Shown here: piece after piece, positions 1-64,000 of the stretch
Layout of the letters: every line of letters begins with the position of its first letter
Numbering within the stretch: the stretch's first letter is position 1
Assembly (NCBI GenBank): GCA_021732785.1
Contig: JAKFUG010000027.1
Span: 1 to 64,000, forward strand
Reading direction: 5' to 3'
DNA length: 64,000 nucleotides
From: Planctomycetaceae bacterium
GTDB taxonomy: Bacteria; Planctomycetota; Planctomycetia; Planctomycetales; Planctomycetaceae
Program-made: the position numbers and the translations under genes
Notes under the pieces: generated by a model
What the model was told of the DNA's origin: nothing
What the model saw: only the letters and a program-made list of their open reading frames with translations
Databases searched by the model: none

Positions 1-752
1 CCCCCACCGCCGCCCTGTGGTATGAAACAGCAATTAGCGTAATAGGTACCGTTTGGCACATCTGTCGCGTGACTACATTGACCGCTACATGTATCATACA
101 GTACAGTATCAGGTCCAGAGACTCCGTATTGTACGTACCCTCCGCACCCGCAGTCGTAGCACGCAATGATCGCGGACCAGTCGGGGGAAATAGCGTCATA
201 TGCCGCCATAGATGCGGCACCCGAAGGCCCGGTGAACGATGGCAACTGATTTAGCAGCAGGTCAGTCGCTTTTGCCGTGCCCGACGGAAACGTACTACCT
301 AAATAAGTCGCACGGATATTGCCCGGTGACAATTCTTCCCATTGGTATCCAGTCGGGCAAAATATAACAGGAGCCGATGCCATAACTGCGGCGTCTGGCA
401 CTACCGACGCCCACAGAGATTCGTGCGTACTAGACCACGTTCCGGTCTTTGACCAGTCACCGTCGCGATAAGTCCACGCCTTCAACTCCTGAATAGGCAT
501 CGCACTGCCACCAAATTGGTGCCACGTTCCGGAATAATAGTAGGATTTCGTCGTGGTAGTGCCATCGACGTTCAATGTAAACTGCCACGCCGTATCCCCC
601 TCGTCGAGATAACCGTAGCCCGTCGAAATATCAACAGAAGTTTCGCCCGTCGCCTTAAGAAGGTTTTCGGTGCCCATCCAAACGGCAGAGGCGACAGCGC
701 ACCACGCCAGGAAGCCCAGACGTTGACGCCACGTCTTCGGTTTATTAGACAT
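1..752 (-). CDS. pIII-like adsorption protein, partial (C-terminus beyond window)
   Basis: Open from an ATG at 752 to the window edge without a stop, giving 250 codons. The N-terminus has basic residues followed by a hydrophobic stretch (residues about 13-26), which suggests a signal peptide or anchor. The body is rich in Thr, Ser, Gly and Tyr with a Cys cluster (CYDCGC) and several later Cys, and the last visible residues are a run of Gly. Secreted, Cys-containing domains joined by Gly-rich linkers, encoded shortly after the major coat gene, are how inovirus host-attachment proteins (pIII) are built. The gene overlaps the preceding 164-aa gene by 8 nt. I do not recognise a specific homologue; the name rests on position and composition. 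Confidence 0.55.
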   Translation of the reverse strand, partial: MSNKPKTWRQRLGFLAWCAVASAVWMGTENLLKATGETSVDISTGYGYLDEGDTAWQFTLNVDGTTTTKSYYYSGTWHQFGGSAMPIQELKAWTYRDGDWSKTGTWSSTHESLWASVVPDAAVMASAPVIFCPTGYQWEELSPGNIRATYLGSTFPSGTAKATDLLLNQLPSFTGPSGAASMAAYDAISPDWSAIIACYDCGCGGYVQYGVSGPDTVLYDTCSGQCSHATDVPNGTYYANCCFIPQGGGG

Positions 753-1239
753 AATCTTTTCCCTGCAACACGATTGACAGCGACTGCAACGCAATCAACA
801 CGCCGAGAAGCACCACAAAGACCAGTGATGCCGTTTTAACGGTGGTATCGAGAGCCTGAATGCCTTCAGACGATGTTTCTTCACCAAAGCCCGGTGGCGT
901 TGTGGACGCAAGCAGATTCCAAACTGAAAGAGCATCAGGCGAGAGCGAGGATTGCGCGCCGGCAGCGTAGGCCAGAATGGCACCCTTCAGCGCGCTTGCG
1001 TCCGTGTACGGGTCGGAACTCCACGCCGTTTCGTAATCTTCGTACGTTAGAACCGAGATCGTTTCCGAACCACCGAAACCGACGTCAAGGACGCGGATTT
1101 GAAACGAGTTTCCGCCGCCCGTCCACGACATGCGAAAGCCCACAACGTCATCAACAATGATTTCCTCGACGGAATACGCATCGGATGAACCGAACGTGGG
1201 CAAGGCCGAAAGAGCCGCCGCAAGAAGGTACGCTGTCAT
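745..1239 (-). CDS. Secreted, membrane-anchored minor coat candidate
   Basis: 164 aa from an ATG preceded by GAGG at 7 nt. The first ~20 residues are hydrophobic (signal peptide likely), and residues about 133-158 form one strong transmembrane helix, followed by a short tail ending KDYV. This is the topology of a periplasmic protein anchored by its C-terminus, as in inovirus minor coat proteins. It carries the motif WTGGGNSFQ near residue 40, which is nearly repeated in the 115-aa gene at 4914-5261. It lies just after the terminator that follows the coat gene, so it is probably expressed at a lower level than the coat protein. It could equally be a pVI-like or an accessory attachment protein. 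Confidence 0.6.
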   Translation of the reverse strand: MTAYLLAAALSALPTFGSSDAYSVEEIIVDDVVGFRMSWTGGGNSFQIRVLDVGFGGSETISVLTYEDYETAWSSDPYTDASALKGAILAYAAGAQSSLSPDALSVWNLLASTTPPGFGEETSSEGIQALDTTVKTASLVFVVLLGVLIALQSLSIVLQGKDYV

Positions 1240-1253
1240 CGGTAAGCCTCAAC

Positions 1254-1288
1254 AAAAAGGGCGAGACGGCCAAAAGACCGCCCCGCCC
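1254..1288 (-). terminator. Rho-independent terminator directly downstream of coat gene
   Basis: Read on the minus strand, an 11-bp stem (5' arm from 1288 to 1278, 3' arm from 1269 to 1259, two G-T pairs) closes an 8-nt loop and is followed by five T (1258-1254). It sits between the coat gene stop (1311) and the next start (1239). Ff phages have their central terminator in the same place, right after gene VIII. Confidence 0.75.
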
Positions 1289-1310
1289 CCCTGCCCCATG
1301 TTTCAGACGA

Positions 1311-1547
1311 CTAAACCGCCTTGCGAGCGTAACGCATTCCGACCTGCACGAGCCGGAAGGCGAGCCAAACAAGAACGATGGTCCCGATCACAGCACCAAT
1401 GGCGGTCGCGGCTTCAGTGACTTTGTCTTCGAGACCGGAATTCGTCAGAATGTCATCAACCGCGAACGTGGCTTGTGCGAAGGCCGTCGAGGCCGACAGA
1501 CACAGAGCGGCACCGAGACCAGCAGCGTAAGCACCAAATCGACGCAT
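1311..1547 (-). CDS. Major coat protein (pVIII-like)
   Basis: 78 aa from an ATG with a good AAGGAAG ribosome site. Residues 1-23 are a classic signal peptide ending AFA, with cleavage predicted before QATFAV. The mature part (~54 aa) has an acidic amphipathic N-terminus (VDDILTNSGLEDKVTEA), one hydrophobic helix (about residues 49-67) and a basic tail (RYARKAV). Length, charge distribution and processing match inovirus pVIII, whose mature form is about 50 aa in M13. An upstream TTG at 1562 would add five residues but is less likely. The following terminator and the small membrane gene before it support the call. Confidence 0.75.
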   Translation of the reverse strand: MRRFGAYAAGLGAALCLSASTAFAQATFAVDDILTNSGLEDKVTEAATAIGAVIGTIVLVWLAFRLVQVGMRYARKAV

Positions 1548-1563
1548 TTTGCTTCCTTGCAAA

Positions 1564-1701
1564 TTACGAACGAGAGAACCACCCCGGTAACTTCGCCACG
1601 AGAGACAACAGCAGCATATAACCCCCCATTACCACCCCCCAGCCGAGGCCGAAGCCCAGGCACTTCGATAATTCTTGGGCGAAGGTGAGATCGTATTCCA
1701 C
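1564..1701 (-). CDS. Small single-helix membrane protein (pVII/pIX-like)
   Basis: 45 aa if it starts at a GTG (1701), which is preceded by AAGGGG at 9 nt. The same frame stays open up to 1833, but that part overlaps the RHH gene and has no good start. The protein has a short polar N-terminus, one hydrophobic helix (about residues 15-36) and the basic tail PGWFSRS. Tiny one-helix proteins encoded just before the major coat gene are the tip proteins pVII and pIX in Ff phages. No sequence similarity can be claimed. Confidence 0.5.
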   Translation of the reverse strand: MEYDLTFAQELSKCLGFGLGWGVVMGGYMLLLSLVAKLPGWFSRS

Positions 1702-1762
1702 TGCTGTCAACCCCTTGGATGGGTTATGTTTTCGGGTATGTGTGATTCCCACTTGTGCGAAT

Positions 1763-1993
1763 TCAAGCCGCTTTACTGTTTTCCTCCGGTTGTACCAAAC
1801 CCGGTAGAGGCGGTTGTACGGATAATAGCGCATCCGCGAATTGGTAGTCTCGCATCTTCCGTACTAACTCACGCATAATCCGTGAGCGTGAGACGTTGAA
1901 CGCCCTTGCCCTTGCGTCCAGCAGTTCACAGTCAACATCAGCAAGACACACCTGAACGACGCGCTTATGCGCAGAACACTTTCGACCGAACAT
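1763..1993 (-). CDS. Ribbon-helix-helix (CopG/Arc-type) regulator
   Basis: 76 aa from an ATG with GGGAG upstream, starting 4 nt after the initiator stop codon. Residues 10-45 read as a short beta strand (RVVQVCLA), a helix (ELLDARARAF), a turn and a second helix (SRSRIMRELVRKM), the pattern of RHH DNA-binding proteins. Such proteins next to rolling-circle initiators usually control copy number or repress the phage. The C-terminus is Pro-rich and probably flexible. Its DNA target may be one of the nearby inverted repeats; that is speculation. Confidence 0.6.
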   Translation of the reverse strand: MFGRKCSAHKRVVQVCLADVDCELLDARARAFNVSRSRIMRELVRKMRDYQFADALLSVQPPLPGLVQPEENSKAA

Positions 1994-1996
1994 CGT

Positions 1997-3670
1997 TCAC
2001 GCTCCCGGTAACGCTGACCAAATCCGCACTTGCTTCAGTTGCGTTTCAGCCAGCACTTCAACAAACAACTGACGCTTTTCCGCTTGCGTCACACTCTCCG
2101 AACCTCGACGGCCACCGCCAAAGCGAGACACCGCGAATAACTCCGTCAACGCATCGTCGAAACCTTCAATCGAGAGTTCGACGCCGGCGACAGCAAGGCC
2201 CTTAGCCAGACAGCCCAAGGCGACCTTAACAAGCCGGGTCGGGTCGCCGACGGTTTTGACGCGGCGATTAAGAGGCGATTGACCCTCCGCCCACGCACCG
2301 AAACCCGCAATGACTTCCAACCAAAGATCATCCATCACCGTACGTTCTGAATGATTCTTGCAGCGTTTCTTGACCACACGGAACCAGTTGATACACGCCC
2401 AATCACAGATCGTTTTCAGACTGCTCAGAACGTCTGTCAGACTGCGGAATTCGAGGGATTGCGACTTACACGGACGAATGCGGAATTCGACCCGCCATGC
2501 TTCGTCCGGGTCTTGACCGTGCCAACGATGTTCCACCATCGCGGGCCAGACTTCCGGCTTCTTCTTCTTCACTTCGCGGACTTTATCGTAGACCGTCAGT
2601 GAGCACGCACCGCCCGACACGCTGAAGCCGGTGAAGACGCCGCCGCCCGTGATATTAGGCTTCACGTCACCGCCTTTCGTCACCCAGGCCATACGGTTGA
2701 TGATTTCCTTCCAACGTTCGCGGTATTCGCCCACCATATCGAGGCAGACATCGAAACGACGGACGCGGATCTTCGTGGCGTCAAGCCCGAGCGCGTCAAG
2801 CACCTGGGCGACGTATTCGAGGCACTCGATTTCGCCTTGGATAAGGCACGCGGAACCAGGTATCTCAATGAACATTTGCGGGAGCTTGGAGACAGTGCCA
2901 TCGTGCTTTCGGCGGTCCGCACCGAAGGCGAACGTGATCCCCTTCGAGACCCACACGACGGGCATATGGTTAAAACCGCCGCCGCGGCCCTGACGACGCA
3001 ACACGCCCACGTACCGACCGACGTACGCGATTTCTTCATTCTCGGTTCCCTGCCGCATTGTGTCGCGTTGCTGAAGCAGGGTTGTGCAGAGCTTGACGCA
3101 CCGTTCTTCGGCTTCACCGTAGATGGTGAGACCGAGCCAATCAAGACCGCCTAAATGCGGGGAGACCACTGGCACACTGTTCGCCACTTTTGCCCCTTGG
3201 AGTGATGAGGGGTCCGTGTTACTGGGGTCGGACCCCCGTGGGTAAACGCTCCCCGAAACGAACGGACAAGGCCGCGCCGACTCGCCGACCGGAAGACCGT
3301 CCACCGTGCGACGGATTACCGAACGCTTCGACGCCGCCGACTCGCTGAATCGACGGATGCGACCACCGACCGCACGCAGACCGTGGATCGCCTGCACGTC
3401 ACGATGTTCCGCTTCCCAACGTTCGGCAGCCGCAATCCCCTTCGAGAACATCGAACGCCGTTCACGCTGTTTACGCTGACGCTCGCGGCTTGGGAACTCT
3501 TCGGCTTCGTGCGACAAGGCGACATCGCCATCACGTTCGACGTAACGACCGTGGGACCATGCTTCGCGGTCGTAGTCTTCGTCGTCTTGCCATTCCGGTG
3601 CCTGCGGAATCCCCATTGACTCGAAGTCTTCGCGGGTTTCGCTGAAATCGTCGCTGAGTTGGTACGCCAT
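1997..3670 (-). CDS. Rolling-circle replication initiator (Rep_trans-like)
   Basis: 557 aa. The first ~170 residues are charged and of low complexity. From about 175 the protein resembles phage/plasmid replication initiation factors: WLGLTIYG (178-184), a strand with RFDVCLDM (305-312), a long segment ending SLTVYDKVRE (357-366, with the conserved YDK triplet) and WRVEFRIR (392-399). These blocks match the order in the Rep_trans family (PF02486), which nicks an origin and starts rolling-circle replication, as pII does in Ff phages. The catalytic tyrosine is not assigned. The gene is preceded by a 297-nt structured gap that is the likely origin. The long N-terminal extension is unusual for the family. 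Confidence 0.75.
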   Translation of the reverse strand: MAYQLSDDFSETREDFESMGIPQAPEWQDDEDYDREAWSHGRYVERDGDVALSHEAEEFPSRERQRKQRERRSMFSKGIAAAERWEAEHRDVQAIHGLRAVGGRIRRFSESAASKRSVIRRTVDGLPVGESARPCPFVSGSVYPRGSDPSNTDPSSLQGAKVANSVPVVSPHLGGLDWLGLTIYGEAEERCVKLCTTLLQQRDTMRQGTENEEIAYVGRYVGVLRRQGRGGGFNHMPVVWVSKGITFAFGADRRKHDGTVSKLPQMFIEIPGSACLIQGEIECLEYVAQVLDALGLDATKIRVRRFDVCLDMVGEYRERWKEIINRMAWVTKGGDVKPNITGGGVFTGFSVSGGACSLTVYDKVREVKKKKPEVWPAMVEHRWHGQDPDEAWRVEFRIRPCKSQSLEFRSLTDVLSSLKTICDWACINWFRVVKKRCKNHSERTVMDDLWLEVIAGFGAWAEGQSPLNRRVKTVGDPTRLVKVALGCLAKGLAVAGVELSIEGFDDALTELFAVSRFGGGRRGSESVTQAEKRQLFVEVLAETQLKQVRIWSALPGA

Positions 3671-3967
3671 CCTTGATCCCCAGTTTAATACTTTGGGCTA
3701 CATCCGTGGCCCATCAACGAACGGGTTCCGCTATCGAGCACTCAACACCGCAGAGGCGATGGGATAAGCGGACGACCGCCAAAACGCAGCCTACCGGCTG
3801 AGTGTTGACCGGTCCGCATCGGCTGAGAGATGGCCATTTCCATTTCGCGTACGGGTCCCACCGAGTAACCCCATACGCGAAACGGAAACGGCCATCTCTC
3901 TAGGTTGCCTCTGGGACCGGTCAACGGGTTCGGACTCAATACGCCCCACCGCTCACAGAAACAACCG
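3671..3967. other. Structured non-coding region, candidate phage origin/packaging signal
   Basis: 297 nt between the initiator and the upstream 88-aa gene, with no credible gene. It contains a 27-bp hairpin (3825-3900) inside a 12-bp perfect inverted repeat (3804-3815 with 3914-3925). Outside that, a degenerate CTGAGT/TTGAGT-type pairing and a small 5-bp hairpin at about 3693-3712 can be seen. In filamentous phages the intergenic region next to the initiator holds the replication origins and packaging hairpin; assigning either role here is inference. Confidence 0.55.
3804..3925 (-). repeat. Nested inverted repeat, 27-bp inner hairpin
   Basis: Inner arms are 3825-3851 and 3874-3900 with a 22-nt loop. 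They differ at two positions. On the plus strand these are A-C mismatches; on the minus (gene-sense) strand they are G-T pairs, so only the minus strand forms a fully paired stem. Outer arms 3804-3815 (GTTGACCGGTCC) and 3914-3925 are perfect. The packaged strand of filamentous phages is the gene-sense strand, which fits a packaging or origin hairpin. Confidence 0.65.
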
Positions 3968-4234
3968 TTACGAACGCCCGCTGTAATCCATCGCGAGCCA
4001 CGCAATTCCGACAACCTTTTCGACCTTCGACAAATCCTCGGTTTCGGCTTGCACGGACGCCGCTTCCGCGATCATTTCGGCGAACTTCAACGCGCTGTCA
4101 TCCGCTTTTTCAATGCCCGCAATGACCGTTGAGACGAGGCAGTGAACCAGCAGCGACGAGTCAACCTTGTAATCGTTGGCGAACCCTCGAATGGTGAACG
4201 CTTCCGCTTCCGTCAACTCAAATTCGACCTTCAT
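3968..4234 (-). CDS. Small acidic phage protein, unknown function
   Basis: 88 aa, starting at an ATG that overlaps the stop of the upstream 48-aa gene as ATGA, so translation is probably coupled. It begins MKVEFELTEAEAF and is mostly helical and acidic, with a hydrophobic helix around residues 27-41 (SLLVHCLVSTVIAG) and an Ala/Glu-rich stretch at 51-70. No family recognised. Encoded immediately upstream of the structured gap and the initiator, it could be a regulator or a chaperone for replication. Confidence 0.55.
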   Translation of the reverse strand: MKVEFELTEAEAFTIRGFANDYKVDSSLLVHCLVSTVIAGIEKADDSALKFAEMIAEAASVQAETEDLSKVEKVVGIAWLAMDYSGRS

Positions 4235-4377
4235 TTTCTTCCCTTCAAAACCCTGAAGACACTCGGAACAGGCACCACAGCAATCGCGACGACGACGCAC
4301 ACCGAAGCGAATCCCGTCATCATCGTGATAATCACACACTGAACGCTCACACCGACATCGATCGCCGTTTCAATCAT
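4231..4377 (-). CDS. 48-aa single-helix membrane protein
   Basis: Begins MIETAIDVG at an ATG that overlaps the stops of both upstream candidate frames (ATGA with the 81-aa gene, 8 nt with the 119-aa gene) and ends in an ATGA overlap with the 88-aa gene. Residues about 10-38 are one long hydrophobic helix, followed by the basic tail RVLKGRK. Size and topology resemble the minor tip proteins of filamentous phages. The double ATGA chain is good evidence that this short frame is translated. Confidence 0.5.
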   Translation of the reverse strand: MIETAIDVGVSVQCVIITMMTGFASVCVVVAIAVVPVPSVFRVLKGRK

Positions 4378-4729
4378 CGTCCCCGAACTCCAACCGGTCT
4401 TGACGGGGTAGCCCGGCCTGACCGCTGTTTGCCTTTCGGGACGAGGATCGCGACCGGACGACGCCCGCACGTTTTTTGACCTGGGGCGGGGGAGTGGCGG
4501 ACGACGAGCTTCGAGAGGTCTTGCGGTCCACACCCGGTTTTCGGGAGCCCAAGATAGACTTTGACGCCGCACCATTTGCAGACGTGGACCGCTTCGGCGA
4601 TACCGCCACGTATTGGCATTCCTTGCCCCCACAAAGACAGTAACCGCGAAGACACGACGAACGACGGCTAATCGCCATCACTTCGGCTTGTTCGCGGTCG
4701 CTCAGTTCGTTCCAGACTGGACCATCCAT
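4370..4729 (-). CDS. Unknown phage protein, 119 aa (frame overlaps the 81-aa gene)
   Basis: Starts at ATG 4729 with AGGGCAGGG upstream. Residues 1-50 look like a real soluble protein (MDGPVWNELSDREQAEVMAI, then a Cys-rich CLRGYCLCGGKEC). The second half is a Ser/Arg-rich low-complexity string and overlaps, in another frame, the better-looking 81-aa gene at 4374-4619. Either both frames are translated, or the first half joins the other frame through a frameshift, or only the front part matters. Function unknown. Confidence 0.4.
   Translation of the reverse strand: MDGPVWNELSDREQAEVMAISRRSSCLRGYCLCGGKECQYVAVSPKRSTSANGAASKSILGSRKPGVDRKTSRSSSSATPPPQVKKRAGVVRSRSSSRKANSGQAGLPRQDRLEFGDDD
4374..4619 (-). 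CDS. Cys-motif phage protein, 81 aa, overlapping frame
   Basis: Starts at ATG 4619 with a GGGGG stretch about 6 nt upstream. It contains CKWC (14-17) followed by a Gly/Pro loop and further Cys at 30 and 51, reminiscent of a small zinc-binding fold, and it has a basic C-terminus. Third codon positions are strongly G/C, better than in the competing frame. It ends in an ATGA overlap with the 48-aa membrane gene, the same junction style used at the next gene. I favour this frame for the second half of 4370-4729. Confidence 0.45.
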   Translation of the reverse strand: MPIRGGIAEAVHVCKWCGVKVYLGLPKTGCGPQDLSKLVVRHSPAPGQKTCGRRPVAILVPKGKQRSGRATPSRPVGVRGR

Positions 4730-4791
4730 AGCCCTGCCCTTAAAGGCCGTCAGGCATCCTTGCCCGCTTGGCGAAATCCATTCGCTCCCCC

Positions 4792-4871
4792 GGCCAGTTC
4801 CGCTCTCATATAGGACAACTCGCCGGGGTCGAGTCTGCGGCAACAAGCCGCATATGAGAGCGGAACTGGCC
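4792..4871 (-). repeat. Cloverleaf-like inverted repeat (20-bp perfect stem with two inner hairpins)
   Basis: Arms 4792-4811 and 4852-4871 are perfect complements (20 bp). The 40-nt interior holds two more hairpins: ACTCG 4818-4822 with CGAGT 4830-4834, and GCGGC 4837-4841 with GCCGC 4847-4851. It lies in the 184-nt non-coding gap (4730-4913) between the 115-aa and 119-aa genes. It could be a single-strand origin, packaging signal or processing site; no T-tract follows it, so a terminator is unlikely. Confidence 0.65.
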
Positions 4872-4913
4872 CCCTGCCCCGAAGGGAGCAGAGCAGGGAG
4901 ACCGAGCCGCGGG

Positions 4914-5261
4914 TCAGGCAGCCCGCGAAACCGGTGCCGCCGTCTGCGCCTGCCGACGCCAAACGAGGGAACCCGATGGGCCGATACTGATGTTCTTGAA
5001 GGACTCTTTGGACTGCCCTTCATACGTGCGAATCTGGCGTTCGCATTGCATATCGAGTTTCTGGCCCTCGACGAGGAACGGGCCGTAGGCTGAATACTCT
5101 TCCTTCGTCAACTGGAAGGAAACGCCGCCGCCCGTCCAACCCACGCGGACGCGGTACGATTCCTTGTATTGATCCTTGGCGGGACTGTGATAACACTCCA
5201 GCACCGTCACATCCCCGTACACGAGATTTTCGCCGATGATTCGGCCTTGCTCAGTGAGCAT
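4914..5261 (-). CDS. Candidate phage ssDNA-binding protein (pV-like), 115 aa
   Basis: Starts at ATG 5261, overlapping the end of the 111-aa gene by 11 nt. The sequence alternates short beta-strand-like stretches (NLVYGDVTVLECY, YRVRVGWTGGGVSFQL) with charged loops and ends with an Ala-rich tail. In filamentous phages a small beta-barrel ssDNA-binding protein is encoded near the initiator; size and strand content here would fit, but no signature residues can be claimed. The WTGGGVSFQ motif is almost identical to one in the 164-aa envelope protein, which is hard to explain if the two have unrelated folds. Confidence 0.35.
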   Translation of the reverse strand: MLTEQGRIIGENLVYGDVTVLECYHSPAKDQYKESYRVRVGWTGGGVSFQLTKEEYSAYGPFLVEGQKLDMQCERQIRTYEGQSKESFKNISIGPSGSLVWRRQAQTAAPVSRAA

Positions 5262-5586
5262 CCTTGCTTACCTTTGCATCTGCCCCCGGTGTTGAAAGCG
5301 GATCGGGTTGGGGCTGTAACGCCGCCGCTTTGAGAAGTGCCGCTTTCGCTGCACATGGTTTGCAACCCGTCTTCTTGACAGGTTGCGATTGCGGCAAGAC
5401 AGCCGCAGACATCACCACCGGACGAGCAAAGAACCCGCCCGCGATGTAGCACGAGAGACCAAGAGCCACCGCCCACGCCCCCGCAGGACTGCGGTACAGA
5501 CGCGAACAGACTCCGGCGATTTTGGCCGCTTTCCGATTGACGAAAAGACGGACCGCAGGCACAATGGCCTTTAGCCGTGGAATCAT
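5251..5586 (-). CDS. Membrane-anchored small phage protein, 111 aa
   Basis: First gene of the leftward block, from an ATG with AAGG upstream. The N-terminus is strongly basic (about residues 1-30), followed by one hydrophobic helix (about 36-55, AWAVALGLSCYIAGGFF), then an Ala/Pro/Lys-rich region with CKPC. This suggests an inner-membrane protein with the basic part in the cytoplasm. No family recognised. It overlaps the next gene by 11 nt, so the two are co-translated. Confidence 0.5.
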   Translation of the reverse strand: MIPRLKAIVPAVRLFVNRKAAKIAGVCSRLYRSPAGAWAVALGLSCYIAGGFFARPVVMSAAVLPQSQPVKKTGCKPCAAKAALLKAAALQPQPDPLSTPGADAKVSKDAH

Positions 5587-5772
5587 TTCTTTGCCTTGCT
5601 ACGTCGATTCTGCGGTTAGTGACCTGAAGGAATTTGCAGTTCCAACAGTTCACCGCCATTACGGTGTCAACTCGACCGTTTGCAGCGGTTGAGCCAACAA
5701 AAGCGAGCGGGATCGCACCCCGTTCGCCGGACTTGTCCACCATAACCAGACATCTGGCTGAGTTGCACAAGC

Positions 5773-5820
5773 GTCAAGTTTATCACTTGACTCTGAACAA
5801 CATAGCATGTCCGTTATGTT
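5773..5820. promoter_or_regulatory. Two small inverted repeats at prophage edge: operator or attachment site candidate
   Basis: GTCAAG 5773-5778 pairs with CTTGAC 5786-5791, and AACATA 5799-5804 pairs with TATGTT 5815-5820. They lie upstream of the first phage gene and next to the host junction in an AT-richer stretch. The second repeat recalls the TTATGTT half of Xer/dif sites but the spacing between arms is wrong for a canonical dif. An operator is equally possible. The rest of 5587-5927 shows nothing further. Confidence 0.3.
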
Positions 5821-5927
5821 TCCTTTGTTTCAGGCTTTTCCGCGGAAAATACGCATTCCCGAGCGGATGCGGCGAAATGAAGACGATGCCGCACCTGCCC
5901 GGAACTCCTCCCCTGACGCAGACGCGA

Positions 5928-6461
5928 TCAGACGATTTCCGGCCGCGATGGGCGCGTCATGTTGACGATCGCGAGGCAGCCGATCATCGTCGCGAGCAGA
6001 CCGCCAGCGTAACTCGCGTCGTGCATGATACCGGCGCGGAGAAACGCCGCGCGATGTTGAACACCGTGCGGAATCCAGACGTCGCGCAGGGATTGATCGT
6101 CGACGAAAATTGCGGCCACTGCCAGCGCTCCCAAACCGCAGATGACATCCACGACAACCGCGACGAGAAACGCGACGCCCATAATTCTCGGCAACGATTT
6201 CGCGTGACATCGCCACAGCGCGACAATCGCCATCGGCGGCCCAAACAACAGGCCCGTCCACCAGGCGGCACGCCACCCGACCACCGCCGCACCCCAACGA
6301 TTCTGCCACGCATCATGCACGCGAAACTGAATGAACTTGAACCGATGAAAGTATTCCGGCGAGACCGTGTACGACACCTGATTGTGCAGCGCTCCATACG
6401 CCCCGGCGATCAAGCACGCGGCCGCCGTCCACAACAGCAAATTGATCCAACGCTTAACCAA
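5928..6461 (-). CDS. Conserved membrane protein, 177 aa, unknown function
   Basis: The only available start is a TTG at 6461 with an AGGGGGG purine run just upstream. The protein has four hydrophobic segments (about residues 8-26, 64-84, 94-117 and 149-168). The segment LHNQVSYTVSPEYFHRFKF is a signature I associate with a conserved uncharacterised bacterial membrane family. It may form an operon with dtd (6934 to 6485), which ends 24 nt before this start. It is the first chromosomal gene next to the prophage, and its 3' end seems intact, so integration did not truncate it. No function can be given. Confidence 0.6.
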   Translation of the reverse strand: MVKRWINLLLWTAAACLIAGAYGALHNQVSYTVSPEYFHRFKFIQFRVHDAWQNRWGAAVVGWRAAWWTGLLFGPPMAIVALWRCHAKSLPRIMGVAFLVAVVVDVICGLGALAVAAIFVDDQSLRDVWIPHGVQHRAAFLRAGIMHDASYAGGLLATMIGCLAIVNMTRPSRPEIV

Positions 6462-6484
6462 TGAGCCCCCCTTCTCGAACCCCT

Positions 6485-6934
6485 TCAGAACGCCTTGCGG
6501 CTATCCAGCAGCAGCGTCACCGGACCATCGTTGACGAGCTCCACATTCATGTGCGTTTGAAAGCGGCCCGTGGCAACCGCAATCCCGCGGCCTTGGACCT
6601 CGGCGACCAGCGTTCGATACAACGCTTCGGCGATTTCCGGACGCGCGGCGGCGATGAAACTGGGACGCCGGCCTTTGCGACAATCGCCCAGCAGCGTGAA
6701 CTGACTGACCACCAGCATCGCCCCGCCGATCTCCGAAAGTGCGAGATTCATTTTCCCTTCGGCATCTTCAAAGATCCGCAGGCCGACTAATTTTTCCGCG
6801 AGCGTGACCGCATCCTCGGCCGTATCACCTTCCGCGACGCCGAGCAGAACCAGCAACCCGGTGGCGATCTCGCCGGTGATTTCGCCGTCGACGGTGACTT
6901 TGGCGCGAGAGACGCGTTGAACAACAGCACGCAT
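6485..6934 (-). CDS. dtd: D-aminoacyl-tRNA deacylase
   Basis: 149 aa, full length for the family. The start is the ATG giving [13 protein letters not shown], the canonical N-terminus; frame upstream of it is unlikely coding. It contains SQFTL (77-81) and NDGPVT (135-140), which carries the cross-subunit Gly-cisPro motif that selects D-amino acids. The enzyme hydrolyses D-Tyr and other D-aminoacyl-tRNAs as a homodimer in the cytoplasm, keeping D-residues and glycine mischarging out of translation. A long inverted repeat lies just upstream of the start. Confidence 0.95.
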
Positions 6935-6957
6935 GGAAATGTAAACCTTAATTTCTC

Positions 6958-7033
6958 TGAGCGGCACGACGCTAGCCGCCGGTTTTGCTTTGCTCTCTGT
7001 TTGAAGAACCGGCGGCTAGCGCCGTGCCGCTCA
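6958..7033. repeat. 27-bp inverted repeat, REP-like or bidirectional terminator
   Basis: Arms 6958-6984 and 7007-7033 match at 26 of 27 positions (core GGCGGCTAGC), with a 22-nt loop. It lies between the stop of the chimeric gene (7039) and the dtd start (6934). A partial copy of the core (GGCGGCTAGC) occurs at 48188-48197. I recall similar GGCGGCTA-type repeats scattered in planctomycete genomes. Confidence 0.6.
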
Positions 7034-7038
7034 AGAAT

Positions 7039-7467
7039 TCAGCATCGGCCACGGCGGCGTTCTTTCGACGGTAGAATTTCCAGGCACGTCGTCCACCTGC
7101 CGGTGAGAATGGTTTGCACGAATTCCTCCGTCAGCTTCTCGGCCCACATTTCGTGCGTGAGCCGTTCGTGATCGTATTCCACGGGCACGAATTCGACATC
7201 GATCCCCGACTCGGAATCGTTCGTCGAAAGGAGCGTGTACCACACCCGCGGCGTGCCATCGTTTTCGGGTCGGCCGAGCACGCCGATTTTGATCATTCGC
7301 CGCCCGGATTCGAATCGCCGTTCCCAATGCAGGCCCGTATGCGTGCCGCAGATCACATCGGCATGAAATTCATCAAAACCGCAACGATGAGCGAGCACCG
7401 CAGCTTCGAGTCCGATCGGGCCGGCTCCCAGAATTGCGATCCGTGGCGTCCGTGCAGCGTCTGCCAT
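7039..7467 (-). pseudogene. Chimeric remnant: oxidoreductase N-terminus joined to metallophosphoesterase C-terminus
   Basis: 142 aa in one open frame. Residues 8-24 (PRIAILGAGPIGLEAAV) are the start of an FAD/NAD(P)-binding Rossmann fold. From about residue 30 the protein abruptly becomes the tail of a metallophosphoesterase: VICGTHTGLHW with a His-containing G-T-H-T motif, and a C-terminus (LTGRWTTCLEILPSKERRRGR) I associate with planctomycete calcineurin-like phosphoesterases. Neither domain is complete: the FAD protein lacks everything after its dinucleotide loop and the esterase lacks most metal ligands. A deletion fusing two adjacent genes explains it best. The ATG is good and the frame intact, so a short product may be made. 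It lies 6 nt after thiO. Confidence 0.55.
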
Positions 7468-7473
7468 CGTGGT

Positions 7474-8553
7474 TCATCTCGCCAGCGGCAACGAGACCGG
7501 TTGACCGAGCAGCATCTCCCGCATCAGCGTGGCGGTGATCGGCGAGAGTTGTAAGCCCGCGCGGAAATGCCCGGCGGCGACGAAGACGTTGTCATAGATG
7601 CCGCTGGGGCCGATGAACGGTAATCCGCCGGGACGATGCGGTCGCAAGCCGGACCAGGAACGTTCTAGCTTTGCTTGTGACAGACTGGGCACCAATTGTT
7701 GCGCCAGCTTCAAGAGTCCAGCGACTCCGTCAACCGTATTTCGCTTGTCGAAGCCGACTCGCTCTTCGGTCGAACCGACCAGGATGCGGCCATCCGGTCG
7801 CGGGACCATGTAGCGCAGACCGTCTTCAATCACACAGGAAAACGGCAACGGCTGGGCGTCGAGGAGGACCATCTGCCCGCGGACGGGTTCGATGTCCAGA
7901 TTCATTCCCACTTGTCGAGCAAGTTCGCCCGACCAGGCACCACTGGCGATGACAAACTGCCCGGCCGTGAATTCACCCGCGGGCGTCCGGACCGAATGGA
8001 CGCGCTGGCCGTTGTGTTCGATCGACATCACGGGATGGCCGGAAAACAGCTCGACCCCGCGCTGGACACAGGCGGCTTGCAGCGCTTTGATCAACCGCGG
8101 ATTGCGGACCTGGCCCAACTCGGGAAGAAAGCACGCCTCTTGAATGGATGGGTTTAACGCGGGAAAACGTTCGCGCAACGAGATGCCCGACAGCGATTCA
8201 AGAGCAATCCCTTCGGCAATCCAGCGGGCTTTCTCTTGTGAGAATTCGCTTTCAGCGGAAGAAGAATGCACCGTCAGACCGCCGCAGCGGACATATCCCG
8301 AATCGATGCCGGTCAGCTCACGCAACCGGCTCGCCCAAGTCGGCCAAAGGACGTGACTGGCCGCCCGTAAGCGGGCTTCCGGAGTCGCGGCCCACGCCGG
8401 ATTCCCCGGCGGCAACATCCCTGCCCCCGCCCATGAGGCCTCCTGACCAAACTGACCCTGTTCCAGAATGCGAACCGAGACGTTGTGGAGCGACAGTTCG
8501 AAAGCGATTGATAAGCCGATCACTCCGCCACCAATCACCACCACATCGCACAT
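7474..8553 (-). CDS. thiO: Glycine oxidase ThiO (FAD-dependent)
   Basis: 359 aa from the ATG giving MCDVVVIGGGVIGL; an upstream extension is not needed. Residues 4-32 are the FAD-binding GxGxxG fold ending at the acidic residue of RILEQG. EASWAGAGMLPPG (about 38-50) is the typical ThiO/DAO-family block, and the C-terminus has RPHRPGGLPFIGPS and FVAAGHFRAGLQLSP. The family oxidises glycine to the imine used for the thiazole of thiamine. No other thi genes are nearby; it is followed directly by the chimeric remnant. Confidence 0.85.
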   Translation of the reverse strand: MCDVVVIGGGVIGLSIAFELSLHNVSVRILEQGQFGQEASWAGAGMLPPGNPAWAATPEARLRAASHVLWPTWASRLRELTGIDSGYVRCGGLTVHSSSAESEFSQEKARWIAEGIALESLSGISLRERFPALNPSIQEACFLPELGQVRNPRLIKALQAACVQRGVELFSGHPVMSIEHNGQRVHSVRTPAGEFTAGQFVIASGAWSGELARQVGMNLDIEPVRGQMVLLDAQPLPFSCVIEDGLRYMVPRPDGRILVGSTEERVGFDKRNTVDGVAGLLKLAQQLVPSLSQAKLERSWSGLRPHRPGGLPFIGPSGIYDNVFVAAGHFRAGLQLSPITATLMREMLLGQPVSLPLAR

Positions 8554-8638
8554 TATCGTTCTGCCAATCGAGACGAAGCCGTTCACTCCGCGCAGTATAT
8601 CCGTGATCGCTTTGATCGTCGCGGCTCATGGAAAATGA

Positions 8639-8670
8639 AACAGCCCGGGGAGCACAATCCCCGGGCTGTT
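8639..8670 (-). terminator. Hairpin terminator downstream of cytochrome-domain gene
   Basis: Perfect 13-bp arms (8639-8651, 8658-8670) with a 6-nt loop, 34 nt past the stop at 8704. On the minus strand the stem is followed by TTTCATTTTCC. Confidence 0.75.
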
Positions 8671-8703
8671 GTGAGACATCATGAATCGACAACGAACGGC
8701 GAT

Positions 8704-10626
8704 TTATTTGCCCTTCTTGTTCCCGCCTCCGCTGGGAACGTTGCCGATGGAACCGGCGAACGCGGTTCCCAGTTGTCGCGGATCGGTGCGGTAGACGGTT
8801 TGAATCGCGGCCGCGGGAGCATCGCCCGCCTGAAAGCGTTTCACCAGGTTGCCGAACGTGGGAGCGCCGCCGTTCTTGAGCAGGAAATCAACCAGCAGGA
8901 AGCCGATCGGGCCGACATCGCCCGGCGCGAATTGACCATTCGAGAAGACGTCCGCCGGGCTACTGATGTTCGACTTCCGCAGCGCGTCGCTAGCGTGACC
9001 TTTCAACGCCTGCATGTACGGAGCCGCTTCCGCGGATTTGCTACCCGCAAGCGCGAGCCCTGTTCCGCGGATGAGCCAGTCGGGCATCGTGCCTCCACCC
9101 CGCTTGAGGAATGCGCCGGTGACGTGCTCGATAACACTGAGATGTAATCCCGGTGAATTTGCCGTGACGTTATCGCCGATGTCTTCCACCCCCGCCAACG
9201 CCCGGTCTTGCGCCGTCGTGACATCGCTGTGCCCCTGCACTTCGCGCGGGACCTGGCGACGATGAATCGTGCTGTTGAATTCTTCGTAACCGAAGCGGTC
9301 TTTGAACACAAAGAGGCTCAGCTTGCCTTTGAAGAGCGGCTCTTCTTTCACGCTGAACATCGTTCGCAGGTTTGCAGCGTGTTCCTGGGCCCACGCACCG
9401 ACTTCCTCCAACCGTCGAGGAGCGACATCTCCCACGACGATGAAATCGGCGGTTTCGACGATGCCCGGTTCGCCGGCTTGCGGGAACGATTGCGTCCACA
9501 GATCTTTGGAATCTTTCAATCGTTTTTCATGCCATTGGTCCGGCGACAGTTTGGCCAACTCTTCGGTCTTGAGTTGTTCCGGAGTCGGAATCAAATCCCG
9601 CAGCAACCGCTTGGGATCGTTGCCGTCGAATTTCGCCCCTTCGGTGATCCACGTCCGCAGGTCGCCGTGCCACTTCCGCGTGATGCGGGACATATTCCCC
9701 TGCGGCATGATCGGCTCTTCGTCGGCATTCACCAGTCGCCACAACCGGCTTTCATCGGGTTTACCCGGCTTGATGACCCCACCACTTTCTCCACCGGCCA
9801 TTAACTTTTCGAAGCTCACCATCGACAAACCGCCGCGGGGATTGTTGGCCCCGTGACAACCGCCGCAGGTGTAGACCAACGTCGGAGCGATATCGCGCGT
9901 GAACGAAACTTTTTCATTGCCGGTCGCTTTGACGATTTCCGCTTTGGGTTGCTTCACGGCATCGGGATTCTTGCTCAACAAAGAAAGAGCGACCCCTTCA
10001 TCCTGCCCGTCGAATTTTGCCCCGGCGGCAATCCACGCCCCAATGGCCTTGATCTCTTTTTCGTCCAAGGCTTCGGCATCTTTCGGCATCCGTCCTTGTG
10101 GAGTTGGTGCCGTGATGCGACGGATGATCAAGCTGTTGGCAGGATTCCCCGGAACGAGCACCGGGCCATTGCGACCACCGAGCTTCATGCTGGCGAAGCT
10201 TTCGAGCTTGAGGCCCCCTGCCCCGCGGTCATCGCTGTGACAGTTATCGCATTTGGCGACGAGAATGGGGGCCACGTCTTTCGTGAAGCTGACCGCGACC
10301 ACTCCGGCTTTTCCGCCGCTGGCTTTCGCCAGCACGCCTTGCTGGGTTTCGATCAATCGCTGAAGGACCCGAACTTGCGGTTCGGTCTCCGGGAGTTGAC
10401 CTTCCTTCATCAACTTGTCGAGACGTTCTTCGGCCTCCTTGATCGCCGCTTCCGCCTCGTCGAACTTCTTCCGGCTGACGAGTGACGCCACCTTCCGTAT
10501 ATCGGAGGAAATGTCGCCGAGTTCTTTTTTCTGCGCGGGTGTCGGAGCGGCGCTCAACCAGGCACCGGCACACAGTGTCACACCCAGGACCGTAAGCGAC
10601 AGCCATCGACGATCGCGAGATTGCAT
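8704..10626 (-). CDS. Secreted protein with two planctomycete cytochrome c (CxxCH) domains
   Basis: 640 aa. The start is placed at the ATG giving MQSRDRRWLS, which begins a signal peptide (hydrophobic about 9-27); the frame runs further upstream without signal. Residues 30-100 are helical and charged. Two heme-attachment motifs, CDNCH (126-130) and CGGCH (254-258), lie in paired domains that share the pattern 'FT.D.AP.L...C..CH', as in PSCyt-type modules. The remaining ~330 residues contain FIVVGDVAPRR and a helical tail rich in Gly/Lys, not assigned to a family. It probably acts in the periplasm in electron transfer or as a structural binder. Its context is isolated, with its own terminator. 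Confidence 0.75.
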   Translation of the reverse strand: MQSRDRRWLSLTVLGVTLCAGAWLSAAPTPAQKKELGDISSDIRKVASLVSRKKFDEAEAAIKEAEERLDKLMKEGQLPETEPQVRVLQRLIETQQGVLAKASGGKAGVVAVSFTKDVAPILVAKCDNCHSDDRGAGGLKLESFASMKLGGRNGPVLVPGNPANSLIIRRITAPTPQGRMPKDAEALDEKEIKAIGAWIAAGAKFDGQDEGVALSLLSKNPDAVKQPKAEIVKATGNEKVSFTRDIAPTLVYTCGGCHGANNPRGGLSMVSFEKLMAGGESGGVIKPGKPDESRLWRLVNADEEPIMPQGNMSRITRKWHGDLRTWITEGAKFDGNDPKRLLRDLIPTPEQLKTEELAKLSPDQWHEKRLKDSKDLWTQSFPQAGEPGIVETADFIVVGDVAPRRLEEVGAWAQEHAANLRTMFSVKEEPLFKGKLSLFVFKDRFGYEEFNSTIHRRQVPREVQGHSDVTTAQDRALAGVEDIGDNVTANSPGLHLSVIEHVTGAFLKRGGGTMPDWLIRGTGLALAGSKSAEAAPYMQALKGHASDALRKSNISSPADVFSNGQFAPGDVGPIGFLLVDFLLKNGGAPTFGNLVKRFQAGDAPAAAIQTVYRTDPRQLGTAFAGSIGNVPSGGGNKKGK

Positions 10627-10939
10627 AATCCGTCCTTCTTCACCGAACTCGTTGGCTGCCCGATCCTCGACGGTTTCCCGCGGGATCGTTGGACATTCAC
10701 TTCCAGAGTATAAACCTGTCGCCGCGCCGTCGACACCATTCTCGTTCGCGTCGTCCACTTCTCCGCAATCCCGCTCGCACTGAGTGCGATTGGTTCTTAC
10801 TCCGACAGACGCCGTTCCGTATGATGGAGTTGGATATCGACCGACGCGTCTGAAAATCAAAACCACTCCCGCGGGCGAATTCGTTCGTCGTAAAATGCAA
10901 TGCCTCGCGGTTTTGCTGCAAATCCAGGAAGGTGCATTG
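10627..10939. other. Divergent intergenic region, nothing recognised
   Basis: 313 nt between the divergently transcribed cytochrome-domain gene and larE. Open frames enter it from both sides but lack Shine-Dalgarno sequences. No repeat or convincing promoter was seen. Confidence 0.4.
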
Positions 10940-11839
10940 GTGACTTCTTCCGCTTTGAGTTCGATGACTGCCGATGAGATCGTGGATCTCGATGCCAAAG
11001 AGGCGCGATTGTTGGCGATGCTGCGGGACTTCGGTCGCGTCGCCGTGGCGTTCTCGGCGGGGGTCGACAGCACTGTGGTAGCCGCGGCGGCGTTTCGCGC
11101 TTGCGGCGACAAAGCCATCGCGGTGACGGCTATCAGCCCGAGCCTTCCCAGCGGAGAACAAGCGGCGGCGGAATCTCTCGCCCAACAGATCGGCATTCCG
11201 CACAAACTGTTGATGACCGACGAATTCAGCGACCCGAATTATGTTCGCAACCCCTTTAACCGCTGCTATTTCTGCAAATCGGAACTCTACCGCCAGGTCG
11301 CGGCCCGAGCGTCGGAGTGGAATGTGGATGTCGTGGTTAACGGGGCGAATCTGGATGATTTGGGGGACTATCGCCCGGGTTTGCAGGCCGCAAACGAGTT
11401 CCGTGTCGCAAGTCCTTTGGTGGAAGCCGGTTTCCGAAAGACAGATGTGCGTGCGCTGGCTCAGCGTTGGGGTCTTCCGGTATGGGATAAACCCGCGAGT
11501 CCGTGTCTGTCCAGTCGGCTCGCCTACGGACTGGAAGTCACCCCCGAACGCGTGGGCCGGGTCGACGCGGCGGAAGTGTTCTTGCGGAATCTCTTGCACT
11601 GCAATGAGTTGCGTGTCCGCCACGAGTTCCACGATCTGGCACGGATCGAAGTCCCGCTGGAATCTCTGGGCCGGCTCGTCGATGCTAACATCCGGGTTGC
11701 CGTCGTGGAGCAATTCCGGAAACTCGGGTTCAAGGCGGTGACGATCGATCTGCAAGGCTTCCGATCGGGAAGCCTGAATCAAGTCGTCCCGCTGACGACG
11801 CTGCTCGCGTCCGGGGCTGATTCCGGCAAACCGCAGTAG
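10940..11839 (+). CDS. larE: ATP-dependent sacrificial sulfur transferase LarE
   Basis: 299 aa from a GTG with AGGAAGG at 7 nt; an in-frame ATG at 10964 is the alternative. It has a PP-loop FSAGVDST (38-45), NRCYFCKSELY with Cys109 and Cys112, NGANLDDLGDYRPGL, and the SPCLSSR block with Cys189. Family members adenylate and sulfurate the nickel-pincer nucleotide precursor used by lactate racemase and related enzymes. The CxxC plus the later Cys is the three-cysteine arrangement of [4Fe-4S]-type LarE rather than the single sacrificial Cys form. larB, larC and larA are not in the window. Its 3' end overlaps the convergent kinase gene by 61 bp. Confidence 0.85.
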   Translation: MTSSALSSMTADEIVDLDAKEARLLAMLRDFGRVAVAFSAGVDSTVVAAAAFRACGDKAIAVTAISPSLPSGEQAAAESLAQQIGIPHKLLMTDEFSDPNYVRNPFNRCYFCKSELYRQVAARASEWNVDVVVNGANLDDLGDYRPGLQAANEFRVASPLVEAGFRKTDVRALAQRWGLPVWDKPASPCLSSRLAYGLEVTPERVGRVDAAEVFLRNLLHCNELRVRHEFHDLARIEVPLESLGRLVDANIRVAVVEQFRKLGFKAVTIDLQGFRSGSLNQVVPLTTLLASGADSGKPQ

Positions 11840-13530
11840 TGACCGTCGCAGAGGGGTTCCGTGACCACTTCGGGAGCACAATCCGCCCACCAGATGGCAG
11901 CCCGCTCGGTGGTCCACAACCCGGAATCTTGACAGAACGTCAGTGCGTAGCGCAGATCGTCGATGCAGTCGTACCGGTCATCGGGACTTTTCTGCAGACA
12001 TTTCAGGATGATCTGCTCGAGATCGAACGGGATCCCCGGCACGATTTCGGAGGGCGAGATCACCGGCGACTGGGCATGCGCCAGCATCACCCGGAGTGGC
12101 GTTTTCCCCAAAAATGGTGGCCTGCCCGTCAGAAGATAGTATCCGGTAGCACCCAGTGAATAAATGTCACTGCGGACATCCAGCGCGAGTTCGCCCCGGC
12201 CCTGCTCCGGCGACATGTAGAACGGTGAACCCGCCCGAGGCATACCGGACTGCATGGATGGCCGTGACAGCCAATCGGCGCGAGCATCCTCGACGACGAG
12301 ACCGAAATCGAGGAGTTTCGTGAAATCGAACTCCCCGCCCCGCTCGGCGGCAAACAGATTCGCGGGTTTCAGATCCCGATGCACCATGCCGAGGCGATGG
12401 GCTTCCGCCAAGGCGGCACACGCCTGAGACAGAAAGTGAATCACCCGTTCCGGCGGCATCGGACCAAAGCGTTCCACCAGTTCTTGCAGATTCAACCCCG
12501 GAAGATATTCCATCACATAGTAGAAGGTGCCGTCCGCCGTGTGACCGTAATCGTAGACATCGACCGTATTGGCATGCGACAAACGGGCCATGCTGCACAC
12601 TTCCCTTTCAAAGCGTTGCAACGCCAGCGGATCACCAATTTGATTGGGACGAATCAGTTTCAAAGCGCACGGCCGCTTCAAGAGATCGTGCTCGGCGAGA
12701 TAGACATCGCCCATGCCGCCGTGACCGATGATGCGTTTCAGGTGATATTGCCCGAGACGTTGAGCGCGGCGGATTTCTTCCCGCAGCCGGGCGATTTTCG
12801 CCGTTCCGAACGTCGAAATTCCGGCGGCGGTCACCAGCACCACAATCAACTGCAGCATGACGGCGGGCGACAAGACTTCCGCAGCGAACGGGTCGACACT
12901 GCGGACGGAAATCAATCCGCACAACGGCGCAACAGCGGGGGGAATCATCATGCACGCAGTCCGCACCCAACCGTTGGGCATGAACATCCCGTACGACAAC
13001 ATCGCGATCGCAAAACCAATCGTGCTCATGCCCGCGACGGACATCAACTGCACGCCATTGTGGCGAGCCACGGCATACATCAGCCAGGCTTGTTCAATCG
13101 AAAGAAACAAGACGCCGAGCGCGCCGAACAGGCAGACTTCCATCAACCGCAGTTGTCGAAAGGCCAGCGGTCGCGGTCCATAAAGAATGACCAGCGCCCC
13201 GATCGTGACGATCAATACGCTCGCTTGCAGCCATGAACCAATCGGGCCCGCGTGCCAGAGCGCCTGCAAAAACAGCAGCACCGATGGCAGCAGGATGATC
13301 CACGCCGCAGCCCGCAAGCGCGAGCGGAGCAGAGATTCATGTCCCGCAGACGACGCCGGGCCGTTGGCCACCTGGATCGAGGTGTCTTTCGCCAGCGGCA
13401 CACTGGGAGTGGAATCGGTATCGAAGCTGGTCACCAGCCGGTCCATCGTGAGCGACAGACACGCATCGACCGGCGCGGACGGAACCCACGTCGCTTCGAG
13501 ACATGCATACTCACTGGTCGCTGACGCCAC
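11779..13530 (-). CDS. Membrane Ser/Thr protein kinase with N-terminal multi-helix domain
   Basis: 583 aa from a GTG with a strong GGAGGA at 5 nt. Residues about 75-240 contain six or so hydrophobic helices; a linker then leads to a eukaryotic-type kinase domain: glycine loop (IGHGGMGDV, 268-276), ATP Lys291, HRDLKPAN (384-391), DFG (408-410) and SPEQ activation segment. It therefore senses or anchors at the membrane and phosphorylates proteins on the cytoplasmic side. The C-terminal ~50 residues are Cys/Ser-rich, and their coding sequence overlaps the 3' end of larE on the opposite strand. Target unknown. Confidence 0.85.
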   Translation of the reverse strand: MASATSEYACLEATWVPSAPVDACLSLTMDRLVTSFDTDSTPSVPLAKDTSIQVANGPASSAGHESLLRSRLRAAAWIILLPSVLLFLQALWHAGPIGSWLQASVLIVTIGALVILYGPRPLAFRQLRLMEVCLFGALGVLFLSIEQAWLMYAVARHNGVQLMSVAGMSTIGFAIAMLSYGMFMPNGWVRTACMMIPPAVAPLCGLISVRSVDPFAAEVLSPAVMLQLIVVLVTAAGISTFGTAKIARLREEIRRAQRLGQYHLKRIIGHGGMGDVYLAEHDLLKRPCALKLIRPNQIGDPLALQRFEREVCSMARLSHANTVDVYDYGHTADGTFYYVMEYLPGLNLQELVERFGPMPPERVIHFLSQACAALAEAHRLGMVHRDLKPANLFAAERGGEFDFTKLLDFGLVVEDARADWLSRPSMQSGMPRAGSPFYMSPEQGRGELALDVRSDIYSLGATGYYLLTGRPPFLGKTPLRVMLAHAQSPVISPSEIVPGIPFDLEQIILKCLQKSPDDRYDCIDDLRYALTFCQDSGLWTTERAAIWWADCAPEVVTEPLCDGHYCGLPESAPDASSVVSGTT

Positions 13531-13813
13531 GCCGATCCTCCAGGCCAAGCCTGCCGAACAGTACGGGGAATCGTTTGGACCGTTCTCTGCGGAACAGGCC
13601 ATACCACGCCTGCCATCGCGCATTCGAACGAGGCAAAAGACTCGCCGTATAAGAACTAGCACGCGGGAGAGATCGCGGCGCAGACTTCCCGGTCACTCGG
13701 ACGCAAGTCGCGGAACGAAGGCGATGTCATCCCGGTCATCCCCGGCGCAATCGGCATAACGTGCAAAGTGACATCACGAACTGCTGGAAACCGCCGTCGT
13801 AAATCGCGCGATT

Positions 13814-14473
13814 TCAACCACGAAGGGCCGCGATCAGATCGGCGGTGATTTCGTCCGGAGAGCGCAACCGCTGTTCATCCATGACTTCGATGCGCCGCCA
13901 GGCCGGATCACGGCTCAATTCGCGATAGACTTCACGAACCCGCTCCAAATAAGCACCGTCGGCTTCCTGCAGATCGGCCGCGCGGTCGGTGTAAGTCCGC
14001 CTGGCTTTTTTGGCAATCAGGTGTTGCGCCTGTTCCACCGGGATGTCGAGCCAGAGCACGCGCGCGGCCCGCGGGAGACGGAATAATTCGTACTCCACGA
14101 ACTCCACCCATTGCCGCAATTCGGTCCGCCCTGCTCCGTCCGCCTTAGCAGCCTGATGCGCGAGATTCGAAGGCACATACCGATCGCAGATCACGACGTC
14201 ATTCGTCGCGAGTGCGGTCTGCAAACGGGGCAGCGATTCCAGCCGATCTCCCGCAAACAGCAGCGACACCAACACCGGATGCACCTGATCCAGTTCCCCG
14301 AACCGGCCGTTCAGGAAAGCCCCAATCTGCTGCCCGAAACGGGTGAGATCGTAGCTGGGAAACGTCAAAACGGTGCAGGTGACCCCGGTCGATTGCAGAT
14401 GTTTGCAGAGCCGCGCGGCTTGTGTCCCTTTACCCGAACCATCAATCCCTTCGACGGCGATCAATTGCGACAC
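13814..14473 (-). CDS. tmk: Thymidylate kinase
   Basis: 219 aa if started at the GTG just before SQLIAVEGIDG; a TTG at 14503 would add ten residues. It contains P-loop GIDGSGKGT, the DRY motif (VICDRYVPS), and a lid region with basic residues (AKKARRTYTDRA). It phosphorylates dTMP to dTDP for DNA synthesis. The P-loop basic residue pattern is not the E. coli type; the lid Arg/Lys may supply the catalytic charge. The stop is followed by a 283-nt gap to the kinase gene in which nothing is seen. Confidence 0.9.
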   Translation of the reverse strand: MSQLIAVEGIDGSGKGTQAARLCKHLQSTGVTCTVLTFPSYDLTRFGQQIGAFLNGRFGELDQVHPVLVSLLFAGDRLESLPRLQTALATNDVVICDRYVPSNLAHQAAKADGAGRTELRQWVEFVEYELFRLPRAARVLWLDIPVEQAQHLIAKKARRTYTDRAADLQEADGAYLERVREVYRELSRDPAWRRIEVMDEQRLRSPDEITADLIAALRG

Positions 14474-14517
14474 GGAGACAACACTTTCGGTGAAAAGACC
14501 CAACGGTGGAGAGCGAA

Positions 14518-14892
14518 CTACGCACAGGCCAGAAGTGCGAGACCACCGGCGGTATCCGTGGCCATCGTGAAGTAGGAATCGAGCCGGCTCGTGTGCAGGA
14601 CGTCAGCGACATTGCCATGCGCGTGACACAGCACGAGTCGTCCCTCTTTGCGATGGAGCCGTCGATGGAGCGTGATCAGCTTGCCAAGGGCCGCGCTAGT
14701 CATCATCTCCACCACTTCCAGGCTCAACACGATGTTGGTGATCTGATAGTGTTCGATGAGGGCGAGCAATTCCTGGCCCATCTGCTCGATGTTTTCGTCT
14801 TCGGAAAGTTGCGCACGAGTGAACCGCGCGGCAACAGCGTGGCCGTGATCTTCAACCGTCAGAAATGCCGCCTGATATCCGTCGAGAGACAT
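14518..14892 (-). CDS. STAS-domain protein (anti-sigma factor antagonist-like)
   Basis: About 124 aa from ATG 14892; ATG 14901 is also possible. Both starts lie inside the 3' end of mtaB, so the two are translationally linked. The fold pattern is STAS: a strand AAFLTVEDHGHAVAARFT, LSEDENIEQMGQELLALIE, NIVLSLEVVEMMTSAALGKLITLHRRL (central strand and phosphorylation-loop region, with S/T next to MTSAALG), then GRLVLCHAHGNVADVLHTSRLDSYF. Such proteins bind anti-sigma kinases or sense stress. The strand-loop Ser that is normally phosphorylated is represented by the TS pair. No kinase partner lies adjacent. Confidence 0.75.
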   Translation of the reverse strand: MSLDGYQAAFLTVEDHGHAVAARFTRAQLSEDENIEQMGQELLALIEHYQITNIVLSLEVVEMMTSAALGKLITLHRRLHRKEGRLVLCHAHGNVADVLHTSRLDSYFTMATDTAGGLALLACA

Positions 14893-16177
14893 GATCTGCA
14901 TCCCCACGTTCGGCGACAAGGAAATCACGTGTGACCCGAAGTCCTTTGCCGACAACCAGCCGCCCCAGATCGCCGGCTGTCCCCGGCAGCATTACCGGGA
15001 GATACCGTCGGTCAGTTCCCTGCACGAAACCGGGCTGATGTTCGCAAAGACCTTCCACAATGACTTCGACGCGTTCGCCGATCTGCGTGTGATGATACCG
15101 TTCGGCAACGCGACGTTCCATCTGTTCCAGAATTTGTGCCCGGCGGGCGATCTCCGTTCCCGGAAGCTGCCCCGGCATGGTCGCCGCGGGAGTGCCCCGC
15201 CGCGGACTGAATGGGAAGACGTGGACCTTGATGAAGCCCATCCGCTCGCAGAACTCCAGCGTCTCAGCAAACTCTTCCTCGGTTTCTCCCGGGAAGCCAA
15301 CGATAACGTCCGTCGAAAATGTTGGGTTTTCCAGCCGGTCACGCATGTTTTGCAGCGTTTCGGCGAACCGTTCCGCGGTGTAGCGCCGCCGCATTCGTCG
15401 CAAAACCGACGTCGATCCGCTTTGCAGCGCGGGATGAAAGTGCGGGCAAAGATGTTCGCTGCGGCCCGCCACTTCGATCAGGTCGTCCGTCACTTCCGCG
15501 GCTTCAATGCTCGACAGCCGCATCCGCCAATTTCCGGGAATTCGATCCAGACGTTCGATGAGATGGCTCAGCCGAAACGGCGCGAGTCCGGACTTCACGC
15601 GACTGGAATCGACGCCGTAGTGACCGACATGCACGCCGGTCAGCACGATTTCCTGATGACCGTGCGCGAGCAGTCGGCGGACTTCGGCTTCAATTTCGTC
15701 CGCCGGACGGCTGAGCAGATTCGGTCGCACCTGCGGGATGATACAGTAGCTACAACGCAGAATGCAGCCGTCCTGGACTTTGACGTAAGCCCGTTTGCGG
15801 CCGGGAAATCGTGAGATCCCCGCCGGCATGTCGTACAGACCGTGACGAGCCAGAATATCCGGCAGCTCGCGTTTGTCGGTAACGACTTCAAAGACGCCGG
15901 GCAGTTTGCGGACGGCGTCGGGATCGCGCGTCGCATAGCAGCCCATCACCAGCGTCCGGGACTGCGGGTTCTGCCTGGCGAGCTGGCGAATCACCTGCCG
16001 CGACCGCGAATCGCCGTTGTTGGTCACCGTGCAGGTATTGACGACGCATAAATCGGCCGGTTCGTCTTCGGCGGCTTCGCGATAGCCATTCCGTTCGAGG
16101 GTTTCTTTGACCAACTGCGTCTCGTACTGGTTGACTTTGCAACCCAGCGTGACGAGTCGGCAGGTCCGCTGGTCCAT
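14852..16177 (-). CDS. mtaB: tRNA t6A37 methylthiotransferase MtaB
   Basis: 441 aa, typical length. N-terminal UPF0004 domain with cluster ligands Cys13, Cys49 and Cys80; radical-SAM motif CILRCSYC with Cys138, Cys142 and Cys145; C-terminal TRAM-like region (about 365-425). It adds a methylthio group to t6A at position 37 of ANN-decoding tRNAs using two [4Fe-4S] clusters. LGCKVNQYET and HFHPALQSGS distinguish MtaB from MiaB and RimO. Its last ~40 nt overlap the start of the STAS gene. Confidence 0.93.
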   Translation of the reverse strand: MDQRTCRLVTLGCKVNQYETQLVKETLERNGYREAAEDEPADLCVVNTCTVTNNGDSRSRQVIRQLARQNPQSRTLVMGCYATRDPDAVRKLPGVFEVVTDKRELPDILARHGLYDMPAGISRFPGRKRAYVKVQDGCILRCSYCIIPQVRPNLLSRPADEIEAEVRRLLAHGHQEIVLTGVHVGHYGVDSSRVKSGLAPFRLSHLIERLDRIPGNWRMRLSSIEAAEVTDDLIEVAGRSEHLCPHFHPALQSGSTSVLRRMRRRYTAERFAETLQNMRDRLENPTFSTDVIVGFPGETEEEFAETLEFCERMGFIKVHVFPFSPRRGTPAATMPGQLPGTEIARRAQILEQMERRVAERYHHTQIGERVEVIVEGLCEHQPGFVQGTDRRYLPVMLPGTAGDLGRLVVGKGLRVTRDFLVAERGDADHVSRRISGGISDG

Positions 16178-16213
16178 GATAACGCCGTGTCCGATGCGGT
16201 CTGTTTTGAAAAA

Positions 16214-16241
16214 AGCCCCGCCATAGCGATGGCGGGGCTTC
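16214..16241 (-). terminator. Rho-independent terminator after the disordered-protein gene
   Basis: Perfect 12-bp stem (16214-16225, 16230-16241) with a 4-nt loop. On the minus strand it is followed by six T in all (four beyond the stem), 28 nt past the stop at 16269. It separates this gene from mtaB. Confidence 0.85.
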
Positions 16242-16268
16242 CTGATCCTGTTCGTCTTTCAGCCGATG

Positions 16269-17750
16269 TCACGAATTCGGCGGAGCATCATTGCGCGGAC
16301 GCCGCGCCGGTGGTCGACGACCGCGGTTCCCGCCTTGATCGCGCCCTCCCCTGCCCCGCGAATCACCGCCGGGAGGAGCTTTGACGAGGTACGAAATCGC
16401 TTCATCCCATGTCGGGACATCATCGTAACTCACCCGTTGAATCGGCTCGCCATCCTCTTCGTCATCGAAGACTTCGTCGAAGTGCGATGCCGCGGGTTCG
16501 ACGGCAACCGGTTTCCGCGGGCTGCGTTCAACGAGTTCTTCCTCGTCATCCCCCTCTTCATCATCTTCGTCGTCATCAGAGGACTGTGCGCGGACGGGAG
16601 CCCCTTCCGCGGCGGGGCTTCCGGGTCGACGACGGCGGCGACGACGACGGCGACGCGGGCGCTCCTCACCGTCACCCGACTCGGCATCCTCAGCCGAGCG
16701 TTCTTCCGTCCCTGGCTCGTCATCGTCTGCGCGAATTTCGGCGGATTCTTCATCGTCCAAGTCGTCCGTCGGTTCATTCTCACCAACGGTGGCTTCCGCA
16801 CGCTCGCCTGAAGAGCGACCACGGCGACGACGGCGTCGGCGACGCTTCGGTGGGCCCCGTTCTTCGCCATCGTCATCCTGGGCTTCGGAGTCGCCTCTTT
16901 CGGCCTGCTCGTCATTCAATCCAGAGTCGAAATCATCATCGTCCAGGCGCTCGGAAACAGCGCGGGCCACAGATTGCGGCGCTTCCGGTTCCGACTCCCA
17001 ATCGGCATCGAGATCGACCTGCTCTTCATCCAGACCGGAACCAAACTCGTCATCGCTGACGGGCTTCTTTTTCACCGGCGGACGGCTTCGCCCCTGAGGT
17101 GCGGGGGACTTGGCTTCCGTCGTCGGCTTTGGAGGACCGGCCGGTCGACGTGGACGATCGGTTTGACTTCGAGGTTCGGCACTGCGGGGTTCGGCACCTT
17201 CGCGACGCGGTGCTGCCGGTTTTGCTTCTGTCGATTCGGCCAGCGGCTTTTCCGAACGACGTGGTTCTTCGCGCGGAGGCCGGGGACGCTCACCCCGGGG
17301 AGCCGCATCACGCCCGCCTCGGCCACGTGGCGGCCGACCGCCTCCACCACCGCCCTGACGTCCGCGATCATCGCTGGTGGTCCGTTCCGCGGATTGCCCC
17401 CCTTCGGATCGCTTTTCACGGGCGCGATCACCCTCGTTCCAGTCCCAGGTTTCGAGCGCGTCCCAGTATTCATCCCGTTCGGGTTCGGAGCCCTCGACAG
17501 CGGCTTCTTCCTCTTCCGCGTCGCCATCTTCGTCGTCCGTAAGCTCTTCATCAAAAGAGACTTCCGGCTCGGGCAGTTTCACTTTCGGAGTTTCTGCCAC
17601 CACCGGCGCGGGCGGCGGCAGTGCCGGCTTTTCGGCTTCCGCAAAATCGAAATCGTCCTGTGGGCCGAGATCGATTCCGAAGAGGTCGGAGGCCAGTTTT
17701 CCCCAGGAATCATCATCCCTGGGAGCTGGGGTCAATGAAGATCGATCCAT
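16269..17750 (-). CDS. Large intrinsically disordered Asp/Glu- and Arg-rich protein with RGG repeats
   Basis: 493 aa from the ATG giving MDRSSLTPAP. Nearly the whole protein is low complexity: acidic blocks alternate with Pro/Arg-rich stretches and two poly-Arg runs (8 to 10 Arg). It contains RGRGG-type motifs and ends with an RGG/Pro tail. The only ordered-looking parts are the N-terminus (WGKLASDLFGIDLG) and a C-terminal motif VPTWDEAISYLV preceding the tail, which I recall as conserved in planctomycete homologues. The composition suggests an RNA-binding scaffold, comparable to the disordered arm of RNase E. It is transcribed alone and has its own terminator. Confidence 0.65.
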   Translation of the reverse strand: MDRSSLTPAPRDDDSWGKLASDLFGIDLGPQDDFDFAEAEKPALPPPAPVVAETPKVKLPEPEVSFDEELTDDEDGDAEEEEAAVEGSEPERDEYWDALETWDWNEGDRAREKRSEGGQSAERTTSDDRGRQGGGGGGRPPRGRGGRDAAPRGERPRPPREEPRRSEKPLAESTEAKPAAPRREGAEPRSAEPRSQTDRPRRPAGPPKPTTEAKSPAPQGRSRPPVKKKPVSDDEFGSGLDEEQVDLDADWESEPEAPQSVARAVSERLDDDDFDSGLNDEQAERGDSEAQDDDGEERGPPKRRRRRRRRGRSSGERAEATVGENEPTDDLDDEESAEIRADDDEPGTEERSAEDAESGDGEERPRRRRRRRRRRPGSPAAEGAPVRAQSSDDDEDDEEGDDEEELVERSPRKPVAVEPAASHFDEVFDDEEDGEPIQRVSYDDVPTWDEAISYLVKAPPGGDSRGRGGRDQGGNRGRRPPARRPRNDAPPNS

Positions 17751-17968
17751 AACGGGATTCAGCACTTGCGAGGACAAAAACACCGGCAGTCAAACAGACT
17801 CGACCGGACAAATTGGCTAAGCCTCCACTATGCCGACTTCCGTCCCATTCTGCAATGGCGTGTTTGGCAGTCCGAGCGGCCCGATTTGTTCCCTCGCTAT
17901 GAGGTGAGTGGCGCGATAGAACAGAAACGGTGCTGTCCGCAGCGTTCACTGCCGTGGGAATCCGTCCG

Positions 17969-18877
17969 ATGCGCTTCACGTCGATTTTTCTGCTCGCGAT
18001 GTTGATGTTCGCCCCTTCGGTATGGGCGCAGCGAAACTATCCGCCGCAGTTCACGGACGCCGACACCCATGTTTACAAGACCATCGGCGAGACCAAGCTC
18101 AAATTGTACGTCTTCAAGCCACAGGGACATCAACCGAGCGATCACCGCCCGGCGATGGTGTTCTTCTTTGGCGGCGGGTGGACGAACGGGTCGCCGACGC
18201 AGTTCGAACAGCAGTGCCGATATCTGGCTTCCCGCGGGATGGTGGCGATCACCGCCGATTACCGCGTGGCGAGTCGGCAGCAGGCGAAAGTCGTCGAATG
18301 TGTGAAGGACGCAAAATCGGCAGTCCGCTGGGTCCGCGGGCATGCGAGCGAACTGGGAATCGATCCGGAAAAGATCGTCGCCAGTGGCGGTTCGGCCGGA
18401 GGACACATCGCGGCTTGCACCGGTGTCCTGACCGAATTCGACGAACCAAACGAAGACCACGCCGTCAGTTCACGACCGAATGCGATGGTGCTGTTCAACC
18501 CCGCGGTCTCCTTCAAGTCGGGGAAATTGGAAGCGGACAAAAAACGGGCCGAAGAACTCGCCGGGCGCACCGGTGTCCCACCCGAACAGATTTCGCCGGC
18601 GGAGCACGTCGCGAAAGACCTGCCACCCACGTTGATTCTGATCGGGACGAAAGATTTTCTGATCGACGGTAATCACGAGTTCGTCGACAAAATGAAAGCC
18701 GCCGGAAATCGGTGTGAACTCGATCTCTACGACGGCCGCGAACACGGCTTCTTCAACTACGGCCGCGGCAACAATCGCGACTTCCGCGCGACCACGGCGT
18801 CAATGGACCGTTTTCTGGCATCGCTGGGATATGTGCAGGGAGCGCCGTCCGTCGAAGCATTTTTTGCCAGGGAATAA
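17969..18877 (+). CDS. Secreted alpha/beta-hydrolase (BD-FAE/carboxylesterase-like)
   Basis: 302 aa from an ATG that begins a signal peptide ending SVWAQ. The core has an oxyanion-hole motif FFFGGGWTNG (HGG replaced by FGG), the nucleophile elbow ASGGSAGGH (Ser in GGSAGG), an Asp in LILIGTKDFLI and a His in DGREHGFFNYG near the C-terminus, giving a complete Ser-Asp-His triad. Such periplasmic esterases deacetylate polysaccharides or cleave feruloyl esters; planctomycetes encode many. Substrate unknown. It stands 64 nt before the nitroreductase gene, possibly co-transcribed. Confidence 0.8.
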   Translation: MRFTSIFLLAMLMFAPSVWAQRNYPPQFTDADTHVYKTIGETKLKLYVFKPQGHQPSDHRPAMVFFFGGGWTNGSPTQFEQQCRYLASRGMVAITADYRVASRQQAKVVECVKDAKSAVRWVRGHASELGIDPEKIVASGGSAGGHIAACTGVLTEFDEPNEDHAVSSRPNAMVLFNPAVSFKSGKLEADKKRAEELAGRTGVPPEQISPAEHVAKDLPPTLILIGTKDFLIDGNHEFVDKMKAAGNRCELDLYDGREHGFFNYGRGNNRDFRATTASMDRFLASLGYVQGAPSVEAFFARE

Positions 18878-18941
18878 TCGAACGCGGCGGATAGAATCAG
18901 TGCGTCCGCGCTCCCCTGCCCTTTCAAAAAAGTGTTGTTGA

Positions 18942-19547
18942 ATGCAAAAGCCCATTGAATCATCGTTCCCGCTGACCGATCTCATTCGCGAACGGTGGAG
19001 TCCGCTCGCGTTTTCGGAAAAGCGCATCTCGCCGGAGATTTTGGGCAGTCTCTTCGAAGCGGCGCGGTGGGCACCGTCGTCGTTCAATGAGCAACCGTGG
19101 GTGTTTCTCGTGGCGACACAGGATCAACCCGAAGAATTTCGTCGCATGGCGAGTTGCCTCGTGGAAGCCAACCGCGTCTGGGCTCAACGGGCCTATTGCC
19201 TCGCCATCTCCTGCACGCGACTGGAATTCGCAAGGAACGGCAAACCGAACCGGCATGCCTACCACGATGTCGGCCTCGCGACGCAAAATCTCATTCTGCA
19301 AGCGGAATCCCAAGGCATTGCCTGCCACCCGATGGCGGGTTTCGATCCGCTTGCTGCCCGGGAACTCTTTCAGATTCCGACAACGCATGATGCCGTCGCG
19401 GCGATCGCCATCGGTTACATGGCTGAGAATCTGCTCGGTCTCGATGAAGCATTGAAGCAGCGGGAACTCGGACCGCGGGTTCGTAAGCCCTTAACTGACA
19501 CCGTGTTCACTGGAACGTGGGGCCGCTTTGCCGGTCCGTTCGGCTGA
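18942..19547 (+). CDS. Nitroreductase-family flavoprotein
   Basis: 201 aa. RWSPLAFSEKRISPEILGSLFEAARWAPSSFN holds the FMN phosphate-binding Arg/Ser pattern, and AYHDVGLATQNLILQAESQGIACHPMAGFD is the second flavin/dimer block of the family. It is a dimeric FMN enzyme of the cytoplasm that reduces nitroaromatics, quinones or similar electrophiles with NAD(P)H; the physiological substrate cannot be read from sequence. It lies in a short plus-strand run with the esterase before it and a thioredoxin-fold protein after it. Confidence 0.85.
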   Translation: MQKPIESSFPLTDLIRERWSPLAFSEKRISPEILGSLFEAARWAPSSFNEQPWVFLVATQDQPEEFRRMASCLVEANRVWAQRAYCLAISCTRLEFARNGKPNRHAYHDVGLATQNLILQAESQGIACHPMAGFDPLAARELFQIPTTHDAVAAIAIGYMAENLLGLDEALKQRELGPRVRKPLTDTVFTGTWGRFAGPFG

Positions 19548-19644
19548 ACAGCGTCTGAAGGGACGGATCAGGCAGAGTTTCCCGCGCGGTTATGCCGATA
19601 ATTCCAATACGCTCGGATCCCCCGATTGGCGTAAAGGAACTGGC

Positions 19645-20115
19645 ATGGACCGTCGCCGCTTTGTCGCAACCGTGCTCGGAGGCCTCGGCCTGTACAGTCT
19701 TTCTACGCAGCCTGCGCTTGCGTTGCCGTTCACCCCGAAGATCAAGTGGCAGAGCGACTTGAAGACGGCCTACCGCATCGGAAAAACGCAGGACAAGCCA
19801 CTGCTGATTCTCTTCAGCGCATCCTGGTGTACCTATTGTCACAAGCTGATTCGCGAATCGCTGGGTGATAAAGCGATGGTGGAATTCGTCGAGTCGCAGT
19901 TTGTGCCGGTGCTGCTCGACTTCGACAAAGACAACAAGATCGCCAAGATTCTGGAAGTCGAATCGCTACCCTGCACGGTGATCTTATCCCCTCAGGCCGA
20001 TCTGCTGCTGCAGAAGAACGGCTTTCAGAAGTCCGCGGCCTATCGGGAAACCTTGCAGTCGGCACTCGACAAGCGCGATGAGCTGATCCAGCAAGCCCGT
20101 GCTATGGCGAAGTGA
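19645..20115 (+). CDS. Exported thioredoxin-fold protein (CxxC)
   Basis: 156 aa from the ATG with AAAGGA upstream. MDRRRFVATVLGGLGLYSL has an RRRF twin-arginine-like start and a hydrophobic core ending ALA, so export by Tat or Sec is likely. Mature part: FSASWCTYCHKLIRES with the CTYC redox pair and a cis-Pro region ESLPCTVIL. It resembles DUF255/thioredoxin-like disulfide proteins (one-domain form). It may reduce or oxidise disulfides in the envelope. It ends 19 nt from the convergent MBOAT gene. Confidence 0.75.
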   Translation: MDRRRFVATVLGGLGLYSLSTQPALALPFTPKIKWQSDLKTAYRIGKTQDKPLLILFSASWCTYCHKLIRESLGDKAMVEFVESQFVPVLLDFDKDNKIAKILEVESLPCTVILSPQADLLLQKNGFQKSAAYRETLQSALDKRDELIQQARAMAK

Positions 20116-20134
20116 TTCGCCGCATTTACCCGGT

Positions 20135-21556
20135 TCAGAACTGAAAATAAATAAACGGCTGCGGCCCGCCGCTGTTGAACACAATGATCATGACCGCGGC
20201 AATGGCATACCCCAGGCATTTCAAGGGGAGCGGAAGCGGAGCGAGTCGCTCAAAGGGATCGCCCCTGCGACCGACGTACTGCATCATCCAGCTTCCCGCA
20301 ATCACCAGCATCGCCGCCATCTGAGCCGCGGTGATCAACGCCGGCATCCGCTGACAGGTTAATGCCTGAGCGTAAGCGGAGATGTCCGCAAGAGTGGCCG
20401 CACGGAACACCACCCATGCCGCCAGCACTCCGACCATGACAATCGCGCGATGCACAATCAGTCGCGCGGTGGAAAATGTTTGCTGCGGCGTGACACGACG
20501 CATTCCCAGCAGGCGTTCGATCAGCAAGAACGATCCGTGCATGGCGCCCCAGATGACAAAGTTCCAGGCAGCACCATGCCACAGCCCTCCCAGCACCATG
20601 ACCAGCATCAGGTTCCGCGCCACTCCCCATTGCGTCGGCATGCGATTGCCGCCTAAGGGCACGTAGAGATAATCACGGAGCCATGTCGACAGTGAGATAT
20701 GCCAGCGCCGCCAGAAGTCCGAGAAGCTGTCGGCGGTGTACGGCAAATTGAAATTGTCCGGGATGTGGTAGCCCATCAACCGGGAGCAACCGATCGCCAC
20801 ATCGGAATACCCACTGAAGTCAAAATAGATTTGAAACGCAAACGCAAACAACCCGAGCCACGCTTCCACGCCGTTCGCCGCAGCGGGATGGCTGAACGCG
20901 ATATCGACATGGCTCGCTAACAATCCGTCGGCCAGCACAATCTTTTTGAGCAGGCCGCGAAAGATCAGCGCGACCGATCGTTCAAAAACGGTGGCATCCA
21001 CCATCGGACGCTGGGCGATCTGCGGCACAAAGTCTGCGGCGCGAACAATCGGCCCCGCGATGAGCTGCGGAAAATACGTGACATAAAACGCGAATCGTAA
21101 CCACGACCGTTCTGCGGGAAGGTCTCCTCGATAGACGTCGATCGTGTAGCTCATCGTCTGAAACGTGTAGAACGAAATCCCCACCGGCAGTACCACTCGC
21201 AGCGGCGGCCACGACACATTCCATCCGGCAAACTGTCCCAGCGAGATCAACATCTCACTGAAGAATCCGCCGTATTTGAAATAGGCGAGCAGCCCCAGAT
21301 TGCCACAGAGCGATGCTGCCAGATACAACTTCCGGGCGCGTGGCGAACGGCTGTCGGCGATGCCGATGCCGCACAGGTAATCGATCTGCGTGGAGATCAA
21401 CAACCAGACAATTTGCCAGCCGTTGTTGCTCACATAGAAATAAAGACTGGCCAGCAACAGCATCCAGAGTCGGAGACGCGGCCGTTCAACGAGCCACCAA
21501 CTGGCATGGCAGACCACCAGAAAAAAAACGAGGTACTCGCACGAATTGAACAGCAT
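20135..21556 (-). CDS. MBOAT O-acyltransferase (AlgI-like)
   Basis: 473 aa with about ten hydrophobic helices. The conserved MBOAT histidine is in [15 protein letters not shown], and the family's [22 protein letters not shown] block is present. These enzymes pass an acetyl group across the membrane to a periplasmic SGNH partner that O-acetylates an exopolysaccharide such as alginate. The gene directly downstream of the SGNH-type gene (31 nt gap) makes that pairing likely. The polymer is unknown; no glycosyltransferase for it is adjacent. Confidence 0.9.
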
Positions 21557-21587
21557 GACCTGAATTCGATCCTAAAATCGGAAAGGG

Positions 21588-22784
21588 TCAATTCCGCCGT
21601 TCGTTTGATTTCGGATGAATGTAAGGGGCCAGCGCGTCGGACATCCGTCGCGAGTACCGTTCGATTCCTTCGTGATTCAAGTGGTTGTAGTCGAAGTAAT
21701 CCGCGTCAACAAGCGACGCGGTCTCGGCGGCGACCCAGCGGAATCCATGAGCCTCGACGGCTTCCCGTGCATCGCGATTGATAAACGCCCGCTCGGCCCG
21801 CGCCGCGGCTTTGTTGCGGTAGACATACGGCGCTTCCGGGATCGCATTCACGATCACCCGGACATGATGCCGCTCAAATAAATCCAGGATCGCGAGAAAC
21901 GTCTGCCAGTACGCGGGGTCGGGCTGATAACTCGGATCATCCCGCTTATTAGCGTGTTGTTGCGCTAACTCCGTAATATGCGCCGCCTGTTGTCGGCGAA
22001 AGAACTCACGATCGAGCTCATAGCGGCAATAGGCCCCATCCCGGTTTACGACGGCAACGGATGTAACATTGTTCGTCTGCGGGTCGCGCAGGATCTCGAT
22101 CGTCGACACAAGCGGATCGGCACGCAATCGCAGCAACAGCTCCGCAAGCTCTTTTTCGACGCGATCGTTGTGCATCCCTGCCGATATGGAATTCGCCGAT
22201 TGTTTCTCCGACGAAGTCCATCGAATCACCGGAATCTGCCCCCAGGCCTGCAGTTTTGCCAAGAGCACCACCGGCCAATGATGCGTCGCAAACCGGACGA
22301 GATTCGGCGACAGTTCCCGCCAGCGGTATCCCCATGTCAGATAGCGGGACACATTGGCAAAGCCAACCGGATACGCATCGCGAATCTGCCGGTCGGCTCC
22401 AATGGGATCAAAGTTCCCCGAACCAATTGACCACACGACCGTGGTGGACGGCGGAATGTCCGCGACCAGATCGGCGATCGCCGGATATTGGGTTGGAAAC
22501 CAGTGCGCAAAGATCGACAGGTTATACGACCGCGTTCCCAATAACGGGTCGATCTCGCTGGGATGCAGCCCGCAATACGTCCGGCTGTCACCCAGGAAGA
22601 TCACATCAAAATCGGACGCATGGCGGCGATAGTATTCCGCCTTTTGCATCGGACTGCCGCTCGGCAACGGCCGCCGCGACCGCCATTCCAGATAACCCCA
22701 CAGGCCAAAATGGAACAGGATCAGATACGATCCGAACCACAGGTAATATGCCCGCACGGTCTTGACGACAGAGGGATCCGACAT
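21588..22784 (-). CDS. Membrane-anchored SGNH-type protein, AlgJ/DltD-like partner of MBOAT
   Basis: 398 aa. An N-terminal transmembrane helix (about residues 12-30) is followed by an extracytoplasmic domain. FLGDSRTYCGLHPSEID (about 59-75) holds the GDS catalytic-Ser block, and DYFDYNHLNHEGIERY near the C-terminus holds the Asp-His block of the SGNH fold. This is the arrangement of acyltransfer partners that take the acyl group delivered by an MBOAT protein. First gene of a two-gene operon with the MBOAT gene. Which polymer it modifies cannot be told. Confidence 0.75.
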   Translation of the reverse strand: MSDPSVVKTVRAYYLWFGSYLILFHFGLWGYLEWRSRRPLPSGSPMQKAEYYRRHASDFDVIFLGDSRTYCGLHPSEIDPLLGTRSYNLSIFAHWFPTQYPAIADLVADIPPSTTVVWSIGSGNFDPIGADRQIRDAYPVGFANVSRYLTWGYRWRELSPNLVRFATHHWPVVLLAKLQAWGQIPVIRWTSSEKQSANSISAGMHNDRVEKELAELLLRLRADPLVSTIEILRDPQTNNVTSVAVVNRDGAYCRYELDREFFRRQQAAHITELAQQHANKRDDPSYQPDPAYWQTFLAILDLFERHHVRVIVNAIPEAPYVYRNKAAARAERAFINRDAREAVEAHGFRWVAAETASLVDADYFDYNHLNHEGIERYSRRMSDALAPYIHPKSNERRN

Positions 22785-22905
22785 GCCGCGATTTCAATAC
22801 GAACAGCCGATTGTCCAGACCGCTTGTTCCGTCTGGAGAGCCCGTCCCTATCGTACACGCTCATGGGCCATCGCTCCACTCGACGAATGACGTCGCGCCG
22901 CTCAT

Positions 22906-23154
22906 TTACCGGCGGCGAAGTCGCTGGCGAGGCGTCGATGCCGGGACGTAATAGCGGACAGTGGTCTGTGGTCGCACGACCGCCGTCTGTTGACGATGCG
23001 TCCGCTCCCATTCCATCGACCCGTAGTTGATGCCGCTGAGGTTATAGCTCTTGTACGGATTCTGGGGACTGATCGGATCGGCGTGCGCGAAACGCACCCC
23101 GAACAACATCGCCCCGAACACCACCAATAGCGAACACAGCTGTTGTCGCGTCAT
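22906..23154 (-). CDS. Small secreted protein, 82 aa
   Basis: Starts at an ATG with AAAGGA upstream and begins with a clear signal peptide (LCSLLVVFGAMLFGVRFAHA). The mature ~55 residues contain DPISPQNPYKSYNLSGINYGSMEWER, a motif I recall from small planctomycete proteins, followed by a basic Arg-rich tail. No function is known. It is monocistronic, between the SGNH operon and a repeat-rich gap. Confidence 0.6.
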   Translation of the reverse strand: MTRQQLCSLLVVFGAMLFGVRFAHADPISPQNPYKSYNLSGINYGSMEWERTHRQQTAVVRPQTTVRYYVPASTPRQRLRRR

Positions 23155-23281
23155 GATCCATCCTTTCAAACTATCCACATCCGAACGAACGCATGCGCAT
23201 TCTATTCGCGACCAACGCCGCATTCGCGGAAATGTCGAGAACGTCAGGATGGACAAAAAATCGTGCCACTGTTTCGTCCGC

Positions 23282-23329
23282 GAAGCCGTGTCTTCGAGCG
23301 CTACCCGAAACACTCAAAGACACGGCTTC
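23282..23329. repeat. 17-bp inverted repeat
   Basis: Arms 23282-23298 and 23313-23329 (core GCCGTGTCTT), one mismatch, 14-nt loop. It stands 10 nt from the larger palindrome at 23339-23453, outside any gene. Confidence 0.6.
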
Positions 23330-23338
23330 TCCGAAGGC

Positions 23339-23453
23339 GGGTGGCCCAGACGTCGCTTTGGACGTCTGGGTTTACAAGAGGATTCTGTGTTGCGAGTCTG
23401 GTAATCTCAACCTCTTGTGAACCCAGACGCTCAGAGCAGCGTCTGGGCCACCC
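23339..23453. repeat. 43-bp inverted repeat with internally palindromic arms (MITE/REP-like)
   Basis: Arms 23339-23381 and 23411-23453 match at 37 of 43 positions. Each arm itself contains CCCAGACG and CGTCTGGG as an inner hairpin, so the element folds as two hairpins or one long one. The ends read GGGTGGCCC. No gene lies inside. The differences between the arms fall in the inner hairpin loops, as expected if pairing is maintained. Confidence 0.65.
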
Positions 23454-23473
23454 TGCCGTTCGACAGATCGGGT

Positions 23474-23797
23474 CTATTGTATCCTTCCACTCGCAAGCAC
23501 TTCTACGCCGAGCGTGCTGAGGAGCCGGTCGATCTCGGTGGTGTCGAGGGACCCTTCGCCTTGCAGGAAATGGGCGAGGCGTTGCAAATCGACGTGGGCT
23601 TCGTCGGCCAGCAGTGACACGGGGCGGCCACCCTGGCGAACACAACGGCGGACGAAACCGCTGAACGAGTCTTCCGCCGCCGCGGCCGCGGACTTGGCGA
23701 GCGTGAGTTCGATCTGCACCCGATCAACCTCGGCAGCGGACTGTTCCCACAACGCGTGCATCTCCGGCGAGGCGAGCCGTAAGGTGGGTTCGGTCAT
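23474..23797 (-). CDS. XRE-like helix-turn-helix antitoxin
   Basis: 107 aa from the ATG giving MTEPTLRLA, which overlaps the stop of the upstream toxin-like gene as ATGA. Residues 1-50 form a helical Ala-rich region. About 58-100 read as an HTH: VSLLADEAHVDLQRLAHFLQGEGSLDTTEIDRLL, with the LLADEA-type first helix and RLAHFLQGE recognition helix of the XRE group. With the small gene before it, this is the layout of a type II toxin-antitoxin operon with the toxin first, as in HigBA-type modules. It presumably represses its own operon. Confidence 0.6.
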   Translation of the reverse strand: MTEPTLRLASPEMHALWEQSAAEVDRVQIELTLAKSAAAAAEDSFSGFVRRCVRQGGRPVSLLADEAHVDLQRLAHFLQGEGSLDTTEIDRLLSTLGVEVLASGRIQ

Positions 23798-24039
23798 TCG
23801 TTCCCTTTCGTCGGTTCGTACACGGTAACCGGAAGGATGGTCACGCGATCTACCTTGCGGAAGATGCAGACAAGATACCGGCCCGAACCCGTCTTTCCTG
23901 CCACCATATCGGACCACGAATCACTGACATCGAAGGCACGGGCGGCCTTCACGACTTCCTCGAATTCTTCCGGCGTCACATGATTCTGAGCGAGATGCTC
24001 CACATTGTGTTCGTACCAGAAAAAATCGAACCAAGCCAT
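23794..24039 (-). CDS. Small toxin-like protein of a toxin-antitoxin pair
   Basis: 81 aa. FDFFWYEHNVEHLAQNHVTPEEFEEVVKAA followed by beta strands (GRYLVCIFRKVDRVTILPVTVYEP) resembles the BrnT-type/RelE-like fold: a helix at the front and a four-stranded sheet ending in a conserved 'V..YEP' tail. Members are mRNA endonucleases. Catalytic residues cannot be fixed. It overlaps the HTH gene by 4 nt, which gives coupled, toxin-first expression. Confidence 0.55.
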   Translation of the reverse strand: MAWFDFFWYEHNVEHLAQNHVTPEEFEEVVKAARAFDVSDSWSDMVAGKTGSGRYLVCIFRKVDRVTILPVTVYEPTKGNE

Positions 24040-24112
24040 GACTGGATCACCGGCCGCAATTCTATTTACATCATTCTATCATACGATCTTGGCCAGCAAG
24101 GTCAGCTTCTCG

Positions 24113-25507
24113 CTACGCAAACACCGCATCCACCACGCTGCCTTCGTTGACGGTGGGGCGTTCGGGGCGGCCTTGGTGGCGGTAGATGAGGGTGGTGTGG
24201 TCGAGGCCCATCGCGGCGAGCATGGTGGCGTGGAGGTCGTGGATGTGGGCGCGGCCGCTGACGGCGTGCATGCCGAAGTCGTCGGTGGCGCCGAGGATCT
24301 GGCCCCCCTTCACTCCCCCGCCGGCCAGCCACATCGTGAAACCGTACGGGTTGTGGTCGCGGCCGTCCCCTTTTTCGGACATCGGCGTGCGGCCGAATTC
24401 GCCCCCCCAGATGACCAGCGTTTCGTCGAGCAGTCCGCGGCGTTCGAGATCGGTGAGGAGACCGGCGATCGGCTTGTCGGTCTCGCGGCAATACTTGCTG
24501 TGGTTCCCTTCGATGTTGCTGTGGGCGTCCCACTTGCTGCCGCTGCCGGAGTACAACTGAATGAACCGCACGCCGCGCTCGACCAGCCGGCGGGCGAGCA
24601 GACAGTTCTTGCCGAAGGGTTGCGTTTCCTTTTCGTCGAGCCCGTATAGCCGTTGTGTTTCCTGTGTCTCCTGGGCCAAGTCGACGGCTTCCGGGGCGTG
24701 AGCCTGCATGCGGAACGCGAGTTCGTAACTGGCGATGCGGGCTTCGAGTTCGGTGTCGCCGGGCCGTAACGCGGCGTGGTCGCGGTTCAGGCCCTGCACG
24801 AAGGCGAGCTTGTGCTGCTGCCGGGCATCGGACACGCCCGCGGGGTTGTCGAGGTAAAGAATCGGGGTGCCGGTGGGTTGGAATTTCGTCCCCTGATGCG
24901 TCGCCGCCATGAAGCCGGTGCCCCAGACGCGGTTGCCGCCGGGCGGTTCACGGTCGCTATCTAAAAGGACGACAAAGCCGGGGAGATTCTGATTGACCGA
25001 ACCGAGGCCGTAGTTGACCCACGAGCCGAGACACGGACGGCCGCCGAGAATGCTGCCGGTGTTCATCTGGCAGACGCCGCCAACGTGGTTGAGCGCATCG
25101 GAGACGCACGCGCGGAGGACGCACAACTTGTCGGCGTGCTCACCGACATGCTGGTACCAGTCGGAAACGGGGATGCCGCTTTCGCCGTATTGCTTCCAGG
25201 TCCGCTTGCATTCGAGGAGCGGATTTTCGCCGACGCCCATCGGCGTGATGACCCGGCGAATCGTCTTCGGCAACGGCTTCCCGGCGAACTCGTTGACCGC
25301 GGGCTTGGGATCAAACGTGTCGAGATGACTCGGCCCGCCATCCATGAAGCAGAAGATGACCGACTTCGCCTTGCCGAGGACGTGGCTGCTGCGAGCCGAT
25401 GAAGCGCGGGACTCGGCCGCCATCAACCCACTGAGGGCGACCGCACCAAATCCAGCACCGGTGCGGGCCAGCAGATCACGGCGAGAGAGAGCGTGTTCGT
25501 AGTGCAT
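24113..25507 (-). CDS. DUF1501 protein (Tat-exported, alkaline phosphatase superfamily)
   Basis: 464 aa. Starts with SRRDLLARTGAGFGAVALSG, a twin-arginine signal. FCFMDGGPSHLDTFDPKP is the typical first metal-binding block of DUF1501; TLVIWGGEFGRTP (about 386) and HDLHATMLAAMGLDH complete the domain. DUF1501 proteins are abundant in planctomycetes and are usually encoded beside DUF1549/DUF1553 proteins, as here (25605-27857, upstream in the same direction). They are probably periplasmic hydrolases or structural partners of the cytochrome-like proteins; no substrate is known. Confidence 0.9.
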   Translation of the reverse strand: MHYEHALSRRDLLARTGAGFGAVALSGLMAAESRASSARSSHVLGKAKSVIFCFMDGGPSHLDTFDPKPAVNEFAGKPLPKTIRRVITPMGVGENPLLECKRTWKQYGESGIPVSDWYQHVGEHADKLCVLRACVSDALNHVGGVCQMNTGSILGGRPCLGSWVNYGLGSVNQNLPGFVVLLDSDREPPGGNRVWGTGFMAATHQGTKFQPTGTPILYLDNPAGVSDARQQHKLAFVQGLNRDHAALRPGDTELEARIASYELAFRMQAHAPEAVDLAQETQETQRLYGLDEKETQPFGKNCLLARRLVERGVRFIQLYSGSGSKWDAHSNIEGNHSKYCRETDKPIAGLLTDLERRGLLDETLVIWGGEFGRTPMSEKGDGRDHNPYGFTMWLAGGGVKGGQILGATDDFGMHAVSGRAHIHDLHATMLAAMGLDHTTLIYRHQGRPERPTVNEGSVVDAVFA

Positions 25508-25532
25508 GGGGAGACCAGAGGTGGTGGGTGGC

Positions 25533-25592
25533 AGGTGGTCGGTGATAGGAAGATAAGAGGGGGACAGGTTTTTTTCCTGCCACCGACCACCT
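25533..25592. repeat. 12-bp perfect inverted repeat between DUF1549/1553 and DUF1501 genes
   Basis: AGGTGGTCGGTG at 25533-25544 pairs with 25581-25592, with a loop containing a run of seven T. The 97-nt gap is full of GGTGG/CCACC blocks, suggesting a degenerate dispersed repeat. It may attenuate transcription into the DUF1501 gene. Confidence 0.5.
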
Positions 25593-25604
25593 ATCCCCTG
25601 TCAC

Positions 25605-27857
25605 CTACTCCACAAACAAAAACTCGTTCGCATTCAACAGGGCGTGGCACAAATCGGTCCAGGCGGATTGAGTGGCAGTGGCGGGGTCGCCGCCGGCGTT
25701 GGCCGCGAGGGATTGTTGTTCGGCGAGGAATTCCTGGGCCTTGGTCAATTCGGCGGGTTGCGGTTCGCGGCCGTAAGTCACACGCCACAATTGAGCGATC
25801 GCGGCTTGCGGATCGGCGGTCTTCACGTCGTCGCGCACCCGGCGGCTGAGTTGCTCCGCGGCAGAAAGGACGAGTTCGCTGTTGAAGAGCATGAGCGCCT
25901 GTGGGGCGATGGTCGTCTGTGTGCGACAGCCGCAGCTTTCGTGCATGTCGGGAAGATCAAACGCCTGCAGCATCGGATAGGGGAGGTTCCGTTTCGCAAA
26001 GACGTAGACCGACCGGCGAACGCGATCCGCGGGATTCTCCGAGATTTTCCACGCGGCGGCCCCCCCGAATTTCGGCGGCAATTCCGGACGGACGCCTGCA
26101 CCGTACATGACTTCGTTGAGTTGGCCCGAGGTGACGAGCCAGGCGTCGCGGATCCGTTCCGCGGTGAGGCGTTGCCGCGGGAAATGCCAGTAGAGCGAGT
26201 TGCCGGGGTCTTCAGTTTTCGTCCGTTCGGTCAGCAATTCTTTGCGGAACGGCTGTTGACGGTAGGTTGCGGACAGGACGATTTGTCGATGCAGCGTTTT
26301 CCACGAACCGCCGACGCGCACGAGTTCCGTGGCAAGCCAATCGAGCAGTTCCGGGTGTGATGGCGGTGCCGTCTGAGTGCCAAAGTCGTTCGCGTTTTCG
26401 ACGATCCCGTGGCCGAAGTGTCCCTGCCAGATACGATTGGCCGCGACGCGCCATGTCAGTGTGTTCTGCGGATCGGTCAACCACTGTGCCAAAGCCGTAC
26501 GGCGACCGGACGTGTTGGTCCGCGGCGGCGTGATCTTGGGGACATCGTTTTCGTCGCGTCGCAGCACGACAGGAAAGCCCGGCGGCGTTTCTTCCTGCGG
26601 GTATTCGTAGCTGCCGGTCGCGAGCAGATGCGTCATCGGCGGCTGGGACGAAATCTCGCAGACGGCCATCACGTTGGTTTCGGTGGACGGTTTCGGCTGG
26701 CGTTTGTTGGCTTCCGCGAGTTGCTTCCGCAAAGCCTCGCGCCGATCGCGCTGAAAGTCATCGAGCACCGTGTGAAGCTGGTCTTCTTTCAATTCGATCT
26801 GCCGTTCGGACCAGAACGCGAGTTGATGCTGTTTCGGCGTGCGCATTGACGGATGGGCATCGATCGCTTCGAGAACTTCCGCGGGAAATTTCAAGCGTTT
26901 CTCTTCACCGAGAATGCGTCGACCGGCGGTTTCAATGGCGTGGAGTTCATCCCGCAACGGCGCGGTTTCGGCGAGCCAATCGTGCTGGGCTTTTTCGAGT
27001 TTGTTGAGAGCACCGCCGGAGGCCACCGGGCGTTTGTCTTGCAGAGTGATCCCCGAGAAAAACGCTTGCAGTTGGTAGAAGTCGGATTGCAGCAGCGGAT
27101 CGAACTTGTGGTCGTGGCACTGGGCACAACCGATCGAGATGCCGAGGAAGGCGGCCCCGACATTGCCGGTCAAATCGTTGAGCGCCGCCTGTCGTGCGAG
27201 GAGCACATCGGAGGCGTTGCTTTCATCGGGCCACATCCGGTTGTAGCCGGTGGCGGCGAGAGCTTCCGGACTGCCGGGATTGATCTCATCACCGGCGAGT
27301 TGTTCCGCGACGAATTGCTGATACGGCATGTCCTTGTTGAACGCGCGGATCACGTAATCGCGATACTTGTAAGCCAGCGGCCGGGTCGGATCGGCGTTGA
27401 AGCCCGCGGTCTCGGCGAAGCGCACGAGATCGAGCCACATGCGGCCCCACGTTTCGCCGTAGCGGGGACTGTCGAGCAATCGGTCGACCACACGCTCGTG
27501 GGCCGCGGGAGACGTGTCTTCCAGAAACGCTAGTAGTTCATCGGGTGTCGGCGGTAAGCCGGTGAGATCGAAGGTCACGCGGCGCAACCATGTGGCCTTG
27601 TCGGCATCCGGAGCGAACGTCAATCCACGGGCTTCCAACCGCGCGAGGACGAATCGGTCGAGCGGTTCGCGAATGCGATCGGTCCCCTGCACCGCCGGTA
27701 ATTCGGGACGCTTCAGTGGTTGGAACGACCACCAGTCCTGATTTTTTTCCGGCTCGTCAGCCGCATCGACACCACCGGTCGACAATAAACAGGCGAGCGA
27801 CACGGCAATGCTGAAGCCGTAACTCGTTCGCCAAAATCGATTTCGTGCAGGGAACAT
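25605..27857 (-). CDS. DUF1549/DUF1553 protein (PSD1-type)
   Basis: 750 aa from the ATG giving MFPARNRFWRTS, followed by a signal peptide (AVSLACLLSTGGVDA). It starts directly with DUF1549 (WWSFQPLKRPELP.. RRVTFDLTGLPPTPDEL) without an N-terminal cytochrome domain. A CAQCH motif followed by DHKFDP lies at about residue 230; that pair is conserved in the family. The C-terminal half is DUF1553 (LAQWLTDPQNTLTWRVAANRIWQGHFG, SLYWHFPRQRLTAERIRD). These proteins occur as operons with DUF1501 proteins in Planctomycetes and may act in extracytoplasmic degradation or electron transfer. It is upstream partner of 24113-25507. Confidence 0.9.
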   Translation of the reverse strand: MFPARNRFWRTSYGFSIAVSLACLLSTGGVDAADEPEKNQDWWSFQPLKRPELPAVQGTDRIREPLDRFVLARLEARGLTFAPDADKATWLRRVTFDLTGLPPTPDELLAFLEDTSPAAHERVVDRLLDSPRYGETWGRMWLDLVRFAETAGFNADPTRPLAYKYRDYVIRAFNKDMPYQQFVAEQLAGDEINPGSPEALAATGYNRMWPDESNASDVLLARQAALNDLTGNVGAAFLGISIGCAQCHDHKFDPLLQSDFYQLQAFFSGITLQDKRPVASGGALNKLEKAQHDWLAETAPLRDELHAIETAGRRILGEEKRLKFPAEVLEAIDAHPSMRTPKQHQLAFWSERQIELKEDQLHTVLDDFQRDRREALRKQLAEANKRQPKPSTETNVMAVCEISSQPPMTHLLATGSYEYPQEETPPGFPVVLRRDENDVPKITPPRTNTSGRRTALAQWLTDPQNTLTWRVAANRIWQGHFGHGIVENANDFGTQTAPPSHPELLDWLATELVRVGGSWKTLHRQIVLSATYRQQPFRKELLTERTKTEDPGNSLYWHFPRQRLTAERIRDAWLVTSGQLNEVMYGAGVRPELPPKFGGAAAWKISENPADRVRRSVYVFAKRNLPYPMLQAFDLPDMHESCGCRTQTTIAPQALMLFNSELVLSAAEQLSRRVRDDVKTADPQAAIAQLWRVTYGREPQPAELTKAQEFLAEQQSLAANAGGDPATATQSAWTDLCHALLNANEFLFVE

Positions 27858-27993
27858 CGGCACTCCAGCACTGCGTTTCGCCCGAATCGGATCACGCAAA
27901 TCCTTGCGGTAGAACCCATTGATTATAAGATCGGCAGCGGCAGATACCAGCGCGAGTCAATCCATACTGTTTTTTTGTGCGCTTCCGGTGGTG

Positions 27994-28021
27994 TTGCCGT
28001 CCACAAAATCGGCGATATACT
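27994..28021 (+). promoter_or_regulatory. Putative sigma-70 promoter for the TPR/alpha-CTD gene
   Basis: TTGCCG (27994-27999) and TATACT (28016-28021) are separated by 16 nt in the gap between divergent genes, 73 nt before the ATG. Pattern match only. Confidence 0.4.
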
Positions 28022-28094
28022 GTCGGATTCGCCAACGTGCTGTGCATACGGAGACCAGCAGCGGATTGGCCTGACAATTTGGGTGAGGCGGGTG

Positions 28095-29468
28095 ATGAGC
28101 AAAATCCCGGTGCCCGTGGACGTGAAGTCCCTTTTGCAGAATCGGAATGCAATGCAGGCGGAAGAACTGACGCAACTGAAGCGCTCCCTGTCTTCGGATC
28201 AAGTTTCCCAGACGCGGATCGAACTCGACGCGCTCATCCGGGAATCGGAAGCCGCCGGGACACCGGTCGGGCAGATCACGCGGGCCGGCGTCGGTGCCCA
28301 CCTGCTCGGTCAGCACAAGATCGCCGATCGGTTGCTGTCGCAGGTCACGAATGACGCCGTCGGGCTGTATGTCCACGGCCTCGTGTTGATGTCCCTCGAA
28401 CGCTTCAAAGACGCTGAAGCCAAATTCGCCGCGGCGGGCAAAGCCGGTTTCGATTCCATTGAATGCGCGTTGAAGAAGGCCGGAGCGATTCGCCTTCAGA
28501 ACCGTCTCGATGATGCCGAGCAAACGCTACGAACCACCGGGACCGAAGGGGCGCGTCGGGCCGAGTACTCCTATCAGATGGGAGCCATTCTGTCCGACCG
28601 TGGCGACACCTACGGCGCGATCGAATACTTCGAGCGGGCCGTCGATATGGACCCGCATCACACACAGGCCCTGTTCCGCCTGGCGAGTGAAAATGCCCTG
28701 CACGGCAACGACAACGAAGCCGTCCGTTATTACGAGCAATGCCTCAGCAAGCCGCCCTACCATATTGGGGCGCTGATCAATCTCGGGCTGCTGTACGAAG
28801 ACCGCGGCAACTACCCGGCGGCCGCGTTCTGCTTCCGGCGCGTGCTCAGTTTCGAGCCGGATCACGAACGCGCCCGCATGTACATGAAGGACATTGAAGC
28901 CACGCAGGAAATGTTCTTCGACGACGACATGGCCCGCAATGAAGCGCGGTTGTCGCAACTTCTCAGTCGGCCGGTCACCGACTTTGAACTCTCGGTCCGC
29001 AGCCGGAATTGCCTCGCCGGCATGAACATCATGACGCTGGGCGATCTCACCCGCGTGACCGAAACCGATCTTCTCGGCGGCAAGAACTTCGGCGAAACGT
29101 CGCTGGTGGAAATTCGCGACCTGATGGCCCAGCACGGCCTCCGCGTTGGACAGAACCTCGCCCCCTCGAAGCCCAAAGACGTGGCTCCCGCCGCATCGTG
29201 GAGCGGCGGTGTGGGTGTCGGTCTCGGCTTCCTGCAGACGCCCGATCTGTCGCCGCAAGAACAAGCGATGCTGGCGAAATCGACTTCCGAACTCAACCTG
29301 TCGGTTCGCGCCCGCAAGTGCATGGCTCGCCTCGGTATCACCACGCTGGGCGAACTCGTCCAGCGCACACCGGATGAACTCCTCGCCACGAAAAACTTCG
29401 GCGTGACGTCGCTCAACGAAATCCGTCAGCAACTCGCTGAGAACAGTCTCAAGCTGCGGAACGACTGA
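28095..29468 (+). CDS. TPR-repeat protein with two RNA polymerase alpha-CTD-like domains
   Basis: 457 aa from an ATG with AGGCGGGTG upstream. Residues about 60-300 are TPR-like helical repeats (e.g. YSYQMGAILSDRGDTYGAIEYFERA, NLGLLYEDRGNYPAAAFCFRRV). Two helix-hairpin-helix domains follow: VTDFELSVRSRNCLAGMNIMTLGDLTRVTETDLLGGKNFG and, near the C-terminus, SELNLSVRARKCMARLGITTLGELVQRTPDELLATKNFG, both with the 'LS.R..NC/KCM...I.TLGDL' pattern of the alpha-subunit C-terminal domain. It may bind DNA UP elements or polymerase partners, making it a possible transcription modulator. I recall this fusion only from Planctomycetes. Confidence 0.85.
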   Translation: MSKIPVPVDVKSLLQNRNAMQAEELTQLKRSLSSDQVSQTRIELDALIRESEAAGTPVGQITRAGVGAHLLGQHKIADRLLSQVTNDAVGLYVHGLVLMSLERFKDAEAKFAAAGKAGFDSIECALKKAGAIRLQNRLDDAEQTLRTTGTEGARRAEYSYQMGAILSDRGDTYGAIEYFERAVDMDPHHTQALFRLASENALHGNDNEAVRYYEQCLSKPPYHIGALINLGLLYEDRGNYPAAAFCFRRVLSFEPDHERARMYMKDIEATQEMFFDDDMARNEARLSQLLSRPVTDFELSVRSRNCLAGMNIMTLGDLTRVTETDLLGGKNFGETSLVEIRDLMAQHGLRVGQNLAPSKPKDVAPAASWSGGVGVGLGFLQTPDLSPQEQAMLAKSTSELNLSVRARKCMARLGITTLGELVQRTPDELLATKNFGVTSLNEIRQQLAENSLKLRND

Positions 29469-29492
29469 TTGCGCCTGAAGTGGAATGATAAA

Positions 29493-29529
29493 AAACAGCC
29501 CCGACCGAGATTCCCGGTCGGGGCTGTTT
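29493..29529 (+). terminator. Strong hairpin terminator between convergent genes
   Basis: 15-bp perfect stem (29493-29507, 29515-29529) with 7-nt loop. A-rich on the left and T-rich on the right, so it can serve both the TPR/alpha-CTD gene and the convergent gene at 29609. Confidence 0.85.
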
Positions 29530-29608
29530 CGTTGTATGAAGTTGCGCACACGACAACAAGATTTGTGCGGGGCGCGAAACCGCATACCGAACGACGGGAG
29601 CGATTCAT

Positions 29609-30268
29609 TTACCGAATGAGTTCCAGCGTTTGCCACATGCTGGGGTCGAAATCGATCGGGAATTCGCGGCCGATGGTGAGAAACTGTTCGCCGAGTTCCG
29701 CGTCGCGCACAACTGCATAAAAGCCGAGCTTGGGATGCGATTCCGGGTCAAACCCCTGGAGTACCTCAGCGGGGAACCACGCACACAGTTGATATCCGTC
29801 GCCGGTCAATTGGGCTGCCAGCGTGATCGCTGCTTTGCCGGTGGCATCGCGCGACACATCCTCCTTCGCATTCGCCAGGGGCAATTGCGTGATGGAGGGT
29901 TCCTGCTTTTTTGCACCGCGGCCGGTGGGCAAGACGCAAAAATGGTGACAGAAGCGGGTCGCGCGATGCACGTTCTGCGTACACCGGGTATCGATCCACA
30001 GCTGCATCCCATCGGACGTCTTCGGCGACAGCGGATCGCATTTTAACGCCTGCTGCTTCCCCTGCACCGTGACCGAAATGGCCACGCCCGCTTCATTCCA
30101 GCCGCAACGCAGTTCGGCGAAGTCGGTCTGGCCGTCTAGTTCGGCGAGCGACGGCAACCGACACTCCGGCGGTAACTCGATGGGCAGTTTTTTTTGACTC
30201 AACTCGGCCACATACGGTGCCGTGTAAGCAAAGCGAAACAGGAATCGAGGCGGGACCGTCTGGCTCAT
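29609..30268 (-). CDS. Conserved protein with DOMON/CBM9-like fold
   Basis: 219 aa from the ATG giving MSQTVPPRF (GGTGGAA upstream); a TTG four codons earlier is unlikely. The pattern ELRCGWNEAGVAISVTVQGK, then SDGMQLWIDTRCTQNVHRATRFCHHFCVLPTG, and PKLGFYAVVRDAELGEQFLT matches the DOMON-like carbohydrate-binding family 9 group, with beta strands and a conserved DTR...H.A. block. No signal peptide, so it is probably cytoplasmic, which is unusual for a CBM9 fold. It stands convergent to the TPR gene. Confidence 0.65.
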   Translation of the reverse strand: MSQTVPPRFLFRFAYTAPYVAELSQKKLPIELPPECRLPSLAELDGQTDFAELRCGWNEAGVAISVTVQGKQQALKCDPLSPKTSDGMQLWIDTRCTQNVHRATRFCHHFCVLPTGRGAKKQEPSITQLPLANAKEDVSRDATGKAAITLAAQLTGDGYQLCAWFPAEVLQGFDPESHPKLGFYAVVRDAELGEQFLTIGREFPIDFDPSMWQTLELIR

Positions 30269-30349
30269 TTCCACCCTCAAAAACGGATTCGTGTAATCGA
30301 TCCATCGTCGGTATTCTGAAGGAGAACGTCAATCAAGATTCTCCCCCGC

Positions 30350-32890
30350 TTGTGCTTTGCGGACCCCGCAGTGACCGCCTTGTCTTCCCCCTCTGCTCTC
30401 TCCACGGAAGCACTTGCCGACACCATCATCGTGCGCGGCGCACGCCAACGGAATCTGCAAAACCTCGACGTCGAAATCCCGCGGGGACAATTCACCGTCG
30501 TGAGCGGTGTCAGCGGCAGCGGCAAGAGTGCCCTCGTTTTTGAAACGCTCTTCCGCGAAGGTCAGGCCCGCTTATGGGATGCCCTGCTCCTCGGTCGCCA
30601 TCGAACGGATCGCCTTCCGCGACCTGTGGTCAACTTGATCGAGGGATTGCCACCGGTTATCGGAGTCGGTCAAGCGGCCGGGTATTCCGTTCGGGGCGGC
30701 ACTCTTGCCAGTCTCGCCGATGTGGCCGATCTACTCGAAGGCTTGTTCGCGGCCACCGGGACGTTGCGGTGTCCCACCTGTCATGTCGATGTCCAGTCGC
30801 AAAGCCGTTCGGCGATTGTGGAATCCGTCCTCACGCTCGCCGAGCGCACCAAAATGATGCTCCTCGCGCCGCTGGTCCGGGCCGAGCGCGGCACCCATAT
30901 CGAACTGTTTCCGAAGATCGCACGGGATGGTTACGTCCGTGCGCGGGTAGATGGCGCGCTGATCGATGTCGCCACACCGCCGACGTTATCGCCGCAGCAA
31001 CCGCACACCATTGAGGTGGTGATCGATCGGCTGGTCGTGAAAGAGGGGCTGCGAACGCGCCTGGAAGAGTCGCTGGAAACCGCGCTCGAACTCGGCCGCG
31101 GGACGTGCCTGATCTGTATCGAAACCGCGGACGGCTGGCGCGACACGCTGTGGAGCACGCAACTCGCCTGCCCGAATTGCCATCGCAGTTTCTCGCCCAT
31201 AGAACGCCGGACATTTCGCCCGAACAGCCCCGTCGGCGGTTGCCCCACCTGCCACGGAACCGGTGGTGATGACATCACGCTGTGTCCCGATTGCGGCGGT
31301 CAACGTCTCGGCGAGATGGGCCGTTCGATCTTCCTCGGCGAATGGTCATGGCCGCGATGGATGGCCCAGACGGTGACCGAGGCGGTCGAGATCGTTCACG
31401 GTTGGAAGACATCATCGTCTTTGTTCACCGATCCCGAACGGCGTTTGATCGCGAGCCACATCGTGCCGGCGTTGTTGCAGCGACTGGAATGCCTCACGGA
31501 AATCGGTCTCGGCTATTTGACGCTCGATCGCCGGACCAAAACGCTCTCCACGGGAGAAACGCAACGAACACGATTGGCCGCAGCGCTCGGCGGCGAAGTC
31601 ACCGGCGCGGCGTTTCTGCTCGATGAACCCACCACCGGACTGCATCACCGCGACACGCAGATTTTGATCGGCATCCTGCGGCGCCTGGTCGATCAAGGCA
31701 ATACGGTGATCGCGGTCGAACATGATCTCGATGTCGTCGCCGCGGCCGATTGGGTGATTGATCTCGGTCCCGGTGCCGGTCCCCACGGTGGCCGTGTCCT
31801 CGCCGCGGATGTGCCGAGTCGGTTGGCAGATCATGCGGGTTCCGTCACAGGTCGCGCGCTGCTGGAAACGAACCAGCACCCCGGCTGCTCGGAAGCAGCC
31901 GGAGTGCTTTCCGCACCGACGGAGTGGATGACGTTCGGCCCCTTCACGCGGCACAACCTGCGTGACGTCACGTTGAAACTGCCGCTCGGTGGGCTGATTG
32001 GCATTAGCGGCGTCAGTGGATCGGGGAAGAGCACGCTGATTCTGCAAGGGCTTGTGCCGACATTCCGCGCCCGTCTGGCAAAGCAGCCGTTGCTGGTTCC
32101 GTTAACCGGTGGCGATGAACTGCAAGCGCTGATCGAACTCAGTCCCCGCGGAGCGGGAACGTCTCCGTGGGCGGTGACGGCCACGTTGTGCGGCGTCTGG
32201 ACCGAGATCCGCCGGTTGCTGGCCCGCACGAAGGAATCGCGGCTGCGCGGCTTCACCGCAGAACGGTTCAGTTTCCGCCATCCCGATGGCCAATGCCACC
32301 CCTGCCAGGGCCGCGGCGTGGTCCGAACGAATGCTGTCGCCCAGGCCGGTTGGACGCTCGACTGCCCCGAATGTCACGGCCGACGCTTTGACCGTTCCAC
32401 CTTGCAATCAACGTGGCATGGCCGTTCCGCCGCCGATCTGCTGGACCTCTCTGTCGATCAGGCCGCAGCATTGTTCGCCTCGCTGCCTCGCATTGCCAAT
32501 GTCCTGCAGCGACTGCAAACGCTCGGACTCGGTTATCTCACGCTCGGTCAACCCGCGGCGACGCTGTCCGGCGGCGAACGCCAACGGTTACGCATCGGTC
32601 GCGATCTCGCCCAGCCGCAAGCGGTCCCGACATTGTACGTCCTCGACGAACCGACCGCCGGGTTACACGCCCTCGAAGTTCCGCGCCTCGTCACCGCCCT
32701 GCGAGCCCTCGTCGACGCCGGTCATACGGTGATCGTCATCGAGCACAATCGCGAACTGCTCCGCGAGGTTGACTGGCACATCGAACTCGGCCCGGGGGCA
32801 GGACCGAACGGCGGGAAGATCATTGCGTCCGCGTTGTGTGCGGGTCTCCCGACCCCGCACTTGACGTTGACCGAAGGTCTCCCGTCTTGA
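30350..32890 (+). CDS. Short UvrA paralogue (excinuclease subunit A family ATPase)
   Basis: 846 aa from TTG 30350; a GTG at 30371 is an alternative, since no ATG is available. Two ABC modules: first Walker A GVSGSGKS (53-60) and signature LSTGETQR; second Walker [10 protein letters not shown] and signature LSGGERQR. Both have DEPT..LH Walker B/D-loop pairs, and zinc-finger cysteines CPNC..., CHPC and CPECH are present. It is ~100 aa shorter than canonical UvrA (~940). The first signature differs from LSGGE. Such class II/III UvrA-like proteins are often associated with drug or DNA-adduct protection rather than standard repair; its exact role cannot be read. Confidence 0.8.
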
Positions 32891-33090
32891 GTCTAATTGT
32901 TATTGCCAGAAGAGGGAGACCTGCGGTCAGACGATGTGCGGGGTCGGGAGACCCGCGCACAACAAAACTCCCCTGTCGGGTCGCGGCTAAACTTTGCGGA
33001 ATGTGAAATAGTTCCCCGGCCTCCGGCGACTTGTTGTGGGCGAGCACTTTGCCGCCGACCATTCCTTGACCTGGATGCAAAGGAGCGCGG

Positions 33091-33612
33091 ATGGACTGGA
33101 AAACCATTCTTGAACGCGATGGGCCGGTCGCCTGGCGGGCGGCTTACCGCCTGGTGGGCAATGCGGCTGATGCCGATGATTGCCTGCAGGACGCCACGCT
33201 GGCCGCAGTGCAGTTGTCGCGCCGGGAACCGATCGCCAACTGGCGGGCGCTGTTGACGCGGCTGGCGTCCGCACGGGCGCTCGATCGTTTGCGACAACGC
33301 TACCGCAGTCGCCTTCACCAGAGCGAACAACTGCAGTCGCATGAATTCGTCGATGCCCAACAACCCGTTGAGCAGGCACAGCTCGACGAATTGAAGTCCC
33401 AACTGCGCGTCGCGCTCGCACACTTATCGCAGGATCAAGCCGCAGCCTTCACGCTGTGTGCCCTCGAAGGCTGGACCTACGCTGACGCCGCAGACCAACT
33501 GCAAACACCGGCGGCGACCATTGGCGTGCTGGTCCACCGCGCCCGGCAACGGCTGCGCGAACTCCTGCAATCCATTGACCCCAATCCCACCCCCACACGG
33601 AGTCACTCATGA
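33091..33612 (+). CDS. ECF-type RNA polymerase sigma factor
   Basis: 173 aa from an ATG with AAAGGAG. Region 2: AYRLVGNAADADDCLQDATLAAVQL, with the DDCLQD promoter -10 contact motif. Region 4 HTH: CALEGWTYADAADQLQTPAATIGVLVHRARQRLRELL. It overlaps the following gene as ATGA, so the two are coupled. ECF factors are usually held by an anti-sigma factor encoded next to them; here the neighbour is a membrane-anchored envelope protein without a clear anti-sigma domain. Confidence 0.9.
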   Translation: MDWKTILERDGPVAWRAAYRLVGNAADADDCLQDATLAAVQLSRREPIANWRALLTRLASARALDRLRQRYRSRLHQSEQLQSHEFVDAQQPVEQAQLDELKSQLRVALAHLSQDQAAAFTLCALEGWTYADAADQLQTPAATIGVLVHRARQRLRELLQSIDPNPTPTRSHS

Positions 33613-34808
33613 ATACGAATCACACTCCGCATGATCAGCTTGATACGGCCGAAGCTGCGCTCCGCGAACTTCCTGCGGACATGACCCCTTCCCCTTCCAC
33701 ATTGAATCGCATTGCCGCGCTGGCGATGAGTGCCGAGGCTCTGCCCATGACCACCGTTTCCACAACATCAACCGCACGCGGCCGGCGAAAGCTTGTCGCG
33801 CTGCTGTTGACCGCAGCGGCAGCGATTGCGGTTGTCTACAGCATGATGCAGATGACGCAGCCGAGTTTTGCGTTTGAGGACGTCCTCACCGCGGTCAAGA
33901 AGGCCGACACGGTGTCCTATACCACGGTGGTCACGCCGAAAAGCGGTCCCGTGTCGCATCTCAAATACTATCACAAAGGATCATTTTCACGGACGGTCTT
34001 CCCGGACGGCAGTTACTCCGTCTTAGACATGGCCGGGCAAAAAATGCTGATGGTACAACCCGTTTTGAAGACAGCGACATTAACTCAGTTGGGGAACAAG
34101 CCCAAGGCAACGCAGACGATGGGGGACTCGATCATTGCATGGTTGAAAACTGCGGAAACCACCGGCAAATCCGTGGGCGAAAAGACCATTGACGGTGTTC
34201 GCACGCAGGGGTTCGAGGCCAATTTTGGAGCCACGACAATGACCTTGTGGGGCGACCCTAAGACAAAACTCCCGGTACAGATTGAATCCACAATCGGCTC
34301 GGATTCCGACTCGTTTCACATGACAATGCAAGACTTCGTGTTCAACGCCCCACTGGACGACTCGCTGTTCTCGACCGAGATTCCCGCGGGCCATCAGGCC
34401 AAGGAAATGAAGTACCCTGCGCTGCCCGCCCTGGCGAATCTGCCACCCGAAGAACATGTCGTCCGGATTCTAAAATTCTACGCAGCCCTGTTTGACGGTG
34501 CGTTTCCAGAACGGATCGATGGGCCGGAATTAGTCGCGAAGATCACATCGGGTGCGGGTGCGAAGAAGGTGGAAGACCCCGAGTTCATGAAAGAGTTCAC
34601 AACGCTGGCAGGCAGCATGGGGGCCACGTGGACCTTCCGCCAGACGCTCAACAAATTCGGTTACGTGGGAACGGCGAAGCTCAACGACAAGGAGAGCATC
34701 GTCTTCTGGTATCAGCCCAAAGACGCCGAGAAATACCGCGTGGTTTACGCCGACCTGAGCATCGGCGACGCGACGGAAGACAAGCTGCCGAAGGTGGCGG
34801 TGAAGTAG
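33609..34808 (+). CDS. Membrane-anchored LolA-like protein, possible anti-sigma partner
   Basis: 399 aa, starting in an ATGA overlap with the ECF gene. Residues 1-60 are soluble and could contact the sigma factor; 61-80 (KLVALLLTAAAAIAVVYSMM) is a single transmembrane helix. The periplasmic part resembles outer-membrane-lipoprotein-sorting (LolA/LolB-like) domains: FAFEDVLTAVKKADTVSYTTVVTPKSG..., TLWGDPKTKLPVQIESTIG. The pattern ECF sigma plus short-N-terminus membrane protein with such a domain is common in Planctomycetes. A zinc-binding anti-sigma motif is absent. Confidence 0.65.
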   Translation: MNTNHTPHDQLDTAEAALRELPADMTPSPSTLNRIAALAMSAEALPMTTVSTTSTARGRRKLVALLLTAAAAIAVVYSMMQMTQPSFAFEDVLTAVKKADTVSYTTVVTPKSGPVSHLKYYHKGSFSRTVFPDGSYSVLDMAGQKMLMVQPVLKTATLTQLGNKPKATQTMGDSIIAWLKTAETTGKSVGEKTIDGVRTQGFEANFGATTMTLWGDPKTKLPVQIESTIGSDSDSFHMTMQDFVFNAPLDDSLFSTEIPAGHQAKEMKYPALPALANLPPEEHVVRILKFYAALFDGAFPERIDGPELVAKITSGAGAKKVEDPEFMKEFTTLAGSMGATWTFRQTLNKFGYVGTAKLNDKESIVFWYQPKDAEKYRVVYADLSIGDATEDKLPKVAVK

Positions 34809-34826
34809 TTGGTTCCGATCACCAAT

Positions 34827-34871
34827 GAAAACAACGAACGCCGGTGGTTGCCACCGGCGTTCGTTGTTTTC
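34827..34871 (+). terminator. 21-bp perfect hairpin terminator
   Basis: Arms 34827-34847 and 34851-34871, 3-nt loop, with A-rich and T-rich flanks on both sides. Terminates the ECF operon and the convergent gene at 34911. Confidence 0.85.
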
Positions 34872-34910
34872 ACGACATTCAACTTCGCGCCACCTCGCCA
34901 ACATCGGGCG

Positions 34911-35540
34911 TCATTGAGTGGTGCGAACGCCCCGGATCATGATCTCCGCCTCATCCGATCCGAACGCCACCACCAGTCTGTCGTGCAGTGCCTCGCGTAC
35001 CACATTGTCGGTGACCATTCCCGTCAAATAGACGTACGCTGCAGAAGAAGACCCCGCTTCGACGCGCGCGTACTCATCCGCTTGAAGAATGATCGCTAAC
35101 TTGTTGAGTTTTCGATCCGTCCAGGATTGATAGAGTTGCTCCTGCGCGATGATGCCACCCACGACCAGTGTGATCCCACTCACAACGAACACTGACATCG
35201 CAGTCACGAGCCCCCACAGCACATGCACCGACCAGGTTCGCCTTTGGGGAATTGTCTCCGAATGCTGTCGCTCGCTGATCGGTGGTGCCGAACAAGCGTC
35301 GCGCCAGGCGATAAGTGCCAACACGACGATCGAAATCACTACGCCGGCGGCTGCTCCTTGAATGGTGCCCAAGCCGATCCCCACGTGCAGCGGACTGAAG
35401 TCAGGCACGTTGCTATGGCGGAAGACCGTACGATAGTATCCCGGCGCAACCATCCCCAACGTCGCGCCCATCGCGGCACCAATACCCGCAAACGTCACGC
35501 CCCAGAGGAGAACAGTCACGAGTGCGGCTTTGAGTGTCAT
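34911..35540 (-). CDS. Membrane protein of unknown function
   Basis: 209 aa from the ATG giving MTLKAALVT. Three membrane helices: about 7-31 (LVTVLLWGVTFAGIGAAMGATLG), 57-77 (IQGAAAGVVISIVVLALIA) and 105-130 (VLWGLVTAMSVFVVSGITLVVG). After them comes a soluble C-terminal region (EYARVEAGSSSAAYVYLTGMV). The glycine-rich helices recall small transporter-like or stress-response membrane proteins. No family recognised; its start faces away from the next operon. Confidence 0.45.
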   Translation of the reverse strand: MTLKAALVTVLLWGVTFAGIGAAMGATLGMVAPGYYRTVFRHSNVPDFSPLHVGIGLGTIQGAAAGVVISIVVLALIAWRDACSAPPISERQHSETIPQRRTWSVHVLWGLVTAMSVFVVSGITLVVGGIIAQEQLYQSWTDRKLNKLAIILQADEYARVEAGSSSAAYVYLTGMVTDNVVREALHDRLVVAFGSDEAEIMIRGVRTTQ

Positions 35541-35740
35541 GGATTCAATCGCCAAAGTTGAACGTCAATCCGTGCATTACGCAGGAGACTCACACATTGC
35601 TCCAGTCGGGCATGATTTTATCATTTCCCCTTCACTTTCAAGCCGATCTTTATATGATGGCGGCTGGTTCGCATGCACGTGCGCTCATGCAATCGAAAAA
35701 AACGACGACTTTTTGCCCAAACGGTGGGGAGAGCGGCTTC

Positions 35741-37069
35741 ATGTTCGGATTGAACGGGCGCACGGTTCCGCAAGGGCACATTCGCGTTGGTCGCCGATGG
35801 TTTCTGCAGACCAGTCTGGCGGGACTCGGCGGGTTGTCTCTGTCGGCACTGGCTCATGCGGATGGCTCTCCGGCCCCGCTGAAATCGAAGAAATCGGTCA
35901 TCGTCTTCTGGCTTTCCGGCGGGTTGAGCCACATCGATTCCTGGGACCCGAAGCCCGATGCCCCGGCCGAAATCCGCGGGCCGTATGGAACGATTGCCTC
36001 GAAAGTCCCCGGCGTTCAACTCTGCGAGCATCTGCCACTGCAGGCGTCCATTGCCGACAAACTCTCGTTCGTGCGGTCGGTCGACTGCAAGACGAGCAAC
36101 CACACGCCCATCACCTTGCAGGCGGGGAATCCCCTCGCCCGGCGGACCGACAACGGCCGCGATGGCGATGGCTGGCCATCGATGGGCTCGGTGGTAGCAA
36201 AGTTCAAAGGGCCGAATCATCCCGACCTGCCGGCGTTCGTCGGACTCGCACCGTCGTGGAAAGCGGATGTCTACGAAGCCGGCCTCCTCGGCCCGGCATA
36301 CGCCCCGGTGAATGGGCTCGAACTCGTCGGCAAATTTGGCGTGCCGAAGGGAATTGAAGTCCCGCGTTTACAGGATCGCGATGCCCTGCGGCAGGCGTTC
36401 GACCGGTACCGCTCCGATGTGGATACTACGCTCACCAAAACCACGCGATTCAACCAGCAGGCGTACGAAATGGTCCTCGGCGGTCATGTCGAACGGGCTT
36501 TCGACATGCGAACCGAAACCGACGCCACCCGCGATGCCTACGGTCGTAACAGCATCGGCGAAAAAGCGATTCTGGCTCGCCGCCTGGTGGAAGCGGGCAC
36601 ATCGTATGTCCTCGTCAGCGGCGCGTGGGGCTACTTCGACCATCACGGCGACAACGTCCAATGGGGCGGCATCGAAAAGGGCCTCACGCCGCTGTTGCCG
36701 CAGATTGACCGGGCGATGTACGCGCTGGTGAATGATCTCGAACAGCGCGGCATGCTCGATGATACGTTGATTGTGATGATGAGCGAATTCGGCCGCAGCC
36801 CGGTCATCAATAAGGAAGCCGGGCGCGAGCATTGGACGAACGTGATGTCGCTGCTGATGGCCGGCGGCGGGCTACGCCACGGACAGGCGATCGGCAGCAC
36901 CGACAGCAAGGGCTACGAAGTCAAAGACGCCGTCGTCCGCCCGCAGGACCTTGCCGCGACGGTCTTCCGTCATCTCGGCATCGACCTGTCGACGCACTGG
37001 ATGTCACCCCAGGGTCGCCCCACGCCCATCATCGTCGAAGGCGGCCGCCCGATTCCGGAATTGGGGTAA
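35741..37069 (+). CDS. DUF1501 protein, second copy
   Basis: 442 aa from the ATG with GGGGAGAG upstream. The N-terminus has the twin-arginine signal VGRRWFLQTSLAGLGGLSL. FWLSGGLSHIDSWDPKPDAP is the opening block, MSEFGRSPVINKEAGREHW the metal-binding block and VRPQDLAATVFRHLGID the family's C-terminal signature. It is not linked to a DUF1549/1553 gene. Its relation to the copy at 24113-25507 is at the family level only. The periplasmic role of the family is unknown. Confidence 0.88.
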   Translation: MFGLNGRTVPQGHIRVGRRWFLQTSLAGLGGLSLSALAHADGSPAPLKSKKSVIVFWLSGGLSHIDSWDPKPDAPAEIRGPYGTIASKVPGVQLCEHLPLQASIADKLSFVRSVDCKTSNHTPITLQAGNPLARRTDNGRDGDGWPSMGSVVAKFKGPNHPDLPAFVGLAPSWKADVYEAGLLGPAYAPVNGLELVGKFGVPKGIEVPRLQDRDALRQAFDRYRSDVDTTLTKTTRFNQQAYEMVLGGHVERAFDMRTETDATRDAYGRNSIGEKAILARRLVEAGTSYVLVSGAWGYFDHHGDNVQWGGIEKGLTPLLPQIDRAMYALVNDLEQRGMLDDTLIVMMSEFGRSPVINKEAGREHWTNVMSLLMAGGGLRHGQAIGSTDSKGYEVKDAVVRPQDLAATVFRHLGIDLSTHWMSPQGRPTPIIVEGGRPIPELG

Positions 37070-37076
37070 CGCGGCA

Positions 37077-37250
37077 CTATCTCCGCACGCCGGTGGCTTG
37101 TTCCAGAGCGGACACGCGCGTTTCCAGACTGTCGAGGCGGGATTTCGTTTCCGGATCGTCCAACTCAATGCGGCCCCCCAGGGCCAGACATCCGGAAAGC
37201 GTGCCGAGCATCAGTACGCCAATGGCAATGGTCCAGCGAAAGCGTCCCAT
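37077..37250 (-). CDS. Short lipoprotein, 57 aa
   Basis: Starts at the ATG with AGGAA at 7 nt (a more distal ATG at 37274 lacks a good ribosome site). The hydrophobic signal ends in the lipobox LSGC (Cys21). The mature part is a charged coiled-coil-like helix (DPETKSRLDSLETRVSALEQ) with a Leu heptad. It resembles small outer-membrane anchored coiled-coil lipoproteins such as Lpp-type or leucine-zipper stubs. It is convergent with the DUF1501 gene (7 nt gap). Confidence 0.55.
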   Translation of the reverse strand: MGRFRWTIAIGVLMLGTLSGCLALGGRIELDDPETKSRLDSLETRVSALEQATGVRR

Positions 37251-37530
37251 GGGAAAGTTCCTGCGTCGACTCATTCCGGACGGAAGCGCGGGAAGGTAGG
37301 GACGAAGATCGATTTGAGTCAACGGCCCGCAGCCGAATCGGTAACTCCCGGCTCGTGGATTCATTCAAGTTTGTCTGCAACCGGCAAGAATGGACGATCA
37401 ACTTCCAGCGTCCAGGCGGTGCATCGCCCGTTTTCCCCGGCTGGAAATTCGGTCTACACCCGAAATGGCCGTTCTGCTACCTTTCCGGCGATTGATGGAC
37501 GGAAAGCCTCTTTTTTGAGGGCCGCAGGGC

Positions 37531-38505
37531 ATGGATGCAATCGGACAAAGCCGGGTGGTGCGCGGAGCATGGGGACTGATCTTCGCGGTCATGATGACGT
37601 CCACGATCACCATCGCGGCCGAAGAACCTGATGCCGGTCCGGTGGTCGTCAACGCCGGCACCGGTCCGCAACAACTGTTCGTCTACAAGTTCACGCCAGG
37701 CATGTATGCCCACTATGCCGTGGACAATACACAAATCGTCAAGACACAGTTTGCCGGCGGAAACGAAAGCGTCGTTAACCGGACGATTTCCCAGAAGTAC
37801 TTTCGTGTTATCACGGTCGATGCGGACGGTTCTGCCGTGCTGGAACCGATGGTCAAAAAAGTGAAGATGTCGGCGAAATTTAATGACCTCCAACCGATTG
37901 AATACGATAGCGAACTGAATGAATCGGCCCCACCGCAGTTTCGTGAAATCCAAGCATCCGTAGGCCGGCCGGTGGGGCGGATGACTTTTGCGCCGAACGG
38001 CCAGTTACTGAAAGTGACATCGCTACAAGGCGCTCCAGAAAACAACGCACCACTGGCAACCAAACTTGATCCAAAGTTGAATTTTCTCACCGTTTTTCCC
38101 AAGCAACCGATTGGCGTCGGGGCCGTATGGCGAGAAAAATTCAGCGCCCCGGTGACGTCAAGTAATGGTGCGATCGCCCCTCCCGTTCCGATGCAGCGCG
38201 AATATACCGTTACCAAAATTGACGGTCCCGTGGCGACAATTACCCTGAAAACGAAAACTCTTGCTCCGATGTTGCCCCCTCAAGCAGAAGCACAACTCAT
38301 TCAGCGGCAGTTACAAGGAACCATTGAGTTTCACGTCGAACGGGGCTTGCTGCAAAGCCAAAACACCAAAGCGTCCGGACAGGTCGTGGAAGCTTTTGGG
38401 CCGAAAACACTGATTCAATCCTCGCTGGAAACAGCGGAAAAATGGATCCCGTCGCCAGAAGGCGTTCAACCGGCCACACTCAAGGAAATCGGGGCGACCC
38501 GCTAA
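37531..38505 (+). CDS. Secreted protein of unknown function
   Basis: 324 aa with a signal peptide (GLIFAVMMTSTITIAA). The mature protein is beta-rich without cysteine or obvious motif: TPGMYAHYAVDNTQIVKTQFAG, RVITVDADGSAVLEPMVKKVKM and a later IEFHVERGLLQSQNTKASGQV. It resembles planctomycete secreted proteins in the DUF6263-like group, which I cannot confirm. It lies directly upstream of trxA with a 173-nt gap. Confidence 0.55.
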   Translation: MDAIGQSRVVRGAWGLIFAVMMTSTITIAAEEPDAGPVVVNAGTGPQQLFVYKFTPGMYAHYAVDNTQIVKTQFAGGNESVVNRTISQKYFRVITVDADGSAVLEPMVKKVKMSAKFNDLQPIEYDSELNESAPPQFREIQASVGRPVGRMTFAPNGQLLKVTSLQGAPENNAPLATKLDPKLNFLTVFPKQPIGVGAVWREKFSAPVTSSNGAIAPPVPMQREYTVTKIDGPVATITLKTKTLAPMLPPQAEAQLIQRQLQGTIEFHVERGLLQSQNTKASGQVVEAFGPKTLIQSSLETAEKWIPSPEGVQPATLKEIGATR

Positions 38506-38678
38506 AGATTGCCAAACGGACAGATTTCACGGTCCGTAAACGAACAACTCCGCAGATCCCATGCTTTGCCTGGATTGACGACGATGCACCGTCACCTATA
38601 ATTCCGGCACCAGCAATGGATGCGGCGGGGGCTTTTTCCTCGCGGTCCGTTGGATTTGCAGGCGAAAAAAGGGACATC

Positions 38679-39005
38679 ATGGCCGAGAACGTGTTGGAGT
38701 TTACCGACGATAACTTTCAGACCGAAGTGGTGAAAAGCGCGACGCCGGTCCTGGTCGACTTCTGGGCCCCGTGGTGTGGTCCGTGCCGCATGATCGCTCC
38801 CGTCGTGGAAGAACTGGCCAACGAGTATCAGGGCAAGATTCGCGTCGGCAAGATCAACACCGACGATAACCCAAAGATCCCGTCGGACCTGGGCATCAGC
38901 GGCATTCCGACATTGATGTTGTTCAAAGGCGGTGAAGTCGTTGAGCGTCTGGTCGGTCTGCAGCAGAAACCACGGATCGCCAGCGCGATCGACAAGCACT
39001 TATAA
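38679..39005 (+). CDS. trxA: Thioredoxin
   Basis: 108 aa from the ATG with AAAGGGACATC upstream. The full thioredoxin pattern is present: VLVDFWAPWCGPCRMIAPVVEELANEY with WCGPC redox centre (Cys33 and Cys36), IPTLMLFKGG with cis-Pro, and a C-terminal helix. The length is typical. It reduces disulfides in the cytoplasm, e.g. ribonucleotide reductase and peroxiredoxins. Confidence 0.95.
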   Translation: MAENVLEFTDDNFQTEVVKSATPVLVDFWAPWCGPCRMIAPVVEELANEYQGKIRVGKINTDDNPKIPSDLGISGIPTLMLFKGGEVVERLVGLQQKPRIASAIDKHL

Positions 39006-39084
39006 GTTTTCAGAGTGACGGCTGGTGTCCATGGATGGATCACCAGCATGGCATCGGTTCGACACAGGGGAAGGATTCCCGACG

Positions 39085-40995
39085 ATGGAACCGCTGGATC
39101 AATCGCTTTCCAGTTCCGATCGCCCGACCAGTTCTGAGTCGGGCGATCATTTTTCCGCGCGCGGTTACCGCCTCGACGGTCCGCACCGCGATTTCTCCCC
39201 CACCGAGGGTGCCCCCCGCCCGGCTCGGCGAGGGGCCTTGCAGGATTTCATTCAACAACTGCAAGCCGAACAGGACGAACGCGAAGCGGCTTTCGCCGAT
39301 CGTGAATCTCAACTGGCCCGCGCGCAGGAAGATTTTGAACGCTGGCGGAACGAACAGCAGCAGCAGATCGACTCGGCCCTCTCGCGCCTTGTCACACGAG
39401 AACAGGCCCTCTCCGAAGGTGAGCGCCGACTGGTCGTTCAGGAAGAAACTCTCACCGATCTCGCGATGCGGCTGGAGCGGGAACGCGCTGCTCTCTCCGT
39501 CGAACAAGCGGAGATCATTAATGACAAAGCGGCGATCCAGGAAGAGCTAACAGCCCTGCAGCACGACCGGGCGTTTTTGCGTCCGCAGTTGATGGCCGAA
39601 ATCGCCGCCGAGCGGGAGACGCTCGCCGAAGAGCAACGTGAGCTGCAAGCCCGTGCCGACGCCCTCGCCGAAGCCGAACAGCGGTCGCGGGAACGGATCG
39701 ATGCGCTGCTGCAACAGGAACGCCAGGGGCTGTGGCAAACATTGTCGCTGGAATGGAACCAGCGTCACACGGCCTTCGAAGCCGAACGCCAGGCTTGGGA
39801 CGCGCAACGCACGCTGATTCAAACCCAACTCGAAGAACAACGCCTTTTGTGCCAGACGGCATTCGATGAACTCGATGCCGAGTTGACCGCACAGCGTCAG
39901 ACGGCGGAACTCGAATTGACGGAGCAACGCGAGACGGCGGAAGCCGAAATCGCCGCTGCCCGTCTCGAATGGGAACGGCTGCAATCGACGACAATCACCG
40001 ATCAGCAGCGCGAGCGCAGCGTGCTGGAAAGCCGCCTGCGGTTCCAGCAGGAACACCTCGAAAAAGTTCGCGATGATCTCGAACGCATGCAGATGGAGTT
40101 CCGCCGAGAGCGCCAGCAGGAACGTCATCGCCTCGAAGAGATCGACCAGCAATCGCAACGCCGCTTGCTCCAGCTTTCACTTTACCGCGACGCCCTGGGT
40201 GAACAGGCGAAATCCCTCGATCGCGAAGCATCCACGTTCGCGCGGGTCCGCCGTGCCTGGGACGATTCCGTCGCCGCCAGCCGTGCCGCATTCGATGCTG
40301 AGACGGTTCAATGGCGACAGGATTCCGAACGGCAGCGGCTGGAAATCACCCGGCAGCAGGAAGCTCTCGCGAAACATTCCGAAAGCATCGATGGCCGCCG
40401 TCAGCGGTTGGACAAGCTGCGGATTGAACTCGAAGAGACGCACCGCTCGAATCTGGAACTGCGACTCGCCGTCGAGGAAGCGTGGGCTCAAATCGCCCAG
40501 GCGGTGGGCAGTGATGAAGAAGCCCGGCTCCGTGTCGAACAGGCGCGGCAAGGGCTGTCGCTGTACTATCAGGAACTGCATGCCGGATTGATGGCACAAC
40601 GCCGCGATCTGCTGGATCTGGAAAATCGCCTGCAACAGGAACGGGGCGAATTCCACGCCGAGCGGCAGACGCTGGTGCAATGGCTCAGCGAACGGGATGA
40701 AGCTCTGCGTGTCCAGGAAGGCGAAGTCAACACTCGCTTGCATCAGGCGATTCAGGAAGAGGTTGCCTGGCGGGACGTGCAAAACCGCTGGCTGGCCGAA
40801 CGGCTCGAAGCGGAAAGCGTGATCCGCCGATTGCTGGGTGAACTCGGCGAGCGACATCGCGAAGATGTCGCCACACACTGGAACATCCCGGCATTGATGA
40901 CCGAGACCGCAATCCTGGATGACGCGACTTTCGACATCCCCGCCCGCGCTATCATGAATCTTTCCGACGCCCCGCCGCAATCACACGCAGCATAG
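39085..40995 (+). CDS. Large coiled-coil protein
   Basis: 636 aa from the ATG that follows GGGGAAGGA; an earlier start is possible. After a ~65-aa polar head, almost the entire protein (70-600) is one charged coiled coil rich in Glu, Arg and Gln with a heptad-like spacing. The C-terminus (LGELGERHREDVATHWNIPAL) is less helical. It could be a structural or cell-division filament-like protein; no conserved enzyme domain is visible. Because of composition, antisense frames across it are open but not coding. It lies 79 nt after trxA. Confidence 0.6.
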   Translation: MEPLDQSLSSSDRPTSSESGDHFSARGYRLDGPHRDFSPTEGAPRPARRGALQDFIQQLQAEQDEREAAFADRESQLARAQEDFERWRNEQQQQIDSALSRLVTREQALSEGERRLVVQEETLTDLAMRLERERAALSVEQAEIINDKAAIQEELTALQHDRAFLRPQLMAEIAAERETLAEEQRELQARADALAEAEQRSRERIDALLQQERQGLWQTLSLEWNQRHTAFEAERQAWDAQRTLIQTQLEEQRLLCQTAFDELDAELTAQRQTAELELTEQRETAEAEIAAARLEWERLQSTTITDQQRERSVLESRLRFQQEHLEKVRDDLERMQMEFRRERQQERHRLEEIDQQSQRRLLQLSLYRDALGEQAKSLDREASTFARVRRAWDDSVAASRAAFDAETVQWRQDSERQRLEITRQQEALAKHSESIDGRRQRLDKLRIELEETHRSNLELRLAVEEAWAQIAQAVGSDEEARLRVEQARQGLSLYYQELHAGLMAQRRDLLDLENRLQQERGEFHAERQTLVQWLSERDEALRVQEGEVNTRLHQAIQEEVAWRDVQNRWLAERLEAESVIRRLLGELGERHREDVATHWNIPALMTETAILDDATFDIPARAIMNLSDAPPQSHAA

Positions 40996-40999
40996 AAAG

Positions 41000-41021
41000 C
41001 CCAGCCATTCGGATGGCTGGG
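41000..41021. terminator. Hairpin between convergent coiled-coil and epmA genes
   Basis: 9-bp perfect stem (41000-41008, 41013-41021), 4-nt loop, located between stop codons at 40995 and 41027. Flanked by AAAG and TCTCTT; likely a bidirectional terminator. Confidence 0.6.
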
Positions 41022-41026
41022 TCTCT

Positions 41027-42130
41027 TCACGCGCGTTCGAACGGAAACGGAATCACCTCGTCAATCGTGTTCGCGCCGACGGCGAACATCATCAGCCGAT
41101 CGAACCCGAGCGCGACGCCGGCGCTTTCGGGTAACCCCGTTTCCATCGCATCGAGCAACCGGCTTTCCTGCGGTAACGGACGGTATCCGGCTGCGGCGCG
41201 CAGCGCCGACTGCGCGATGATTCGTTCGCGCAGAATCGTGGCGTCGGTGAGTTCGTGGTATCCGTTGCAGAATTCGATACCGTCGATGTACAGCTCGAAT
41301 CGATGCGCGACTTCGATGCCATCGTCCCGGCGATGCGTCGTCGCTAACGCGGCTTGCGTCGCGGGATAATCGCACAGAAACACGGGCACGTCGCGTCCGA
41401 GGTGTGGCTCGATCAACTCGGCGAGCAGCCAGTTGAGCCAGCCGTCGCGATCATCACCAGGCAATCCCGGCGGAGAGATCAGGTGGTTTCCAATCGCCAA
41501 TTGATGCAGTTCATCCATCGTTGCCGTTAACGGTCGCACGCCGGTGGCTGCCGCAAACGCATCATCGTAAGTCAGCCGAACAAACGATGGACCGGCCAGA
41601 ACGGCGTCCACGCGGGAAGCCGGCGATGTGTCCGACTGATGACTGCGGGTCTGCGCACAAACGGAACGCACCAGTGCTTCGACGACTTCCATCTGCGCGT
41701 GATGATCATCGCCGACGCGGTACCACTCGATCATGGTGAACTCAGGGTTGTGCCGCCGTCCCGTTTCGCCGTTGCGAAAGACCTTCCCGAACTGGTAGAT
41801 CGCATCGGCCCCGGCGGCAAGCAACCGCTTCATGGCGAATTCGGGCGAGGTTTGCAGATATCGCAGCGCTGCCGTCGGGGCTTGCCAGCGCGTCGGCTCC
41901 GGCAGCCACGCACAGGCAAACGGTTCCAGCCAGGCATCCACCACGATATCGGCGGACAATAACGGGGTATCGACTTCCCAGTAACCGCGCGCATCAAAGA
42001 ATGCGCGCACGCCGTGCATCAACTCCGACCGCAGTCGCAGCATCGGTAACGTCGCCGTGGGGCCGAAGTCAGCAGTGGACACCGCCAGAAAGTCCCGCCA
42101 GGAAAAACGACTGTCGCTGGGCCGTGCCAT
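41027..42130 (-). CDS. epmA: EF-P--(R)-beta-lysine ligase (LysRS paralogue EpmA/GenX)
   Basis: 367 aa, a class II aminoacyl-tRNA synthetase catalytic domain without the anticodon-binding domain of LysRS. Motif 2: FRNGETGRRHNPEFTMIEWY; motif 3: GVALGFDRLMMF. The length and the missing N-terminal OB-fold fit EpmA, which ligates (R)-beta-lysine onto a conserved Lys of elongation factor P. efp and epmB (lysine 2,3-aminomutase) are not in the window. It is the first gene of a minus-strand run, preceded by the YkgJ-type gene. Confidence 0.88.
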   Translation of the reverse strand: MARPSDSRFSWRDFLAVSTADFGPTATLPMLRLRSELMHGVRAFFDARGYWEVDTPLLSADIVVDAWLEPFACAWLPEPTRWQAPTAALRYLQTSPEFAMKRLLAAGADAIYQFGKVFRNGETGRRHNPEFTMIEWYRVGDDHHAQMEVVEALVRSVCAQTRSHQSDTSPASRVDAVLAGPSFVRLTYDDAFAAATGVRPLTATMDELHQLAIGNHLISPPGLPGDDRDGWLNWLLAELIEPHLGRDVPVFLCDYPATQAALATTHRRDDGIEVAHRFELYIDGIEFCNGYHELTDATILRERIIAQSALRAAAGYRPLPQESRLLDAMETGLPESAGVALGFDRLMMFAVGANTIDEVIPFPFERA

Positions 42131-42184
42131 AACGGCTGCGACATTGTGTGGCCGGACGGCCCCGTTGGCTACCGCAGCCGCCGC

Positions 42185-42898
42185 TTACGCCACTTTACGC
42201 GGCAGGAAAGCGGGGGGGGTGAACGGTACAGTTGCCGGCCAGGTGACGGCCGATTCGTCCACCTGCGGCGCGGCTTTAATAACGCGGTTTTCGTAAACCA
42301 TCCGCAGGAACTCGGGAAAGATCGCCCACGCCTGCGGTGACCGGTTCCACGAAGTCGCCACCTGGTGAAAAAACTTCAACTCGAAATTCATGACCACGAG
42401 ATTGGCCACGCTGTCGACCGGATCGACGTCATCCGGTTTCCAGGGACGGGGGCATAAGCGATAGGCTTCGTGGTCCGGGTCGCGATGGGATTGTGCGGGG
42501 ACATCGTACAGCACCGCCAATTGGCCGGAATCACTCAACCGCGTCGGAAAGACCCGGCACGCCATCGGATGCTCGCCGTGAATTGAACACGACGCCTGAC
42601 CCAGCGGATGTTCGGCAGTCCGCGGTTGTTCTGTCAGAAATCGACATTTGGAGGTGCCGGGGAATGTCTCACTCTCCGCGTGCATCAGGGAGATAACAAA
42701 TGGAACCCCGGGAGCGTCATCAAAGAAGAATTGCGGGACCACACCGTGAGAGATGGCGTGATCGTGGTCTTCCCAGCGGCAGGCAAATTCCCAGAAATTC
42801 AGCCCCAGCCGACGCTCGATGCGCAACACGTCCGCACCCGTGAGCGGGACCGCGAACGCTCGGCAGCAACCGGCATGACATCCGTGGCAGGGGCTCAT
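42185..42898 (-). CDS. YkgJ-type cysteine-cluster protein
   Basis: 237 aa. The N-terminus has CHGCHAGCC (Cys4, Cys7, Cys11 and Cys12) and further Cys at the CSIHGEHPMACRVFPTRL block, which are the ligands of the YkgJ (UPF0153) metal/Fe-S site. FFFDDAPGVPFVISLM is a linker. Members are thought to bind zinc or an Fe-S cluster; function is unknown. It lies in the same direction as epmA, with a gap of 54 nt. Confidence 0.75.
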   Translation of the reverse strand: MSPCHGCHAGCCRAFAVPLTGADVLRIERRLGLNFWEFACRWEDHDHAISHGVVPQFFFDDAPGVPFVISLMHAESETFPGTSKCRFLTEQPRTAEHPLGQASCSIHGEHPMACRVFPTRLSDSGQLAVLYDVPAQSHRDPDHEAYRLCPRPWKPDDVDPVDSVANLVVMNFELKFFHQVATSWNRSPQAWAIFPEFLRMVYENRVIKAAPQVDESAVTWPATVPFTPPAFLPRKVA

Positions 42899-43015
42899 GT
42901 CTTACCTGTCCCAGAAAACTCGTCGCGCCACTCGCGCTAATCGGAGTTATCGGCAAAGTAAGTCCATTCGGAACCGCAAAGTCTGCCAGTCGGAAGAAAT
43001 TCACGGCTTTTGCGA

Positions 43016-43909
43016 TCAAACCGCTGGGAGTTGATTCCGTCCCGCCGGCCATTCCCGCACCGTCCGCCATGCCACCAACGCATCGCGCGTTGCTGCAACA
43101 TCATGCACTCGAAGGAGTTCCGCCCCCTGCTCTGCCAAGGCGATCGAGACGCCGAGGGTGCCGCTCAACCGCTCATCGACCGCCCGGCCGAGCACACGCT
43201 TTAGAAATCCTTTCCGCGAGTGACCGATCAAGACCGGACGGCCAACGGACTGCAGTTCGGCAATCCCGGACAGAATTTCCAGATTGTGCTCTGCCGTTTT
43301 TCCAAACCCGATGCCGGGATCGAACACGATTTGCTCGGGAGCAATTCCGACGGCTTTCATCGCCTCCAATCGCTCGGCAAAGTACTGCACGATTTCCGGG
43401 ACCACGGCCTCGTAGCGCGGGTTCTGCTGCATGGTCTGCGGCGTTCCCTGAATGTGCATGCACACGATTCCCGCACCGGATTTCGCAACCACTCCGGGCA
43501 TTTCAGCGTCGAACTGCAGGCCGGAAATATCGTTTACAATCTTCGCGCCGGCCGCTAATGCCTGCCGAGCGACTTCCGCTTTGTAAGTGTCAATCGAGAG
43601 GGGGACCCGCACGCGACCGGCCAACCGTTCCACGATGGGAAGCAACCGCGCTAACTCGATTTCCACCGGGACCGGTGCGGCACCGGGGCGCGTCGATTCC
43701 GCTCCCAAATCGAGAATGTCGGCCCCGTCGGCTTCCAACTGCAAAGCGTGCTCCACCGCGTTGTTTACCTCCAGATTCTGGCCGCCATCAGAGAAACTGT
43801 CGGGGGTGAGATTCACAATTCCCATCAGTAATGGACGTCCGCTCCAGCGCAGGATTTCTCCCGCAATATGCCAAGTTGAGATGCGATCCGGCGAGCAACC
43901 ATTCGCCAT
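43016..43909 (-). CDS. folP: Dihydropteroate synthase
   Basis: 297 aa. GIVNLTPDSFSDGGQ (30-44) is the family's first signature, and DILDLGAESTRPG..., VNDISGLQFD and LIGHSRKGFL complete the TIM-barrel active site. It condenses pABA with dihydropterin pyrophosphate to give 7,8-dihydropteroate in folate synthesis. FolP is the sulfonamide target; the usual loop residues (Phe in DSFSD, Pro in STRPG) are present. The gene reads leftward alone, with a 367-nt divergent gap upstream. Confidence 0.93.
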   Translation of the reverse strand: MANGCSPDRISTWHIAGEILRWSGRPLLMGIVNLTPDSFSDGGQNLEVNNAVEHALQLEADGADILDLGAESTRPGAAPVPVEIELARLLPIVERLAGRVRVPLSIDTYKAEVARQALAAGAKIVNDISGLQFDAEMPGVVAKSGAGIVCMHIQGTPQTMQQNPRYEAVVPEIVQYFAERLEAMKAVGIAPEQIVFDPGIGFGKTAEHNLEILSGIAELQSVGRPVLIGHSRKGFLKRVLGRAVDERLSGTLGVSIALAEQGAELLRVHDVAATRDALVAWRTVREWPAGRNQLPAV

Positions 43910-44276
43910 AACCTATTTTCCTAATTACGTTTGTGTCAGACGGTTTCGATTTCACAAAATTCCTGACCGGAATGTTTTCCACCCACTGGCAACGCTTCGC
44001 CTAACGCATCGCAAAACTCTGTTTTTGACAGATTCCTCGACTGTGAGAAAGCCGTGATTCGCGATGCCCGGTCGATTGGATTTTCCCCCCAGTCTCGCTA
44101 TCTTGACCGCTATTGCCGTTAAGGTTGTTACGATCTACCCGGTTTAACAGCACAACAATTCGTTCTTTCGCATGAACACCAGCGCAAGAATGAATGATAC
44201 GGTAGCCTCCCGGAGACGGACTCTTCGGGTGGTATTTAACAGATCGACCTCGGTGTTATTTCAAGGAGATGGGATT
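43910..44276. other. Divergent intergenic region
   Basis: 367 nt between folP (leftward) and the Cys-rich protein (rightward). AT-rich relative to its surroundings. It must contain promoters for both, but only weak -35/-10 matches are seen near 44104 and nothing else is recognised. Confidence 0.35.
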
Positions 44277-44723
44277 ATGGTTCGTGGAATGGTGATGGCA
44301 ACGGTTGCGTTGCTGATGGCGGCCACTTCGGCCGATGCCGGTTTGTTCTCCCGCAAAAGCGATTGTGGTTGCGCAGCTCCGGTGATGGTTTCCGGCTGTG
44401 GCAGCAGCTCCTGCGATAGCTGCTCGACCCGGCGAGTGAAGGTCCGCAAGGTCAAGCATCACGGCTGCTGTGCCCCGGCCACGACGTCGTGCTGTGCGCC
44501 GGTTTGTGCCGCTCCCGTCTGTGCCGCGCCGGCTCCGACCTGCTGTGCTCCGCGCGCGACCTGTTGCGCTCCGGCTCCGACCGCTTGCAGTGCTTGTGGC
44601 ACGTCGACCATGATGTCGGCCCCCATGACCGGTGCCGGTGCCCCGCCCCCGCCGATGGACGGTGCGGTCGGTGCCCCGCCGACGCCGAAGGCTGTCGACA
44701 CCCCGGCTCCTCCCGCCCAATAA
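44277..44723 (+). CDS. Small secreted cysteine-rich protein
   Basis: 148 aa from the ATG with AAGGAG at about 8 nt. Signal peptide ends SADA. The mature part has about twenty Cys, arranged as repeats of CCAP and CAAPV units (e.g. CCAPATTSCCAPVCAAPVCAAP), followed by a Pro/Ala/Gly-rich tail. Such CCAP arrays could form a disulfide-linked surface or wall protein or bind metals. It resembles Cys-rich planctomycete proteins often encoded next to envelope genes, which I cannot name. Expression is monocistronic, with a terminator 54 nt downstream. Confidence 0.7.
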   Translation: MVRGMVMATVALLMAATSADAGLFSRKSDCGCAAPVMVSGCGSSSCDSCSTRRVKVRKVKHHGCCAPATTSCCAPVCAAPVCAAPAPTCCAPRATCCAPAPTACSACGTSTMMSAPMTGAGAPPPPMDGAVGAPPTPKAVDTPAPPAQ

Positions 44724-44776
44724 GTTCTTGGAATTTGCGTTCGCTTGAACGTAGACCGACCAAGCGATTGATGACT

Positions 44777-44813
44777 AATGGGTCCGTTGAACGCCATGTT
44801 CAACGGACCCATT
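44777..44813 (+). terminator. 16-bp hairpin terminator
   Basis: Arms 44777-44792 and 44798-44813, perfect, 5-nt loop, followed by TTTCGTTTTT. It ends the Cys-rich gene and separates it from the convergent glycosyltransferase gene. Confidence 0.85.
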
Positions 44814-44886
44814 TCGTTTTTCGAAGCGATTCTCCGTACCGAGCCTCATCCCGCCTCACTTCGGGACCGGACCAACCTTTGTGCGG

Positions 44887-46683
44887 TCATCGGAGCATTT
44901 CGACTCGCTGCGTCTGCATGTGATAGCGGTAGAGATGCCGGTCGGAATAGGCGGCGGCAACGGCTGAAAAATTCGTCTGGCCTTCGCGAAAACGCCCCAG
45001 CAGAATGGGCGACGTCAGTCCGGCGTGATTGGTGACAAAGTCGATCTGTTGTCCATCGTGCGGACCGTCCACCAGAACTAGCGCGGGGAGTTGAGTCACA
45101 TCGCGTTGCAGGATTTCGTGAAAGACGGCGTACTGCTGACGCGAATAGGCGATGACGCCGATCCCTTTTTTCCAGCGCGACGCCCACGCTTCCCCGGCGT
45201 CCACATACATTCCCAGCCAGGCCAGTCCGAGAAATCCCGCCGCCCAAAACGGGAGCATCACGCGGTCCTGCGACATCCACGTTCTTATCAGTCCGCGTCC
45301 AACGTAGCCCAGCATCAGGCACCACAACGGGGCGGTCTCGAACACATAGTGCCAGCCGAAAATGCCGGCAAACCAATAGGGCCAATGCAGCGCATGCAGT
45401 GAGACGATGGAAGCGGTAACCAGCTTCCAACCGGTTGGCATCCGCGGCCACAAAATGATGCCGAGAATCAGCGTCACTAGCAGCAGCGGCATCTCGACGG
45501 TAAACATCGCGGTTGCGATCAGCCGATTCAGCACGTTCTCCCAGGCTTTGGAGGGCGTGAGATTCTCCGCCCAGTCATCGTACGTTTTCAACACTTTGAG
45601 ACCAGGATGTCGATCGCCGCGGACCCCATTATTGAGCCCGAAAACATGTCGTGGGGTATACAGATCGGTGTAAACCTGATACGGCGATGTGAACCCGTTG
45701 CCGGTGACGTCATGATTGTAGGTAAGCATCACGCCCCAGCCGCAAACCAGCGGAGCACCGAGACCGAGAATGATGTTTCGCCACACGGCGGTTTGACCGG
45801 ATCGCCATGCCCCCCCACAGCGGATGAGTGACCACACGCCGAACGGCAGCGCGAACCCGGCGGCGGTCATCGGACGACACAGCATCGCTGCGGCGAGCGC
45901 AGCCCCGGCGATCAACCCGTTGCCGACGCCATCGCGCTGCATCCCGCGCAGAAACCAGAACGTAAAGACCAGCAGCGCGAGCATCGTCGGATGATGCGCC
46001 AGCAGCAGATTACTGAAGAGTGCCGGTCCGGGAGCCGCGGCAAACACAATCCCGGCGATCCAGCCGACCGTGCGATCCGAGAGTTCGCGACCGACCCAGT
46101 ACACCAGCACGGCACTCAGCGAACCGGCGATCCAATGCCCGAGATACGGCATTCCCATGGCGAGCCACGGCGCGATCCACAGCCCCGTTCCCGGATAATA
46201 CCGGCTGGCCATCCGGCCTTCGTTCAGAACGTGCATCTGATCGAAAAGTTCCGGGAAGGCGGCCGCACTCGGCCAACTGAAGCGTCCGGCCAGCAATGTT
46301 TCCGCCTGGAAGAGATAGCTGTACTCGTCGTGATACGCCGGCGGTAAGGACCACTGCGGGATCGCCGTCATTACGGAAAGAGCGAACGCCAGCCCGCCGA
46401 TGATGAGACTGGCGCTGAGATCCTGCGCAGTGATGCTGCGAGACGTTGCTGCGACGGAGACCGCGGGGCGACGTCGCTGTCGCACCAAAAGCCAGGCGAT
46501 CGGTCCCAGCAACAGCCAGCCGAGCGTGGCGAGCGCGAGGTCGGTCGACCAGTCGGCAAATCGGCCCTGGAAACCCCACCACGAAAGAACGATGGCTGCA
46601 AACCATGCCAGCAGTTGCCAACCGGTTCCGATCGCTCTCGTCTCGGAAGCCGGAACCACGACAGCGCGACGCAGGTCCGTCAC
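44887..46683 (-). CDS. Polytopic membrane glycosyltransferase (GT39/PMT-like)
   Basis: 598 aa from a GTG with GGAG at 7 nt. About twelve hydrophobic helices. The first extracytoplasmic loop has PPAYHDEYSYLFQAETLLAGRFSWP, with the DE pair typical of ArnT/PMT-type transferases that use lipid-linked sugars. The C-terminal soluble tail (MQTQRVEMLR) is short. It probably transfers a sugar to a lipid or protein at the outer face of the membrane; donor and acceptor unknown. It is encoded 15 nt after rhlE in the same direction. Confidence 0.75.
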   Translation of the reverse strand: MTDLRRAVVVPASETRAIGTGWQLLAWFAAIVLSWWGFQGRFADWSTDLALATLGWLLLGPIAWLLVRQRRRPAVSVAATSRSITAQDLSASLIIGGLAFALSVMTAIPQWSLPPAYHDEYSYLFQAETLLAGRFSWPSAAAFPELFDQMHVLNEGRMASRYYPGTGLWIAPWLAMGMPYLGHWIAGSLSAVLVYWVGRELSDRTVGWIAGIVFAAAPGPALFSNLLLAHHPTMLALLVFTFWFLRGMQRDGVGNGLIAGAALAAAMLCRPMTAAGFALPFGVWSLIRCGGAWRSGQTAVWRNIILGLGAPLVCGWGVMLTYNHDVTGNGFTSPYQVYTDLYTPRHVFGLNNGVRGDRHPGLKVLKTYDDWAENLTPSKAWENVLNRLIATAMFTVEMPLLLVTLILGIILWPRMPTGWKLVTASIVSLHALHWPYWFAGIFGWHYVFETAPLWCLMLGYVGRGLIRTWMSQDRVMLPFWAAGFLGLAWLGMYVDAGEAWASRWKKGIGVIAYSRQQYAVFHEILQRDVTQLPALVLVDGPHDGQQIDFVTNHAGLTSPILLGRFREGQTNFSAVAAAYSDRHLYRYHMQTQRVEMLR

Positions 46684-46698
46684 CGATGCGCTCCGGGG

Positions 46699-47967
46699 CT
46701 AAGCTTCGGAGATGACATCGTCGAACACCGGCCAGTCGTCTTCTTCGGCCGCAGTGGGTCGGATGACGGTAATTTCCGACTGCACGTCTTTCACATGCTG
46801 CCGCGGCGGGCGTGGCCGAGACGCTTCCACCTTGCGGACCCGGTATTCTTCCAGCGGCTTGTTGATGCGGATTTCGATGTTCGTCAGTTGCTGACCTTCA
46901 TCGAGACACACAAACGTGAACGCCGTCCCTTTGCAATCGGTCGACGACAACCGTCCGGTGCGGCCGACGCGATGCACGTAGTCGTCGCAATCCTCGGGGA
47001 TATCGAAGTTGATGATGTGCGAGATGCCGCTGACGTCAATCCCGCGGCCCATCACATCGGTCGCAATGAGAAGCCGGATCTTTCCTTCGCGGAACTGCTT
47101 CATCACCCGATCGCGCGAGGATTGAGCCAGATCGCCGTGAATGAACGCGCTGTGCGACAGTCGGCCTTCAAACTGGGCGTAAACCTTTTCCGCCATCCGT
47201 TTCGTGCGGGTAAAAACAATCGCCTGTTGCGGGCGCTGCTCAATCAGCAACTGCACCAGCACGCGGAGTTTGCGGTCGTGGTCGACGGAGATGTAGAACT
47301 GCTCGATGGATGATTGACCGACATTCTTCACCGACAAATCGACCCGCTGCGGATTGCGCATGTATTTCTGTGCGAGCCGTTCCACCGGCGGCGGAAGCGT
47401 CGCCGAGAGCAACAACGTCTGCCGTTCGCTGGGGCAATGTTTCAGAATCCGTTCGATATCCGGGCGGAAACCGATATCGAGCATCCGGTCGGCTTCGTCG
47501 AGGACGACGAAGCGCAGATGATCGAGGATCAGGTCCTTCCGCATCATCAGATCGATCACGCGGCCGGGAGTACCGATGACGATTTGGGCACCGCGATGCA
47601 GGGCGGCGATTTGTGGTTTCAGAGGCTTGCCGCCGACGAGGCACACCGTGCGGACTTCGTGGCTGACCGACAGCCGCTTGGCTTCTTCTTCGACCTGCTG
47701 GCTGAGTTCCCGCGTGGGCGTCAGGACGAGCACCTGGGTTTGATTCGAATCGAAATCGATCCGTTCCAGGATGGGCAATACGAACGCGGCGGTCTTGCCG
47801 GTTCCGGTTTGGGCCTGGCCGATGCAATCATTCCCGGCGAGCGCAACGGGGATGAGAGCCGCCTGGATGGGACTGGGGCGGGTGAATCCGGCCTTGCGGA
47901 GACCATCGAGCGAACGGGCACACAAGCCTAAATCTTCGAATCGTTTCTCCGACTGCATATCGTTCAT
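46699..47967 (-). CDS. rhlE: DEAD-box RNA helicase (RhlE-like)
   Basis: 422 aa. FEDLGLCARSLDGLRKAGFTRPSPIQ is the Q motif, AQTGTGKT motif I, VLDEADRMLDIGF motif II (DEAD), LLSATLPP motif III, and TDVMGRGIDVSGISHIINFDIPEDCDDYVHRVGRTGR motifs V-VI. The C-terminal tail after residue 375 is short and acidic. RhlE-type proteins unwind short RNA duplexes in ribosome assembly and RNA decay. The gene shares a 330-nt divergent gap with hemX. Confidence 0.92.
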   Translation of the reverse strand: MNDMQSEKRFEDLGLCARSLDGLRKAGFTRPSPIQAALIPVALAGNDCIGQAQTGTGKTAAFVLPILERIDFDSNQTQVLVLTPTRELSQQVEEEAKRLSVSHEVRTVCLVGGKPLKPQIAALHRGAQIVIGTPGRVIDLMMRKDLILDHLRFVVLDEADRMLDIGFRPDIERILKHCPSERQTLLLSATLPPPVERLAQKYMRNPQRVDLSVKNVGQSSIEQFYISVDHDRKLRVLVQLLIEQRPQQAIVFTRTKRMAEKVYAQFEGRLSHSAFIHGDLAQSSRDRVMKQFREGKIRLLIATDVMGRGIDVSGISHIINFDIPEDCDDYVHRVGRTGRLSSTDCKGTAFTFVCLDEGQQLTNIEIRINKPLEEYRVRKVEASRPRPPRQHVKDVQSEITVIRPTAAEEDDWPVFDDVISEA

Positions 47968-48297
47968 TGCTCTTCGTTACCGCCGTGTCTCAAACCCCGT
48001 CATTGGAGGAGTCAACGGCGTTGTGCCTTCTATTTTGACACCTCACGATAGCGTGTTCACCCCCGCCGGTCAAATGCGAGGTGAACACAGCGCATCCACC
48101 CTACCCCGCTTGCCGCATCGCAGAAGCACAGCACCCCTGCTGGCCTTCGGACATTTTCCACTTTTCATGTTGCACTCTTTGCCTTCCGGGCGGCTAGCAC
48201 CAGAGTGTTGATTGTCTTTTGTCTCTCCCGTGCGGAGAATCGAGTGAACCGGATGTTACGCCCATTTCCCCCCTGCCGGTGGCTGAGGAAAGAAAGT
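47968..48297. other. Divergent intergenic region with a 9-bp inverted repeat
   Basis: 330 nt between rhlE and hemX. GTGTTCACC (48053-48061) pairs with GGTGAACAC (48080-48088). A partial copy of the GGCGGCTAGC core of the 6958 repeat occurs at 48188-48197. Promoters not identified. Confidence 0.45.
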
Positions 48298-49170
48298 ATG
48301 GGACGCGTCAGCGTCATGTGTTTTTTCGCGAGCTACGGCCTGGCGCTGGGCATCGAGCTCCTGCGGGCGCTCGGGCGCAGCAAACTACAGCGTGCGGCGA
48401 CACTGCTGGCCACCGCCGCGGGGCTGGTGGCGCAGACGATTTACCTTTATGTCCGCTCGCAAACCACGAGCTTGCCGCCGCTGTTGAGTTCCATGCAGGA
48501 CTGGATGTACGTCCTCGCGTGGCTGGTCGCGCTGGTGTATCTGTTCGTTTCACTCAGCGACCGGGACGCCGGGGCGGGAATTCTCGTCCTGCCTTTGATT
48601 CTGATTTTGATTGGGGCCGCGTCGCTGTTTTCGCCCGCGGTCCACACCTCGCTCGATTTGCATCGCAGTTGGACCATGCTGCATGTGGTGATGTTGGTCT
48701 TTGGCATCGGCGGGTTGCTCGCGGGCCTCGTGGTCAGCCTGATGTATCTCTGGCAGCACTGGCGTTTGAAATCGCGACAAACGGCCTGGGGATGGATTAC
48801 TTTCCCCAGTCTCGAACGTTTGCACCGCTGGAACAAATGGCTGGTGATGACCTCGGTCCCCCTGTTGACGGCGGGCATGGCGATCGGCGTGGGACTCGTG
48901 TTGTCTCGTTCGGGACGGGATGCCGCCGAGCGCGTGTGGAGTGACCCGCTGGTGGTGCTCAGTCTGATGAGCTGGTGCGTGCTGGCGGGCTGTTATGTGT
49001 GGATGCTGGTCGCGGTCCGGACGCCGGGCCGACAAATGGCGTATCTCACCGCTTTCTCCGGTGCGTTGTTGCTGGTCACCGTTCTGTGTTCGCAAGCGCT
49101 CAGCCGCCTCGCCAAAGGTCCGGCCCTGCATGGGACTTCGCTTTCCCGGCCCGCGGGGGATCGACCGTGA
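48298..49170 (+). CDS. HemX/CcsA-family membrane protein
   Basis: 290 aa from the ATG with AGGAAAG upstream. Eight hydrophobic helices; SMQDWMYVLAWLVALVYL and LDLHRSWTMLHVVMLVFGIGG carry the His residues (HRSW, MLH) that resemble the heme-handling part of the CcsA/HemX family. It precedes hemA in a four-base GTGA overlap. In this position the family is named HemX, which controls glutamyl-tRNA reductase amount in some bacteria; a role in c-type cytochrome assembly is the alternative. Confidence 0.75.
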   Translation: MGRVSVMCFFASYGLALGIELLRALGRSKLQRAATLLATAAGLVAQTIYLYVRSQTTSLPPLLSSMQDWMYVLAWLVALVYLFVSLSDRDAGAGILVLPLILILIGAASLFSPAVHTSLDLHRSWTMLHVVMLVFGIGGLLAGLVVSLMYLWQHWRLKSRQTAWGWITFPSLERLHRWNKWLVMTSVPLLTAGMAIGVGLVLSRSGRDAAERVWSDPLVVLSLMSWCVLAGCYVWMLVAVRTPGRQMAYLTAFSGALLLVTVLCSQALSRLAKGPALHGTSLSRPAGDRP

Positions 49171-50438
49171 ATCTTTCGGTGATTTATTGCACGCACCAGA
49201 CGGCGCAGCTCTCCGTCCGGGAACGACTGGCATTCCCCAATGCCGACACCTTGTCACGCGGCTACCAGTCGCTGAAGCAACTGGGCGAGCAGTTGGAAGC
49301 AGTGATCCTTTCGACCTGCAACCGCGTGGAAATCTACGTGGCACAACCGCCGACAGGCACTGTCCCCAGTCTCGATCAAGTGGCGACATTTCTCGCAGAA
49401 ATCCATCAGTTGCCGCAGCAGGAATTCGCGAGCGAACTGCGGGAATTGACGGGGCCGGCCGCGGTCAAACATCTCTTCGACGTCGTCTCCAGCCTCGACA
49501 GCATGGTGCTCGGCGAACCGCAAATTGTGAACCAGGTCAAAGAAGCGTACCGCGTCGCGGAGGCGAACGAAGCCTGCGGCCCGTTGACGCATGCGCTGTT
49601 TCAGGGTGCGATTCGGGCTTCGAGTCGCGTCCGGACGGAGACGCGCCTGTCGGAAGGTCGCGTATCGATCGCCAGCGTGGCGGTGGGTGACTTCGCCCGC
49701 AGTATTTTTGATCACTTCAGCGATAAACTCGTGCTGATCATCGGCGCGGGCGAGATGGCCGAAGAAACGCTGCGCTATCTGAAAGACGAAGGGGTTCGCG
49801 ATGTCGTCGTCATTAACCGCAGCCCCGAACGTGCCGCGCGGTTGGCCGCCGAATGGGGCGGTGTTGCCGCAGCGTGGAACGAGCTGGACCATTGGCTCGG
49901 TCGCGCCGATGTGATTGTGAGCACGACCGGCGCGGACAAGCCGATCATTGATGCGGGCCACTTTCAGCGAGTGCGTCACGAACATCGCGACCGGACCACG
50001 TTCATTCTCGATCTCGGTGCGCCGCGCGACTTCGATCCGGCGATCGGCAAACTGGAAAACATCTTTCTTTACGATATCGACAGCTTACAGCGAACGTGTG
50101 AAGACAACCGCCGTGCCCGCGTTCGTGAAATTGGTCGCGCCGGGGCGATCATCGAAGATGAAACTCAGAAGTTCATCGCCGAGTTCTACCGCAAGTCGAG
50201 CGGTGATCTCGTCAGTCGGCTGCGGGCCGGCTGGCACGATCTTGCCCAGCAGGAACTCGAACGATTATTTCGCAAATCCCCCCATTTCACGGCAGAAGAT
50301 CGCGAATCGGTGAAGGGTTGTGTGGACCGCATCGTCAACAAACTCCTGCATCCTCCCCTGGAGGCGTTGCGGGATGAATCCCGAGACGGTGCCCCTCAAG
50401 GACTCATTGCCGCGCTCAAACGACTCTTCGGTGTTTGA
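49167..50438 (+). CDS. hemA: Glutamyl-tRNA reductase
   Basis: 423 aa from a GTG that overlaps the hemX stop (GTGA). N-terminal catalytic domain with nucleophile Cys51 in STCNRVEIY, SLDSMVLGEPQIVNQVKEAYR, an NADPH-binding Rossmann stretch (LVLIIGAGEMAEETLRYL) and a C-terminal helical dimerisation domain. It reduces glutamyl-tRNA to glutamate-1-semialdehyde, the first committed step of C5 heme synthesis. hemB and hemC are not in the window. Confidence 0.95.
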   Translation: MNLSVIYCTHQTAQLSVRERLAFPNADTLSRGYQSLKQLGEQLEAVILSTCNRVEIYVAQPPTGTVPSLDQVATFLAEIHQLPQQEFASELRELTGPAAVKHLFDVVSSLDSMVLGEPQIVNQVKEAYRVAEANEACGPLTHALFQGAIRASSRVRTETRLSEGRVSIASVAVGDFARSIFDHFSDKLVLIIGAGEMAEETLRYLKDEGVRDVVVINRSPERAARLAAEWGGVAAAWNELDHWLGRADVIVSTTGADKPIIDAGHFQRVRHEHRDRTTFILDLGAPRDFDPAIGKLENIFLYDIDSLQRTCEDNRRARVREIGRAGAIIEDETQKFIAEFYRKSSGDLVSRLRAGWHDLAQQELERLFRKSPHFTAEDRESVKGCVDRIVNKLLHPPLEALRDESRDGAPQGLIAALKRLFGV

Positions 50439-50713
50439 CGAGGAACGCCTGTTGTTCCGAGCGCACTGTCTGGCGAAATGTTGATCGCCGCACCAGTCTT
50501 CGCGGGCGGGCGTTCAAAATGAAAGATTCTCTGTCGGGAGGTGTGGAATCTCCTTGACGGACTGAACGACTTGCGGCGATGATTGCACCTTGGGCCTTTG
50601 CGCAGAGTCGTTACCGCCGCGGAAGTTACGCCATTGTCTCTCGGCGTCAATGCGGTTACTCCGTTTTTTTCGACCTGGTTTTTGGTCAGTCCCCCCCAAA
50701 AAAGGAGATTCGC

Positions 50714-51814
50714 ATGGTGACCCGTTCCCGTCGTCGAGGCTTCACTCTCATTGAATTGCTGGTGGTGATTGCCGTCATCGCCTTGCTGGTGGCATTACTT
50801 CTGCCGGCCGTGCAGCGTGCCCGTGAAGCGGCCCGTCGCACCGCCTGCCAGAACAATCTCAAGCAGTTGGGATTGGCGTTACACAACTACCACGACACGC
50901 ACCGGACGTTGCCTCCGGGACAAATCAACAACACGTTTCAGACCGACACCATCGGGCGTTACGCCAATCCGCTCGAAGCCCGCGCCACTTACACCCGCGG
51001 AAATAACCCGCTCGGGTATCACGGCACGAGTTGGATGTTGCACATTCTCCCGATGATCGATCAGGCACCGCTCTACAACTTCTGGTACGCCGGCGACAAC
51101 GTGCGGGGCAACGGCGACTTCGGCGTGCAGACGCCTCCCCCCGATCTCACGCTGGTCTTCCCTGCTCGAACGGATGTTAAAGTCTTCTATTGCCCGTCGC
51201 GACGGCAAAACATGGAATCGAACGGGCGCTATCAGCCGTGCGATCGCATCGACACCGCCACCCCGGGGGTCATCCAGTGGACGCAGGGCGGCAACGACTA
51301 TGCCGCCTGCTCTGGCTCGGGCATCACGTTCCATGACAACACTGCCGACTACACCGATCGCCAAACCTACTCGTTGTTGCCGGCACAGCTCACTGCCACC
51401 GTCTTCCTGGTGACGGGTCTGAATGGCCAACAATTCAGCACGTCCTACTACACGCAATATCCCACGAACATCGGCATGTTCGGCATGAACAGTTCGACGA
51501 ACCTCCGTGACGTGACGGACGGGACGTCGAACGTGATCATGATTTCGGAACGCCGGTTATCGACGATGCCGACGCCGGTCATTCAGCGCAGCAGCGACGG
51601 CTGGGCCTGGGGTGGAGCCGCGACGCTGTTCAGTTGCCGGAACGCTCCGCACAGTAATCTGCATTACGACGAAGCGGACAGCCCTCACGAACAGATCGTG
51701 CAGATCTGCCTCGCGGATGGCAGCGTGCGTAATGTCAGCCTCAATATCGATTTGCGAACGTGGCAGAATCTCGGGAATATGGCGCAAGGCAGCCCGATCA
51801 GCCTGCCGCAATAG
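50714..51814 (+). CDS. DUF1559 protein with type IV pilin-like N-terminus
   Basis: 366 aa from the ATG with AAAGGAG upstream. RSRRRGFTLIELLVVIAVIALLVALLLPAVQRARE is the prepilin N-methylation motif and hydrophobic helix. The DUF1559 core follows (RRTACQNNLKQLGLALHNYHDTHRTLPPG, with the NNLKQLGLALHNYHD signature) and the usual C-terminal block SDGWAWGGAATLFSCRNAPHSNLHYDEADSP. Proteins of this family are numerous in planctomycetes and are presumed surface or pilin-like. It is monocistronic. Confidence 0.93.
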   Translation: MVTRSRRRGFTLIELLVVIAVIALLVALLLPAVQRAREAARRTACQNNLKQLGLALHNYHDTHRTLPPGQINNTFQTDTIGRYANPLEARATYTRGNNPLGYHGTSWMLHILPMIDQAPLYNFWYAGDNVRGNGDFGVQTPPPDLTLVFPARTDVKVFYCPSRRQNMESNGRYQPCDRIDTATPGVIQWTQGGNDYAACSGSGITFHDNTADYTDRQTYSLLPAQLTATVFLVTGLNGQQFSTSYYTQYPTNIGMFGMNSSTNLRDVTDGTSNVIMISERRLSTMPTPVIQRSSDGWAWGGAATLFSCRNAPHSNLHYDEADSPHEQIVQICLADGSVRNVSLNIDLRTWQNLGNMAQGSPISLPQ

Positions 51815-51824
51815 GCGTCCTGCA

Positions 51825-51854
51825 CACTGGCCTATTCTTAAGAATGGGCCAGTG
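51825..51854 (+). terminator. Hairpin after DUF1559 gene
   Basis: A 30-nt near-perfect palindrome (15-bp arms 51825-51839 and 51840-51854, one G-T type mismatch on each strand) followed by TTTCC, 10 nt past the stop. Confidence 0.7.
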
Positions 51855-51909
51855 TTTCCGGCGATGTGGCCGTTCGATACCGGACGGCGGCGATGGTGCT
51901 TAGAATCAG

Positions 51910-51936
51910 GGCCGACTCCGCCAGTGGGAGTCGGCC
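51910..51936 (+). terminator. Second hairpin upstream of the zinc-ribbon gene
   Basis: 10-bp stem (51910-51919, 51927-51936) with a 7-nt loop, followed by TTCTTCTT. It could be a second terminator of the DUF1559 gene or an attenuator 60 nt before the next start. Confidence 0.5.
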
Positions 51937-51996
51937 TTCTTCTTATGATGTGGGCGGGCCTCGGATTGACTCACTTCGACCTGAAAAGCGCTTAGC

Positions 51997-53175
51997 ATGA
52001 CGATACGCTTCACCTGTACCGGTTGCGGGTCCGTCCTCAAGATCAAGGACGAAAAGGCGGGAACCGAAGGGCATTGCCCGAAGTGCAAAGCCGCGTTCCG
52101 CGTGCCGGAACTCGAGACGCCGCCGGAGGAACTCGAAGCCCCACCGGCGCTGACAAGCAATCCGGCCGAACCGACATTAAGCCTGTCCGGGTCGGAGGCT
52201 GTCGACGAGACTTCTTCCGGCGATGCCGAACCCATTCTGCGGATGGACGACGACGATTTCGATAGCCCGCCGATTTTGTCGCTGAGCGATGACGAGATTC
52301 CCACGTCGCCGCCGGTTGTCCCTTCGAAACCGGCAGCCGGGCTGGAAGAACTCAAACCCGCCGAACCAAAGCCAGCAAAGAAGAAATCCCGGTCGAAAGT
52401 GGACGATGATTTCGACCCCGCCGATTTTTTGAGCGAAGGGGCGCCTCCGCCGAAATGGAAAGCGCCGTCGAGCACGCCCGGCGATTTCGGCGGCATGTCG
52501 ATGGGTGACGATCTTTCGGCCCGTTCGCACGAACCGGTCAAGACGTCCAAGCCAACGCCATCGCCGGGTTCTACCGCCGCAGCGGCCGCCGCGGCGTGGG
52601 ATTCCAAGATGGCCGCCAAGCAGATGCACAAGGCCATCAAGGACAGTCGCGCGGAATCGATGGCAGCCAAAGAAGCTGCCGAAAAAGGCGAGACTTTCGA
52701 TTACGCCGGGTTCATCCGCGAGTTCGGGCTGAAGGGGCTCGGAGGCCTGGTGGGCATTATCGTGCTGACCTACGGCATGTACATGGTCGTCGACCGCGTG
52801 ATGGGCCGCGGCGTAGCGCTGCCGCCGTTGGGATATGTCACGGGGACCGTCACACTGGACGGTAAGCCGTTATCGGGAGCCACCGTTTACTTCTCACCGC
52901 AGGACGTCTCGGGCGACAATTCCAAGAAGAGTATTCGCCCACGGACTTCAATCGGCATCACGGATGATCAAGGCCGTTATCGCATGACCTATCTCGATGC
53001 AGCGCAGGGGGTCGCCATTGGCCAATGTCGGATCTGGCTCAGCAAACTCGACGACAAAGGACGGCAGTCGATCCCCGGGGAATTCAGCGAGTTAAATCTC
53101 ACCTTGCGCGAAGTCAAATCCGGCAGCCAAAAACACGACTTCGCGATGACCTCCCCGCCGGGTTCAAAGAGGTAA
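51997..53175 (+). CDS. Membrane protein with N-terminal zinc ribbon and C-terminal beta domain
   Basis: 392 aa. The first 35 residues are a zinc ribbon (FTCTGCGSVLKIKDEKAGTEGHCPKCKAAF, MJ0042-type). Residues ~40-210 are acidic/Pro-rich disordered linker. A single helix at about 246-266 (GLGGLVGIIVLTYGMYMVVDRV) places the rest outside. The C-terminal ~115 aa (GYVTGTVTLDGKPLSGATVYFSPQD..DDQGRYRMTY) is a carboxypeptidase-regulatory-like/transthyretin-type beta domain. Zinc-ribbon plus beta-domain membrane proteins are common in Planctomycetes; function unknown. Confidence 0.7.
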   Translation: MTIRFTCTGCGSVLKIKDEKAGTEGHCPKCKAAFRVPELETPPEELEAPPALTSNPAEPTLSLSGSEAVDETSSGDAEPILRMDDDDFDSPPILSLSDDEIPTSPPVVPSKPAAGLEELKPAEPKPAKKKSRSKVDDDFDPADFLSEGAPPPKWKAPSSTPGDFGGMSMGDDLSARSHEPVKTSKPTPSPGSTAAAAAAAWDSKMAAKQMHKAIKDSRAESMAAKEAAEKGETFDYAGFIREFGLKGLGGLVGIIVLTYGMYMVVDRVMGRGVALPPLGYVTGTVTLDGKPLSGATVYFSPQDVSGDNSKKSIRPRTSIGITDDQGRYRMTYLDAAQGVAIGQCRIWLSKLDDKGRQSIPGEFSELNLTLREVKSGSQKHDFAMTSPPGSKR

Positions 53176-53226
53176 TCTTCGCTTGCCGCTTTGCGGAATC
53201 ACTCCGCGTGCTTGTTTAAAACCCGC

Positions 53227-53308
53227 GTAGGGTTTGCCGAGTCTTCGAGGCGAACCATTGGCACGCTGTGAAAATCAAGGTTCGCCTCGAAGACTCGGCA
53301 AACCCTAC
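53227..53308. repeat. 30-bp perfect inverted repeat
   Basis: Arms 53227-53256 and 53279-53308 are exact complements (core GTAGGGTTTGCCGAG), 22-nt loop. Located downstream of the zinc-ribbon gene. Perfection over 30 bp suggests a recent or selected element. Confidence 0.7.
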
Positions 53309-53389
53309 AAAGCGACACCGCACGGCCAGCGGGCGAGACAGCCGGGGTCCGAAGACCCCGACCGCTCGGCTCGCATGGCATGTTCGGGA

Positions 53390-53456
53390 GTGGTTAGTCG
53401 TCAGTCGTCAGTTGTGAAGAATTTGCATTCCCCACTAACCACTGACAACTAACCAC
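53390..53456. repeat. 16-bp inverted repeat with GTGGTTAGT ends
   Basis: Arms 53390-53405 and 53441-53456, one mismatch. The interior repeats GTCAGT/ACTAACCAC blocks. It resembles low-complexity elements I recall between planctomycete genes. Confidence 0.55.
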
Positions 53457-53465
53457 TGCCCCATC

Positions 53466-54308
53466 TCATTCCCCCAGCAGCCCCTTGGCCAACCGTCGTA
53501 GCGCTTCCGCTTCGATCTGGCGGACACGTTCGCGGGTGAGGCCGAGGGCTTCGCCGATTTCTTTAAGCGTCTTCGGCTCGGAATCGTCGAGACCGAACCG
53601 CATCCGCAGGATGGTCGCTTCGCGCGGATCCATTTCGTCGAGCATCCGCGTCACGTGCTTCAAGCTGTCGTGATCGAGCAGTTCGTCGTCCGGCGCTTTG
53701 GTGCGCTCATCGGCAACCATTTCGCTCATCGTCCAGCCGCCATCGTCGTCGTCGGTCTGCGGCGTGCTGTTGTAGAGCTGGATTGCCTTGCGGACGATGC
53801 TGAGCTTCTTTTTCGGCAGCTCGAGTTCCTTGGCGACTTCGTCCTGCGTGGGCGGCCGCTTGAGTTCGTCTTCGAGCTTGGCCGTCGCGCGTCGCCACTT
53901 GGTGAGAAGTTCCACCATGTATGCAGGGATGCGAATGGTCTTGCCGGAGTTGATCAGCGCCCGTTTGATGGACTGCTTGATCCAATAACTGGCGTAGGTG
54001 CTGAACCGCGTATTCATCTCGGGGTCGAACCCTTCAACCGCACGGAGCAGCCCCAAGTTCCCCTCTTCGATAAGATCCTGCAGGGGCAACCCCTTGCTGG
54101 AATAGGCCCGCGCGATGTTGACCACCAATCGGAGATTGGCGCGCACCATGCGGTCGCGGGCTTCCTTTTCACCATCCTGGATCCGATACGCGAGTTCCTT
54201 CTCTTCTTCCGCCGTCAGCAGCGCCGTTTCATTGATCTCCCGGAGGTAGGTCTCCAGGGGAGCTTGCACAGCGCCGGACGAAGTGCGTGGACGGAGAGTC
54301 TTGCGCAT
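53466..54308 (-). CDS. Sigma-70 family factor (SigA/RpoD-like, short)
   Basis: 280 aa from the ATG giving MRKTLRPRTSSG; the frame continues upstream but is not conserved-looking. Region 1.2/2: YLREINETALLTAEEEKELAYRIQDGEKEARDRMVRANLRLVV, then YSSKGLPLQDLIEEGNLGLLRAVEGFDPEMNTRFSTYASYWIKQSIKRALI. Region 3 and region 4 HTH TLKEIGEALGLTRERVRQIEAEALRRLAKGLL are present. It lacks region 1.1, so it is either a short primary sigma or a group 2 factor. No anti-sigma gene is adjacent. Confidence 0.88.
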   Translation of the reverse strand: MRKTLRPRTSSGAVQAPLETYLREINETALLTAEEEKELAYRIQDGEKEARDRMVRANLRLVVNIARAYSSKGLPLQDLIEEGNLGLLRAVEGFDPEMNTRFSTYASYWIKQSIKRALINSGKTIRIPAYMVELLTKWRRATAKLEDELKRPPTQDEVAKELELPKKKLSIVRKAIQLYNSTPQTDDDDGGWTMSEMVADERTKAPDDELLDHDSLKHVTRMLDEMDPREATILRMRFGLDDSEPKTLKEIGEALGLTRERVRQIEAEALRRLAKGLLGE

Positions 54309-54500
54309 CGAAGAATACCGCCGGTCGTGAGAGAAAATCCGAATCCGAAAGCCTCGAACCGATGCGGACAGGCCGAAGGCCGCCGCACCGTTTCGAGGAG
54401 TAGCGACAGTAGATATCGGCCGCAGACCGGCAGAATTTGCGTGTTCTCGACACGTTGTCGGAATTCGGATCAGAACGACTGGGCAAACGGCGCAAAAATA

Positions 54501-54530
54501 ACGGCCGTTCGGGTTGTACCGAACGGCCGT
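54501..54530 (-). terminator. Terminator downstream of rpsA
   Basis: Perfect 12-bp stem (54501-54512, 54519-54530), 6-nt loop; on the minus strand followed by TATTTTTG. It is in a region that also has a larger inverted repeat upstream. Confidence 0.75.
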
Positions 54531-54648
54531 CAAACTTCAGCAGTTCTATTTCAGGTTACCGGCGTTACCACCTGAGGGAACATTTCTACGCAGAATCGAC
54601 AGGTTCGATTCTGCGAGTCACGCCCACAGGTGGGAGTACGCCGACACC

Positions 54649-54738
54649 GTAGCCCTGTCGCTCCGCGACAGGTAAGCCAATGAACAACAAGGCACCGATG
54701 TGAAAAACGGCTTTCCTGTCGCGGAGCGACAGGGCTAC
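54649..54738. repeat. 24-bp perfect inverted repeat
   Basis: Arms 54649-54672 and 54715-54738 (core CCTGTCGC..GCGACAGG); each arm has an internal palindrome CTGTCGCTCCGCGACAG. It lies just after rpsA. Confidence 0.65.
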
Positions 54739-54758
54739 CTTCTCACGCCGACACCCAA

Positions 54759-56561
<1,803 letters not shown>

Positions 56562-56898
56562 GCGGATCTACTTTCCTGACAGCGGTGAGTTCTCGGAGAC
56601 GATCAGGAACAGCAGCGACTGATCGTGATGAGAAGGGGAACGCCATCGAATCGCCTGGGAAGCGATTCTCCCCGATAAAAAGAGGACACCTTCTGCGGCG
56701 AAGAAGCACGCGCCTCTCCAAACCGGCCGCAGCGGGAAGGGAGAAGAGTGTAACAGAAATCGCCGCGGCACGGCTAGTCAGAAAGTGAGAAATCCCATGC
56801 AGGCATGAGGGTTACGCCCCGTTTAGCCGCGATCCGTCAGACGAGCGTTGAAGGATTTATGACACGCGCGATCTTTGGAATCCTGCGAAGCGCAAGCG
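56562..56898. other. rpsA upstream region, no gene seen
   Basis: 337 nt between the anti-sigma-like gene stop (56899) and the rpsA start. It is a mixed GC region with short open frames that lack ribosome sites. No clear promoter or S1 autoregulatory structure could be read. Confidence 0.35.
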
Positions 56899-57300
56899 TT
56901 AATCGTGGATCGCACGCAGGCGGCCGACGGAGGTTTGGAAGAACTTTCGTGACCGTTGATCCGCATCCGCCCCGCCCTGCTGCTGCAAATCCGTGAGATT
57001 GGCAGCGCAAACTCGGCAGCCCACATCGTTTAGATGAAATTGGAGATACTGCCGCAATCCGTCTCCCAACCCACCCGCAAGATAGTCGCTCCATGTCGAC
57101 CGCGACGGGCAACTGAGCCGCCCGCGTTGCCAGACATCTCTCAATGCGAGTGACGCCGAGTCGTTGTCACCTAGCAATTCCCGCAGTTGATCGCGCAGCC
57201 GTTCATCCGTTGCCAGTTGATGTTCCAGCAAGGTGGAGCGCTCCACCGCCAGTTCTTCGGCGATGTAGGCCCGCAGTTCCTGATCGCTGAAAGTTGTCAT
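56899..57300 (-). CDS. Small protein resembling anti-sigma factor/zinc-ribbon regulators
   Basis: 133 aa. The first ~45 residues (FSDQELRAYIAEELAVERSTLLEHQLATDERLRDQLREL) form a helical region similar to anti-sigma N-termini. Later GCRVCAANLTDLQQ carries a CxxC pair (a half zinc-binding site). No membrane helix is seen. It could be a soluble anti-sigma or RsgI-like regulator. It stands alone upstream of rpsA in the same direction. Confidence 0.5.
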   Translation of the reverse strand: MTTFSDQELRAYIAEELAVERSTLLEHQLATDERLRDQLRELLGDNDSASLALRDVWQRGRLSCPSRSTWSDYLAGGLGDGLRQYLQFHLNDVGCRVCAANLTDLQQQGGADADQRSRKFFQTSVGRLRAIHD

Positions 57301-57526
57301 GCTAAACCGACTGAAATACGGGATGGTGAACGTTCTACCGAACGCTGACTCACCCCGGATGGATCAAAACCCTGTTACTTAAGTCTCAGCAATGATGTCT
57401 CTTCACGATCCTTGCGAGTCGGATCGTTCACCGCTAGCATACCCTGCGCATGGGATGTTGTCGTGGTGAGTGATTCGTCATGACGATGTGCCCGAGTTTA
57501 TTCGACGCGACTCAAGGAACGTGAGC

Positions 57527-58369
57527 GTGACTGCTGCAACGCCTGCCATGACCATCGACCAGCTTAAAGATGCCGCCAAGGCCATTCGGCGACTGATTAT
57601 CAAGATCACCACCGAAGCGGGCAGCGGACATCCGTCCAGCAGCCTGTCGGCGGTGGAAGTCGTCACCGCCCTGTATTTCGGCGGCTTCATGCGGCATTCC
57701 AAGGCGAATCCGCGGGATCCGAAACGGGACCGCTTCATCCTCAGCAAGGGACACGCGGTTCCGGTGCTGTACTCCGCTCTGTGTCACGCGGGTTACTACA
57801 CCTTTGAAGAAATCATGACGCTGCGAAAGTTGGGGAGCCCGTTTGAAGGGCATCCCAACATGAAGCGGCTCGACACGATGGAAGCCTCGACGGGTTCGCT
57901 CGGCCAGGGGTTGTCGCTCGGCCTCGGTCAGGCCCTCGCTTGCCGGCTGGATGGCCTCGACGCTCACACCTATGTCATGATGGGTGACGGTGAAATGGGC
58001 GAAGGCCAGGTTTGGGAAGCGATCGCCGCCGCCGCCAAGTATAAGACGGGCAACCTGACCGCCATCGTTGACCAGAACGGTTACCAGCAAACGGGATCGA
58101 CGCACCAAGTGCTCGATTTGACCCCGTTCGCCCCGAAATTTGAAGCCTTCGGCTGGCATACGCAAACGATCAACGGCAACTCGCAAGAAGAAGTCGTCGC
58201 CGCGTTGACCGCTGCCCGGAAGATCACCGACCGCCCGACGGCGATTATCTCGCAGACGAAGAAGGGCTTCGGCATCCTGCCCGTGCTCGAAACCACTGGC
58301 GATCTCAATTACCACGGCAAGCCGCTCTCGAAGGAACTGGCGGAAAAGGCTTTGGCCCTGCTCGCCTAG
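57527..58369 (+). CDS. Transketolase, N-terminal (TPP-binding) subunit
   Basis: 280 aa from a GTG with AAGGA at 8 nt; ATG 57548 is the alternative. TEAGSGHPSSSLSAVEVVTALY, GSLGQGLSLGLGQAL and MGDGEMGEGQVWEA (GDG..E, TPP binding) are present, as in the first half of transketolase. It must pair with the 332-aa C-terminal half encoded 74 nt downstream. Together they run the pentose phosphate pathway. Split transketolases of this kind are known in several bacterial and archaeal groups. Confidence 0.9.
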   Translation: MTAATPAMTIDQLKDAAKAIRRLIIKITTEAGSGHPSSSLSAVEVVTALYFGGFMRHSKANPRDPKRDRFILSKGHAVPVLYSALCHAGYYTFEEIMTLRKLGSPFEGHPNMKRLDTMEASTGSLGQGLSLGLGQALACRLDGLDAHTYVMMGDGEMGEGQVWEAIAAAAKYKTGNLTAIVDQNGYQQTGSTHQVLDLTPFAPKFEAFGWHTQTINGNSQEEVVAALTAARKITDRPTAIISQTKKGFGILPVLETTGDLNYHGKPLSKELAEKALALLA

Positions 58370-58443
58370 AACAAACCTGATCACCTGACGGCCGGTAACG
58401 GTTCGTCACGCTCCGTATCGACCCATTTCGTCACTCACGAGCA

Positions 58444-59442
58444 ATGATTTTTACGATGGCTGGAACCACGCCGACATCGAACGCCAACATTGGTGCCCTC
58501 AGCGGACTCAAGCTGGGAAAAGCGACCCGCGATGCCTTTGGGACCGCGCTCAAAGACTTGGGAGCCGAGTTTCCTAACGTCGTGACTGTCGACGGTGATG
58601 TCGGCAACTCGACACGGACCGAAGTCTTCGCCAAGGCTTTCCCCGAACGTGGATTCAACGTCGGGATCGCCGAAAGCAACATGGTCGGCGTCGCCGGTGG
58701 TCTCGCTGCGGCGGGGAAAATTCCCGTTGTTTCGAGCTTCGCGGTCTTCCTGTTGGCGAACGCTTACGATCAGATTCGCATGTCGGTGGCTTATCCCGGC
58801 ATGAACGTGAAGCTGGTTGGTTCACACGCCGGGATTTCTATCGGCGAAGACGGTGCGTCACAGATGGCGATCGAAGATTTCGCCGTGGCAGCCGCATTGC
58901 CCGGCATGACCGTGATCTGCCCCGCCGATGCGAACTCCACCAAAGCTGCCGTGCGGGCCATGATCGAACACAAGGGTCCGGTTTACATGCGGTGCGGCCG
59001 CATCGAAGTGCCGGAAATCTACCCGGCCGATACCAAATTCGAGATCGGCAAGGCCAATCAGGTGCGGGATGGCAAGGATCTCACGATCATCGCCACCGGG
59101 TTGATGGTCGGGATTGCCATCGACGCCGCAACATTGCTGGCGAAAGATGGCATCACCGCTCGCGTCATCGATATGCACACGATCAAGCCGCTCGACGAAG
59201 CTGCGATCATCAAGGCCGCGACGGAAACCGGCCGGATTGTGGTCGCCGAAGAACATCTGATGGCGGGCGGTCTTGGTTCCGCGGTGGCTTCGGTCGTCGT
59301 GAAGAACAAGCCGGTGCCGATGGAATTCGTCAACGTCGGCGACACCTACGCCGAGAGTGGTGATCCCGCGGGCCTGTTGCAGAAATATGGTCTGACGGCC
59401 GAAGCAGTGGTTGCTGCCGCGAAGAAGGTCCGCAGCCGTTAA
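58444..59442 (+). CDS. Transketolase, C-terminal subunit
   Basis: 332 aa (start ATG 58444; ATG 58456 possible). Pyrimidine-binding and C-terminal domains: VVTVDGDVGNSTRTEVFAKAFPERGFNVGIAESNMVGVAGGLAAAGKIPVVSSF, then SHAGISIGEDGASQMAIEDFAV and the C-terminal domain (VVAEEHLMAGGLGSAVASVV). It complements the 57527-58369 subunit as a two-polypeptide transketolase. It ends 22 nt before the GNAT gene. Confidence 0.9.
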   Translation: MIFTMAGTTPTSNANIGALSGLKLGKATRDAFGTALKDLGAEFPNVVTVDGDVGNSTRTEVFAKAFPERGFNVGIAESNMVGVAGGLAAAGKIPVVSSFAVFLLANAYDQIRMSVAYPGMNVKLVGSHAGISIGEDGASQMAIEDFAVAAALPGMTVICPADANSTKAAVRAMIEHKGPVYMRCGRIEVPEIYPADTKFEIGKANQVRDGKDLTIIATGLMVGIAIDAATLLAKDGITARVIDMHTIKPLDEAAIIKAATETGRIVVAEEHLMAGGLGSAVASVVVKNKPVPMEFVNVGDTYAESGDPAGLLQKYGLTAEAVVAAAKKVRSR

Positions 59443-59464
59443 TCGCCAGACCGAGGCGTTCCGC

Positions 59465-60418
59465 GTGGTCGAGTATCGGCGATTCCGTAACAGCGATCCC
59501 CCGCAAATCCGTCGTTTATGGCGTGAAGCCGGGTTGGGTCGGGGTGCGGCAACCGACCTCGACGCCGATTCGCTGGAAACGGTCGTCTTCGCACAACCCT
59601 ATTTCGACCGCGAGGGAATGATCCTCGCCGTCGATGGTGAACAAGCCGTTGGTTTTGTCCACGCCGGATTTCGCGCCACCGCGGACGAACAGTCCCTGTC
59701 ACAGGACGAGGGGACGATTCACGCCGTCATCGTGGCGCCGTCTCACCGGCGGCAAGGAATCGGCCGCGAACTGGTTCGTCTGGCAGAAGAGTATCTGCGG
59801 ACACGGAATGCGAAGACGCTGTACGCCGGGGCCGCCGCGCCGCGGGATGCGTTTTACTTCGGCATCTACGGCGGGAGCCAACCGGCGGGATTCCTCGAAT
59901 CGGACCCGCTGGCAGCCCCTTTTCTCGCAGGGATCGGCTACGTCCCACATCAGCGGCGTTTCGTCTATCAGCGCTCGCTGGAAGAAAAAGGCGATCCCGT
60001 CGGCCTGCGGTTGATGTCCGTCCGTCGGGCAACAAAACTGGGAGCGTGCCCTACCACTGCACCACCGACATGGTGGTCCACCACGCGCATGGGACGGCTT
60101 GATTCCCTTACGTTGTCGCTCATGCCGAAAACGGGCGGCGCGGCACTCGCAGAAGTCATGGTGATCGGACTCGACCATTACATGGCTTCCTGGCGGCAAC
60201 GGGCGATTGGCCTGCTTGACCTGCATGTTCCGGAAGCACACCGCCGCAAGGGCTACGCGCAGGCGCTGCTCGTGGAGGTCTGCCGCCGCGTAAAGACGGA
60301 TCTCATCACGCTGGTGGAATCTCACGTCGAGGAAGGGAATGAGGCGGGTATCAACACGCTGAAATCAGCCGGGTTCCAGCAGATCGATACGGGTGTGGTA
60401 TATCGTCGGCAAACTTGA
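59465..60418 (+). CDS. Double-domain GNAT acetyltransferase
   Basis: 317 aa from GTG 59465 (GAGG at 8 nt). First GNAT domain: AVIVAPSHRRQGIGRELVRLAEEYLRTR (V...RRQGIG acetyl-CoA loop); second: LHVPEAHRRKGYAQALLVEVCRRVK. The long middle segment holds no known domain. N-terminal acylation of a small molecule or protein is likely, but the acceptor cannot be predicted. It follows the transketolase genes in the same direction. Confidence 0.8.
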   Translation: MVEYRRFRNSDPPQIRRLWREAGLGRGAATDLDADSLETVVFAQPYFDREGMILAVDGEQAVGFVHAGFRATADEQSLSQDEGTIHAVIVAPSHRRQGIGRELVRLAEEYLRTRNAKTLYAGAAAPRDAFYFGIYGGSQPAGFLESDPLAAPFLAGIGYVPHQRRFVYQRSLEEKGDPVGLRLMSVRRATKLGACPTTAPPTWWSTTRMGRLDSLTLSLMPKTGGAALAEVMVIGLDHYMASWRQRAIGLLDLHVPEAHRRKGYAQALLVEVCRRVKTDLITLVESHVEEGNEAGINTLKSAGFQQIDTGVVYRRQT

Positions 60419-60427
60419 TTTTTACTG

Positions 60428-60555
60428 AAACTCGTTCCCACGCTCCGCGTGGGAACGCACGGCCGCGACGCTCTGCGTCGTCTGATTAACCGAAGGGGAA
60501 AGCGACGCGGAGCGTCAAAGCCCCGCATTCCCACGCGGAGCGTGGGAACGAGTTT
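60428..60555. repeat. 28-bp perfect inverted repeat, each arm itself palindromic
   Basis: Arms 60428-60455 and 60528-60555 are exact complements; each contains CCCACGCTCCGCGTGGG. The interior (72 nt) has GACGCTCTGCGTC. It lies between the GNAT and ArgZ-like genes and ends 20 nt before the ArgZ-like start. I recall this CTCGTTCCCACGC motif as frequent in planctomycete genomes. Confidence 0.7.
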
Positions 60556-60575
60556 GGTGTGCAGGAGGACTGATC

Positions 60576-61409
60576 GTGGATCGCCAACCGTCGCCGCGGA
60601 TTTTGATGTGTCCGCCCGATTTCTATGGGATCGAGTATGAGATCAACCCGTGGATGAACCGGGACGTTCCCAGCGATACGGCCCTCGCCCGGGACCAGTG
60701 GCGCGGTTTATACGAACACCTCTGTTCGCTCGGGGCCGATGTTCAACTCATGACGCCGGTGGCCGGTCTGCCCGATCTCGTTTTCACGGCGAACGCAGGA
60801 CTCGTCTGGCACGACACCGTGTATCTCGCCACTTTCCGGCACTCCGCCCGGCAAGGGGAAACTCCGGTTGATCGCGAATGGTTTGAAACGCATGGCTTCA
60901 AAACCGTCACGCTGCCGGACGGAATGAACTTTGAAGGCGCAGGCGATGCGTTGTTTTGCGGTGACACCCTGTTTGCCGGATACCTGATTCGCAGCGATGC
61001 CCCGGCGATGCACTGGCTCGCCGGTCAAATCGGCTGCCGGGTGATTCCGCTGCAACTGGTCGACACGCGGTTCTATCATCTCGACACCTGCTTCTGCCCG
61101 CTCGATCCGCACACCGCGATTTATTATCCACCGGCATTTGACGATTACGCGCGGCGAGCGCTGCAGCAAATTCCCAAATTGATCCCCATCAATGAAATCG
61201 AAGCCATCCGCTTCGGCTGCAATGCCGTGGTCATCGGCCGACACGTCGTGACCAACACCGGGTGCCCGGAATTGGCGGACAGTCTTCGGGCTGCCGGTTA
61301 TGAGCCCCACGAGACACCGCTCGATGAGTTTCTGAAAGCCGGTGGCAGCGCGAAGTGCTTAACGCTGCGGCTCGATGGCGAAGAAGCGGCGGTCTGGCCC
61401 GCGGGATAA
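60576..61409 (+). CDS. Arginine dihydrolase (ArgZ-type) or dimethylarginine hydrolase-family enzyme
   Basis: 277 aa from a GTG with AGGAGG at 7 nt. INPWM (23-27, Asn24), FTANAG (70-75, Asn73), the FYHLDTCFCP block (His168) and the C-terminal GGSAKC (Cys261) match the catalytic Asn, His and Cys of cyanobacterial ArgZ/AgrE, which converts arginine to ornithine, CO2 and two ammonia. The whole ~275-aa catalytic domain is present without the C-terminal ornithine-cyclodeaminase part of AgrE. Amidinohydrolases (DDAH) share the fold, but Asn at position 24 favours the dihydrolase. Confidence 0.75.
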   Translation: MDRQPSPRILMCPPDFYGIEYEINPWMNRDVPSDTALARDQWRGLYEHLCSLGADVQLMTPVAGLPDLVFTANAGLVWHDTVYLATFRHSARQGETPVDREWFETHGFKTVTLPDGMNFEGAGDALFCGDTLFAGYLIRSDAPAMHWLAGQIGCRVIPLQLVDTRFYHLDTCFCPLDPHTAIYYPPAFDDYARRALQQIPKLIPINEIEAIRFGCNAVVIGRHVVTNTGCPELADSLRAAGYEPHETPLDEFLKAGGSAKCLTLRLDGEEAAVWPAG

Positions 61410-61419
61410 TACGAATCCA

Positions 61420-61502
61420 TACAAGCCCGAAGCGCAAGCGACGGGTTCCTTTGTAAAGATTGTGATATCACAAACCCGGCGCTTGCGCTTCAGGCTCGTA
61501 TC
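61420..61502. repeat. 27-bp inverted repeat with AAGCGCAAGCG core
   Basis: Arms 61420-61446 and 61476-61502, 24 of 27 positions complementary. The loop contains the perfect palindrome TTGTGATATCACAA (61461-61474). It lies between the convergent ArgZ-like and peptidase genes, overlapping none. Resembles a repeat I recall from other planctomycetes. Confidence 0.65.
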
Positions 61503-61503
61503 A

Positions 61504-63489
61504 TCAGAAGCGGATTTCAATGTCGCGGTCGATACCGCCGCGCACGAAACTCAGCACGGCGGTTTCCCCCGCTTTGGATCGCGCGAGTGCGTCTTTGACA
61601 TCGCGGACGGATTTGAGCGGCTGCTGATTCCAGGCTTTCAGAACATCACCGATCCGCAATCCGGCATCGGCTGCCATTCCGCCCCGGTCCAATTGTTGAA
61701 TCCGCAGGCCGGCGTCGATCGTTTCCAGCGAGATGCCGAGACGCAGCGGACGGTCGATGATTTCTTCCTGAAGCATCCCTTCGAAACTATCCGTGAGAGA
61801 CAGCCGAAGCGATTGTTCCGCGGTGGTGGGCCGCGGTCGTTCGGCGGTCGTTGCGATGCGCGTTGCCAGGTCGATCACGAGTTGTGTGATCTGTCGCATG
61901 CCGGTGATGTTGAGTTTGTCGGCGTCATCGGTGGGTCGATGGTATTCGCGATGGAAGCCCGTAAAGAAGTGCAGTACGGGGACGCTGTGTTCGTGGAATG
62001 AAGCGTGATCGCTGGGCCCGAATCCGCTGGGCCGGGAGAGGATCTCCAGTTGCTGCGCGTCCGCCGCCGTTTGCAACCACGCGGGCCACTCGACGGCGGT
62101 GCCGGTCCCGTATGCCGTGAGTTGCTTGTTCCGCAGCCGACCGACCATGTCGAGATTGATCATGGCGACGGTTTTATCCAACGGAATTAACGGATCTTCC
62201 ACGTACCGTTTGCTGCCGTACAGGCCGAGTTCTTCGCCGCTGAAAGCGATGAAAATGATGCGGCGGCGAGGAGTCTTCGGCTGGGCCGCAAGCAAACGCG
62301 CCACTTCGATCAGCACCGCGGTCCCCGAGGCGTTGTCATCGGCCCCGTTGTGAATTTCATCCGTCGCACCAATGGCCAGCGAGCCCCAACCACCGCGGCC
62401 GAGATGATCATAATGAGCACCGATCACCAGAGCCTCATTCGCCAACGGACCGATTCCATCCAGCGTGGCAACGACATTTCGCAGCGTCTTTCCCGGTCTG
62501 GTCAGCGACACTTTGGCACCGAGCGTGACACCCGGCAATGTCATACTTTGCGGCGTTACGGTTTCCTCAATCGTTTGCTCAAGATCGCGCAGCCGTTTCC
62601 CCAACGACATCTGCATCCACCGTTCTACGATAGCCCGGCGGCAATGGATTACGGGCAGCGTTTCGGTCCCCAGCCCCGACGTCAGTTCGACATTCAACAG
62701 TGGATCGGCGTGGACTGAGTTCGCGACGCCATCCTCGCCCACTTTCAACCCGCGGGACTCCGTACACAACACCATCGCTACGGCACCGTGCTGATGCGCA
62801 TTCGCGATCTTCGTCAGTAAATACGCATGATCGGTGAGTTCGCTGCCGTTGAAAACGAGATCCGCTTGCGGTCCGCGCGGTTCGTTTCGTAGAACGATCA
62901 CGACTTTTCCCTGGACATTCAGACCCGCATAATCGTCATATCCCTTCTTCTCCGCAGTAATGCCATATCCGGCAAAGATGACAGGCGCATTAATGTTCGC
63001 CGAAGGGCTGATCATCAATGACGAGAAGTCTTCGCCCGAGTTGAATTGCTCAACACCCTGACCACTTCGCTGGAGTGATAACGATTGCACCGACCCGGTG
63101 GGATTGGCCGAATAGAGTCGAAATTCGTGAAACGGCTTACCGCCATACGATGAGGTATCGACCCCGGCTTTCGCAAACTCGGCGGCAATGAACTCGGCGG
63201 CCAGGTCGAGTCCGCGCGTGCGGATCCCGCGTCCCTCTAACTCATCCGATGACAAATAGGTCACGTCGCTTTTCAGACGAGCTTCGATGGCCTCCGCAGT
63301 CGCCGGTAAGGACGCCGCCTTTCCTGGGCGTTCAACCCGCTCCGCGGTGGGCGTGACCGTCGCTGTGACCCGCGGCGATTGTGCCGCGACATCGACGGCG
63401 CTTCCAATCATCAGGATGCTCGCGACCACCCATCGCTGATGACGCTCCATCCATCGATACCGGTTCGGCTTGAAGTTGACCATCGTCAC
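61504..63489 (-). CDS. M28-family aminopeptidase with PA and PDZ domains
   Basis: 661 aa from GTG 63489 (AGGA at 6 nt; ATG 63483 possible). Signal-type hydrophobic stretch VASILMIGSAVDVAAQ. A PA-like insertion (PVIFAGYGITAEKKGYDDYAGLNVQGKVVIVL) precedes the M28 core: GAHYDHLGRG, NGADDNASGTAVLIE, SGEELGLYGSKRYV, NLDMVGRL, HREYHRPTDD supply the two-zinc ligands His, Asp, Glu-Glu, Asp and His. A C-terminal PDZ domain (LGISLETIDAGLRIQQLDRGGMAADAGLRIGDVL) follows. It is a secreted peptidase; the substrate is unknown. Confidence 0.9.
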   Translation of the reverse strand: MTMVNFKPNRYRWMERHQRWVVASILMIGSAVDVAAQSPRVTATVTPTAERVERPGKAASLPATAEAIEARLKSDVTYLSSDELEGRGIRTRGLDLAAEFIAAEFAKAGVDTSSYGGKPFHEFRLYSANPTGSVQSLSLQRSGQGVEQFNSGEDFSSLMISPSANINAPVIFAGYGITAEKKGYDDYAGLNVQGKVVIVLRNEPRGPQADLVFNGSELTDHAYLLTKIANAHQHGAVAMVLCTESRGLKVGEDGVANSVHADPLLNVELTSGLGTETLPVIHCRRAIVERWMQMSLGKRLRDLEQTIEETVTPQSMTLPGVTLGAKVSLTRPGKTLRNVVATLDGIGPLANEALVIGAHYDHLGRGGWGSLAIGATDEIHNGADDNASGTAVLIEVARLLAAQPKTPRRRIIFIAFSGEELGLYGSKRYVEDPLIPLDKTVAMINLDMVGRLRNKQLTAYGTGTAVEWPAWLQTAADAQQLEILSRPSGFGPSDHASFHEHSVPVLHFFTGFHREYHRPTDDADKLNITGMRQITQLVIDLATRIATTAERPRPTTAEQSLRLSLTDSFEGMLQEEIIDRPLRLGISLETIDAGLRIQQLDRGGMAADAGLRIGDVLKAWNQQPLKSVRDVKDALARSKAGETAVLSFVRGGIDRDIEIRF

Positions 63490-64000
63490 GTTGAGTCCTG
63501 CGGCGACGGCCGACGTCGTTCCGTGTGGAAGAGGTGCCGTCGCGAAACCACGATTGCACATCACTGAATTGCACTTCGTGCGCCATCGGGGCGATGAATC
63601 ATTCGTGCGCGAAACGCTCATAACTGTCATAACTGTTACGGTCGTGTGTCCGACGGGAAACAGATTCCGGAGATGTTTGCGCGCGGAGGTTTACGGTGTT
63701 GACAAGTTTGGCAACGCCATCGTTAACGGCCGCTGACAGATTTCATTCACGATCAGCAATGCGGTTGATTGCCGCTGATAGAAAACGGCCAACCGTCGAC
63801 GGTATGGCGCTGAATTCGGATTTTCGCGGTTCACGATTTGCTTCGGTGATCTCAATTCCGAGGTTGCGCTAGCGCACGGGAACAAAGCGCATCCGGAAAA
63901 CATCACGACGTCAGCGCCGGGATGCGTTTCCACCACGCGGACGATGAACTGCGGTGAACTCACCACACTGAGCAAAGGGCCCTTGCCTGTGACGGATGTC
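63490..64000. other. Right-edge region, no gene recognised
   Basis: 511 nt upstream of the peptidase gene. An open frame at 63691-63975 on the minus strand has no ribosome site or family pattern and is not called. TTGACA at about 63699 could be a -35 element without a clear -10. Confidence 0.35.

What the first reader, a model, noticed from the sequence alone, without database searches (positions are those of the whole stretch)
1..5830. Inovirus-like prophage in a planctomycete chromosome
A leftward block of small genes has the build of a filamentous phage: Rep_trans-like initiator, tiny one-helix protein, signal-peptide coat-like protein, terminator, anchored minor coat, Gly-rich pIII-like protein. 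Filamentous phages of Planctomycetes are poorly known, and every gene except the initiator lacks a recognisable homologue. The coat and structural proteins may therefore form a new family.
Basis: partly seen in the sequence, partly recalled or inferred. Interest (0 to 1): 0.85.

Follow-up and report, generated by a model that had tools for sequence, protein, structure and literature searches.

The report
Filamentous-phage prophage in a planctomycete
The first 5.8 kb of this window is the right-hand part of a filamentous (M13-like) phage sitting in a planctomycete chromosome; relatives with fuller gene sets sit at the same dif-like recombination site in other planctomycetes, so this is a little-described phage lineage that also points to a chromosome site an earlier survey could not predict.

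Summary
Position 1 is the end of contig C6, so "left of position 1" cannot be read; no Zot over cut-off and no accA were found in this assembly. A same-genus genome supplies the missing half: at the same locus it has a 9.53-kb inovirus between two dif-like repeats, with Rep, coat, pIII-like, pVI-like, Zot (PF05707, 2.4e-11) and secretin (PF00263, 1.6e-13). A coat model built without the window finds window 1311-1562 at E 9.3e-15 (next of 617 ORFs 0.84); a Rep model finds 1997-3670 at 4.3e-47. The element's right end is a dif-like site at 5797-5824. That site's core occurs in 141 of 170 family genomes and lies between accA and DTD in 61 of 62 loci where both were found. Of nine Zot genes in the family, eight lie within 9 kb of such a site. 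A new member of a known kind. Not shown: particles, intactness here, and a role in dimer resolution; skew and dnaA tests mostly did not support a terminus position.

The parts
3..752 (-). pIII-like adsorption protein, N-terminal 250 aa; Cys-rich end then Gly run; cut by the contig end
   Evidence: local alignment with the first 200 aa of G001's pIII-like protein scores 65; shuffles 38.3 +/- 6.8, 2 of 1000 as high. A single-sequence search against the relatives did not list it; position 1 is the contig end.
745..1239 (-). 164-aa protein with a C-terminal TM segment; minor-coat-like by position only
   Evidence: no relative found.
1236..1312 (-). stretch holding a terminator-like hairpin with T-run after the coat gene
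   Evidence: RNA fold -35.5 kcal/mol; not listed by the consensus scan.
1311..1562 (-). major coat protein (pVIII-like): signal-peptide-like start, acidic stretch, one TM segment, basic end
   Evidence: model of 13 rows (one row, L094, doubtful), window left out, E 9.3e-15; next of 617 ORFs 0.84. alignment.
1564..1833 (-). 89-aa one-helix protein, pVII/pIX-like by position only
   Evidence: no homologue.
1763..1993 (-). possible ribbon-helix-helix regulator
   Evidence: PF01402 RHH_1 E 0.002, below its cut-off.
1997..3670 (-). rolling-circle replication initiator (Rep_trans / Phage_CRI type)
   Evidence: 40% identity to G001 Rep, E 6e-69; E 4.3e-47; for the family.
3804..3925 (.). long imperfect hairpin upstream of rep; candidate origin or packaging signal (inferred)
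   Evidence: z -10.4. No hairpin of this size in G001, L120, L092 or L038.
4792..4871 (.). perfect 20-bp inverted repeat, function unknown
4914..5261 (-). 115-aa protein in the place of an ssDNA-binding protein; identity not confirmed
   Evidence: no hit with the ssb-position model; best E 1.2; model pLDDT 42.
5251..5586 (-). 111-aa protein in the place of G001's 133-aa TM protein; homology not shown
5797..5824 (+). right attachment site, dif-like: changed left arm, centre TGTCCG, right arm TTATGTTTCCT as on the host side in G001
5928..8586 (-). host flank: TM gene, D-aminoacyl-tRNA deacylase (DTD), FAD oxidoreductase (label by similarity recalled); same order in G001
   Evidence: (DTD 2.4e-55).

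Best explanation
Window 1-5824 is the right part of an integrated filamentous phage (inovirus). Shown: the coat and Rep are homologous to those of planctomycete phages that also have Zot and secretin; the gene order (Rep, small one-helix protein, coat, terminator-like hairpin, pIII-like) is that of such phages; the right end is a dif-like site; the same locus in a same-genus genome holds a phage with the whole set. Inferred: Rep nicks an origin in the upstream hairpin region and drives rolling-circle replication; the ssDNA is coated by the small coat protein during export through a Zot/pI ATPase and a secretin encoded beyond the contig end; integration and release use the host's Xer recombinases at the dif-like site, since no integrase was found in the window part or in the four relatives bounded by two sites.
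For: Relative at the same locus with Zot and secretin between direct repeats 9,532 bp apart. Coat model E 9.3e-15 and Rep model E 4.3e-47; next ORFs of 617 score 0.84 and 0.043. Three more phages between paired sites, 8,711, 14,170 and 13,600 bp, each with coat-, pVI-, Zot- and secretin-model hits. dif-like core in 141 of 170 family genomes; accA and DTD on opposite sides of it in 61 of 62 loci. No ORF of 60 aa or more in the window part or those four phages matches either of two query integrases below E 0.05. pIII-like alignment with G001. Gene order as in the fs2 and M13 records.
Against: No Zot or phage secretin can be assigned in this genome: PF05707 best hits are under the cut-off, the Zot alignment gives none, and nine secretin-family matches elsewhere were not examined for phage context. 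The 115-, 111-, 164- and 89-aa proteins have no confirmed relatives. The long hairpin has no equal in the four relatives scanned. A deletion of the left half in this strain cannot be excluded; the absence of accA, an expected core gene, favours a gap.
Confidence: 0.92

Rival explanations
1. A defective inovirus remnant: the left half (pIII end, pVI, Zot, secretin) is deleted in this strain, so it would need a helper to make particles.
For: No Zot in the 96 contigs.
Against: accA, which lies directly beyond the element in G001, is also missing, so an assembly or binning gap is more likely. The Rep and coat ORFs are open.
Confidence: 0.12
2. A Rep-plus-integrase mobile element (plasmid- or IME-like), as carried by other planctomycetes with the same Rep family.
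For: Rep relatives in L028, L029 and L033 are followed by recombinases and no Zot was seen near them.
Against: The window has a coat homologue after Rep, no integrase match, and its closest Rep is in a Zot-bearing phage.
Confidence: 0.03
3. About the site rather than the phage: the attachment site is dif in the strict sense, the chromosome dimer resolution site, used through XerCD as by other filamentous phages.
For: Core like E. coli dif (recalled); found in 141 of 170 genomes, once in all but 11 by my count of the table, with 3 control hits seen; occupied by phages in which no integrase was found; the accA-side copy keeps the usual left arm in the four paired cases, with one base different in G004.
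Against: Skew of the two 20-kb sides differs in sign in 2 of 7 genomes, and in opposite senses; coarse skew of G114 and G043 turns elsewhere; the site is 40-50% of the genome away from dnaA in 2 of 19 closed genomes, G003 and G034.
Confidence: 0.7

Closest known systems
Inoviridae / Tubulavirales phages such as M13 and Vibrio phage fs2
   Same: Coat, pIII, pVI, pI, pIV follow each other as in the fs2 and M13 records; the family phages seen here follow Rep-coat-pIII-pVI-Zot-secretin.
   Different: No tblastn match of G001 Zot, L120 Zot or window Rep to 50,697 phage records; G001's secretin reaches fs2 and VFJ pIV and one other Vibrio phage at E 6e-3 to 7e-3. In the four f40-family loci Rep lies after the secretin. 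Some tip-like proteins carry TSP3-like or collagen repeats.
dif/XerCD-integrating filamentous phages (as described in PMC3025954; passages read)
   Same: Element bounded by dif-like repeats with one copy kept close to the usual sequence; no integrase found in four cases.
   Different: Host phylum. That paper says the XerD arm is degenerate in phage sites; here the arm that varies is the one matching the XerC side of E. coli dif (arm naming recalled).
Legionella mobile element-1, which revealed dif in Legionellales (PMC9765430; abstract and section list read)
   Same: A mobile element's attachment site points to an unrecognised dif.
   Different: There recombination was tested at the bench; here nothing was, and the position tests were mostly unsupportive.
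Inovirus catalogue of Roux et al. 2019 (PMC6813254; abstract and passages read)
   Same: Reports inoviruses in 22 additional phyla.
   Different: Its held main text does not contain 'Planctomyc'; its figures and supplementary tables were not seen, so this lineage may be in it.

Membership tests
Inovirus (Tubulavirales) | pI/Zot-type ATPase | tested here: inconclusive
   Off the contig; none in G000. Present in the same-locus relative, PF05707 2.4e-11.
Inovirus (Tubulavirales) | Small single-TM major coat protein | tested here: met
   E 9.3e-15.
Inovirus (Tubulavirales) | Rolling-circle initiator | tested here: met
   the window protein alone is below Pfam cut-offs. Catalysis untested.
Inovirus (Tubulavirales) | Outer-membrane secretin (in members that bring their own) | tested here: inconclusive
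   Off the contig; G001 secretin PF00263 1.6e-13 and phrog_1012 1.7e-16.
Inovirus (Tubulavirales) | Collinear gene order Rep - small - coat - III - VI - I - IV | tested here: met
   First part in the window; Rep to secretin in G001, G024, G049, G112, G114, L120 (with 15, 25, 35, 44).
Inovirus (Tubulavirales) | Genome about 5-15 kb | tested here: inconclusive
   Window element incomplete; four relatives bounded by two sites are 8.7-14.2 kb; G049's two site-to-site spans are 23.1 and 23.7 kb.
Inovirus (Tubulavirales) | Filamentous virion, circular ssDNA, release without lysis | not testable with these tools
   Needs culture or particles.
dif-integrating element (IMEX type) | Ends at dif-like repeats at one chromosomal place | tested here: met
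   One end in the window; both ends in G001, G112, G114, G004.
dif-integrating element (IMEX type) | No own integrase | tested here: inconclusive
   None found by similarity to two integrases; left half of the window element unseen. G024's phage, not next to a site, has a weak Phage_integrase match.
Chromosomal dif site | Unique in the chromosome | tested here: met
   one match in 130 of the 141 genomes with any (my count of its table).
Chromosomal dif site | Lies at the replication terminus | tested here: inconclusive
   Skew sign differs across the site in 2 of 7; no turn there in G114 or G043; near-opposite dnaA in 2 of 19. The origin may not be near dnaA.

The most novel reading that the evidence does not exclude
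A lineage of filamentous phages of Planctomycetota, perhaps of family rank, has used one conserved dif-like locus beside accA as its integration site in at least two families of the class, in both orientations. It swaps replication initiators and tip-protein stalks (TSP3-like or collagen-like), can carry defence genes, and reveals the chromosome dimer resolution site of a phylum in which it had not been predicted.
Probability: 0.5. Interest if true: 0.68.

Novelty: new member of a known kind. Interest (0 to 1): 0.55.

Why it matters
Filamentous phages of planctomycetes are hardly described in what I could search. Searches (9 papers; 11; 1; 2) for inovirus, filamentous phage, Zot or Tubulavirales together with planctomycetes listed no paper on such a phage; I read passages of three of these papers and only the listing of the rest. 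The one chronic planctomycete phage described there is hexagonal with a 21.9-kb genome (PMC10945688, passages). The site these phages use is a directly testable candidate for planctomycete dif, which a 2011 survey could not predict (0 of 1, PMC3025954, passages). Such phages might also become genetic tools for these bacteria.

Tried and rejected
Structure prediction failed: Rep with two rows, pLDDT 31; the 115-aa protein alone, pLDDT 42; no fold search was run on them. The ssb-position model did not find the window's 115-aa protein, so the ssDNA-binding label is not claimed. NCBIfam gave nothing convincing for the phage ORFs given and Rfam nothing. IMG/VR scans with window Rep and with G001 Zot found no relative; the Zot alignment found one, L120. 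A terminus position for the dif-like site was tested and mostly not supported. Of the 19 Rep-relative loci fetched I looked at gene maps of eight. Five weak Zot-alignment hits in the phylum sample (G507, G552, G073, G280, G522; E 4e-7 to 9e-6) were not examined. L120 shows no exact terminal repeat, so its completeness is unproved.
Full report
Setting. The window is bases 1-64000 of contig C6 of genome G000 (96 contigs, 6.69 Mb), so position 1 is a contig end. The host flank to the right holds a 177-aa TM gene, a D-aminoacyl-tRNA deacylase (DTD, TIGR00256 2.4e-55) and an FAD-oxidoreductase-like gene.

The block itself. From right to left on the minus strand: a dif-like site (5797-5824), two small ORFs (5251-5586, 4914-5261), short doubtful ORFs with a perfect inverted repeat (4792-4871), a long hairpin (3804-3925; DNA fold z -10.4), Rep (1997-3670), a possible RHH protein, an 89-aa one-helix protein, an 83-aa coat-like protein, a terminator-like hairpin (-35.5 kcal/mol), a 164-aa anchored protein, and a Cys/Gly-rich protein cut by the contig end. 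Pfam, PHROGs and NCBIfam give only weak hits for these.

The same locus in a sister species. In 99 genomes, 12, G000 among them, have a match to the window Rep at E <= 0.001. The best other match, 40% identical, is in same-genus genome G001, next to the same flank genes. There the element holds, besides other ORFs, a 133-aa TM protein, a 134-aa protein, Rep, a 53-aa coat, a 564-aa pIII-like protein with acidic repeats (seen by eye), a 121-aa TM protein, a Zot ATPase (PF05707 2.4e-11; phrog_197 2.9e-19) and a secretin (PF00263 1.6e-13; phrog_1012, protein IV of M13, 1.7e-16). It lies between direct repeats 9,532 bp apart, with accA just beyond. G000 has no match to that Zot at E <= 10 and none to accA, two under-cut-off matches to PF05707 and none to the Zot alignment. 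Missing accA suggests that the assembly or bin lacks this stretch. Nine secretin-family matches elsewhere in G000 were not followed up.

Homology tests. Models were built from relatives with the window left out and run on all 617 window ORFs of 40 aa or more. Coat (13 rows, one of them, L094, doubtful): window 1311-1562 at 9.3e-15, next 0.84. Rep (9 rows, two of a different Rep family): 1997-3670 at 4.3e-47, next 0.043. The ssb-position, pVI, Zot and secretin models give nothing in the window (best E 1.3, 0.59, 0.17 and 0.032); for the last three this is expected because the genes would lie off the contig. Single-sequence searches of the other small window proteins against the relatives gave nothing firm. 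The end of the pIII-like fragment aligns with G001's pIII-like protein better than all but 2 of 1000 shuffles.

The site. The core ATAATGTCNGTTATGTT with up to one mismatch occurs in 141 of 170 family genomes, once in all but 11 of them by my count; the reversed control hit three genomes in the listing. The window copy differs from the core at two positions, which is why G000 scores zero. In 156 loci or joined stretches with a site, accA was found in 128, DTD in 77 and both in 62; in 61 of these 62 the site lies between them (some genomes are counted twice, as an unnamed and as a named record, and many loci are too short to reach both genes). Paired sites in G112, G114 and G004 led directly to three further phages, 8,711, 14,170 and 13,600 bp, with coat-, pVI-, Zot- and secretin-model hits in each; G004 gives no hit with the Rep model, its candidate initiator matches PF23343 at 0.0012, under the cut-off, and its coat is a doubtful member of the model. 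In these three and G001 the accA-side copy keeps the usual left arm (one base different in G004) and the far copy has a changed left arm. Genes point towards accA in G001, G112, G114, G004 and G188, as they would in the window, and away from it in G096; in G146 they point towards DTD with accA off the contig. So both orientations occur.

Spread. PF05707 found 5 Zot genes in 4 of 170 family genomes. The alignment A1, made after adding three phages found through paired sites, found 9 in 8 of 170. Eight of the nine lie within 9 kb of a dif-like site; the ninth, in G024, is on a 13.7-kb contig with a weak Phage_integrase match. Zot and secretin Pfam matches over the cut-offs were checked for L120, L093, L054 and L251; L038 has the secretin but its Zot is just under the cut-off (0.0011). 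In a phylum sample A1 matched 14 of 392 genomes, three of them in the family. Of the eleven others I examined six (G096, G526, G433, G327, G355, G521): G096 and G327 have the site at one end; G526, G433, G355 and G521 show none within three mismatches, and G521 is a fragment. One IMG/VR contig, L120 (8,159 bp), has hits from Rep to secretin. Thirteen Zots from these phages, L120 included, fall on one side of a tree from six reference pI proteins (82/88, not a strong value, with long branches).

What it works like and what it is. The order coat, pIII, pVI, pI, pIV matches the records of fs2 and M13. Rolling-circle replication, extrusion by Zot and secretin, and Xer-mediated integration are inferred from these families. 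The strict meaning of dif is not shown: the skew of the two 20-kb sides differs in sign in 2 of 7 genomes and in opposite senses; coarse profiles of G114 and G043 turn elsewhere; and the site is 40-50% of the genome away from dnaA in 2 of 19 closed genomes, G003 and G034 (one genome length rounded).

Literature. Seen: Roux 2019 (PMC6813254; abstract and passages), Kono 2011 (PMC3025954; passages), Zheng 2024 (PMC10945688; passages), the Lentisphaerae phage paper (PMC11361711; passages), PMC8041624 (passages), PMC9765430 (abstract and section list). Searches listed no paper on planctomycete filamentous phages or planctomycete dif that I recognised as such; most listed papers were seen as listing only, only open-licence papers are held, and Roux's supplements were not available.

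Verdict. A real inovirus prophage, right part only; a new member of a known kind from a lineage that appears distinct, with a useful by-product in the candidate planctomycete dif site.

Noticed in passing
L094:7911-9430: The G004 dif-site phage carries two genes that match a candidate anti-phage defence pair (PADLOC PDC-M38A 7.2e-68 and PDC-M38B 1.1e-11).
   Followed up: partly
L093:8508-13447: The G114 phage carries three opposite-strand genes (first with HD-CE, 2.6e-35; weaker match to RT_UG24, 1.1e-6); possible cargo of unknown role.
   Followed up: partly
L028, L029, L033: Relatives of the window Rep are followed by tyrosine or serine recombinases and no Zot was seen, suggesting Rep-plus-integrase elements in planctomycetes (L028 integrase PF00589 2.7e-20; L029 and L033 judged by eye).
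   Followed up: partly
G049:C1:7152218-7199057 (L055-L057): Three dif-like sites bound two neighbouring phages with nearly the same Rep, pIII-like and Zot proteins, but each span is about 23 kb and holds much DNA beyond the phage genes; unexplained.
   Followed up: partly
pIII-like proteins of L026, L032, L035, L054, L120: Tip-like proteins contain TSP3-type acidic repeats (L035, L054; below cut-off) or collagen repeats (L120, 9.3e-15); in L026 and L032 the acidic repeats were seen by eye.
   Followed up: partly
L092, L093 versus window/L026 Rep: Phages of similar layout use different initiator families (REP_ORF2-G2P 3e-7 in L092; Rep_trans/Phage_CRI type elsewhere), a sign of module exchange.
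   Followed up: partly
G112, G114, G118 and others, record start: Eleven of 19 closed genomes have a second, shorter DnaA-like protein (340-355 aa frames) at the record start besides the long one elsewhere.
   Followed up: no
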